DNA of 40,565 nt, taken from NCBI GenBank assembly GCA_013815585.1, contig JACDFU010000004.1, positions 1-40,565 on the forward strand, read 5' to 3'. The translations under genes were made by a program, and so were the position numbers. Source of the stretch: Chloroflexota bacterium. GTDB lineage: Bacteria > Chloroflexota > Limnocylindria > Limnocylindrales > CSP1-4. Within the stretch, counting starts at the first letter, position 1. Each line of letters starts with the position of its first letter. Positions 1-40,565 of the stretch are shown here, one piece after another. The notes beneath the pieces were generated by a model. The model was given only the letters and a program-made list of their open reading frames with translations, ran no database searches and was not told the origin of the DNA.

Positions 1-1120
1 GGCTCGCGTCGGGCGCTCCATGGCCGCAACCGCCGACCTGCTGCCAAGCTCGCGCGCCGCGGCAATCGCCGGCGACCGGGTGGCGCGGGGCAGCGCGAGT
101 CACGCCTGGCTGCCGATCATCTATGGCTGCGACAAGACCTGCACCTATTGCATCGTTCCGTTCAGCCGCGGCCCGGAGCGGAGCCGGCCCTTCGATGACG
201 TCATCGACGAGGCACGGGGGCTGGCCGCCGCCGGCTACCAGGAGGTCACGCTCCTCGGGCAGAATGTCAATTCCTACGGGCACGACCTGCCCGTAGAGGG
301 GCGCTTTCGCGAGATCCGTGGGGGCCGCGAGCTCGGCCGGCGCCTCGACCTGGCTGGGCGGCCGGACATGGCCTCGCTGCTCCGAGCCATCGACGGGCTG
401 CGGACCGCCGACGGTGCTCCGGCCATCCCAAGGCTGCGCTTCGTGACGAGCCATCCCTGGGACCTAGGCGAGCGCCTGATCGGGGCAATGGCGACCTGTC
501 CGTCGGTCTGCGAGCACCTCCACCTGCCCGTACAGTCGGGAGATGACACGGTGCTACGCCGCATGGGCCGGCAATACGGCGCCGAGGCATATCTGCGCCT
601 GGTCGAGCGCCTCCGGGCGGCCGTCCCCGAGATCAGCCTCAGCACCGATGTGATCGTCGGGTTCTGCGGCGAGACCGACGCGCAGTTCGAGCGGACGCTG
701 GCCCTGCTTCGTGAGGTCGGCTTCGACCAGGTCTTCGCCGCTGCCTTCTCGCCGCGACCCGGTACACCCGCCGCCAGGGTCGCTGACGACGTCAGCCCGG
801 CCGAGAAGAAAGCCCGGCTGCAGACGCTGCTGAATTTCCAGGAGGAGATTGGGCTCGCCCGAAATCAGGATTGGCTCGGCAGGGTCACCGAGGTCCTCGC
901 CGACGAGGTCCGGCCGGCCCGAATGCACGACCACGAAGGCTCCCCGGGCGGACCGCTGCAGGTTGGCGTTGGGGAAGAACCCGTGGTTCGACTGGCAGGG
1001 CGCAATCGCCAGAACCGGCTGGTCCACTTCGACGGCCCGGCACGACTGCTCGGCAGGCCGGTCGACGTTCAGATCGAGCGCGCGGGCCCCTACGCGCTGT
1101 CGGGGAAGCTGGCGAGCTGA
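1..1120 (+). CDS. miaB: tRNA-2-methylthio-N6-dimethylallyladenosine synthase MiaB, 5' end cut by window edge
   Basis: Radical SAM CxxxCxxC (YGCDKTCTYCIVPFSRG), LGQNVNSYG, LHLPVQSGDDTVLRRMGRQY, TDVIVGFCGE; frame open to window start; C-terminal TRAM-like region. Confidence 0.95.
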   Translation, partial: ARVGRSMAATADLLPSSRAAAIAGDRVARGSASHAWLPIIYGCDKTCTYCIVPFSRGPERSRPFDDVIDEARGLAAAGYQEVTLLGQNVNSYGHDLPVEGRFREIRGGRELGRRLDLAGRPDMASLLRAIDGLRTADGAPAIPRLRFVTSHPWDLGERLIGAMATCPSVCEHLHLPVQSGDDTVLRRMGRQYGAEAYLRLVERLRAAVPEISLSTDVIVGFCGETDAQFERTLALLREVGFDQVFAAAFSPRPGTPAARVADDVSPAEKKARLQTLLNFQEEIGLARNQDWLGRVTEVLADEVRPARMHDHEGSPGGPLQVGVGEEPVVRLAGRNRQNRLVHFDGPARLLGRPVDVQIERAGPYALSGKLAS

Positions 1121-2040
1121 CCGAGCGGGTCCTTCCGCCGCTCCTGGTGATCTGCGGGGCGACGGCCACCGGCAAGACGCGACTCTCGCTCGAACTTGCG
1201 GGCACGCAGGACGGCGTCGAGATCGTCAGCGCGGACTCGCGCCAGGTCTACAGGGGCATGGACATCGGTACGGACAAGGTCGCCCTCGAGGATCGGCTGC
1301 GCATCCCCCATCACGGTCTCGATCTGGTCGACCCGGACGAGCGCTTCAGCGTGGCGGCCTACCAGCGCGCTGCCGTGAGCGCGCTCGCAGAGATCGCGGC
1401 CCGGGGACGGCTGGCCATCCTTGTCGGCGGGACGGGTCTCTATCTCCGGGCCGTGGCCCGGGGCGTGACTTTTGAGCACGCCACGAGTGATCCGGTTGTT
1501 CGAGCGGAGATCGAGCAGCGCCTGGCCGACGAGGGGCTCGCCGTGCTAGCCGCTGAGCTCAAGGAGCGGGCGCCCAGCATGGCGGCGGCAACCGATCTGG
1601 CCAACCCACGGCGCGTCGTGCGAGCGCTCGAGCGGACGCATCTGGAGGGCGATCGCCTCCCACCGTCACCGGCCGGCTATCCGGCGCCGGTGAGATGGCT
1701 GGGACTCCACCAGGACCCGGAGGTGCATCGAGCAGCCATCCTCCATCGAGCCGCTGCACAGTTCGAGGGAGGCCTCCTCGACGAGGCACGTGCCCTCGCC
1801 GAGCGCTTTCCGGTCGATACCCCTGCCTTCAGCGCGTTCGGCTATCGGGAGGCGTTCGAGGTATTGGCCGGCCGGCATTCGATGGCCGAGGCGATCGCCG
1901 AGACCGCACGACGAACCTGGGCCTATGCCCGGCGGCAGCGCACCTGGTTTCGGTCGGAGCCCGGGATCACCTGGCTGGAGGCTTCGAACGCCCACGAGCG
2001 GGCGGAGGCGGAGCTTCAGGCTTTCGCCGCGGCGATGTGA
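1117..2040 (+). CDS. miaA: tRNA dimethylallyltransferase MiaA; start probably CTG at 1117 overlapping the miaB stop
   Basis: P-loop GATATGKT, SADSRQVYRGMDIGTDK, HHGLDLVDPDERFS, GGTGLYLRA; no ATG/GTG/TTG in frame at a sensible N-terminus (TTG 871 is inside miaB; GTG 1147 is 2 codons before the P-loop). Confidence 0.93.
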   Translation: MTERVLPPLLVICGATATGKTRLSLELAGTQDGVEIVSADSRQVYRGMDIGTDKVALEDRLRIPHHGLDLVDPDERFSVAAYQRAAVSALAEIAARGRLAILVGGTGLYLRAVARGVTFEHATSDPVVRAEIEQRLADEGLAVLAAELKERAPSMAAATDLANPRRVVRALERTHLEGDRLPPSPAGYPAPVRWLGLHQDPEVHRAAILHRAAAQFEGGLLDEARALAERFPVDTPAFSAFGYREAFEVLAGRHSMAEAIAETARRTWAYARRQRTWFRSEPGITWLEASNAHERAEAELQAFAAAM

Positions 2041-2213
2041 CCTTGACCTGGTAACTCGGTATTGGAACCCCGAGGGCGAGCAGAAGGTCTGAACAGAGTC
2101 CGGGCGCCTGCAGACGCCGTACGCATGCCTGCCTGCAACATCAGGTCGAGCGTGGCGTCTTAACGAACACACGACGGCCCGCTGGGACGTCTTTGACCGC
2201 CTGGAGAGGACCG

Positions 2214-2795
2214 ATGACGTCAGCGATTCAAAGCCACCGGCGCGCGGGCCTCGCGCTCATCGTGCTGACCGCAGGGGGTTGCGTCGCGCCTCTGGCATCT
2301 CCGTCCGCCAGCCCGCTTGCCAGTGCGACCGTTCTGCCGTCCGCAAGCCTGCTTGCCAGTGCGACCGTTCCGCCGCTTGCAAGTGCGACCGTTCCCCCGC
2401 CGGTTCGGCTTCAGTACGTAAATGAAGGCGGGACGACGATGACCTTTACCATTGACATCCATGATCAGTCCGGGCTGCTGGTCGAGGCCACCGACGGCGA
2501 GGCGTTCTCGACCGAGGATCCAGGAGCCGAGGACCTTCCCGTCCTTGGACCTCACTACGTTGTCTTCTTGAACGATGCCTCCGACGAATCGGTTCTGCGC
2601 GTCGTATGGGCGGCCGGAGGCGGCTGTGCTGCGAGCTACGCGATGACGATCGATCCGACGGCCCGCAAGCTTCGGATCGAAGGACCCCCCGCCCCCACCA
2701 GCGGTGATTCCGTCGGCGGCAGTTGTGGCGTCACCCTGAGGTTCTCCGAGCCGGTTCCCGCCGAAGAAGTCGAGGGAGTCCTGGAACCGGGGTGA
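2214..2795 (+). CDS. Putative lipoprotein, hypothetical
   Basis: Signal peptide with lipobox LTAGGC, Ser/Pro/Ala-rich linker, SD GGAGAGG before ATG 2214. Confidence 0.75.
   Translation: MTSAIQSHRRAGLALIVLTAGGCVAPLASPSASPLASATVLPSASLLASATVPPLASATVPPPVRLQYVNEGGTTMTFTIDIHDQSGLLVEATDGEAFSTEDPGAEDLPVLGPHYVVFLNDASDESVLRVVWAAGGGCAASYAMTIDPTARKLRIEGPPAPTSGDSVGGSCGVTLRFSEPVPAEEVEGVLEPG
2315..2398 (+). repeat. Imperfect approx. 24-bp repeats in lipoprotein linker (units near 2315, 2351, 2375)
   Basis: gcttgccagtgcgaccgttctgcc / gcttgccagtgcgaccgttccgcc / gcttgcaagtgcgaccgttccccc, encoding LASATVxP. Confidence 0.85.
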
Positions 2796-3176
2796 CGCGC
2801 GACCCCCTTAGTCCGAGGCTTGGCGGCCGCCGGCCCGTCCGCCCTCGATCACGGCTCGGGCCGCCCAGAGGAGCGCCGGGCCGCGGGGGACCGTTCTGCT
2901 GGCCGACTTAGCTCGTTGGTCGCGACCTTGCACGCGTCACCGCTCTTCGCTGGCGAGGCTGCGCATCTTCTGGTCAGGGCTTGAAGGCAAGGAGCAGGTA
3001 TCACGCGGAACTCCTGCCAGTCAGATTGGTAGACGCTTCCGGGTTGAGGGTGTATGACACGTTAGGTCGACATCGCGGGCCAGGGAGGGACGATATGAGC
3101 TAGCGCGACCGGGACGGCAATACCAGCGCCCGGTGGTTGACCAAGCGGAGCCTCATTGAGTGAAAGGGAAGCTGTC

Positions 3177-3617
3177 ATGGCAAGAGTGGAAGTCAGCACG
3201 ACGATCAAGCGACCCGTCGAGGACGTCTGGGCGGTGATCAGCAACGTCGAGAACAACCCGAAGTGGTCCTCGTTCGCTCTCGAGGCCAAACAGACTTCAC
3301 CCGGCCCCATCGGCGTCGGCACAACGGCCCGCGTCGTGGGCAAGTTCCTCGGCCGGCGTATGGAAAGCGAATCGGTAATCACCGAGTTCGAGCCCAACCG
3401 GAAATACACTTGGGAGAGCAAGTCGGGACCCTTCCCCCTCAAGGGTTCAACTGCCCTGGAGCAGATCGACGGCGGCACCCGAGTGACCGGGACCATCGAG
3501 GCCGAGCCAGGCGGCTTCTTCAAGCTGGCCGAACCGCTCGTGGTCAGCATGGCGAAGCGGTCGGTTCAGGGCGATCTCGACAACCTGAAGGACTTGATGG
3601 AAGCCAACGCGCTGTAA
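3177..3617 (+). CDS. SRPBCC family (polyketide cyclase/START-like) protein
   Basis: VEVSTTIKRPVEDVWAVISNVENNPKWS...GTRVTGTIEAEPGGFFKLAEPLV. Confidence 0.85.
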   Translation: MARVEVSTTIKRPVEDVWAVISNVENNPKWSSFALEAKQTSPGPIGVGTTARVVGKFLGRRMESESVITEFEPNRKYTWESKSGPFPLKGSTALEQIDGGTRVTGTIEAEPGGFFKLAEPLVVSMAKRSVQGDLDNLKDLMEANAL

Positions 3618-3667
3618 TCAGGTCGGCGGCTGAGTGGGCCGGAGCAATGCTCGCGGCCCTCTCGGCA

Positions 3668-3988
3668 TCAACCGCCCGGTGGCCGATAGCTGGGCGAGAG
3701 CTTCGTTGCGGCGTCCACTTCCTCGGGAGTCAGGAGCACGATCGTCCGCGTGCCGATAGCGCCGGACGCAGCCGCCGTGAGCGCACCCGCCGCCGCGGCG
3801 GCATTGCCGGGCAAGTCTGCAATCAGGTAGAAGTCGTCGCTTCCGAACGCGAAGTAGTACGCCTCGACCGTGCCGCCCAGGGACGCCACCAACTTCTCGG
3901 TCGCCTCCCGTCGTCCGCTGCCGCCCTCCTTGAGGACGCCGCGGGCACCCTCTGCGGTGTAGCTGCCGGTGATCAAGTACTTGGGCAT
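3668..3988 (-). CDS. GYD domain-containing protein
   Basis: MPKYLITGSYTAEGARGVLKEGG...YYFAFGSDDFYLIADLP...TPEEVDAA. Confidence 0.85.
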   Translation of the reverse strand: MPKYLITGSYTAEGARGVLKEGGSGRREATEKLVASLGGTVEAYYFAFGSDDFYLIADLPGNAAAAAGALTAAASGAIGTRTIVLLTPEEVDAATKLSPSYRPPGG

Positions 3989-4259
3989 GGCCGCCTCCGT
4001 CCGCGGGACATCCGACGGGACGCACTTGGGCCGCGGGATCGCTTGAGCCTATTCCGGCATGTGCCGATGTTCAAGCCCAGACCTGCTCGTCCAAACCAGC
4101 GACCGTCGGATGCGCCCGTCGGCGTAAACGTTCACGGGGCGCAATGACCGCATCACCGCCCCACGTCCACCTTGATGTCCAGATACCTTTCCCTTGATGT
4201 GCCGCAACGCCTTCGGGAGGCGCATGATCTGCCGGAACGCGGAGTGAAGGAGTGATTCG

Positions 4260-7200
4260 CTGGCGGTTTATGTGACCTGTCTGCGATGCGGCAAAGAGAA
4301 CCCCGAAGGCGCCAGGTTCTGCCTGCAGTGCGGGAATCCGCTGACCGAGGCACCGCTTCAGGCCCGCGAGGAGCGGAAGGTTCTCACCGTCCTCTTCGCT
4401 GATCTGGTCGGCTTCACCTCTCAGGCAGAGCAGCTGGATCCCGAGGAGGTGCGGGCGATCCTGCAGCCATACCACGCGAGCGTCAGGGCCGACTTGGAGC
4501 GCTACGGTGGAACAGTCGAGAAGTTCATCGGCGATGCGGTCATGGCGCTCTTCGGGGCGCCGGTGGCCCACGAGGACGACCCGGAGCGGGCCGTCCGCGC
4601 AGGCCTGGCCATTCGCGAAACGCTCGCGAGCGATGGACGGCTCCACGTGCGGATCGGCATCACCACGGGTGAGGCGCTCGTAGCTCTGGAGGCCAGGCCG
4701 GAGACAGGAGAGGGAATGGCCGCCGGCGACGTCGTCAACACGGCGGCTCGGCTGCAGGGCGCGGCACCGGTGGACGGGATCCTGGTCGATGAGACGACGT
4801 ACCGGGCGAGCGCGCGAGCGATCGAGTACCGCGACCATGAACCGGTCACCGTCAAGGGCAAGAGCGAGTCGATCCGGGTGCACGAGGCCACTTCTGCAAG
4901 GGCGCGCTTCGGCGTTGACGTTCGCCAGGTCGGCCAGGCTCCCCTGGTCGGTCGGGCGCGTGAGATCGATCTGCTTGCGAGCGCCCGCGCCCGCGCCCGA
5001 GGTGAACGGGAGCCTCAGCTCGTGACGCTCGTTGGGGTGCCGGGGATCGGCAAGAGCCGCCTCGTCTGGGAGCTGTTCCAGCAGATCGATGCAGGATCCG
5101 AGCTGGTGTCGTGGCGCCAGGGGCGGTCGCTTCCCTACGCCGAAGGCATCTCGTTCTGGGCGCTGGGGGAGATCGTCAAGGCGGAGGCCGGGGTTCTTGA
5201 AACCGATCCGCCTGATGAGGCAGCGGCCAAGCTCTCGCGGGTGGTTGCCACCCTCGGCGTTGAAGTCTCTGATGCCGAGTGGATCGAGCGTCACCTGCGT
5301 CCGCTGGTGGGCCTGGAGGCCGGCACCGAGCTTCGAGGCGACCATCGGGGTGAGGCGTTCGCGGCCTGGACGCGGTTCCTCGAGGCGCTCGCGGACCAGC
5401 GCCCGCTCGTGCTCATCTTCGAGGATCTCCACTGGGCCGACGACGGGTTGCTGGACTTCATCGACTACCTCGTCGAGTGGGCGACGGGCGTGCCGCTGCT
5501 CATCGTGGCCACGAGCCGGCCCGAGCTCCTGTCGCGACGGCCGGGATGGGGCGGCGGCAAACCCAACGCGTTGACTGTCTCGCTCTCCCCACTCTCTGAG
5601 ACGGAGGCCGGACAGCTGGTGGCCGGCCTGGTCGAGCGAGCGGTCATCCCCGAGCGTGTGCGAGAGGCGGTGCTCGAGCGGGCCCAGGGCAATCCCCTTT
5701 ACGCGGAGGAGTTTGCCCGGCTGGTCTCGGAGGGCGGCGGGCTCGATGACCTGCCCGAGAGCGTCCAGGGCATCATCGCGGCCCGTCTCGACGCGCTGCC
5801 TCGCGAGGAAAAGCAGCTGCTTCAGGACGCCGCGGTCGTCGGGAAGGTGTTCTGGAGCGGTTCCCTTGCGCAGATGGCTGGCCGCTCGCGCACCGAATTG
5901 GAACAGCCGCTTCACCTGCTCGAGCGGAAGGAGTTCGCACGGCGTGAGCGACGATCGTCGGTGGCCGGCGAAACGGAGTACGCCTTCCGCCACATCCTCG
6001 TCCGGGACGTGGCCTACGGCCAGATCCCGCGCGGCGAACGCGCCGCACGGCATGCCGCGGCAGCGGAGTGGGTCGAGTCGCTGGGCCGCCCGGCAGATCA
6101 CGCCGAGCTGCTGGCCCAGCACTACCTCTCCGCGATCGAGCTCGCCCGAGCCGCGGGCCGACCGACCGACGCCTACGCGGTCCGCGCCCGTGTCGCGCTT
6201 CGGGAAGCAGGCGACCGCGCGCTCACGCTGAATGCCTTTGCCTCAGCGGCGCGCTATTACCGCGCGGCACTCGACCTGACGCCGCTCGACGATCCGGACC
6301 GATCCACCGTCCTCTTCCGGTTCGGCAAGGCGCTGCGGATCTCAGAGGAATCGGGTGCCGAGGTCCTGGCCGAGGCTGAGAAAGGGCTTCGGACCGCTGG
6401 CGATCACGAGTCGGCCGCCGAAGCCGCGGTGCTCCAGGCCGAGCTGGCCTGGTTCGGCGGAGATGGCACGCGGACCTGGCAGCACCTGGCCCGCGCGGCC
6501 GAGCTGGTCGACGGGCTTCCCGCCTCGGCCTCCAAGGCGTTCGTGCTGAGTGATCTCTCCCGGTTCCACATGCTGGCCGGACGTTCGGAGGAGGCGATCA
6601 CGGTTGGGACGCAGGCCTTGGAGATGGCGGAGGCACTGGGGCTCGATGAGGTCCGGGCCCACGCGCTCAACAACATCGGCACGGCGCACGTGAATCTGGG
6701 CGTGCACGAGCGGGGCATCGGGGAGCTGGAGTCGGCGCTCGAGATCGCGACCGCGATCAACACGCCGGAGTCAGCCCGGGTCATGAACAACCTGGCCAGC
6801 GTGCTCGCGACGCTCGGGGAGATGAAGCGAGCGCGATCCCTGTGGCGCCAGGCCCTGGCCCGTGCCCGGGAACTGGGGCATGCCTCGGTCGAGCGCTTCG
6901 GTCGGGCGATCATCCCCGGGATCGACTACCGCGAGGGGAACTGGGACCAGGCCCTGCGGTCACTGGATGAATACATCGCGGAGACGGAGGCCGCCGGCGG
7001 GCACGTGACGGAAACGACGTGCCGGGTCGATCGGGGACGGATCCGCTTCGCACGGGGCGACCTGCCGGGCGCGCTCGAGGATGCGGAGCGCGGACTGGTC
7101 GCGGCTCGCCGCTCCGGGGACCCGCAGTCCCTGGTGCCCGCGCTCGACTTCATGGCCTCACTGATGCTGCGGACGGGCCGGTACGCCGAGAGCGACACGC

Positions 7201-7652
7201 TGTTGGACGAGTTCCTCGGGCTGACCGACGTCCCGGAGGATCTCAGCGTCGATCTCGCCATCGCTCTCATCGAAAGCGGGAGGCGAGCAAAGCTGGAGCG
7301 TCGCGTGGCGCAGATGGGCGTGACGCGATGGAAGGAGCTGTTCGGGTTGATCGCCGCGGGCGGGGCCGAAGAGGCCGCGGACCAGTTCGAGGAGTTCGAC
7401 AGCCTACCGGACGCGGCTCTTCTCCGGCTTCACGTGGCCCAGCGCCTGGCGAACGAGGGGAGGGCTGCCGAGGCGCGAGCGCAATTGGACAAAGCTCTCG
7501 CGTTCTGGCGGTCGGTGGGGGCGCGCCCCTACCTCGAGGGGGCGGAAGGGCTGCTCGCCAGCCTGCAGCCAGCGGGCGCCGAGAGCCGGCGCCGCCGATC
7601 GCGCGCCGCTACTCCAGCGCGCGAACGTCCAGCTCGTCGCGAACCTCGATGA
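4260..7652 (+). CDS. Zinc-ribbon / class III adenylate cyclase domain / AAA ATPase / TPR protein
   Basis: CLRCGKENPEGARFCLQCG zinc ribbon; VLFADLVGFTSQAE and KFIGDAVMALFGAP cyclase motifs; GVPGIGKSRL Walker A; TPR-like C-terminus. Start 4260 (CTG) or 4272 (GTG). Confidence 0.9.
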   Translation: MAVYVTCLRCGKENPEGARFCLQCGNPLTEAPLQAREERKVLTVLFADLVGFTSQAEQLDPEEVRAILQPYHASVRADLERYGGTVEKFIGDAVMALFGAPVAHEDDPERAVRAGLAIRETLASDGRLHVRIGITTGEALVALEARPETGEGMAAGDVVNTAARLQGAAPVDGILVDETTYRASARAIEYRDHEPVTVKGKSESIRVHEATSARARFGVDVRQVGQAPLVGRAREIDLLASARARARGEREPQLVTLVGVPGIGKSRLVWELFQQIDAGSELVSWRQGRSLPYAEGISFWALGEIVKAEAGVLETDPPDEAAAKLSRVVATLGVEVSDAEWIERHLRPLVGLEAGTELRGDHRGEAFAAWTRFLEALADQRPLVLIFEDLHWADDGLLDFIDYLVEWATGVPLLIVATSRPELLSRRPGWGGGKPNALTVSLSPLSETEAGQLVAGLVERAVIPERVREAVLERAQGNPLYAEEFARLVSEGGGLDDLPESVQGIIAARLDALPREEKQLLQDAAVVGKVFWSGSLAQMAGRSRTELEQPLHLLERKEFARRERRSSVAGETEYAFRHILVRDVAYGQIPRGERAARHAAAAEWVESLGRPADHAELLAQHYLSAIELARAAGRPTDAYAVRARVALREAGDRALTLNAFASAARYYRAALDLTPLDDPDRSTVLFRFGKALRISEESGAEVLAEAEKGLRTAGDHESAAEAAVLQAELAWFGGDGTRTWQHLARAAELVDGLPASASKAFVLSDLSRFHMLAGRSEEAITVGTQALEMAEALGLDEVRAHALNNIGTAHVNLGVHERGIGELESALEIATAINTPESARVMNNLASVLATLGEMKRARSLWRQALARARELGHASVERFGRAIIPGIDYREGNWDQALRSLDEYIAETEAAGGHVTETTCRVDRGRIRFARGDLPGALEDAERGLVAARRSGDPQSLVPALDFMASLMLRTGRYAESDTLLDEFLGLTDVPEDLSVDLAIALIESGRRAKLERRVAQMGVTRWKELFGLIAAGGAEEAADQFEEFDSLPDAALLRLHVAQRLANEGRAAEARAQLDKALAFWRSVGARPYLEGAEGLLASLQPAGAESRRRRSRAATPARERPARREPR

Positions 7653-8271
7653 CGCCCTCGACATAGTTCGCCACGGCCGCGAGATCGTCGCCGTCGTCGA
7701 TGTCGTCGACCATGCCGCGCAGTACGACGAGGCCGCCGCGCGTGCCGATCACGACCTGGTCGGCATAGCGGCTGGTGCTGGCGTCGGCACGAAGTGCATC
7801 GCGGACTCGCTCGGCCAGATCGGACTCAGCGGAGAGCCCCGATGACGCGTGGTCGCCGTCGTACGGCTCGTCAAGCGAGCTGGTCCCGAAACCGCTGGCG
7901 ACCTCGATGCCCTGGTCGTCATCCGAGGGCACGACGGGCGGGTCGATCGGCGGTACATAGGTGAGACCCTCCTCGGCGGCCACGTAGGCGTCGCCGGTCT
8001 CCCCCGAACGCAGCTCGAGCTCGGTGAGCGCCTCCAGGTTCCCCGATCCCGAGCCTTCAGCCCCGCTCTCGCTCGGACCGGCTTCCAGCTCGCCTTCGTA
8101 GACCTCCGTGTCAGTCAGCTCGCCGCGTGAGTCGATATCACTGGCATCGACGTAGGCCGCCTGGTCCTCCCTGGGTCGGGCGCCGGCCATGCCGATGAGG
8201 TCCTCTTCCAGCGAGCCCGCGGGGGCGTCCGCCGTCGCCTGGTCAGTCGTGTCGTCCGTCCGGTCGGTCAT
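7609..8271 (-). CDS. BON domain-containing protein
   Basis: C-terminal VRDALRADASTSRYADQVVIGTRGGLVVLRGMVDDIDDGDDLAAVANYVEGVIEVRDELDV. Confidence 0.75.
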   Translation of the reverse strand: MTDRTDDTTDQATADAPAGSLEEDLIGMAGARPREDQAAYVDASDIDSRGELTDTEVYEGELEAGPSESGAEGSGSGNLEALTELELRSGETGDAYVAAEEGLTYVPPIDPPVVPSDDDQGIEVASGFGTSSLDEPYDGDHASSGLSAESDLAERVRDALRADASTSRYADQVVIGTRGGLVVLRGMVDDIDDGDDLAAVANYVEGVIEVRDELDVRALE

Positions 8272-8339
8272 GTGAGTTCCTCTTCAAAATCTGGGCCCCG
8301 AGGGGCGGGGGAGGGGAGCGGCTATGCTGTCGCTCGATT

Positions 8340-9659
8340 ATGGCCCCGGCTCAGCTGATCAATCTCATTCCGCTCGTCGAAAAGGCGTTTCTGATCGCCG
8401 TCGACACCGGGCGCGACGGCGGCTGGAGTGCCGAGGAGTCGCTCCGTGAGCTGGCGGCGCTCGCCGATACGGCCGGGGCCGAGGTGGTCGGTGCGGAGTG
8501 GCAGAACCGCCGGCACATCGATCCCAACTGGTACGTGGGCAAGGGCAAGGCGCAAGAACTTCAGCAGGCCCGCGCCGAGACCGGCTTCACCATGGTCGTG
8601 GCCGACGACGAGCTCAGCCCCAACCAGCAAAAGGCCCTCGAGTCGCTCCTCAACGTCAAGATCCTGGACCGCAGTGGGCTGATCCTCGACATCTTCGCCC
8701 AGCATGCCCGGACCCACGAAGGCCGCCTCCAGGTGGAGCTGGCTCAGCTGGAGTACCAGTTGCCCCGCCTGACGCGGCTCTGGACGCACCTTTCGCGCAC
8801 CGGCGGTGGGATCGGCACGAGGGGGCCCGGCGAGACCCAGCTCGAGACGGACCGCCGGGTCATCAGGGAGCGGATCAAGAAACTACGAGAGCGCGTCGAC
8901 GCGGTCCGCCGCCAGCGCGAAACGGCCGCTCGATCCCGCGATCGACGGCTGGTGCCGACCGTGGCGATCGTGGGGTACACGAACGCCGGCAAGTCGACCC
9001 TGCTCAACACGCTCGTCGGCAGCGAGGAAGCCCGCGCCGAGGACCGCCTCTTCGCCACGCTCGATCCGACGAGTCGCGCAGTCAAGCTGGGCGATGGCCA
9101 GTCGGTGGTCGTCACGGACACGGTTGGCTTCATCCACAAGCTGCCGCACCAGCTGGTGGACGCCTTTCGCGGCACGCTCGAGGAGGTCAACCGGGCCGAT
9201 GTCCTGCTCGAGGTGGTCGACGCCTCCGACCCGCATGCGACGGAACACCGACAGACCGTGCAGCAGGTGCTCGGCGAGCTCGGGGCCGGGGACAAGCCGC
9301 GCCTGGTCGCCTACAACAAGGCCGACCTGATCAGGCCCGCGGCCGGGAACGGGGAGACGCCGGCGCCTGTGATCGCCGACGCTGTCTCCGTGTCGGCGCT
9401 GACCGGCTACGGACTCGAGAGCCTCAGGGCAGCGCTCAGCGGCCTGCTCTCCGACCTGTGGGTCGACGTCGACGTGGCGCTGCCGTACACCGCCGGTGAG
9501 CTGCTCTCGCGCGTGCGGGAGCGGGGCACGGTGGAGCTGAGCTATCGCAACCGGGATGTGCGCGTACGAGGCCGGGTGGCTCCGACGCTCGCCGCGGAGC
9601 TTGAGGCGGCGACAGGCAAGACTGCGCCCGCCGGCAACGGGTCGGAGCCGGCGGCCTGA
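8340..9659 (+). CDS. hflX: GTPase HflX
   Basis: NWYVGKGKAQEL, DELSPNQQKALE, RTGGGIGTRGPGETQLETDRR, GYTNAGKSTLLN. Confidence 0.95.
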   Translation: MAPAQLINLIPLVEKAFLIAVDTGRDGGWSAEESLRELAALADTAGAEVVGAEWQNRRHIDPNWYVGKGKAQELQQARAETGFTMVVADDELSPNQQKALESLLNVKILDRSGLILDIFAQHARTHEGRLQVELAQLEYQLPRLTRLWTHLSRTGGGIGTRGPGETQLETDRRVIRERIKKLRERVDAVRRQRETAARSRDRRLVPTVAIVGYTNAGKSTLLNTLVGSEEARAEDRLFATLDPTSRAVKLGDGQSVVVTDTVGFIHKLPHQLVDAFRGTLEEVNRADVLLEVVDASDPHATEHRQTVQQVLGELGAGDKPRLVAYNKADLIRPAAGNGETPAPVIADAVSVSALTGYGLESLRAALSGLLSDLWVDVDVALPYTAGELLSRVRERGTVELSYRNRDVRVRGRVAPTLAAELEAATGKTAPAGNGSEPAA

Positions 9660-9973
9660 AGGCAGGAACGACGATCGAGGTTGACAGCCAGCCCGCTCTG
9701 GACGGGACGCGTTGTGATGTCCGCGTTGCCGATGCCCTGGGCGAGACCCGTCACAGGGTCTGGATCAGCCAGGCGGACCTGGAGCACCTGGCGCCGCCCG
9801 GAACCGATGCCGATGCGCTGATTAGTGCCTCGTTCGCGTTTCTGCTGGAGCGTGAGCCAAAGGAATCGATCCTCAGCGAGTTCCGAATCGGCGAGATCAG
9901 CCGCTACTTTCCGGAGTACGACACCGAGATCCGGGCCGGGTTGGGTCCGCCCGATCCGCCGGGGACCTCCTAG
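9656..9973 (+). CDS. Small hypothetical protein, absent from the supplied ORF track (no ATG/GTG/TTG start)
   Basis: Frame open 9605-9973; protein-like translation LKAGTTIEVDSQPALDGTRCDVRVADALGETRHRVWISQADLEHLAPPG...ASFAFLLEREPKESILSEFRIGEISRYFPEYDTEI; CTG at 9656 overlaps the hflX TGA. Confidence 0.65.
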   Translation: MKAGTTIEVDSQPALDGTRCDVRVADALGETRHRVWISQADLEHLAPPGTDADALISASFAFLLEREPKESILSEFRIGEISRYFPEYDTEIRAGLGPPDPPGTS

Positions 9974-10722
9974 GGCGACCCTCCCGGCGACGGGGAGGCA
10001 TCCGGTACGGGCGAGGCGGAGGCACCAGGCCGTTGTGGGATCACGAGTCGCTGGCCGATCTCCAGGAGGTCGGGGTCCGCGATGTCGTTTGCCTCGACCA
10101 GGGCCTCGACGGTCACGCCGTAGCGCTCGGCAATCTCGCTGAGCGTCTCTCCCTCGACCACGACGTAGAGCGTCTCAGAGGCAGAGGGACTGGCGTCGTG
10201 GGAGGCAGAGGAACTGGCGTCGGGGAAGGCAGACGCAGGGCTCCCAGTCAGCGTTGGCGAGCTCGGACTGGGAGAGATGTCGAGCAGCTCGTGCTCCGGC
10301 GGTTGCTCCGGTGTCCCGGACACGAACCGAATGACCTCGGACGCACCCGTTGCGGCAACCGTCACCCCGGCCGCGAGGAACAACGCCACCACGACCGCCA
10401 GGGCAATCGACTGCAGGCGCACCATCAGCGGAACATCCGGCTCGAAGGCGGATCGCAGCGTCGCTCGATAGGAGGCGACCATGTCTGTCCAGGAGCGCGA
10501 CGCCACGGCGCGGGCGAAGGACCGAGCCGGCGTCGGGCGCGGCTCGCGGTCAATGACCGCATACGCCCGGTCGAGCAGTCCAGGCGGGACCTGTGGGGCA
10601 TTCTCCTGTGCGTGCGACCGGAGCGACTCGTCGACCAGCTCGAGCCCCTCGGGAAGCTCGCGAGCACCGGGCTCGACGTCATCAAGCCTGCGGTCGCCGT
10701 TCGGGCCGTTCACGCGCGTCAT
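9970..10722 (-). CDS. Membrane protein with extracytoplasmic LysM domain, probable anti-sigma-like partner of the adjacent ECF sigma
   Basis: One TM segment (SIALAVVVALFLAAGVTVA), Ser/Pro linker, C-terminal LysM YVVVEGETLSEIAERYGVTVEALVEANDIADPDLLEIGQRLVIP. Confidence 0.8.
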   Translation of the reverse strand: MTRVNGPNGDRRLDDVEPGARELPEGLELVDESLRSHAQENAPQVPPGLLDRAYAVIDREPRPTPARSFARAVASRSWTDMVASYRATLRSAFEPDVPLMVRLQSIALAVVVALFLAAGVTVAATGASEVIRFVSGTPEQPPEHELLDISPSPSSPTLTGSPASAFPDASSSASHDASPSASETLYVVVEGETLSEIAERYGVTVEALVEANDIADPDLLEIGQRLVIPQRPGASASPVPDASPSPGGSP

Positions 10723-11321
10723 CCCTCACCCTCGGAGACCGGTCCCGATGAGCCGGCCGAGCCCCGCAGGCGCTCGAGCCCGCGATGCAGGTGCGTCTTG
10801 ACCGTTCCCAAAGGCCGCCCGGTCGCAGCCGCGATCTCGCTCAGCGACAGCTCAGCGAAGTAGCTGAGCGTGATGACCTCGCGCTGCTGATCGGGAAGGT
10901 CCGCGACCTCGCGCAGCAGCGCCTGCCGCCTCTCCGCCGTGAGCGCGGCGTCGACCGGATCGGCCTGCGCACGATCAGGAAGCTCGCTGACGGCCTCGAG
11001 CGGAACTGCGTCGCGTCGGCGCGCACGGCGAGCCAGGGAGCGCCGCGAGGCGATGCGTGAGAGCCATCCCCGCAGCGTCCCTTCCCCTCGGAACGTGTTA
11101 AGTGACCGGTAGGCCGTCAAGAAGGTCTCCTGGGTGGCGTCCTCCGCCTCCTGGGGGTCCGTGAGCACTCGATAACAGACGCGATACACGATCTCGGCGT
11201 GGCGTTCCATCAGGATCCGGAAGGCCTCGCGATCCCCCTGGGCGGCGGCTCGGACCGTCGCCCCTTCGTCGTACGGCTCCGCCTCTCCGTCCCCGACAAG
11301 GTCGCTTCTCTGGTGGCTCAC
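10719..11321 (-). CDS. ECF RNA polymerase sigma factor
   Basis: Region 2 YRVLTDPQEAEDATQETFLTAYRSLNTFRGEGTLRGWLSRIA; region 4 LPDQQREVITLSYFAELSLSEIAAATGRPLGTVKTHLHRG; ATGA overlap with next gene. Confidence 0.92.
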   Translation of the reverse strand: MSHQRSDLVGDGEAEPYDEGATVRAAAQGDREAFRILMERHAEIVYRVCYRVLTDPQEAEDATQETFLTAYRSLNTFRGEGTLRGWLSRIASRRSLARRARRRDAVPLEAVSELPDRAQADPVDAALTAERRQALLREVADLPDQQREVITLSYFAELSLSEIAAATGRPLGTVKTHLHRGLERLRGSAGSSGPVSEGEG

Positions 11322-11449
11322 CCGCTCATGGTGCCCGATCTATCTACATCGAGCCTGTACTACATGAGGGCGCCGGACGGGCAATCGGTTTCGTTGCAAG
11401 AGAAATTAGTTCCGGTGACACCCACTTGCAAGGCGAGGGGTTGTCGAAG

Positions 11450-11977
11450 CTACTCCTGGGCTGCGCCCCCGGGCACGAACAGCGAGACGTCCACCGTGAT
11501 CGTCACCGCCTTCAGCTCCGCGAGGTCGATGCAGGCCTGGTCGGCCGCAGCGGCCCTCGCACCCTCGAGGACGGTCACAGTGAAGCCGCCCTCATCGTTG
11601 CGGTCGATCGAGGCGTCGGCAAGGCCGTAGCAGTCCTCGACGCCACCGTAGTAGTAGATCGTCGCCGTACGACCGTCCGCGGCGATCGAGACATGGTCGA
11701 AGGTGTGCGGGATGGGATTGATGATGCCGGGCTCCGGCACCACGACTCGTGCGCCGCCGTCGAGCCCCACGCCGGCCCCGGGATCCACGCCCGCCCCGGG
11801 ATCCACCGGATCGGCCGGTTTGCCGACGACGCCGCCGTTCGGATCGCCCGTACCAGGGTCGGAACCTCCGCCGGTGGGCTCACTGGCCACCACGGCAGCC
11901 GAACACGCGGTGGCCAGGATGAGGACCGCGCAGAGCGACAGGAGGCGAGCGGCAGGTCGAAGTACCACGTCGAACAT
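11450..11977 (-). CDS. Putative lipoprotein, hypothetical
   Basis: MFDVVLRPAARLLSLCAVLILATAC lipobox; DPGAGVDPGAGVG repeat-rich linker. Confidence 0.65.
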   Translation of the reverse strand: MFDVVLRPAARLLSLCAVLILATACSAAVVASEPTGGGSDPGTGDPNGGVVGKPADPVDPGAGVDPGAGVGLDGGARVVVPEPGIINPIPHTFDHVSIAADGRTATIYYYGGVEDCYGLADASIDRNDEGGFTVTVLEGARAAAADQACIDLAELKAVTITVDVSLFVPGGAAQE

Positions 11978-12117
11978 GAGAAACCTCGGGTATGTACCTG
12001 GCCGACCCACTCCCCGGTGGTGAGCGAGCAGCTGGTGACCCGATGACGGCCGCACTGTTGACTCGGTTCCCACCCCATTCGATCGTGAGCAGGCTCGCTG
12101 GGACGGACCAAGCTCGG

Positions 12118-13968
12118 TCAGCGGGGAGTGCCGACTCCCTCGGTGCAGGCTCCGCCGCGCTCCGGAGCTGTTGCGGCCAGGCGGAAAGCCTGGATGAATT
12201 GGCGGAGTCGAGGATCGTCGGGCCCATCCACGGCCAGCTGGCGGCCCCATGCCGTTGTCACCACGGGCGCACTCAGACCGTCATATGGGCTGACCAGGAT
12301 GTGAATCTGGCTGTAGGCGATCGAGCGCAGCCGAGCCTTCTGGTCGTCCGGCAACTCGGGCCGGTAGGCGATCCAGACAGCGCCGTGCTCGAGGGAGTGG
12401 ACGACATTCTCGTCAGCGATCGGCGCGTCGTAGAATCCGCAGTTCTGCCAGATCGGGGCGTGGTCACCTCCGACCGGCGGTCTCTGTTCGTAGGCGACCG
12501 AGCCCTGCACGTGACTTCGACCGGCGACCGCAACGGTCTGCACGTCACCGGGGGCCGAGGCAAGAAACGGTAGCTGCGGGATCCACAGGATGCCCAGGAC
12601 GGCTGCAGCTCCCACCCCGGTCAGGCCAGCGGTCAGCGCGCGTCGCGGGTTAACCCGCCCCCATCCGACCAGGCCGGCAAGAAGCCTACGTCCGACCAGG
12701 ACGATGAGATAGACAGTGACCGCCAGCGGCAGGACTGCCAGGGCGAGCTGAAGGAGGGCCAGGGCAATCCCATCGGCGCGTCCCTGTTCCCGTGCCTCGG
12801 CGAGCTGCCCTAGCTGATGGAGCGTCGCATCCGAGGCCGCCGCAACGAGCGCCGGTACCCCGCCCACAACCAGGACGATGAGAACCGCGAGCGCCGGGAT
12901 CGTGAGCGCCAGGAAGACCAGAAAAGTGACACGAGGTGCACGGCGAAGCTCAGGCAGCCGTTCCCCCGCTCCCCCACGTGAGCCGAGGAGACTTCGGATG
13001 AAGGGGCCCGCCTGGGAGAAAAGGTCCGGCACACCTGCGAGGTCGGTCAAAACCCAGTAGCCGTCGAGTCTCAGGAACGGAATTAGCTGGCGCACGATCT
13101 CGACGTCGATCAGCAGAACGCCGAGCAGCAGGAATGGCTGACCGGTGAGCAGGTAGAGCCCGATGATCCCCAGCGCCGCAAGGAGGTGGAAGTAGATGCC
13201 GCCGAGATCGGTGCGCAACCTTCCGGCACGTGACAGGCGATAGCTGTCGGTGACATCGGTGAAGAGCGCGGGGTAGACGAGAAAGAGGCCGACCCCCATC
13301 GCGCCGACGCGCCCGCCCCCGTAGACGAGGGCTGCAGCGTGACCCAGCTCGTGCACGATGCCCGCCAGGACGAGCAGGAGGAGCAGAACGAGGATGAGAG
13401 CGGGCGCGTACAGCAGCTGGAGCACGCTGTCGGAGATCCCACGCGCTGCGAACAGCCAGGCATGGCTGGCACCGATCAGAGCAACCAGAACCACGACGAG
13501 CGGCGGCCAGAACAGCCACCGAAGGGGTTTCGCCAGCGCATTCACGGTCGACTCCGGGACCACCCCCAGCCGGGTATGAAGTCCGAGCGCTGACCCGGCG
13601 GCGGGGAGCGTCGACGCTGCTCCACCTCCTTCGGCCACGATCAGCCCCAGCGGTGTCAGCTTCTTGTCGATGAGAAGGGCAACCTGCTCGGCACTGACCA
13701 GCCAGGGGCTCGACCTGCTGACGACAGCCGCGATCTCCTCGACGGTCCGGCGGCCATCGATGACTTCTGCAACCCGATACAGGAGCTCCGTGAGCTGAAC
13801 GAACCGGCCTTCGCGGCGGACCAGCCACTGCTCCTGCGCGAAGCCACTCCCCTGCAGCTTGCCGACCAGCTCAACGCCGTTCGTCAATGAGGGTGGCTTC
13901 TCGAGGGCGGGCACGTTGCCCTGGACACGCAGGCTTGCGCGACGGTCGTCCATCTCGATGAGCATCAA
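12118..13968 (-). CDS. PqqD-like domain / M50 family peptide zinc metalloprotease / C-terminal DUF3105 fusion
   Basis: N-terminal PPSLTNGVELVGKLQGSGFAQEQWLVRREGRFVQLTELLYRVAEVIDG; HELGH in IVHELGHAAALVYGGG with multiple TM segments; C-terminal VGGDHAPIWQNCGFYDAPIADENVVHSLEHGAVWIAY. Confidence 0.85.
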   Translation of the reverse strand: MMLIEMDDRRASLRVQGNVPALEKPPSLTNGVELVGKLQGSGFAQEQWLVRREGRFVQLTELLYRVAEVIDGRRTVEEIAAVVSRSSPWLVSAEQVALLIDKKLTPLGLIVAEGGGAASTLPAAGSALGLHTRLGVVPESTVNALAKPLRWLFWPPLVVVLVALIGASHAWLFAARGISDSVLQLLYAPALILVLLLLLVLAGIVHELGHAAALVYGGGRVGAMGVGLFLVYPALFTDVTDSYRLSRAGRLRTDLGGIYFHLLAALGIIGLYLLTGQPFLLLGVLLIDVEIVRQLIPFLRLDGYWVLTDLAGVPDLFSQAGPFIRSLLGSRGGAGERLPELRRAPRVTFLVFLALTIPALAVLIVLVVGGVPALVAAASDATLHQLGQLAEAREQGRADGIALALLQLALAVLPLAVTVYLIVLVGRRLLAGLVGWGRVNPRRALTAGLTGVGAAAVLGILWIPQLPFLASAPGDVQTVAVAGRSHVQGSVAYEQRPPVGGDHAPIWQNCGFYDAPIADENVVHSLEHGAVWIAYRPELPDDQKARLRSIAYSQIHILVSPYDGLSAPVVTTAWGRQLAVDGPDDPRLRQFIQAFRLAATAPERGGACTEGVGTPR

Positions 13969-14510
13969 CGAAGGAGCTCGCCGGCGATCGAGTCCTGGAC
14001 GAGCTGAGCCGTGGCGTCCGTGTCGGCGCTCACGAGCCAGTTTGGTCCCGCGACGCGGGGGACGCTTTCGACGCCCGCCTCGCCAAGCAGTGCCCCTATG
14101 CTGGCAAGGTACCGATTTCGGGCACCTGGATCTTGGAAGACCCGGATGACGACATCATCGGCGCCGATCTTGCAGCGGCCGGCGTCCAGCTCGCCGGACC
14201 CCGCGGGTCGACTCTCGAGCCCCTCACAGGTGACACCCCGGTCGGCCAGCGCCTGTACCAGGCTCGTCGCGCTATCGAAGGTTGGACCCTGTGTTCCAAG
14301 ACTGGCATAGGCCGCAGCGTCTCCCTCCCCCGACAGCCCGAAGCCTTGCCCTCGCTGGTCCGTGGTGAGGCTAAACAGGACGATGACACCGGCCAGGACC
14401 AGCAGGGCTGTGAGGATGACACCGAGTTGGGCTCGGCGCCCTCCGAACAGCCTTGGCCGCCCGTTCACCCGCGCTCCCGCGGCGGCGTGATCAACCGACG
14501 CTTCCTTCAT
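13965..14510 (-). CDS. Membrane-anchored extracytoplasmic protein, hypothetical
   Basis: N-terminal TM (LGVILTALLVLAGVIVLFSL) and exported two-Cys domain; ATGA overlap with the M50 gene. Confidence 0.75.
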   Translation of the reverse strand: MKEASVDHAAAGARVNGRPRLFGGRRAQLGVILTALLVLAGVIVLFSLTTDQRGQGFGLSGEGDAAAYASLGTQGPTFDSATSLVQALADRGVTCEGLESRPAGSGELDAGRCKIGADDVVIRVFQDPGARNRYLASIGALLGEAGVESVPRVAGPNWLVSADTDATAQLVQDSIAGELLR

Positions 14511-14554
14511 GCTCCCTCATCCGGCGGGGAGCCATTGTGGCCCACCAACAGAAA

Positions 14555-14577
14555 GCGGGCCGGTCGAGCCGGCCCGC
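14555..14577 (-). terminator. Perfect 9-bp stem hairpin between small peptide gene and downstream genes (terminator/attenuator candidate)
   Basis: gcgggccgg-tcgag-ccggcccgc; on the minus strand followed by TTTCTG. Confidence 0.55.
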
Positions 14578-14614
14578 CATGGTTACCGGACCCCATCGAG
14601 GGGTCGCGGGGTTC

Positions 14615-14851
14615 CTACTGCTTCTGCTCGATTGTGCAGGTTAGCGGGGTGCTCAGCCAGGTGCTGAGTGCGGTCACGACTGCGCAGACTTGCACAGCGA
14701 CGTTGTTGTTTTTCACCTCGAGCTTCAGATCATTCAGGATGTTCACGCTGCCGATCACGATGGTCACGAGCATCGTCTCGCGCGCCGGGAGCTCGAAGCC
14801 GGCCTGGGACTCGAGATCGGCAGTCGTTAATGCGGTCTTGGTAAGCGACAT
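14615..14851 (-). CDS. 78-aa small peptide, candidate RiPP precursor
   Basis: MSLTKTALTTADLESQAGFELPARETMLVTIVIGSVNILNDLKLEVKNNNVAVQVCAVVTALSTWLSTPLTCTIEQKQ; strong SD AAGGAGG 7 nt before ATG 14851. Confidence 0.75.
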   Translation of the reverse strand: MSLTKTALTTADLESQAGFELPARETMLVTIVIGSVNILNDLKLEVKNNNVAVQVCAVVTALSTWLSTPLTCTIEQKQ

Positions 14852-15048
14852 GAATAAGCCTCCTTGGGCTCTGGGGCGCCTCGTGGGTTGCGGCGCGTCA
14901 CTGGTAAAGAGGGGCACGAGGCCCCGAACGGTTTCACGGATCCTCTACGGGAATCCGCAGACTCTCAGCAAACCCGCAACGCCCGATTTACGGGAACAGG
15001 TGGGTATGCGCTCGTCCCTAAGACGGCGACATCCATACCATCCGGTGC

Positions 15049-17844
15049 GTGTCAGCGATCGTTGCCCGGAGCGCCGAGCTGGCGCAGGTGCAGGAATTCC
15101 TGGACGAAGTCCTCGCGGGCCCCGCCGCGATGGTGCTGGAAGGCGAGACCGGCGCAGGCAAGACGACCATCTGGAAGGCCGCTCTCGAGGCGGCACTTGC
15201 CCGGGGATACCGCGTCCTCTCCTGTCGCCCTGTCGAGGCCGAGTCGTCGCTGGCGTTCGCGGCGCTTGGCGACCTGTTTGATGGCGTGCTGGAAGAACTG
15301 GATCCACCGCTGCCTGGACCCCAGCAGCACGCACTCGAAGTTGCGATTCTCGTCGCCAATCCCGAGGGTCCACCGCCAGACCAGCGCGCCGTTTCAGTGG
15401 CTTCACTGGGCGTTCTTCGGTCGCTCTCGGCGCGCTCACCCGTACTCGTGGGCGTCGATGACCTCCACTCGATGGACATCGCATCCGCTCGGGTCCTCGA
15501 GTTCGTGCTTCGGCGTCTCGAGGTCGACCGCGTGGGCTTCGTCGCGGGACTGCGCAGCGGAGATACGGCCCCACTGTCGATGGACCAGACCTATCCGGAG
15601 GCACGCCTTCACCGGCTGGCGGTCGGCCCGCTCGACGGCGACGCACTGGACGAGCTGTTCCGCTCGCGCCTGGGCGGAAGCTTCCCCAGACCCGTGCTGC
15701 GGCAGATCGAAGCGGCATCTGGGGGCAACCCGCTGTTTGCACTGGAGATCGCCAAAGGCATCCTCCGCGGAGACGTCAGTGCTGAGCCCGGGGAACACCT
15801 TCCTGTCCCCGACACGCTCCAGGAACTCATTCGCGACCGGCTGGGAGCGTTGTCAGCTGACGTGCGGGATGTCCTTTCAGCGGCCGCCGCATTGTCCGAT
15901 CCAACGCTTGAGATGCTGGAGCGTGCCGCCCCGACCGAAATGCCGACGCTCCGCGCGGTGGAGGAGGCGATCGAAGCCGGAATTGTCGAACTGAGCGGGC
16001 AGAGCCTTCAGTTCAGCCACCCCCTGTTCGCCTCGACGCTATACCACCAGATCACTCCCAAACGCAGGCGCGCGCTGCATCGTCGACTGGCTGACCTCGT
16101 GTCCACCCCGGAGGAGCGGGCACTTCACCTCGCACTTGCCGCGGCCGGTCCCGACGCCGCCGTGGCTGCCGCGCTGGACCAGGCGGCTCGAAGGGCCGCC
16201 GCGCGCGGCGCCCCGGACGCTGGCGCCGACCTCTCCGAGCAAGCGTACCGACTGACCCCCGCGAGAAGTGCCGGGGAGGCAACTCGCCGGCGAGTCGAGG
16301 CAGCGGAGTATCACTTCGCGGCGGGCGACACTGGGAGGGCACGTCGCCTGCTGGAGGAAGTCGCATCAGCCGCGGAGCCGGGGCCGGTCCGCGCGGGCAT
16401 CCTCCGCCGCCTGGCCAAGGTGCGCTACCGTAGCGACAGTTGCTCCGTAGCCGCGGAGCTTCTCAACCGAGCCCTCCAGGAGACGGGCGACAACCCCTCG
16501 GCGCGAGCCGAGATCCAGCGCGATCTCGCCTGGGCTGTGACGTTGTGTGGTGACGTACCGAACGCGGCGGAATACGCGCAGGCTGCGCTCCAGGCGGTTC
16601 AGGGCGAGACGGCTGAGCAGATGGTGCCGGAGCTCCTCGCGGCTTCCGCAATGGCCGAGTTCCTCCTGGGGCGCGGGATCCCCAGGGATCTCATGCGCCG
16701 CGCTGTAGAGCTCGAACGACCCAGTCCCGACGTTCCGATCGAGTGGCGCCCCAGCATGGTGCTGGGCATGATGCTCAAGTGGTCCGGCGACCTCATCGGC
16801 GCCCGAACGCGCTTCGAGAATTTGCACCGGCAGGTGCTTCAGGCGGGGGAGGAAACGTCCCTCGCATTTCTGCTTTCCCAGATGAGCGAGGGCGCAACGC
16901 TCGAGGGCGATTGGAGCACGGCGCTTCGGCAGGCGGACGAGGCCGACAAATTCGCCCTGCAAACTGGTCAGGACCTGGTTCGGGCCGGCGTGCTCTATGC
17001 CAAGAGCCTCGTCCAGGCGCACATGGGCCACGCGGATGAGGCGCGTGAAACCGCCCGTGCGGGCCTGGCCCTTTCGGAGCGGGTCGGCTCGGTGCTGACC
17101 ATGATGCTCAACCAGACCGTGTTGGGGTTCGTGGAGCACTCGCTCGAGAAACCAGCCGCCGCGCACGGCTACCTGGCACCGTTAGTCGCCTGGCTCGACA
17201 TCGTCGGAATTCGGGAGCCGGGTATCTTCCGGTTCGTCCCGGACGAGGTGGAGGCCCTGATCGCCCTCGGCGATCTTGACAAGGCACAGGCACTGCTTGC
17301 GCCCTACGAGGAGGACGTCGCGCGGCTCGACCGACCGTCACCGCTCCTGGCGGCCGCCCGCTGCCGCGCGCTGCATACCGGTGCGGTGGGCGATTCCTCG
17401 GCCGCGGCGTCATTGCTCGAACGTGGCTTGAGCGACCACGGAGAGCTTGCCCAGCCCTTTGAGCGTGCCCGTGCCTGGCTTGTGATGGGTACGATCCAGC
17501 GTCGTACCCGGCAGCGGCGAGCCGCTCGAGCGTCGCTTCAACAGGCGTTGGAGATCTTCGACCACCTGGGTGCCAAGTTATGGTCATTGCGGGCGCGGCG
17601 TGCGCTAGGCATACGAATGGAGCGGGGATCGACAGGCGGGGCCGTGCTCACGCCGGCCGAGCGGCGCGTAGCCGAGCTGGTCGCCTCGGGTGGTACGAAT
17701 CGCGAGGTCGCCGACCGCCTGTTCGTGAGCGTGAGAGCCGTCGAGCTCCACCTCACGAGTATCTACCGTAAGCTCGGCATCAGGTCTCGCACTGAGCTTG
17801 CGCTAAAGATCGTGCGTGACGACGCAGCGGTCGCTCGGATGTGA
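15049..17844 (+). CDS. LuxR family transcriptional regulator with N-terminal AAA ATPase
   Basis: Walker A LEGETGAGKTTIW; PVLVGVDDLHSMD; C-terminal LTPAERRVAELVASGGTNREVADRLFVSVRAVELHLTSIYRKLGIRSRTEL. Confidence 0.92.
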   Translation: MSAIVARSAELAQVQEFLDEVLAGPAAMVLEGETGAGKTTIWKAALEAALARGYRVLSCRPVEAESSLAFAALGDLFDGVLEELDPPLPGPQQHALEVAILVANPEGPPPDQRAVSVASLGVLRSLSARSPVLVGVDDLHSMDIASARVLEFVLRRLEVDRVGFVAGLRSGDTAPLSMDQTYPEARLHRLAVGPLDGDALDELFRSRLGGSFPRPVLRQIEAASGGNPLFALEIAKGILRGDVSAEPGEHLPVPDTLQELIRDRLGALSADVRDVLSAAAALSDPTLEMLERAAPTEMPTLRAVEEAIEAGIVELSGQSLQFSHPLFASTLYHQITPKRRRALHRRLADLVSTPEERALHLALAAAGPDAAVAAALDQAARRAAARGAPDAGADLSEQAYRLTPARSAGEATRRRVEAAEYHFAAGDTGRARRLLEEVASAAEPGPVRAGILRRLAKVRYRSDSCSVAAELLNRALQETGDNPSARAEIQRDLAWAVTLCGDVPNAAEYAQAALQAVQGETAEQMVPELLAASAMAEFLLGRGIPRDLMRRAVELERPSPDVPIEWRPSMVLGMMLKWSGDLIGARTRFENLHRQVLQAGEETSLAFLLSQMSEGATLEGDWSTALRQADEADKFALQTGQDLVRAGVLYAKSLVQAHMGHADEARETARAGLALSERVGSVLTMMLNQTVLGFVEHSLEKPAAAHGYLAPLVAWLDIVGIREPGIFRFVPDEVEALIALGDLDKAQALLAPYEEDVARLDRPSPLLAAARCRALHTGAVGDSSAAASLLERGLSDHGELAQPFERARAWLVMGTIQRRTRQRRAARASLQQALEIFDHLGAKLWSLRARRALGIRMERGSTGGAVLTPAERRVAELVASGGTNREVADRLFVSVRAVELHLTSIYRKLGIRSRTELALKIVRDDAAVARM

Positions 17845-17890
17845 AACGCTGTCGCACGCTCCACGTGCCGTGACGAGGAAGGAAGGAACT

Positions 17891-18796
17891 ATGGAGGAGC
17901 AAGACGGTCGCGCAGGTCCCGCCGTCGCCCAGGGACCGGACATCGATGCCGAGCTGCTGCGCGAGCTGGTGGCGCATCTGAGGCACCACCGGACGCGGCT
18001 TCGGGAGGAGTGGGCCCGGCGCATTACCGACGCTCAGCTGCTGAGTGTCATGACGGCCGGCGAGATCTTTTCCGAGGTCACGGCGGTCTACGACAACTAC
18101 GTCGACGCTCTCGAGACGGGGAGCATCGAGGCCCTCGAGGCCTACGCGAGGAGCCTCTCCGAGCGAATCATCCCCCGCGGCGTGGAAACCCACGAGGTAC
18201 TCGGCGTCGTGCTCCTGCTGCGCGACGTGCTGGCGCGTTCCCTGTTCGAGAAGTACGTCGAGGACTCGGACCTGCTCAATCGTGTGCTCGACGCGTACGA
18301 GCCGGCTGCAAACCGGATCGCAGTGACGGTCGGTGTGAGCTTCGTTCAGGAGCGAGAGCGCGTCATTCGCCAGCAACAGTTGGCGATCCGAGAGCTCTCA
18401 ACCCCGGTCCTCAAAGTGCGCGAGCAGCTGCTCATTCTCCCGATCATCGGCGCGCTCGACACCGCGAGGGCCCGCCAGCTGACCGAGCAACTGCTGCGTG
18501 GGATCCGCGACAACCGCGCGAAGGTAGTGGTCATCGACATCACCGGTGTACCGGCGATTGATGTCGAAGTCGCAAACCATCTTGTCCAGGCCGTTCGCGC
18601 GTCACGGCTGATGGGCGCCCACGTCATCATCAGCGGTCTCTCGGCCGAGATCGCCCAGACGCTCGTGAACCTCAGGGTCGACTTGAGCATGATGCAGAGC
18701 GTGGGCGACCTCCAAGGTGGGATCGAGGAGGGCGAACGTCAGTTGAGCTACGCCGTGACGAGGATCGATGGAGTCGGGGCGGAAGGGGAAGGATAG
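17891..18796 (+). CDS. rsbR: RsbR-type stressosome STAS protein
   Basis: N-terminal RsbRD-like region; STAS VVVIDITGVPAIDVEVANHLVQAVRASRLMGAHVIISGLSAEIAQTLVNLRVDL. Confidence 0.85.
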   Translation: MEEQDGRAGPAVAQGPDIDAELLRELVAHLRHHRTRLREEWARRITDAQLLSVMTAGEIFSEVTAVYDNYVDALETGSIEALEAYARSLSERIIPRGVETHEVLGVVLLLRDVLARSLFEKYVEDSDLLNRVLDAYEPAANRIAVTVGVSFVQERERVIRQQQLAIRELSTPVLKVREQLLILPIIGALDTARARQLTEQLLRGIRDNRAKVVVIDITGVPAIDVEVANHLVQAVRASRLMGAHVIISGLSAEIAQTLVNLRVDLSMMQSVGDLQGGIEEGERQLSYAVTRIDGVGAEGEG

Positions 18797-18807
18797 ACCC
18801 CGCCTCC

Positions 18808-19152
18808 ATGCCCGTCTCGATTCTGAAGCAGCGCCACTACCTGATCGCCTCGGTTCAGTCCGCGCTCACCGATACCGAGGTCCTGGAATTGCGCGACGCG
18901 CTGCTCGCGGAGCTGGCCAAGCATCGCTCTCGCGGAATCATCATCGATGTGGCGGCGCTGGACGTGATCGATTCCTTCGTTTCGCGGTCGCTGACGACCG
19001 TCGCACGCACCGGCACGCTGCGCGGAGCAAGGACCGTGATCGTCGGCATCCAGCCTGAGGTGGCCGTCGCGATGAGCCATTTCGGCCTTGGGTTGGAGGC
19101 CGTGGATACTGCTCTCGATCTCGAAGCCGGCATTGAGCTGCTCGATCGCTGA
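18808..19152 (+). CDS. rsbS: RsbS-type STAS protein
   Basis: MPVSILKQRHYLIASVQSALTDTEV...DVIDSFVSRSL...VGIQPEVAVAM...TALDLEAGI. Confidence 0.88.
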   Translation: MPVSILKQRHYLIASVQSALTDTEVLELRDALLAELAKHRSRGIIIDVAALDVIDSFVSRSLTTVARTGTLRGARTVIVGIQPEVAVAMSHFGLGLEAVDTALDLEAGIELLDR

Positions 19153-19162
19153 CTCGCCCATC

Positions 19163-19696
19163 GTGTCCGAAGAGATCCGCGTGACCGTGGCCGCTGATGC
19201 GGACACGGTGGTAGCGCGCCAGAAGGGGAGGGAACTGGCGCTGCGGCTTGGGTTCACGCGAACCGACGCGACATTCATTGCGACCGCGATCTCCGAGATT
19301 GGCCGGAACATCTGGACCCACGCCGGGGAGGGCGAGATCGTGCTGTGCGGTCTCAGCGAAGACGGCCGCGAGGGCATCATCGTCATCGCCCGCGACAAGG
19401 GCCCCGGAATCGCCGATGTGGATGCGGTGATGCGCGACCAACTCAGCTCTGACAAAGGTCTCGGGATGGGCTTGTGGGGCGCAAGGAAGCTCATGGATGA
19501 GGTCACGATCGTCTCCGAGCGCGGCAAGGGCACGACAGTGACGATGAAGAAGTGGCGCGGTTTCGCCTTCGACGAGGTGCGCCAGCTCCTGGGCGAGGGA
19601 GGCGCGGAGCAGCGCGCTCCGAGGCTCGGTCTACGGATCGACGTCTCGAATGTGGCAGAGGCGCTCGAGCAGCTGGAGGACACACCCAGGCGCTGA
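19163..19696 (+). CDS. rsbT: RsbT-type serine/threonine kinase (HATPase)
   Basis: EIGRNIWTHAGEGEI N-box, ARDKGPGIAD, GLGMGLWGARKLMDE, ERGKGTTVTM. Confidence 0.85.
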   Translation: MSEEIRVTVAADADTVVARQKGRELALRLGFTRTDATFIATAISEIGRNIWTHAGEGEIVLCGLSEDGREGIIVIARDKGPGIADVDAVMRDQLSSDKGLGMGLWGARKLMDEVTIVSERGKGTTVTMKKWRGFAFDEVRQLLGEGGAEQRAPRLGLRIDVSNVAEALEQLEDTPRR

Positions 19697-19752
19697 TGCT
19701 GCTCGACGTGAACCTGCTGCTCTATGCGGTGGACGCGTCGGGACTCGCAACC
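19696..19752 (+). pseudogene. VapC/PIN N-terminal remnant
   Basis: MLLDVNLLLYAVDASG is PIN N-terminus-like, then loses coherence and stops. Confidence 0.55.
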
Positions 19753-19793
19753 GCCTGGCGCTCCAGCCGCCCGAGATGTTGTAGTATCGTGCG

Positions 19794-20039
19794 ATGATCA
19801 CTGTTCCAGAGGCAGCGAGGCGGACAGGCCGGGATGCCGAGACCATCCGCCGCTGGATCCGGACAGGGAGGCTCCAGGCGCAGAAGGTCGGTACCCAGCA
19901 CCTTATCGACGAAGCGGACCTCGACGTTCTGGTGGGAGACGAGCAGCTGCCTTTGCCGGCTGAGTGGTCACGCCTGCCCGACGGACGCCCGATGCCCAAT
20001 GTAGTTCGGGCTGTCCGACTCTCGCGGGCCGGCCGTTGA
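19794..20039 (+). CDS. Helix-turn-helix (excisionase/MerR-like) antitoxin-type protein
   Basis: ITVPEAARRTGRDAETIRRWIRTGRLQAQKVGTQHLIDEADLD; upstream of PIN gene. Confidence 0.8.
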   Translation: MITVPEAARRTGRDAETIRRWIRTGRLQAQKVGTQHLIDEADLDVLVGDEQLPLPAEWSRLPDGRPMPNVVRAVRLSRAGR

Positions 20040-20431
20040 GCTATGTCATCGACACGAGCGTCATCGTCCCCGCGTCATTGACCGGCCGATGGCCCCGTTC
20101 GCTGGCTCGCTTCGCGCTGGCAGCACCCACGCTCCTCTGGTCGGAAGCGGCGTCTGCGCTCAAGCAGCTGGAATGGCGAGGCGAGATCGATGCCGATCAG
20201 GCCGAGCGAGCCGTCAGCTGGCTGCAGAAAGCAGGTGTCGAATCGCACGACTCCCGCGAGCTCATCCTGTCGGCCTGGCAGGTGGCAAAGGCGCTGGGAT
20301 GGGCGAAAACGTACGACGCTGAGTACATCGTTCTCGCACAGGGCCTCAGCGTGCCGCTCCTGACCTTCGATGCGCGGCTCCAGCGCGCCGCGGGCCACCT
20401 GGTGGAGATCCGAGGGCCGACTGAAGCCTGA
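20036..20431 (+). CDS. PIN domain toxin (VapC-like)
   Basis: LSYVIDTSVIVPASLTGRWPRSL...SEAASALKQLEW...AKTYDAEYIVLAQGLSVPLLTFDARL; TTG start in a TTGA overlap. Confidence 0.85.
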   Translation: MSYVIDTSVIVPASLTGRWPRSLARFALAAPTLLWSEAASALKQLEWRGEIDADQAERAVSWLQKAGVESHDSRELILSAWQVAKALGWAKTYDAEYIVLAQGLSVPLLTFDARLQRAAGHLVEIRGPTEA

Positions 20432-20458
20432 ATGGTCGCTGGCCCCAGCGCGAGCGGA

Positions 20459-20860
20459 TCAGGCGAGCCAGTTCTCGAGGCGGAGGTCCGGCACCCGCTC
20501 GAAGTGACGTTGGTTGCCGGAAACCAAGGTCAAATCGAAGGCGAGCGCGATCGCGGCGATCCGGAGATCCGGCTCAGCCAGAGGAGTACCAAGGCGTTCG
20601 AGGTGAGCCTTCAGACGGCCGAAGATCTCTGCGCCCTTCTCGTCGAACGGCAGAACCGGCAGGGCGTCCGTGAGCTGCTCGAATCGCTCCATGAGGTCCT
20701 CGCGGTTTCGGCGGACAGCACCAAAGACCAGTTCGCCAAGGCTGATCGCGGACATGAACTGTTCCTCGGCCGCGACCGTGGCCAAGCGCCGGACAACTCG
20801 GACGTCGGGATTTCGGCGCAGGGTCGCGGAAAGTGTGTCGGTGTCGAGCAGATAGCTCAT
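20459..20860 (-). CDS. vapC: PIN domain toxin (VapC)
   Basis: MSYLLDTDTLSATLRRNPDVRVVRRL...DLRIAAIALAFDLTLVSGNQRHFERVPDLRLENW. Confidence 0.9.
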   Translation of the reverse strand: MSYLLDTDTLSATLRRNPDVRVVRRLATVAAEEQFMSAISLGELVFGAVRRNREDLMERFEQLTDALPVLPFDEKGAEIFGRLKAHLERLGTPLAEPDLRIAAIALAFDLTLVSGNQRHFERVPDLRLENWLA

Positions 20861-21144
20861 TCGAGCTCGGGGAGCGGGCGATCAGCGGCCGCCTGGCGAC
20901 CGGCAACGACGTCGGCCATGACAGACTCAAAGTCATCCCAGTCAGCCAGCAGCCCTGTAACAGACAGGAGCCCGCCTGCGCGCTCTGCCCGGGGGTGCTC
21001 AGGGTCGGACGTACCCACATACGGGACGACACGCGCGACCGGCCGGTCCCGCCTGACCACAACCGTCGCTTCGCCCCGTTCGGCGGCATCGAGGACCCGG
21101 CGAAAGTCACGCTTTAGCTCGCCCACCGCTAGTTGCCGTGTCAT
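20857..21144 (-). CDS. Phd/YefM-type antitoxin
   Basis: MTRQLAVGELKRDFRRVLDAAERGEATVVVRRDRPVARVVP; ATGA overlap with vapC. Confidence 0.85.
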   Translation of the reverse strand: MTRQLAVGELKRDFRRVLDAAERGEATVVVRRDRPVARVVPYVGTSDPEHPRAERAGGLLSVTGLLADWDDFESVMADVVAGRQAAADRPLPELE

Positions 21145-21364
21145 AGTGTCAGAGTGACTACCGACAGCAGTCGTGTCAAGCAGGGCGGTCCGAAGGCCTG
21201 GGCCCCTCACTACCACCAGAACGGATCACTGCCGATAAGCGAAGTTATGTAACAAGCACAGGAACCGCGGAACTTCTGGTGCCGTGCAGGGGTGCCCGAC
21301 AGGGCCTCGACGACCTGACGGCAGGACGCATGTCCGTCGAGGGGGTGCTCGTGCTGTCCGCGCG

Positions 21365-21475
21365 TCAGCGCTTGAGCGTCCGCCAGAATCGATTGCCCGG
21401 CCAGGCGAAAATGGTGGCCCGTCGCGCCCGACCACAGCCCGGGATCGATGCCCACGAACAGGACGCGCCAGCCGG
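21365..21475 (-). pseudogene. Fragment of G/U mismatch-specific DNA glycosylase (Mug-like), frameshifted
   Basis: RVLFVGIDPGLWSGATGHHF in one frame, AWPGNRFWRTLKR* in the next, across AAAA 21408-21411. Confidence 0.6.
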
Positions 21476-21513
21476 AACGCTTGGTGGAGCTGATTCGTGA
21501 CTTCCTGACCAGC

Positions 21514-22710
21514 TCAGGAAACGACAGCCTCGACGATGCGTAGCGGCCCAGAGGTGTGGATCAGAGTGCTCTCGGTGAAGCCAGCGGCCTCCAGGAGCTT
21601 GGCGAACTGCTCGCCCGTTCTCTCGCGCCCGCCGGTGATCGCAAGCATGATCACGTCCAGCGTGTGGCCTCGCAGGTCGGCGGCGACGTCCACGAGAACG
21701 TTCTCGATGATGAGCACTCGCGCACCTGGCGAGGCCGCCCGGCGTACGGCGCTCAGGATGGCGGCGGTCTCCGCGTCCGGCCAGTCGTGGAGCACCTCCA
21801 TGAGGACGTACGCGTCCGCAGTGGGCAGCGGGTCGACGAAGAAGTCGCCGGCGTTGGCGGTCAGCCGGTCCCGGTCTATCTCGAGTGAGGCGATGACGTC
21901 CGGTAGGTCGAACAGAATCCCTTCGGCTGTGGGCACGGCGTCGAGCATTGCGCGGAGCAGGTGACCGCGACCTCCTCCGATGTCGGCGATCGTGTCGAAG
22001 CGGCTGAAGTCGTAGGCACTGAGGACGGCGGCCGTGTCGGCGGCAGCTTTCCCCGTCATCGCCTGGCCGAAGATCTCCCGTTCCTCAGGATGCTGCAGGA
22101 GGTATGCCCAGAGTCCGCCGTCGTCGGCCAGTTCGATGGACGGGGACCCGGTTCGGATCGAGTGGTCGAGCCGGCCGAAGGACGCGCGCATGACCGGTAG
22201 GCCGATCATCCGGGAGTACGCGCGCATTGACATCGGGTGGTCGCTGTGCAGCAGCCGCGATGCGTCCGTGTGACCGTACCCGTCGTCCTGACGCTCGAAG
22301 ATTCCGTTCGCCGCCAGCAGGCACAGAACTCGATCGAGCGCACCAGGGTCAACGGTGCATGCGGCCGCCAGCTGCTTGATGCTCACGGGTTCGTCGTCGA
22401 TGTGGTCGGCCACGCCGAGCTCCGCCACGGCATGCAGGGCCGAAGAGGCCACGACGGCATTGGTCAGCATCCAGATTGTCTCGTGCGGTTGCGGTCGTCG
22501 CCTCGCTCGGCGCTCCGGGATGCTGTCAAGCCTCGCGTAGGTCTCGGCGCTTTCGAATTCGAAGGCGACGACGGGCTCATCGCCGACCACCCATGCATCG
22601 TGGCCAGGTTCGATGACATAGGCGTCGTCCGGTCCGGCTTCTCCCTCGGTGCCATCGGTGTGTGCGACGTGCAGGCGGCCCTCCATTGTCGAACTGTTCT
22701 CCCGACGCAC
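21514..22710 (-). CDS. O-methyltransferase (PF00891-like) with N-terminal cupin-like remnant
   Basis: DIGGGRGHLLRAMLDAVPTAEGILFDLPDV, MEVLHDWPDAE, IENVL; N-terminal GRLHVAHTDGTEGEAGPDDAYVIEPGHDAWVVGDEP is cupin-like. Confidence 0.88.
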   Translation of the reverse strand: MRRENSSTMEGRLHVAHTDGTEGEAGPDDAYVIEPGHDAWVVGDEPVVAFEFESAETYARLDSIPERRARRRPQPHETIWMLTNAVVASSALHAVAELGVADHIDDEPVSIKQLAAACTVDPGALDRVLCLLAANGIFERQDDGYGHTDASRLLHSDHPMSMRAYSRMIGLPVMRASFGRLDHSIRTGSPSIELADDGGLWAYLLQHPEEREIFGQAMTGKAAADTAAVLSAYDFSRFDTIADIGGGRGHLLRAMLDAVPTAEGILFDLPDVIASLEIDRDRLTANAGDFFVDPLPTADAYVLMEVLHDWPDAETAAILSAVRRAASPGARVLIIENVLVDVAADLRGHTLDVIMLAITGGRERTGEQFAKLLEAAGFTESTLIHTSGPLRIVEAVVS

Positions 22711-22843
22711 AGGGATGCCAACAGCCTGGTCGATAGATGACCGGGGAGAATAAGCCGCTCGAGATCAGCGAGCTGCAGGTACTGGGCGAGCGTTTCCGGT
22801 GGCGCGAATCGATCACGACCCTCCACCGACCGACAATGAACCT

Positions 22844-23242
22844 TCAGTAGCTCCCGCCCCGGCGCATCCGGTCGAGCTCCCGACGAAGCCGCTTGCTCGG
22901 ACGGACCGCGCCGCGCGCCCACTCCAGGCCCTCGGGCATGGTCTCCGTCGGAGGCGGCGGACTATGGTCGATGTAGCAGGTCGCAGCGACCGGAGCGCCG
23001 ACCCTGGACTCGATGACGCGAACGACCTCGACGACGCGCTGGCGGCCTCCGATCAGAGCATCGACCCGATCACCGATCCTAACCCTGGTCGACGCCTTCG
23101 CGGTGTTGCCGTTGATCCGGACATGGCCGCCCTCGCACAGCTCGGTCCCAATGGGACGCGTTTTCACAAGCCGGACCGCGCACAGCCAGCGATCGATCCT
23201 GGTTTCCTCGAGACCCGGGCTCCATCTCCCCTCGTCTGTCAA
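22844..23242 (-). CDS. S4 domain RNA-binding protein (Hsp15-like)
   Basis: TRIDRWLCAVRLVKTRPIGTELCEGGHVRINGNTAKASTRVRIGDRV. Confidence 0.88.
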   Translation of the reverse strand: MTDEGRWSPGLEETRIDRWLCAVRLVKTRPIGTELCEGGHVRINGNTAKASTRVRIGDRVDALIGGRQRVVEVVRVIESRVGAPVAATCYIDHSPPPPTETMPEGLEWARGAVRPSKRLRRELDRMRRGGSY

Positions 23243-23296
23243 GCGTCGGCGCGGTCCGCTAATGGCTTCTGGAGGAGGACTGGGTCCGTCACTAGC

Positions 23297-23578
23297 TCAG
23301 CGTCCCTTCGCCGCGTAGTCAGCCAGCAGGTTGCGAACGACTTCGCTCACCGTTCGACCTTCCTTGGCGGCGCGATCAGCGACGCCTCGATGCAGCGTGC
23401 GAGGAACACGGACAGCAATGCGCGGGGAAGGCTCCGTGGCGGCGCTGTCAAGGGATGGCCTACCGCGCCGTGGCGCCCAGCTCGACAGGTCAACCCCCTG
23501 CTCTGCCTTGGCTGCCAAACGGTCCAGGTCGGCATCAGATAGGACGCGCCCGCCTCTTGTTCTTACCTTTCCTGACAC
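23297..23578 (-). CDS. Ribbon-helix-helix-type antitoxin
   Basis: SDADLDRLAAKAEQGVDLSSW... and RIAVRVPRTLHRGVADRAAKEGRTVSEVVRNLLADYA. Confidence 0.7.
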   Translation of the reverse strand: MSGKVRTRGGRVLSDADLDRLAAKAEQGVDLSSWAPRRGRPSLDSAATEPSPRIAVRVPRTLHRGVADRAAKEGRTVSEVVRNLLADYAAKGR

Positions 23579-23741
23579 TCCACCACCCTCCGGTAGGCCT
23601 GTCCGGCCCGAGGAATACGACAAGATCCTCGTCACCGGGATCAGAGCTGTAGAGCGGACAGGCGCAGTTTTCCACGGCGTCGCGCGACCGCTCGTGGATG
23701 ACTCCATGACGAGTTGCGGAGCGGCTATAGCGAATCGCCAT
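23535..23741 (-). pseudogene. Truncated toxin-like ORF upstream of the RHH antitoxin
   Basis: MAIRYSRSATRHGVIHERSRDAVENCACPLYSSDPGDEDLVVFLGPDR then low-complexity tail. Confidence 0.5.
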
Positions 23742-23835
23742 GTCACCAGGTCCATTGTGTCCCTCGGTTGTCAAATGCGCCGACGGCTAGCCCCGACGAG
23801 TCTCCAAGAGTCGTCCACCTCGCGCCGGCATTGCG

Positions 23836-24150
23836 TTATCTCGCAAGGGCTTCGAGGACGGCCTCTGAGACTGCTCGGGGGCTTCGCGTCATCGGATGCA
23901 CGGCGATGACGTATCTGCGGACCCACCCCATCTGGCATCCGTTGACGGTCCCCTCCCCCGTCTGACGTGCGACGCGCGCCAAGGGTCGCTGCATCGACCG
24001 GCGTAGCGACGTCCCACCTGTCGATCCAGCCGTTCACTGCTCTGCCGATCACGAGGAGGTCGCCGTCGTACTTCGCGCCGACCTTTGGCCAGAACAGCGC
24101 CAGCTCGTGAGGCTGGATCCCGGGCGTCGATGCGACCCGGGCGAGACGCC
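23836..24150 (-). pseudogene. Frameshifted hypothetical gene remnant
   Basis: FWPKVGAKYDGDLLVIGRAVNGWIDRWDVATPVDAA continues in another frame as ARQTGEGTVNGCQMGWVRRYVIAVHPMTRSPRAVSEAVLEALAR*. Confidence 0.5.
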
Positions 24151-24191
24151 GAGGTTGACGCCGATATTGATGTGAGAATAGGCTTCGCTTC

Positions 24192-24437
24192 ATGAGAACA
24201 ACGACCATCTCAAAGGGCGGTCAACTCTCGATCCCTGCCGACGTCCGCCATCGCTGGGGCACCCGGCAGGTCGTGATCGAGGACCGCGGCGGGATGCTCC
24301 TCGTGCGACCGGTCCCTGTCGACCCGATCGCGGCGGCGATTGGCTCCCTCGCCGGACGACGGCCGGACACCGACGAGTCGCGAGCGCTGCTGCGCGAAGA
24401 GGCCGCGGCCGACGACGTGAAGCGGTCCCGTCGCTGA
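24192..24437 (+). CDS. AbrB/MazE-type (SpoVT-AbrB) antitoxin
   Basis: MRTTTISKGGQLSIPADVRHRWGTRQVVIEDRGGMLLVRPV. Confidence 0.88.
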   Translation: MRTTTISKGGQLSIPADVRHRWGTRQVVIEDRGGMLLVRPVPVDPIAAAIGSLAGRRPDTDESRALLREEAAADDVKRSRR

Positions 24438-24871
24438 CGGTCCTCGATGCCCAGGCGGTTGTCGCGGCGCTCACCGGCGAGCCCGCCGCGGCCGAAGTCG
24501 AGGCGCTCCTGCGCGACATATCCGATCCACCCGCCATCAGCGCGGTCAACCTGGCGGAGGTCCTCGACGTGCTCGTCCGCCACCAGGGCTGGCCGGCGGA
24601 CGAGGTCGAGGAGAAGCTCCGCTGGCTCACCCTCGGCGGTCTCACGGTCGTCCCAGTCGACGAGGTAGTCGGTCTTGCGGCGGGGCGCCTGCACGCGGCG
24701 CACTATCACCGCACGCAGCGACCGATCTCGCTCGCCGACTGCGTCGCGCTGGCTATCGCGAGCGCGGTGGGGTCTCGCCTCGCCACCTCGGACCCCGCGC
24801 TGATCGCCACGGCGCGCGAGACCGGCTGCGCCGTGGTGCCGCTCCCGGATGCACGGGGTCGTCGCCCATAG
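24434..24871 (+). CDS. PIN domain toxin (VapC-like), probable CTG start overlapping the antitoxin stop
   Basis: LTVLDAQAVVAALTGEPAAAEVEALLRD...SAVNLAEVLDVL...LADCVALAIASAVGSRLATSDPALIATA; track start GTG 24569 omits the PIN N-terminal Asp strand. Confidence 0.82.
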   Translation: MTVLDAQAVVAALTGEPAAAEVEALLRDISDPPAISAVNLAEVLDVLVRHQGWPADEVEEKLRWLTLGGLTVVPVDEVVGLAAGRLHAAHYHRTQRPISLADCVALAIASAVGSRLATSDPALIATARETGCAVVPLPDARGRRP

Positions 24872-24894
24872 GGCTTGGCCGTGTTTGTCCATTG

Positions 24895-25416
24895 TCAATC
24901 TCCCCGTTCGTCGGGAGGATCGCGCCGGAGTTCCTGGGCGACTCTCTCGAGCAGTTCCAGGTGGCCGGCGTCCTTCGGACGACCGGCGGTCCTGTTCATC
25001 GCGATCAAGTGATCCACGCTCGCGACCGGGTACGTGGCTGAGCCATGGATTGTTCGCGCACTTGCCGCGAGCGACGTGTAGGTCAGTCCGGGAGCCGGCT
25101 CGTCGAGGAGATCGAGTCGCCCAAACCTCGTCTTCAACGTCCAGACGCTTCCGCTTGCCAGCGACCGCTCGTCCAGCTTGACCGTTACGCCGGACGGTAG
25201 GCCGATGGGCTCGGCGTCCAGAGCCGCAAGCGCAGCCGCGAGGTGTGTGAGGTCTTGCCGGTCCCGGGCGTACACAAGATCGAGATCCGTCGTCAGCCAC
25301 ATGGCACCCTGTACGCCGGCGGCGATGCCGCCAATCACGACAAACCGCACTCGGTGTTCGTTCAGGACGCGGATGATCGCGATTGGATCGAAAACGCCGG
25401 CCGCGTCCTCGGTCAC
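24895..25416 (-). CDS. Nucleotidyltransferase-like protein
   Basis: RFVVIGGIAAGVQGAMWLTTDLDLVYARDRQDLTHLAAAL; GTGA overlap with the mod stop. Confidence 0.78.
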   Translation of the reverse strand: MTEDAAGVFDPIAIIRVLNEHRVRFVVIGGIAAGVQGAMWLTTDLDLVYARDRQDLTHLAAALAALDAEPIGLPSGVTVKLDERSLASGSVWTLKTRFGRLDLLDEPAPGLTYTSLAASARTIHGSATYPVASVDHLIAMNRTAGRPKDAGHLELLERVAQELRRDPPDERGD

Positions 25417-28199
25417 TGACTGGTCTGCGCGTCGTCGATCATCCGAAGCATGTTCCGGTTCGAGGCGAGGTAGTAGGCCTCCCGTTCTTCATCGCTCATC
25501 CGCACGAGCCGGCCAATTTCGACCTGGTCCGCGTCCGCCTGCGCCTGGCCCGCGGTGCGCGACTCGCTGAAACCCGACGGACCGCTCGCCCGGTCCACGG
25601 TGAACACCTTCATGACCTCGTCGCCGTAGTGGTTGATGACCTTCACGGCGATCTTGCCGGTTGACGGGCGCGGGAATGGCCGGCTGACCGTCGAGTTGAT
25701 GCTGGCCCAGGCCTCGTCGCTGATGTCGGCCTTCAGGGCGCGGCGGAGCTTGTCGTAGGGATCGTTGGCGCCGGTGAAGTAGGCGTGGCGGACGAAGAAG
25801 GCATCGCCGTCGTAGCTCGTGTCCAGGAACCAGGCCGCGATGTCCTCGACCGACGATGAGCGGAGCACGCCGGTGGTCGGGTCGTAGACGTCGAGCCCGC
25901 GGACCTCGACCGTGAGCTGGTCGTCGCCAGCCGGCCGCACCTCGATGTCGGGCTCGCCGAAGACCATGAACAGGTTGCCCGAGCCGGTCTTCTTGAGCAG
26001 CTCGTCGCCCATCGCCAGGTCGGGGTTCATGCGCGCCTGGAGGATGGTCAGCCGGCCGAGGGTGGAGGCCTCCTCCCCTGCCAGCGGGTCGAAGGCGAAG
26101 CCGCACACGACGAGCAGGTCGGCGATCTTGACCGCTTCCTTGGCCGCCTCGCGGATGAGCTCGGGGCCGACGGTGCCGAACTCGGGCCCGATGGCGATCG
26201 CGACCGTCTTCGGATGGCTGTTTTCAGCGTACTCCCCGACCGCCTGGACGTAGACGCCCGGGTATGGGTCGAGTCGGCTGAACTGGAGGCGCTCCTTGCG
26301 CTTGGTGTTCTGCACGCCGGCTCGACGAAGGTTGTCGAGGATACTGGTCACGAACTGACCCGAGTCGGGCGACGATGGCGGAGGCTCGGCGGCGTTGTCC
26401 TCCGGCCCGGTGCGCAGGACTCGGTGGGGCGAGAGACTCTCGACCGTGAATGGGCCCGACACGCGGACGATCTTGCGGTCCTCGTAGGGGCGGTCGAAGA
26501 GCGTCTCGGTCTCGGCGTGACGGGCGATGGCGGCGTCGATCTCCTCGCGGGTCATGCCCTCGCGGATGTCGGGGTTCTGAGCGATTGACCTCAAGGTCAC
26601 GTGCGGCACGCGCTCGTAGACGAAGCCGCGCCGGACGTCGTTGGTAGTTGACGAGATCGGCGATGGAGGCGCGATGCCGGTCACCTCGGCCGCCTTGCGA
26701 ATGCCGGCCTCCGAGTCGGCCAATATGTAATACGGGTATTTGGCGGCCATCACGCGCGAGCGCGCGAGGGCGAGGGCGACGCGACTCGTGTCTATCGTGA
26801 TCCAGCGCCTCCCCCACTGCTCGGCCACGAATGCGGTCGTGCCCGAGCCGCAAGTCGGATCGAGCACGAGATCGCCTGGGTCGCTGGTCATCAGCATGCA
26901 TCGGGCGATAACTCGTATTCCCGTCTGCACTACGTACAGGCGTTCCTCGCCGTAGCCCGAGCGCATCGTGTCGTCCCACAAGTTCGTCACGCGCACAACT
27001 GGGAAGTCCTCGGCAAACCTCTTGTATGTCAGGGTTCGTCCGACACCTAGCAGCCGATCCGCATCGCGCAATCGGCTCATCCCATCGCGGTTCGTCTTCC
27101 AGTACCACTTCCCCGGAAGCATGTATTCGACTCCGTCGACGTGGACCGGGAATCGCGTCGTGTCTCCACCGCTCTCTGAAAATAGGCCATCAGCCTTGAA
27201 GCGCCTGGGAATTCGCGAGCCAGAGGCGAGTTCCGCTCTCGATATCCGCTCCACATGGCCGTCCGCCAACTGTCGCCAGGTGTATTGCTCTAGGAGCGTG
27301 TCGTCAGTCCTGTCAGAGTAGAGCTGTCGGAACTTCAAAGCTTGTTGTGCTCGCGCATACCACAAGAGAGAGTCATAGACGGCGTCTAACGCCGCCCCAG
27401 CCTTTCCACTGGTCTTTCGGAAGGCAATCTGAGCCACAAAGTTGTCTGGCCCGAAGATTTCATCGAGAACTGACCGGACGAGATGGACGTTCTCGTCGCC
27501 GATCTGGACGAAGATCGAGCCTGAGTCGGTCAGCAGCTCGCGGGCGACGGCCAGCCGATCGCGGAGGTAGCTGAGGTACGAGTGGATCCCGAGCTCCCAG
27601 GTGTCCCGATACGCGCGCACCTGCTCGGGCTGGCGCGTCAGGTCGGTGTCCTTGCCGTCGCGGACGTCGCGCTTGCGGGTCGAGACCTGCCAGTTGGAGC
27701 CGAACTTGATGCCGTAGGGCGGGTCGATGTAGATGGTCTGGACCTGGCCCTTGAGGCCTTCCTTCTCGGCGAGGCTGGTCATCACGAGCAACGAGTCGCC
27801 GAGGATCATGCGGTTCGCCCACTTGCCGGGGTGGCGATAGAAGTCGACTTTTTCCTCGAACGTCAGGTCCGTATAGGGCGCGAAGAAGCCGAGCTGCTGC
27901 TCTGAGCGGCGGCCCTCGCTCTCGGCGCGGAGCTCCTCGACCAGCGCGAGCGGGTCGATCGTCTCCTGGATGTAGATCGGGACGGCCGGAACCTGGAGGT
28001 CGTGGCTGTCCTGCTCGTCCTTGCCCTTCCAGACGAGCTGCGGGTCGAGGGTCGGGTCGCGGGGATAGCGCACGATCGCGGGCCTCTTCTCCTCTGGGCG
28101 GGCGAACGACTCCAGCTCGGCAGTCGGGATGTTCGAGCGGCTGTCCGACGGATGGGTGGTCGCACGCACGACCGTGCGGGGCTTGATCTTCTCAGCCAC
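25413..28199 (-). CDS. Site-specific DNA-methyltransferase (beta-class, type III Mod-like)
   Basis: TIYIDPPYGIKFGSNW, SIFVQIGDENVHLVRSVLDEIFG, DPTCGSGTTAFVAEQWGRRWITIDTSR. Confidence 0.9.
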   Translation of the reverse strand: MAEKIKPRTVVRATTHPSDSRSNIPTAELESFARPEEKRPAIVRYPRDPTLDPQLVWKGKDEQDSHDLQVPAVPIYIQETIDPLALVEELRAESEGRRSEQQLGFFAPYTDLTFEEKVDFYRHPGKWANRMILGDSLLVMTSLAEKEGLKGQVQTIYIDPPYGIKFGSNWQVSTRKRDVRDGKDTDLTRQPEQVRAYRDTWELGIHSYLSYLRDRLAVARELLTDSGSIFVQIGDENVHLVRSVLDEIFGPDNFVAQIAFRKTSGKAGAALDAVYDSLLWYARAQQALKFRQLYSDRTDDTLLEQYTWRQLADGHVERISRAELASGSRIPRRFKADGLFSESGGDTTRFPVHVDGVEYMLPGKWYWKTNRDGMSRLRDADRLLGVGRTLTYKRFAEDFPVVRVTNLWDDTMRSGYGEERLYVVQTGIRVIARCMLMTSDPGDLVLDPTCGSGTTAFVAEQWGRRWITIDTSRVALALARSRVMAAKYPYYILADSEAGIRKAAEVTGIAPPSPISSTTNDVRRGFVYERVPHVTLRSIAQNPDIREGMTREEIDAAIARHAETETLFDRPYEDRKIVRVSGPFTVESLSPHRVLRTGPEDNAAEPPPSSPDSGQFVTSILDNLRRAGVQNTKRKERLQFSRLDPYPGVYVQAVGEYAENSHPKTVAIAIGPEFGTVGPELIREAAKEAVKIADLLVVCGFAFDPLAGEEASTLGRLTILQARMNPDLAMGDELLKKTGSGNLFMVFGEPDIEVRPAGDDQLTVEVRGLDVYDPTTGVLRSSSVEDIAAWFLDTSYDGDAFFVRHAYFTGANDPYDKLRRALKADISDEAWASINSTVSRPFPRPSTGKIAVKVINHYGDEVMKVFTVDRASGPSGFSESRTAGQAQADADQVEIGRLVRMSDEEREAYYLASNRNMLRMIDDAQTSQ

Positions 28200-28240
28200 G
28201 ACTTACCTCGCGCTCATCCGATCCGCCCACATGCTACGAC

Positions 28241-28258
28241 TGTAGCGGCAGTGCTACA
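28241..28258. promoter_or_regulatory. Palindrome TGTAGC-N6-GCTACA between mod and antitoxin gene, operator candidate
   Basis: tgtagcggcagtgctaca, flanked by an extra GCTAC at 28233-28237. Confidence 0.5.
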
Positions 28259-28267
28259 TTGAGCGGC

Positions 28268-28522
28268 ATGACCGAGGTCGCTTCGCGTGAACTCCGCAAC
28301 AACACACGTGCGCTGCTCGATCGCGTCGCGGCCGGCGAGTCGGTGACGATCACGGTCGACGGGCGACCGGTCGCGGTCCTCGCCCCCGTCGGACGGCGCC
28401 CGCGCTGGATGCCCAAGGAGGAATTCCTGCGGATGCTGAGCGGGCGCCAGGCTGACCCCGGCCTCACAAAGGTGCTCAGAGAACTCGCTCCCGACACGAC
28501 CGACGACATCCCGCTGGCGTGA
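28268..28522 (+). CDS. Phd/YefM-type antitoxin
   Basis: MTEVASRELRNNTRALLDRVAAGESVTITVDGRPVAVLAPV. Confidence 0.88.
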   Translation: MTEVASRELRNNTRALLDRVAAGESVTITVDGRPVAVLAPVGRRPRWMPKEEFLRMLSGRQADPGLTKVLRELAPDTTDDIPLA

Positions 28523-28905
28523 CCGACGGTCTCGCCGACACGTCCATCTTCGTCGCCCGGGAGTCGGGCCGGCCGGTCCGGGCAGACGTGGTGCCCCAGC
28601 GACTCGCCGTGTCGGTAATCACGATCGGCGAGCTTCGCGCCGGAGTCCTCGCAGCCGAGGATCTCGAGACCAGGGATCGCCGTCTCGTCACGCTGACGCT
28701 CGCGCTGTCCCTCGATCCGGTACCCGTCGATGATCGCGTCGCGGAAGCGTGGGCACGCCTGCGGCTGGCCCTCGCCAAGGCGGGCCTCCGCATGCCGGTC
28801 AACGACTCCTGGATCGCCGCCACCGCGATGGCCCTCGGCGTCCCGGTCGTGACGCAGGACGACGATTACGTCGAGGTGCCGGGGCTCGCGGTCATCCACG
28901 CCTGA
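28519..28905 (+). CDS. vapC: PIN domain toxin (VapC)
   Basis: VTDGLADTSIFVARESGRPV...LAVSVITIGELRAGVL...NDSWIAATAMALGVPVVTQDDDYVEVPGLAVI; GTGA overlap. Confidence 0.9.
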   Translation: MTDGLADTSIFVARESGRPVRADVVPQRLAVSVITIGELRAGVLAAEDLETRDRRLVTLTLALSLDPVPVDDRVAEAWARLRLALAKAGLRMPVNDSWIAATAMALGVPVVTQDDDYVEVPGLAVIHA

Positions 28906-31900
28906 TCCTCACCGGGGCACCCGGGGACGGCTGAAGGAAGCGAGCTCGGATCAGGTTGCCGGCGTCCCACGGGTCGGTGACCTCGAGGAATGCCCAGCGG
29001 CCGAGGCCGCCCCAGTTGTTCACGGCCACCGTCCAGAGATGCTCCGCTGTTGCGACCTTCGCCTGCTTCTCCTTCTTGGCCTCGCCAGTGACCTCCAGGA
29101 CGAGCGTGAGCAGGTCGTCCGGGCCGGACGACGCCGGATGCCGCAGGCGGATGAGGAAGTCGGGCACGTAGTTCCCTGCCCTCCCCTCGTACGTATACGG
29201 GATCTTGAAGTTGAGGCCCTGGTTCTTGGCGTAGGTCACGACCTCCGGCATCGACTCCAGGACCTCGGCCAGCTTGCACTCCCAGCCGGAGTCCTGGACG
29301 ACCAGGTTGAGGTGACTCCTGGTCGCCTCGCAGCAGACCTTGGTCGTCTCGAACCAGACGTCGTCCGTGGAACCGATCGGCTCGTACGGCCGGAGATTCG
29401 GGAGGAGCCGCTTCTCGCCCCGCGTGCCGGCGTAGATGGCGTTGCGGATCCTGTCTGCCGCGGCGTGGCTGTACTCCGTGAAGAGGAGCATCTGCGGGAA
29501 CGTGTTGTCCTTGAGGTACGGAGTGACGCATTCGTCGATCCAGGCATTGGTGATCCGGACGAGCTGCGGGAAGAGCCACGGGCGCTGGCCGCCGTCCTCG
29601 TCTCGGAAGTGGTTGTCCAGCGTGCGCTTGGCGATGGCGAAGACGACCGTCTGCATCCGATGGTCTCGCAGGTCGACCTCGTGCACGTCCATCTCGCCGA
29701 CGATCGGATCGACCTCCGTCCGTAGCGCCACGTCGCGCGTCGAGAGTTCCAGGATCGACGAGGCGTCGAACCGCGCGTCCAGGCGGTCGGTCGGCATCTC
29801 GTAGCGGTAGCCGACGAGCTTGGGGAACTCGATCCGCAGGTCCGAGCGCTCGGGCAGCGCCCGAACGGTGAGCACGGGCTTGGAGCTCTTTGGCTTCCCC
29901 TTTCCGGCGACCGACAGGAAGCTGAACGGCACGCCGTAGACCTCGGCATATTCCGGCTCGAACATCCCGTCCGGCGTGGCGTCGTAGCTTGCTCGCCTGA
30001 GCGCGCGCCCGACGACCTGCTCGCACAGCAGCTGCGTCCCGAACGCGCGGATGCCGAGGATGTGCGTCACGGTGTTCGCGTCCCAGCCCTCCGTGAGCAT
30101 CGCGACCGAGACCACGCAGCGGACGTGCTCGCCCAGCCGGTCGCGCTTCCCGACGGTGTTCATCACCTCGCGGAGGATGTCCTCGTCGGTGATCTCGTCC
30201 GCGCTGCGGCCCGGGAAACGCGCTACGTACTCCTGCTTGAAGCGTTCGATCTCCGCGGCGGCCGCCTTGCGGAAGGTGGGGTCGAGGGCGTCGCCCCGGT
30301 CCAGCTGCGCGGAGTCGACGAGGATGGTGTTCGGGCGGTCGCGGAAGCGGCCGTCCTGCTCGTTGGAGAAGAGCGGCAGGTGCCCGGGAGCCACCACGGT
30401 GCCGCCATCCTCGAGCTTCACCTCCCAGCCGGCAATCCAGTCGGCGACGAGCTTGGAGGTCGCGGTGTTGGAGCAGACCACGATGAACACCGGCGGCACA
30501 CCGAGACCCGCCTTCTCCCAGGCGGCGAAGTCGCGCTCGTAGTCCCGGTAGAGCGAGAAGAGCGCGCCTTCCAGCTCCTTGGGGATCACCGGCTGCCCGT
30601 CGATCGGCGTGTCCCTGATCCCCTTCTTCGGGAGGGCGTCGCGCACCCGCAGCCACAGCTCGCGGTACATCGGGCCCTGGCCCGTCATCGAGTCGTCGCG
30701 GACGGGCACGCGCGGGATCTTCACGATTCCCGACTCGATCGCGTCCATCAGCCCGAAGTCGGAGACGACCCAGGGAAAGAGCGTTCCCTCCGCGTAGCCG
30801 GAGCCCTTGAGGAAGAAGGGCGTGGCGGAGAGGTCGTAGACCGCGCGAATGCCGAGCTTCTCCCTGACGGCCTGCAGCCCGGAGAGCCAGATGCGGGCCT
30901 CCTCCTGGTCCTTCTTCGCGAGGACTCGCTCGTCTGGATCGAGCGCGGCTTCCTCCGCCTGCTCCTTGGGCGCCGGCGCGTAGCAGTGGTGCGCCTCGTC
31001 GTTGATCACGACGAGGTTCTTCGCGTTGCCGAAGTCGCGGAGGACACGCCGGACCATCTCCGCCGGCGTCTCGCGGAACCGCCCGTCGTCACCGTGCGGA
31101 CCGACGAGCACCTTCTTCGTGAGGCTCGCGGCCTGGATCTTTTCGCGGCGGATGAAGGCGTGGAAGTTCGTGATCAGGATGTCGGCGGCCTGCAACCGGT
31201 CGAGCTGCTCCGGAGTGACGATCTCGAGCGCCCGGTAGAAGTTGTGGGGGTCGTTCGGAAGCAGCACTCGGAGCCGGTCGCGGATCGTGATGCCGGGGGC
31301 CACGATCAGGAAGCGGTCGGCGAACCGGCGGTCCTGCGGGCTGGCCTGCTTGTTGAGCGCCTGCCAGGCGATGAGCATCGCCATCAGGACCGTCTTGCCG
31401 GAGCCCGTCGCCATCTTGAACGCGACCCGTGGCAGCCCGCCGTTGAGGGCTTCGTTCTCGCTCCGGATGACGTTCAGCGCTTTTGTGTCACCCAGCTTCT
31501 CCGCAGCTTCCGTCAGGTAGATCGCCGTCTCGGCCGCCTCGATCTGGCAGAAGAAGAGCCGGCGCTCACGGTCCTCACCCTGCCAGTGCTGGAGGAGGTC
31601 GCGCGTGACCGACGTAATGTGCGGGTAGCCCAGCTGACGCCAGCTGGTGACGGACTGGCGGATCTCGTTGACGATCTCGTTCGGCTGCTGCCGCTGGGGC
31701 CCGCCGAACTGGTCCATCGACATCTGCCCGGACAGCTTCTTCGGGCGGGCGACCGGAACGAAGAACTCCGACGGCCGGCGACGCGGCGCGATCTCACCGG
31801 TGACCCTGCCGGCGGGGGACGTCACGAAGTGGCGCGCCGGCTCCACGAACGGCGAGTTGATGATCGGGTTCTCGATCGTGCCTGGCTGGGCGGTGCCCTC

Positions 31901-31930
31901 GCCCGGAACGACGGCCTCGACTGCCCCCAG
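28892..31930 (-). CDS. Type III-like restriction endonuclease (DEAD/DEAH helicase plus nuclease domain); probable CTG start at 31930
   Basis: MATGSGKT, INDEAHHCYAP, SVAMLTEGWDANTVTHILGIRAFGTQLLCEQVVGRALRR, C-terminal VPDFLIR...LVLEVTGEAKKEK; conserved-looking TIENPIINSPF lies upstream of track start 31846. Confidence 0.9.
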   Translation of the reverse strand: MGAVEAVVPGEGTAQPGTIENPIINSPFVEPARHFVTSPAGRVTGEIAPRRRPSEFFVPVARPKKLSGQMSMDQFGGPQRQQPNEIVNEIRQSVTSWRQLGYPHITSVTRDLLQHWQGEDRERRLFFCQIEAAETAIYLTEAAEKLGDTKALNVIRSENEALNGGLPRVAFKMATGSGKTVLMAMLIAWQALNKQASPQDRRFADRFLIVAPGITIRDRLRVLLPNDPHNFYRALEIVTPEQLDRLQAADILITNFHAFIRREKIQAASLTKKVLVGPHGDDGRFRETPAEMVRRVLRDFGNAKNLVVINDEAHHCYAPAPKEQAEEAALDPDERVLAKKDQEEARIWLSGLQAVREKLGIRAVYDLSATPFFLKGSGYAEGTLFPWVVSDFGLMDAIESGIVKIPRVPVRDDSMTGQGPMYRELWLRVRDALPKKGIRDTPIDGQPVIPKELEGALFSLYRDYERDFAAWEKAGLGVPPVFIVVCSNTATSKLVADWIAGWEVKLEDGGTVVAPGHLPLFSNEQDGRFRDRPNTILVDSAQLDRGDALDPTFRKAAAAEIERFKQEYVARFPGRSADEITDEDILREVMNTVGKRDRLGEHVRCVVSVAMLTEGWDANTVTHILGIRAFGTQLLCEQVVGRALRRASYDATPDGMFEPEYAEVYGVPFSFLSVAGKGKPKSSKPVLTVRALPERSDLRIEFPKLVGYRYEMPTDRLDARFDASSILELSTRDVALRTEVDPIVGEMDVHEVDLRDHRMQTVVFAIAKRTLDNHFRDEDGGQRPWLFPQLVRITNAWIDECVTPYLKDNTFPQMLLFTEYSHAAADRIRNAIYAGTRGEKRLLPNLRPYEPIGSTDDVWFETTKVCCEATRSHLNLVVQDSGWECKLAEVLESMPEVVTYAKNQGLNFKIPYTYEGRAGNYVPDFLIRLRHPASSGPDDLLTLVLEVTGEAKKEKQAKVATAEHLWTVAVNNWGGLGRWAFLEVTDPWDAGNLIRARFLQPSPGAPVRIRRG

Positions 31931-32024
31931 AGTGCCCTCCCCTCCGCCGACCGCCTAGGTCGACTCCCCGTTGACTATAGCCCGTCGAACCTGGCGTCAC
32001 GCGAGGGGTGAGCCAGGGCCCCTG

Positions 32025-32801
32025 CTAGCGCGGCGTCATCTTCAGGAGGCCGAAGCTGGCGCCCTGCGGGTCGGTCACGATGGCGAAGCGGCCGCCGGGG
32101 AAGTCCTGGGGGGCAACCATCTCTCGACCACCCAGGTCGAGCACCTTCTGAAAGGCCGAGTCGACGTCGTCGACGTTGAAATAGATCTGCCAGTAGCTGG
32201 GCACCTCGGTCGGGATCATCTCGTTCATCTCCCAGGCGCCCGCGATGCTCTCCTCGTCCAGCAGGAACTCGGTGTAGGGCGGCTGCCCCTCCCCCATCGG
32301 GCTCTCCCGGGTGGCCCAGCCGAAGACCTGCTCGTAGAAGGGCAGCGCCTTCTCCTTCCCGCGTGCGTTCAGCTCCGCCCAGCCGTACGCGCCCGGCTTC
32401 TCGGTCTGGAAGCCGCCCATCCGGGTCCCCTGCCAGGCTGAGATGAAGGCTCCGCTGGGATCCTGGAAGACGGCCATCCGCCCCTGGTCACCGACGTCGA
32501 ACGGCTCGGCGATCACGTTTCCACCGGCTGCCTTGACTCGCTCGACCATGCCGCCGAGGTCGTCGGTGCCGATGTAGAGCGACCAGACGGTCGGCTGCTC
32601 GGGTGACTGCTTGGACCCGATGCCGGCGGCATCCTTGCCGTCGATCTTGGCGACGCCATAGCCGCCGTACTGTGGGTCAGGGTCGACCTCGACCTGCCAG
32701 CCCAGGAGCCTTGAGTAGAAGTCCCGCGACGCCTCGGCGTCGGGCGTGGCCAGGTCGACCCAGACCGGCCTGTTCGTGGCTGTCGCGCCTGCTTGTGCCA
32801 T
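32025..32801 (-). CDS. VOC/glyoxalase family protein (two domains)
   Basis: MAQAGATATNRPVWVDLATPDAEASRDFYSRLLGW...; SD GGAGG before ATG 32801. Confidence 0.9.
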   Translation of the reverse strand: MAQAGATATNRPVWVDLATPDAEASRDFYSRLLGWQVEVDPDPQYGGYGVAKIDGKDAAGIGSKQSPEQPTVWSLYIGTDDLGGMVERVKAAGGNVIAEPFDVGDQGRMAVFQDPSGAFISAWQGTRMGGFQTEKPGAYGWAELNARGKEKALPFYEQVFGWATRESPMGEGQPPYTEFLLDEESIAGAWEMNEMIPTEVPSYWQIYFNVDDVDSAFQKVLDLGGREMVAPQDFPGGRFAIVTDPQGASFGLLKMTPR

Positions 32802-32855
32802 GTCGCCTCCTCGTGAGCTCGTCGACGGCCCAGCTTGGCACAACGAGCCGCGAAC

Positions 32856-33035
32856 GCCCGGAATGAATCGAAATGTGGCCCAACGACCCTCGAGTGGGGC
32901 GCCGAGGCGGGGAAACATGGCCAGCGGCTCGAGTGAGCGCTTGATCCGTTCGCGGGTCGATGGAGGCGGACTGTGGGTTCGTATGAGCCGGTCCAGATCT
33001 TCGCGCGCCGTCGGCGTGACGAGGACCGTGGTCAC
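32856..33035 (-). pseudogene. RelE/ParE-like toxin fragment
   Basis: VTTVLVTPTAREDLDRLIRTHSPPPSTRERIKRSLEPLAMFPRLGAPLEGRWATFRFIPG, truncated. Confidence 0.55.
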
Positions 33036-33059
33036 CCCGTTCTTCGTCGAGGATGACTT

Positions 33060-33662
33060 AATGCGCGTGGCATCCTCTACCGACGGCACGTCCACGTCAG
33101 ACGGGTACACCTGCTCCGCAAGATCCCAGAGCCGCTCCCGCCCGACTCGCCCACAGATAGCAACCTCGCCACGCATCATCAGGATTTCGAGCATCTGGGT
33201 GACGTTGCGGTCGTTCGTCCAGCCACTCGACGGCCACGGCACGACCGACGTATCGGGGATGGCGCGCGAGGTCAGTGGGCCCGAGTTCGCCAGCCGGCCG
33301 AGGACGTCGCGACGGAAGCGGTCGTTGTCGCGCAGCCACGCGCGAGGTTGCTGATAGGACGGCCGATCTGCGGCGCCGGCGAGGTACAGGCCGAGGTCGC
33401 GCATCGGCCGCACCACCGCGTCGAACTCGAACAGCGTCCGGTCCTGCTCCAGCGCCTGCTTGAGGTCGGCAGGCCGATACGAGGAGCCGAGGCGGCTCCA
33501 GGCTACGAGGTCCGCGCTCGGTGCGATCGCCGAGGTCGGGTCGATCTGGAGCAGCGTCAGGCGCTCCACGAGAGACACCAAGTCCGTCGGCCGAGCGGCG
33601 TCGAGCAATTGCGCACGCACAGCGATTCGCCGAGCCTCCACCTTGGTCAGCCGGTGCACCAT
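33060..33662 (-). pseudogene. Truncated winged-helix DNA-binding (YcaQ-like) protein
   Basis: RRIAVRAQLLDAARPTDLVSLVERLTLLQIDPTSAIAPSADLVAWSRLGSSYRPADLKQALE; ends at about 200 aa and reads into the ParE-like fragment. Confidence 0.65.
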
Positions 33663-33709
33663 CGGAAGACACGTTAGCGGGCCGCGCGGCGAGCGACTCC
33701 AACTAGGAG

Positions 33710-34270
33710 CTACGAAGGAATGTACGACCTCAGCTCAACGCCCGAGGCGAAAGCGTGCTCCTCAACGAGACGGAGTCGCAGCTGCGCGTCGAGCTCGGGC
33801 CAGAACGGTGTGCCGGCCCCCAACACGACCGGATGGATGACGAGCCTGTACTCGTCCACGAGCCCGCGGCGCACGAACTGGCCGGCCAGGTTCGGTCCGC
33901 CGACGCCGAGATCGCCGTCGAACTCCCGGCGCAGTCCCTCGAGCACCGCTCCCACGTCGCCGCGCACCAGGCGGCTGTTGTGCTCGACGTGCGCGAGACT
34001 CGACGAGAAGACGATCTTCGGCATCCGCTTCCAGATGCGCGCGAACTCCCGCATCGCATCGGTCGCCGCTGGATCGTCCTCGCCGGTCGGCCAGTAATCG
34101 GCCATCAGCTCGTACAGCCGCCGTCCGTAGAGGGAGGCCTCCAGCGTTCGCGTCTGGTCGTTGAACCAGGTGTGCAGCTCGTCGTCGACGGTGGTCCAGT
34201 CGAGGCCGTGGTCCGTCGTCTCGACGAACCCGTCGAGCGACACGTTCAGGCTGTAGATCAGCTTGCCCAT
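33710..34270 (-). CDS. Dihydrofolate reductase family (RibD C-terminal-like) protein
   Basis: MGKLIYSLNVSLDGFVETTDHG...YGRRLYELMADYWPT...GGPNLAGQFVRRGLVDEYRLVIHPVVLGAGTPFW. Confidence 0.92.
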   Translation of the reverse strand: MGKLIYSLNVSLDGFVETTDHGLDWTTVDDELHTWFNDQTRTLEASLYGRRLYELMADYWPTGEDDPAATDAMREFARIWKRMPKIVFSSSLAHVEHNSRLVRGDVGAVLEGLRREFDGDLGVGGPNLAGQFVRRGLVDEYRLVIHPVVLGAGTPFWPELDAQLRLRLVEEHAFASGVELRSYIPS

Positions 34271-34340
34271 GCGCGCTCGTCAGTCGACCTCGCCGAACTC
34301 CGGTCGCCCGGTCGGTCGATACACCGAGATCGTCACGCCC

Positions 34341-35228
34341 TCAGGCCTCGGTGAGAACCTGGCGCAGCTTGGCGGCGAAGGCCTCGGGCTCGCCCGTCTG
34401 GCCGTACTCGCCGCCGAGGAATCCGCCATGGCCGCTGGGGAAGACCACCGGCTCCGTGCCGAGCCGCTCGGCGACGGCGAATGCACCACGGCAGGCCATC
34501 TCGCCGTCCGATTCCCCGCCCGCCGCGATGACGATCCGGGTCGGGGCCGCCCGCAGGGCATCGAAGTCGGGCTCGTAATGGGTGCAGGTGATCATGTTCG
34601 AACCCAGCATCATGTCGGTGCGGGAGCCGTCGTCCTCCGTCGGCATCCCGAACATGGCGGGGTCCGGCGCGGGCTGCTGCGCGTAGTCGTCCGGAAATTC
34701 GCCCTTATGGCTCACGATTGCGATGAAGTGGGCCATGCCCGCGCCCCAACCGCTGCGCTGGTACGTCTCGTGGACCGCTCGGGCGGCCGCCATCGCGTTC
34801 TCGCGGTCGGGCAGGATCGAGGCGAGCGGCGGCTCGTGCGCCACGAGGATGCGGACGTCCTCGGGATTCGTCGCGACGAGGGCAAGCGCGTTCACCGCGC
34901 CTCCGCTGCTCGCGAAAAGGTCGACCGGTCCAGCGTCCAGCTCCTGAATGATCCGATGCAGGTCGTCAGCGTGGTCGTGGGGCGTCGAGGGGCTCAGCGG
35001 ATCGGCCTTCTGGCTGCGCTCGGCGCCGCGGGGGTCATACGTCACGACCGTCCGGTCGGGGAAGTGGCTCGCCAGCGTGGCGAAGCCGGCGGCGCCCATC
35101 GGCGAGCCGATCAGGAACAGGGCCGGCGCGGTGCTGGCGCCGTTGCGCCGGACGTCGTACGTCAGCACGGCCCCCGGAACGTCCAGGGTGTGCGTCGTCG
35201 GCTCGGTCATCGTGGTGGTCGCGGTCAT
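34341..35228 (-). CDS. Alpha/beta hydrolase
   Basis: LFLIGSPMGAAGFATLASHF, VVTYDPRG, DLFASSGGAVNALALV, GHGGFLGGEYG. Confidence 0.9.
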   Translation of the reverse strand: MTATTTMTEPTTHTLDVPGAVLTYDVRRNGASTAPALFLIGSPMGAAGFATLASHFPDRTVVTYDPRGAERSQKADPLSPSTPHDHADDLHRIIQELDAGPVDLFASSGGAVNALALVATNPEDVRILVAHEPPLASILPDRENAMAAARAVHETYQRSGWGAGMAHFIAIVSHKGEFPDDYAQQPAPDPAMFGMPTEDDGSRTDMMLGSNMITCTHYEPDFDALRAAPTRIVIAAGGESDGEMACRGAFAVAERLGTEPVVFPSGHGGFLGGEYGQTGEPEAFAAKLRQVLTEA

Positions 35229-35324
35229 GGTGCCTCTCCTTTGCGGGGTGGTCTCGATCTCTCGTTGTACAGACCGACCGTGGCGGCCAATCTCATCGGC
35301 CGGACGCTCTCGTCCGTCTCGTCA

Positions 35325-35830
35325 TCAACTCTGGGGTACGGCGTCTTCGGCGAGGATGGCGTCGATCTGGCCGATCGCCTGGCTGAGACCCTCTTCCATG
35401 CCCATGGCGAGGAGTTGCTCCATCGCCTCGGTGCTCGGGAAGGTGCTGTCGATCGACATCCGCGTCCGCCCGTCGCCGATGGCCTCGATCCGCACGCGGC
35501 TTCCGTGCCCGGCAGATCGGTGTTCGGCGAGCCGTCGTCGTTCGCAAAACCATCGCGGAAGACGAGCCGATGCGGCGGCTCTGCCTCGACGATGTCCCAG
35601 TACCCGCGGGGCTGATCGCCCTCGGGACCGGTCATGTAGTACTCGACGCGAGCGCCGGGGCGCAGGTCGTGTGCGGTCACCGTAGCGGGGTACGTCGGCG
35701 GGCCCCACCAGCGCTCCAGCTGGCGTGGATCGGCCCACAGCTGCCATACCCGCTCCACAGAGGCGTCGAACTCGGCGGTCGCGGTCATGGTCAGCGCCTG
35801 GGGGTCCTTGCGGACGGCAGTCACGGTCAT
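35325..35830 (-). pseudogene. AHSA1/SRPBCC family protein with apparent frameshift near 35490-35515
   Basis: MTVTAVRKDPQALTMTATAEFDASVERVWQLWADPRQLERWWGPPTYPATV... switches frame to RVRIEAIGDGRTRMSIDSTFPSTEAMEQLLAMGMEEGLSQAIGQIDAILAE*. Confidence 0.8.
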
Positions 35831-36162
35831 GCGTCGGTCTCCTTCTTGTCGGTGAGGAGCTCGGTCATTCGGCTGATCCGTCCGCGCCACAGCTCCTCGT
35901 ACTGGTCGAGCAGGCTCCGCGCCGCGCGCAGTCCCTCGACGTTGGTGTGGACGACCATTCGCCGCCCCGTGCGCTCCTTCGTGACCAGGCGGGCCCGCTC
36001 GAGCACCGCAACGTGCTTCTGCACGGCCGCGAAGCTCATGGGATAGTGCTCCGCCAGCTCGCCAATGCCCTCCCCTCCCCCGATCGCCCGGCGGACGATG
36101 TCACGCCTGGTGGCATCCGCCAGCGCGGCAAACACGCGGTCGACGTCGGGTGCGGTGGTCAT
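35827..36162 (-). CDS. ArsR-family transcriptional regulator
   Basis: VFAALADATRRDIVRRAIGGGEGIGELAEHYPMSFAAVQKHVAVLERARLVTKERTGR. Confidence 0.93.
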   Translation of the reverse strand: MTTAPDVDRVFAALADATRRDIVRRAIGGGEGIGELAEHYPMSFAAVQKHVAVLERARLVTKERTGRRMVVHTNVEGLRAARSLLDQYEELWRGRISRMTELLTDKKETDA

Positions 36163-36240
36163 TCATACAACCATACGGTTGCATGTCAGCGGCGTCAAGC
36201 CGTGTCGACGGAATGAGTCGCCCGATGGCGGCGTGAGATC

Positions 36241-36723
36241 ATGCGAGCAGTGTCCGACACGGCCAAACGATCGCCGCGACTTCCCCCTCGTTGGGTCGTC
36301 GTCTCGGCCTGGGTGATTCACCGCGCGATCTATCGGCTTACCGGAGGCCGCAGGGGCCTCTGGCCGCCGAAGCCGAACCGGTGGGGGACGATGCGCCTCA
36401 CCACGGTGGGCCGCCGCTCAGGCAAGGAGCGCAGCGCGATCCTCGGCTACTACGAGGACGGCCCGAACCTGGTGACGATGGCGATGAACGGCTGGGCAGA
36501 GCCCGAGCCCGCCTGGTGGCTCAACCTCCAGGCGCAGCCGGACGCAACGGTCGAGCTTCCCGATGGCCAGCGCGCGATCCAGGGGCGTGCCGCACAGGGC
36601 GAGGAGCGAGAGCGCCTCTGGGCCCGATGGGGCGAGATGGGGGACGATGTCGATGGCTACGCGACTCGCCGCCCGTCCGGCACCGCCGTCGTCGTCCTTG
36701 AGCCGCGGTCCGCTTCCAGCTGA
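36241..36723 (+). CDS. Deazaflavin(F420)-dependent nitroreductase family protein
   Basis: MRLTTVGRRSGKERSAILGYYEDGPNLVTMAMNGWAEPEPAWWLNLQAQPDATVEL. Confidence 0.88.
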   Translation: MRAVSDTAKRSPRLPPRWVVVSAWVIHRAIYRLTGGRRGLWPPKPNRWGTMRLTTVGRRSGKERSAILGYYEDGPNLVTMAMNGWAEPEPAWWLNLQAQPDATVELPDGQRAIQGRAAQGEERERLWARWGEMGDDVDGYATRRPSGTAVVVLEPRSASS

Positions 36724-36803
36724 TCCGTTAGTCCTTGCCACGTTCGATCCGCTGCTTGGTGACCGGGCCGCCCGCTCGTTTGAGCACCGCACCCGGGGGC
36801 CAA

Positions 36804-36844
36804 GAGGTCGAGTGGTGATCGTACGGCGACCACCACTCGACCTC
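36804..36844. terminator. Perfect 14-bp inverted repeat between convergent genes
   Basis: gaggtcgagtggtg-(13 nt)-caccactcgacctc; no U-tract on either strand. Confidence 0.6.
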
Positions 36845-36861
36845 AAAGGGACGCGGTCAGA

Positions 36862-37770
36862 TCACGGTTCGATCTGGATCGAGTCCACGACCGCCTGGAG
36901 CTCAGCACGGTTCTCTGCGGAACTGCCCGGGTAGTGCCTGGCGACGACCACCAGGCGGCTGCCGGCGACGTCGACGATGTACACGACGTCGGTGTTACCG
37001 GGGGGATTGCAACACAGCCCGCTAGTCATATCGGGGCCCGCACCCGGCCAGTAGCGGAGATTGCCATTCGTGCATGTCGTGACGTCCAGATCCGGGTCGA
37101 CGGTAAGCTCGATCCGCTTCGCCGGAAAGCCACCGAGCGTCACGTCGGTCGGTGCTGAGGCTTCGCGCCCCCTCTGGTCGGCTAGCGCGCTGGCAAGCTG
37201 GTCGACCGTTGTTCCGACGTCGACCAGCGCCCCCTCGTCCCACTGGCAGGCGTCGCTGAAGATGTGGGTGACTACCCAGGTGACGAGCAACACCTCACCG
37301 GGTTCCTCTCCCTCCTTGGTGAGGAAGCCGTTGTCGATCGTCCATCCGTCGGGCACCGTGAAGGTGAAGCGCTCAGCGTTGGTGATGGTCCGGTCGTCGA
37401 TGTAGTAGGCCGCCGCATTGAGCTCGCCGCTTGCCGGGACCTTGACGGCCGCAGCAGTCGGGGATGGCGACGGCGTCGGAGTCGGTGCGGCTGTGAGGCT
37501 CGCCGTCGGACCGGGACCAGGCCCCCCGAACTGCCCCGGCGGGGGTGTCAGGTTGAAGGCGACGGCGGCAACGACCAGGACGGCCGCCGCAGCGATCGCG
37601 AAAGGCGCGAACTTGGACATGTCAGGCTCCCTCCACGGGCCGATGACGGCCCGTTGACGTGTGTGGTCGATTTCAGCTCTGACCGCGTCATAGGAGCGGT
37701 CCGCCAGCTCGGTCGGGCCGTCGTCGAGGAAGGTCCGGATGAGGCGGTCGGGATCGCGGCGTGCGGTCAT
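36862..37770 (-). CDS. Membrane-anchored anti-sigma-like protein
   Basis: TM FAPFAIAAAAVLVVAAVAF, Pro-rich linker, exported Cys-containing domain; ATGA overlap with ECF sigma. Confidence 0.75.
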   Translation of the reverse strand: MTARRDPDRLIRTFLDDGPTELADRSYDAVRAEIDHTRQRAVIGPWREPDMSKFAPFAIAAAAVLVVAAVAFNLTPPPGQFGGPGPGPTASLTAAPTPTPSPSPTAAAVKVPASGELNAAAYYIDDRTITNAERFTFTVPDGWTIDNGFLTKEGEEPGEVLLVTWVVTHIFSDACQWDEGALVDVGTTVDQLASALADQRGREASAPTDVTLGGFPAKRIELTVDPDLDVTTCTNGNLRYWPGAGPDMTSGLCCNPPGNTDVVYIVDVAGSRLVVVARHYPGSSAENRAELQAVVDSIQIEP

Positions 37771-38399
37771 GCGAGTCGCTCCTGCGAACTGGATGGCGAC
37801 CGGGCGTCGGCCTCGAGGCTTGCCCGGAGCGCGCGGGTGGCGTGGTGGAGTCGGGACTTGGCGGTCCCAACAGGAATTCCCAGACGATCGGCCACCTCGG
37901 TGAGAGGCAAGCCGACGTAGTGGTGGAACACGAGCACCGACCGCTGCTCCAGGGTGAGCCTCCGGAAGGCTCGGTCCAGTTGGTCACGGTCGTTGACGGC
38001 CGAGATCTCACCTGACTCCAGCTGACCTGGCATGGGCAAGAGTCGGATTTGGGTCGACCAGCGCCTGCGACGCCTGGCCTCGGCGTAGCACTCGTTGGTC
38101 AGGATCCGATGCAGCCAGGGTTCGAAGCGTTCGGCGTCGCGCAGCGTGCGCAGCTCACGCCAGGCCATGATCAGCGCGGCTTGCACAGCGTCATCGGCCC
38201 GGTCGGCGTCGCGCAGGATCCGAAACGCGATCGCCATGCATCTGTCGCCGACCGTGCGGGCGAGGGCATCGAAGGCCTCTCGATCGCCCCGTTTCGCCTG
38301 GTCTACGAGTGCTCGCTGCACCCGACTCTCCTTCCCCTGGGATCGGTCCGAGTGGACGCGATCACCCTTGAGAGGGATCTCTGTGCCCGGAAGGTTCAA
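37767..38399 (-). CDS. ECF RNA polymerase sigma factor
   Basis: RILRDADRADDAVQAALIMAWRELRTLRDAERFEPWLHRILTNECY; LEQRSVLVFHHYVGLPLTEVADRLGIPVGTAKSRLHHA. Confidence 0.92.
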   Translation of the reverse strand: MNLPGTEIPLKGDRVHSDRSQGKESRVQRALVDQAKRGDREAFDALARTVGDRCMAIAFRILRDADRADDAVQAALIMAWRELRTLRDAERFEPWLHRILTNECYAEARRRRRWSTQIRLLPMPGQLESGEISAVNDRDQLDRAFRRLTLEQRSVLVFHHYVGLPLTEVADRLGIPVGTAKSRLHHATRALRASLEADARSPSSSQERLA

Positions 38400-38549
38400 T
38401 CTGGGTGTATCCCGGCTAGCCAGCCAGAAGGCGGACCGGCGTAGGGCAGGACTGCGATGGCGATGGCGATGGCGTCAGGTAGGAAGGATCGGGCGCGAAG
38501 CCATGTTCGAAACGCTGGCAATCAGTGCCCGTCGACTATCCGGAGTCTG

Positions 38550-38951
38550 TCATCCCGCGATTCGGTCCTGTCCGGGCGCCTGGACGGAAAGGCCCAGTAC
38601 CCTGGCGGCGGCCGCCTGGCGATCGTCGTAGGTCACGAACGCAGCGATCTCGCTGCCCAGGCGCTGGGCCGAAGCGAGATGGATGGCATCGAGTGCCCTG
38701 AGCGCGGCGCCGCCCGTCGCTGCGCCAATCCGGGCGAGTTCGGCATCCAGTTCTACGAAGGCGACGCGCGCCAGCACCGGCTGAGGGTCGGCGGTCGGAT
38801 TGGAGCGCGCCACGGCCTTGGCCACCTCGACCACGGCGACGCGACTCGAGACGAGGCTGCGACCCAGGACACGCTCCTGGAGAGCGCCGGTTTCTGCCTC
38901 GGCGATGACGAGCTTCGTGATGGCCGACGCGTCCAGGTAGAGGCTGCTCAG
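38550..38951 (-). CDS. PIN domain toxin (VapC-like), probable CTG start overlapping the antitoxin stop
   Basis: LSSLYLDASAITKLVIAEAETGALQERVLGRSLVSSRVAVVEVAKAV...LRALDAIHLASAQRLGSEIAAFVTYDDRQ; SD GAGGAG 6-7 nt upstream of CTG 38951. Confidence 0.85.
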   Translation of the reverse strand: MSSLYLDASAITKLVIAEAETGALQERVLGRSLVSSRVAVVEVAKAVARSNPTADPQPVLARVAFVELDAELARIGAATGGAALRALDAIHLASAQRLGSEIAAFVTYDDRQAAAARVLGLSVQAPGQDRIAG

Positions 38952-39229
38952 CGTTGATCTCCTCTGCGCTCGGCGAGCAACGCAGCTGTGGCGCTGGTTC
39001 CAGTGCTCGGGGCAATTGCCGGCGGGAGGACGCTCGTGTCCGGGTTCAGCGGGGGCGTCAGGCGGCCCTCGGCCACCAGTTGCGAAAACGTCGGCCGCCC
39101 TCCGACCACGGGACGCAACTGCGCGACGGGACGGCCGAAGACGGTCACCTCGAATCCCTCTCCAGCCTCGACCCGAGCGAGGTATTCACGCAGCCGATGC
39201 CTCAACTCACGCATCCCGATCTGATCCAT
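38948..39229 (-). CDS. Phd/YefM-type antitoxin
   Basis: MDQIGMRELRHRLREYLARVEAGEGFEVTVFGRPVAQLRPV. Confidence 0.9.
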   Translation of the reverse strand: MDQIGMRELRHRLREYLARVEAGEGFEVTVFGRPVAQLRPVVGGRPTFSQLVAEGRLTPPLNPDTSVLPPAIAPSTGTSATAALLAERRGDQR

Positions 39230-39301
39230 GTGACACAATGTAACACAGCAGGCGCGCCGAGAACGCCAGAAGACCAGCCTGGAGGTTGCCCGCCGAGTGG
39301 A

Positions 39302-39492
39302 GGTCTCGGGCGCAGGTACGCGCTTCCTGCGAAGAAGCTCAGCCCGGAGCGGCTTCGCGACAAGGTCCGGGAGGCCATGGGGTGCGCGACGGCGCCCGAC
39401 GCATCGCCGCGGCTTTCGCGGCTGCCGGTGGTCCTGTCGCGGCGGCCGATGCCGTCGAGCGCCGACTCCTCAAGCTGGACCGTGCCGCTTGA
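39302..39492 (+). pseudogene. C-terminal remnant of a UGT/MGT-like glycosyltransferase, frameshifted
   Basis: GLGRRYALPAKKLSPERLRDKVREAM, then +frame GVRDGARRIAAAFAAAGGPVAAADAVERRLLKLDRAA*. Confidence 0.55.
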
Positions 39493-39946
39493 ACCGAATT
39501 TCCGAGGGCGCCTCTTGGGTGCCCGGTTGAATCGCTTCGCCCGGTCGGTCCTGCTTTGGGCGATTGGTGTTTCGCTCGTGGCGTGCAGCCTGGTCGCCGA
39601 GGGCCCGATGCCGGCCGGTGGACGGCAGTTGCAGATTCCCGTGTCCAACGACAGTGACCGGCCGGCGGTGCTGGTCGTCGCCGAGGACGCCGGGACTATG
39701 GGCCCGCAAGTCGGTAGGTCGCAGCCGTCGGTTGTGCCGCCACGCACTCGCGTCAACGTCACGTTTACGGTTCCAGGCACGTCCAGCTGGGCCATCTTCG
39801 TGAACCCCGGAGACTCGGGCGTGGGCCCGCTGATCGTCGCCCGAGACGTGGCTCAGTGCGTCGGCGTCGTGCCCATTGAGATACAGGTGGACGACAGAGG
39901 TGACATCTTCTACTCAACTCCGCGCCAGTGGTGCGGGGATCCGTGA
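39449..39946 (+). CDS. Putative lipoprotein/exported protein, hypothetical; start 39449 (ATG) or 39515 (TTG)
   Basis: LLWAIGVSLVAC lipobox; NDSDRPAVLVVAEDAG...RTRVNVTFTVPGTSSWAIFVNPG. Confidence 0.6.
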   Translation: MPSSADSSSWTVPLEPNFRGRLLGARLNRFARSVLLWAIGVSLVACSLVAEGPMPAGGRQLQIPVSNDSDRPAVLVVAEDAGTMGPQVGRSQPSVVPPRTRVNVTFTVPGTSSWAIFVNPGDSGVGPLIVARDVAQCVGVVPIEIQVDDRGDIFYSTPRQWCGDP

Positions 39947-39985
39947 GCATGGGTTAGCCGCCACGAGCAGGGGTGGTCGAGTCGA

Positions 39986-40565
39986 TCAGATTTGAGCGCT
40001 GGGCGGCTTCTCCCAGACCGAGACGTGCTGGCGGCTGTCGCTCGTGAACGGCTCCTGCCTCCATCCTGACCAGCGGTCACGGAGCGCCATGCCGGCCAGC
40101 TGCGCCATCAGGTCCAGCTCGGCGGGCCAGACGTAGCGGAAGGGTATCGAGCGAAGTTCGACTTGTCCGTCGATGGTCCGAAAGTGATGCGAGACGAGCC
40201 CCTGTCTCGCGACGTCGTATTCGTCGATCCCCTGGTGGGCCTCGGTCCACTGGAAGACATGGAACGTTTCGCCGGGCGCCACGCGCTGAAGGTCGGGCAC
40301 ACCGACCTCGATGACGAAACACCCACCGGGCTCGAGGTGCGCCGCGACGTTCTGGAAGCACGCGACCTGAGCCTGCTGGGTGGTCAGGTTCATGATCGTG
40401 TTCCAAACGAGGTAGGCGAGGCTGAATGTCCCGTCGGCCTTCGCCGTCGCGAAATCGCCGATGGTGATGCCGATGCCATCTCCTCCCGGCTTGGCGCGCA
40501 GCCGCGCGGCCATCGCCCGCGACAATTCGATTCCATGCACTGGGACGCCGCGCGCAGCCAATGGC
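39986..40565 (-). CDS. Class I SAM-dependent methyltransferase, 5' end cut by window edge
   Basis: VHGIELSRAMAARLRAK, GDFATAKADGTFSLAYLVWNTIMNLTTQQAQVACFQNVAAHLEPGGCFVIEV; upstream GxGxG motif not in window. Confidence 0.88.
   Translation of the reverse strand, partial: PLAARGVPVHGIELSRAMAARLRAKPGGDGIGITIGDFATAKADGTFSLAYLVWNTIMNLTTQQAQVACFQNVAAHLEPGGCFVIEVGVPDLQRVAPGETFHVFQWTEAHQGIDEYDVARQGLVSHHFRTIDGQVELRSIPFRYVWPAELDLMAQLAGMALRDRWSGWRQEPFTSDSRQHVSVWEKPPSAQI

Follow-up and report, generated by a model that had tools for sequence, protein, structure and literature searches.

A putative leader-processing system of an RRE-fused M50 protease and short peptides in Chloroflexota and Actinomycetota

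The window analysed here, a stretch of 40,565 nucleotides from a Chloroflexota bacterium, carries a short peptide gene close to a gene in which a PqqD-like domain, an M50 protease and DUF3105 are joined. The question this locus raises is what such a protease does with the peptide when the usual modification enzymes are not seen beside it. From our results the RRE, the M50 protease and the short peptide constitute a widespread and undescribed system that probably trims and releases small beta-strand-rich peptides outward, chemically unmodified.

The peptide gene, its neighbours and the RRE-M50 protein

The preliminary description placed three genes on the minus strand, in the order peptide, membrane-anchored protein and protease, and the reread open reading frames lie in that order and at those places. 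The first gene (P0001, 14615 to 14851) encodes a precursor of 78 amino acids with an ATG start, and its Shine-Dalgarno sequence AAGGAGG (14865-14859, spacing to the ATG 7 nt) is strong, as had been said. The second (P0002, 13965 to 14510) encodes a 181-residue protein with one N-terminal transmembrane segment, the rest of which is probably outside, and the third (P0003, 12118 to 13968) encodes the RRE-M50-DUF3105 protein of 616 residues, starting either with TTG at 13968 or with ATG at 13965. The last two genes had been described as overlapping by ATGA, which is not the case: the junction reads TTGATG, giving a TTGA overlap with the TTG start and one common base (TGATG) with the ATG at 13965.

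Nucleotide identity between the window's peptide gene and its closest homolog, L080, is 0.68, 0.73 and 0.49 at the three codon positions, and the two peptides agree at 37 of 74 aligned residues. This pattern, together with homologs in other phyla, indicates that P0001 is a real conserved protein. A chance open reading frame beside an unrelated M50 protease, for which small size is the sole argument, can be practically dismissed given homologs at the same place in three phyla, the codon-position conservation and the roughly 100-fold enrichment of such reading frames near the protease. Between P0001 and the downstream genes lies a terminator-like hairpin with a 10-bp stem (14578-14554, minus strand), a probable attenuator, with a fold z-score of -3.2 for the 101 nt around it. 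Similar hairpins occupy the same place in L081, L085, L088 and L093, and in 24 of the 65 loci compared the stem is longer than in any of the 20 shuffles. A hairpin at this place would make peptide mRNA more abundant than protease mRNA.

No Pfam or NCBIfam family reached its cut-off with P0002. One further genome of the window's family (L002/L082) has a homologous reading frame upstream of its protease, and P0002 is missing from the 60 relatives searched, so it was rejected as a constant partner. On the plus strand a LuxR/MalT-type gene (15049 to 17844) with NCBIfam response-regulator and MalT matches at its C-terminus is divergent from the peptide gene, and we consider it a possible regulator only. 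Its distance of 200 bp, and the regulators or ECF sigma factors near L081 and L087, would fit a signalling peptide, a pheromone freed by the M50 protease to which this regulator responds. We regard this as quite improbable, since pheromones are usually shorter than a core of about 51 residues, up to five copies with differing cores occur per locus, and the regulators adjoining different loci are of unrelated kinds.

The N-terminal part of P0003 had been proposed to be a PqqD-like winged helix, and modelling bears this out. Residues 32-104 (13657 to 13875, minus strand) form a beta3-alpha3 arrangement in the AlphaFold2 model built with aligned relatives, with blocks at 86-96 pLDDT. Foldseek with the whole model matched PqqD 5sxy (probability 0.95), the leader-bound RRE of TbiB1 5v1u (0.95) and the RRE of TruD 4bs9 (0.99), with E-values above 0.1, probably because the RRE makes up little of the long query; the site-2 protease of M. 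jannaschii, 3b4r, was a weaker match, also with E above 0.1. At the sequence level the match of this region to PqqD 3g2b is weak (E 0.26).

The assignment to the M50 proteases holds as well. P0003 matches the NCBIfam models daptide_HExxH (NF041824, E 9e-33, 113.9 bits, cut-off 300) and LiaK/YydH (NF058609, E 8e-14, 52 bits, cut-off 225), both below cut-off. Of its HELGH motif, the M50 zinc site (residues 206-210; 13339 to 13353, minus strand), H206, E207, G209 and H210 are invariant in 47 homologs, as are D302, G303 and Y304 of the second motif, LDGYW (residues 301-305; 13054 to 13068, minus strand). Since H206, E207, H210 and D302 are invariant in these aligned relatives, the protease looks intact by sequence, and with several transmembrane helices in the model it has the features of a site-2 protease. 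DUF3105 (residues 486-609; 12142 to 12513, minus strand) is certain from Pfam (PF11303, E 6.5e-44), and its part of the AlphaFold model is of low confidence. Sequence searches of the PDB with DUF3105 and with an M50 profile gave weak matches only.

A family of leader peptides linked to the protease

In the 107 genomes of the window's own family a single-sequence search found no other peptide, and one full-length protease relative besides the window's (L002). In the phylum, 64 of 400 genomes have a protease match at E 1e-8, and reading the DNA upstream of close protease homologs revealed short open reading frames with the same leader. A scan of named representative genomes with an alignment of 20 proteases gave at least 408 relatives, cultured Streptomyces included, so the system is common. 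The best 80 of these at least 408 loci, which were retained, belong to Chloroflexota, to Actinomycetota (many Streptomyces, Saccharopolyspora, Rubrobacter marinus, Nocardioides and a Mycobacterium) and to one Acidobacteria MAG. Candidate peptides were sought with fixed criteria (a short open reading frame with an LPx[RK] motif, a Shine-Dalgarno sequence and low Arg content, at most 1.5 kb from the protease) and were found upstream of the protease in 69 of the 79 retained loci with at least 450 bp of upstream sequence, with one to five peptide genes just upstream of the protease in each positive locus. Their density is 1.22 per kb upstream of the protease and 0.012 per kb elsewhere, about a 100-fold difference that is descriptive, the loci being related and not independent. 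The loci lacking a candidate are partly accounted for by a contig edge (L082), masked bases (L083), peptides on the reverse strand (L102) and a variant leader, LEDRE (L136).

The linkage was also seen in the opposite direction. With a profile of 18 peptides (A3) 20 of the 400 phylum genomes were positive, and 18 of these are among the 20 genomes whose protease match is better than about 1e-60 (Fisher p 5e-27, with relatedness ignored). Peptides found mainly away from the protease would have contradicted the preliminary description; with a close protease in 18 of the 20 genomes positive for the peptide this is not so, and the claimed neighbourhood of peptide homologs and RRE-M50 genes is borne out from both sides. 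Peptide matches on other contigs mostly reach contig ends (L180, L183, L186), and one pair, L181 in genome G326, looks like a true orphan.

With one peptide taken per locus (71 loci), the leader ends in the consensus E-L-P-x-R-[ET]-x-[ML], in which P is present in 71 of 71, R in 70 of 71 and L before P in 70 of 71, while Leu or Met stands five residues after P in 68 of 71; the motif is preceded by L-x3-E-L-[ED]-x-[EQ]. The cores are very variable. The suggested division into leader and core is thus a property of the whole family, and a precursor with a conserved leader and a variable core adjoins an RRE gene, as in leader-guided RRE systems.

How the two could work together is best considered by analogy with MpaP, an intramembrane peptidase that depends on its RRE and cleaves ELExMEAP after the Pro (PMC10036551), and EpeP, a precedent for an M50 leader protease (PMC10885120). 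The cytoplasmic RRE of P0003 would bind the leader of the 78-residue precursor (residues 1-27; 14771 to 14851, minus strand), and the site-2-protease-type membrane domain would cut near the end of ELPARETM (14771-14794). The spacing of ELPxRExM equals that of the daptide motif ELExMEAP, which suggests cleavage after M27 and a freed core of about 51 residues (28-78; 14618 to 14770, minus strand). This predicted core is V-rich, contains NNN and has two Cys, C56 and C72, that could form a disulfide. Its way out of the cell may be the protease itself, a distinct ABC transporter or some other exporter, and the probably extracytoplasmic DUF3105 may then handle it outside.

When the crude gene calls of 111 loci were compared all against all, no tailoring enzyme recurred. 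The recurring neighbours are the peptides, the protease, a CxxC partner and ABC ATPases (16 loci), and the other recurring clusters are opposite-strand shadows or shared local context. Pfam matches of ten neighbours from window-class and nearby loci are to sigma factors, anti-sigma factors, transporters and regulators, or to nothing. No radical SAM gene is among the reading frames neighbouring the window's peptide, and the sole radical-SAM-like reading frame lies far off (20-1120). The absence of the usual modification enzymes, noted earlier for the window, therefore extends to its relatives, and "RiPP-like", rather than "RiPP", is the right label for the locus. A true RiPP, the core modified by an enzyme from outside the locus and P0003 performing only the last, leader-removing step, appears unlikely to us. 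The fusion of RRE and site-2 protease is indeed the daptide architecture, with P0003 matching the daptide protease model, and the more distant M50 loci L073, L074, L076 and L077 adjoin larger RiPP-like gene sets; against this, no tailoring gene recurs in the best 80 of at least 408 loci, the cores have no common residue that one shared modification would require, and P0003, at 114 bits, stays far under the daptide cut-off of 300. A system of this kind, with RRE-guided cleavage and no tailoring enzymes, would uncouple recognition of the leader from modification chemistry.

Extracytoplasmic partners and the possible role of the core

The best 80 of at least 408 loci contain, in 50 cases, a domain with two repeats of the form N-x-A-x-A...CxxC...A-x-A-x-Q, which is unannotated and matches no family of Pfam or NCBIfam above cut-off. 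In some loci it stands alone as a protein whose N-terminus is signal-like, in others it is joined to the C-terminus of the protease. Because this domain takes the same position as DUF3105 where it is fused, and is Sec-exported where it stands alone, the C-terminus of the protease, and hence DUF3105, is probably outside the cell.

The type of this partner tracks the type of core, and the commonest cores are similar to the repeat of the CxxC domain. The commonest core class is NAAVAANVLSDNSxAYANAxQ, Streptomyces has the class HNESAALNDHSSWSxAxSxAxQ, and the remaining classes are Gly-rich or Cys-rich. By manual count in the same 80 loci, 37 of the 41 with the two commonest core classes have the CxxC-repeat domain, and DUF3105 replaces it in only seven, the window included, where cores are of the two-Cys or N-rich kind wherever the peptide is readable. 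The window's class, V- and N-rich with two Cys, comprises L080 and L088 and, more loosely, L081, L085 and L087, with VAVQVCA and LTC of the window core conserved in L080 and L088. The window core has a GRAVY of 0.65, favours strand-forming residues and ends in EQKQ.

The AlphaFold2 model of a CxxC partner consists of three stacked strand-loop-strand coils, with 136 residues at pLDDT of 90 or more. In the PDB it is best matched by the functional amyloid FapC, and that match is weak (E 7e-3, probability 0.41, TM 0.15-0.20), with CsgA ranked lower, so that the likeness to these proteins is suggestive but weak and is that of a predicted model. The pattern N-x3-A-x-N-x2-[CS]-x2-[CS]-x3-[AS]-x-[AS]-x-Q, chosen by eye after both families had been seen and with members of each family being related, is matched by 59 peptide calls, 31 partners and no other of the 1,246 gene calls, and 24,920 shuffled sequences gave no match. 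One of these partner calls, in L125, is a frame artefact over a peptide. An HMM of the peptide cores gave no match to the CxxC partners, so the link between peptide and partner rests on this post hoc pattern, and the window core is without it.

We estimate at roughly 0.6 the probability that the locus is a minimal leader-guided maturation and release system whose core is a small beta-rich surface or matrix peptide outside the cell. The structural role draws mainly on the sister CxxC subtype, not on the DUF3105 subtype of the window. A more far-reaching form of this reading, which we put forward tentatively and think doubtful, is a new route to extracellular beta-solenoid or amyloid-like material in Chloroflexota and Actinomycetota: leader-tagged single-coil subunits would be trimmed and released by the RRE-site-2 protease, and a CxxC domain of the same coil, or DUF3105, membrane-bound or secreted, would seed or anchor the polymer, in parallel to CsgB/CsgA in curli.

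The core could instead be a disulfide-bonded hydrophobic bacteriocin, stripped of its leader by the RRE-M50 protein and exported to kill competitors in the manner of TMcins and epipeptides. Site-2-type proteases remove leaders in both epipeptides (PMC10885120) and TMcins (PMC13252029), and a TMcin has two conserved Cys joined by one disulfide and an ABC exporter (PMC13252029), the window core likewise having two conserved Cys. In L050/L080, the closest relative, an ABC ATPase and an ABC-2-like permease lie directly downstream, as in a bacteriocin locus, and the L050 ATPase scores below cut-off to lantibiotic-protection and drug-efflux ABC models. The RRE- or site-2-protease-based peptide systems in the literature that we found all make antimicrobials or small natural products. 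We nevertheless hold a bacteriocin to be rather unlikely: no recurring DsbA-like or immunity gene was seen beside the locus, an ABC gene is nearby in a minority of loci only, conservation of the commonest core type between Chloroflexota and Actinomycetota is strong, unlike that of arms-race toxins, and the hydropathy of the window core, at most 1.41 as a mean over 19 residues, is weak for a transmembrane helix. An extracellular beta-rich assembly is favoured over it as the probable function of the core.

Comparison with known systems

The peptides fall under no curated family of Pfam or NCBIfam, and the literature searched, mostly outside subscription journals, contained no paper on DUF3105 or on a system of RRE-M50 protease and LPxR leader. 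On a finished Streptomyces plasmid the genes stand in the order peptide, protease, CxxC partner, all annotated as hypothetical proteins, and tractable Streptomyces strains are a place to ask what purpose an unmodified, RRE-processed peptide serves.

Closest in architecture are the daptides (PMC10036551). In MpaP/DapP, as in P0003, the RRE precedes an intramembrane site-2 protease in the same chain; the genes of one or more short precursors lie nearby, the leader is removed by the peptidase (predicted for the window), and the leader motifs agree in spacing. Unlike in daptides, homologs of MpaB, C, D or M do not recur in the loci compared, the peptide lacks a C-terminal Thr, and P0003 has an additional, probably extracytoplasmic DUF3105, replaced by the CxxC repeat in relatives. 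Daptide membership was rejected on these grounds: no oxidative decarboxylase, aminotransferase or methyltransferase lies beside the window genes or recurs in the best 80 of at least 408 loci, the peptide ends in EQKQ and the score is below the cut-off of NF041824. Epipeptide loci of the EpeP/YydH-LiaK type share the M50 membrane protease beside a short precursor, as the NF058609 match reflects, and differ in that the window protease is fused to an RRE; the neighbouring reading frames include no radical SAM epimerase and the score is again under the cut-off, which led us to reject this membership too. The TMcin system (TmcA/TmcP/TmcD/TmcBC/TmcE; PMC13252029) resembles the window in a leader protease of the site-2 clan, a two-Cys core and, as in L050, an ABC exporter. 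In contrast to the window, TmcP belongs to DUF3267 (PF11667), no DsbA-like or escort gene recurs in the loci compared, and the window core is not an obvious transmembrane helix.

Chaplins (PF03777) are similar in having a V/N-rich hydrophobic domain of about 40-50 amino acids with two Cys 16-17 residues apart and several copies per genome, whereas the window's leader is not a Sec signal and processing is assigned to the adjacent M50 protease. Neither PF03777 nor any other Pfam family was found in the window peptide at E below 1. In hhalign the score against chaplin domains was 18.1, above the maximum of 14.4 in 40 column shuffles, with a probability of 18% over 14 columns, and given this probability we keep the chaplins as a resemblance only. 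For the functional amyloids FapC and CsgA no export genes of the curli or Fap type were seen, and the likeness, a weak match, lies in the stacked strand-loop-strand coils modelled for the CxxC partner of the sister subtype, not for the window peptide. We therefore file the locus as a new RRE-site-2-protease leader-processing variant, distinct from daptides, epipeptides and chaplins.

Peptide variants and the CxxC-repeat domain

An exported CxxC-repeat domain without annotation, which in the sister subtype takes the place of DUF3105, was found in the locus L100 (7682-8398) and in 49 other loci, in some as a separate protein and in others fused to the protease, and was modelled as three stacked strand-loop-strand coils. 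One fused version is the 855-aa protease of Mycobacterium sp. OAS707, which follows a 266-aa version of the peptide (L159:5098-5898) with the leader LPAKE and repeated cores. Another peptide (L107:1417-1587) differs from every other core class in having a core made almost entirely of Cys and Pro (CCCQPPSCCSPCCPPPPCIDVCC). At L078:6053-6724, in reversed orientation, three tandem Cys-containing peptides with the leader [ED]LPERLNN precede a short M50 protein. Two peptide genes at L181:3290-3837 have no adjoining protease and are followed by a response-regulator-like gene; proteases are present elsewhere in the same genome.

Other genes of the window

Downstream of the protease gene, and on the same minus strand, the segment 9970-11321 encodes an ECF sigma factor, recognised by Pfam, and a LysM-domain TM protein. 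The locus L081 likewise has an ECF sigma and an anti-sigma gene adjoining its peptide. Judged by sequence reading, two minus-strand genes (25413-28199 and 28892-31846) look like a type III restriction-modification pair, consisting of a methyltransferase that carries DPPYGI and a protein resembling helicases. A VapB/VapC-like pair is situated between them on the plus strand (28268-28905). Elsewhere, at 20459-21126 on the minus strand, is a second PIN-domain/antitoxin-like pair; both pairs were similarly read.

More distant M50 loci

In four loci (L073, L074, L076 and L077) more distant M50 proteins adjoin conserved 500- and 700-aa proteins, and the first two also contain runs of 55-65-aa peptides. 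These four loci may represent a distinct, more enzyme-rich type of RiPP system.
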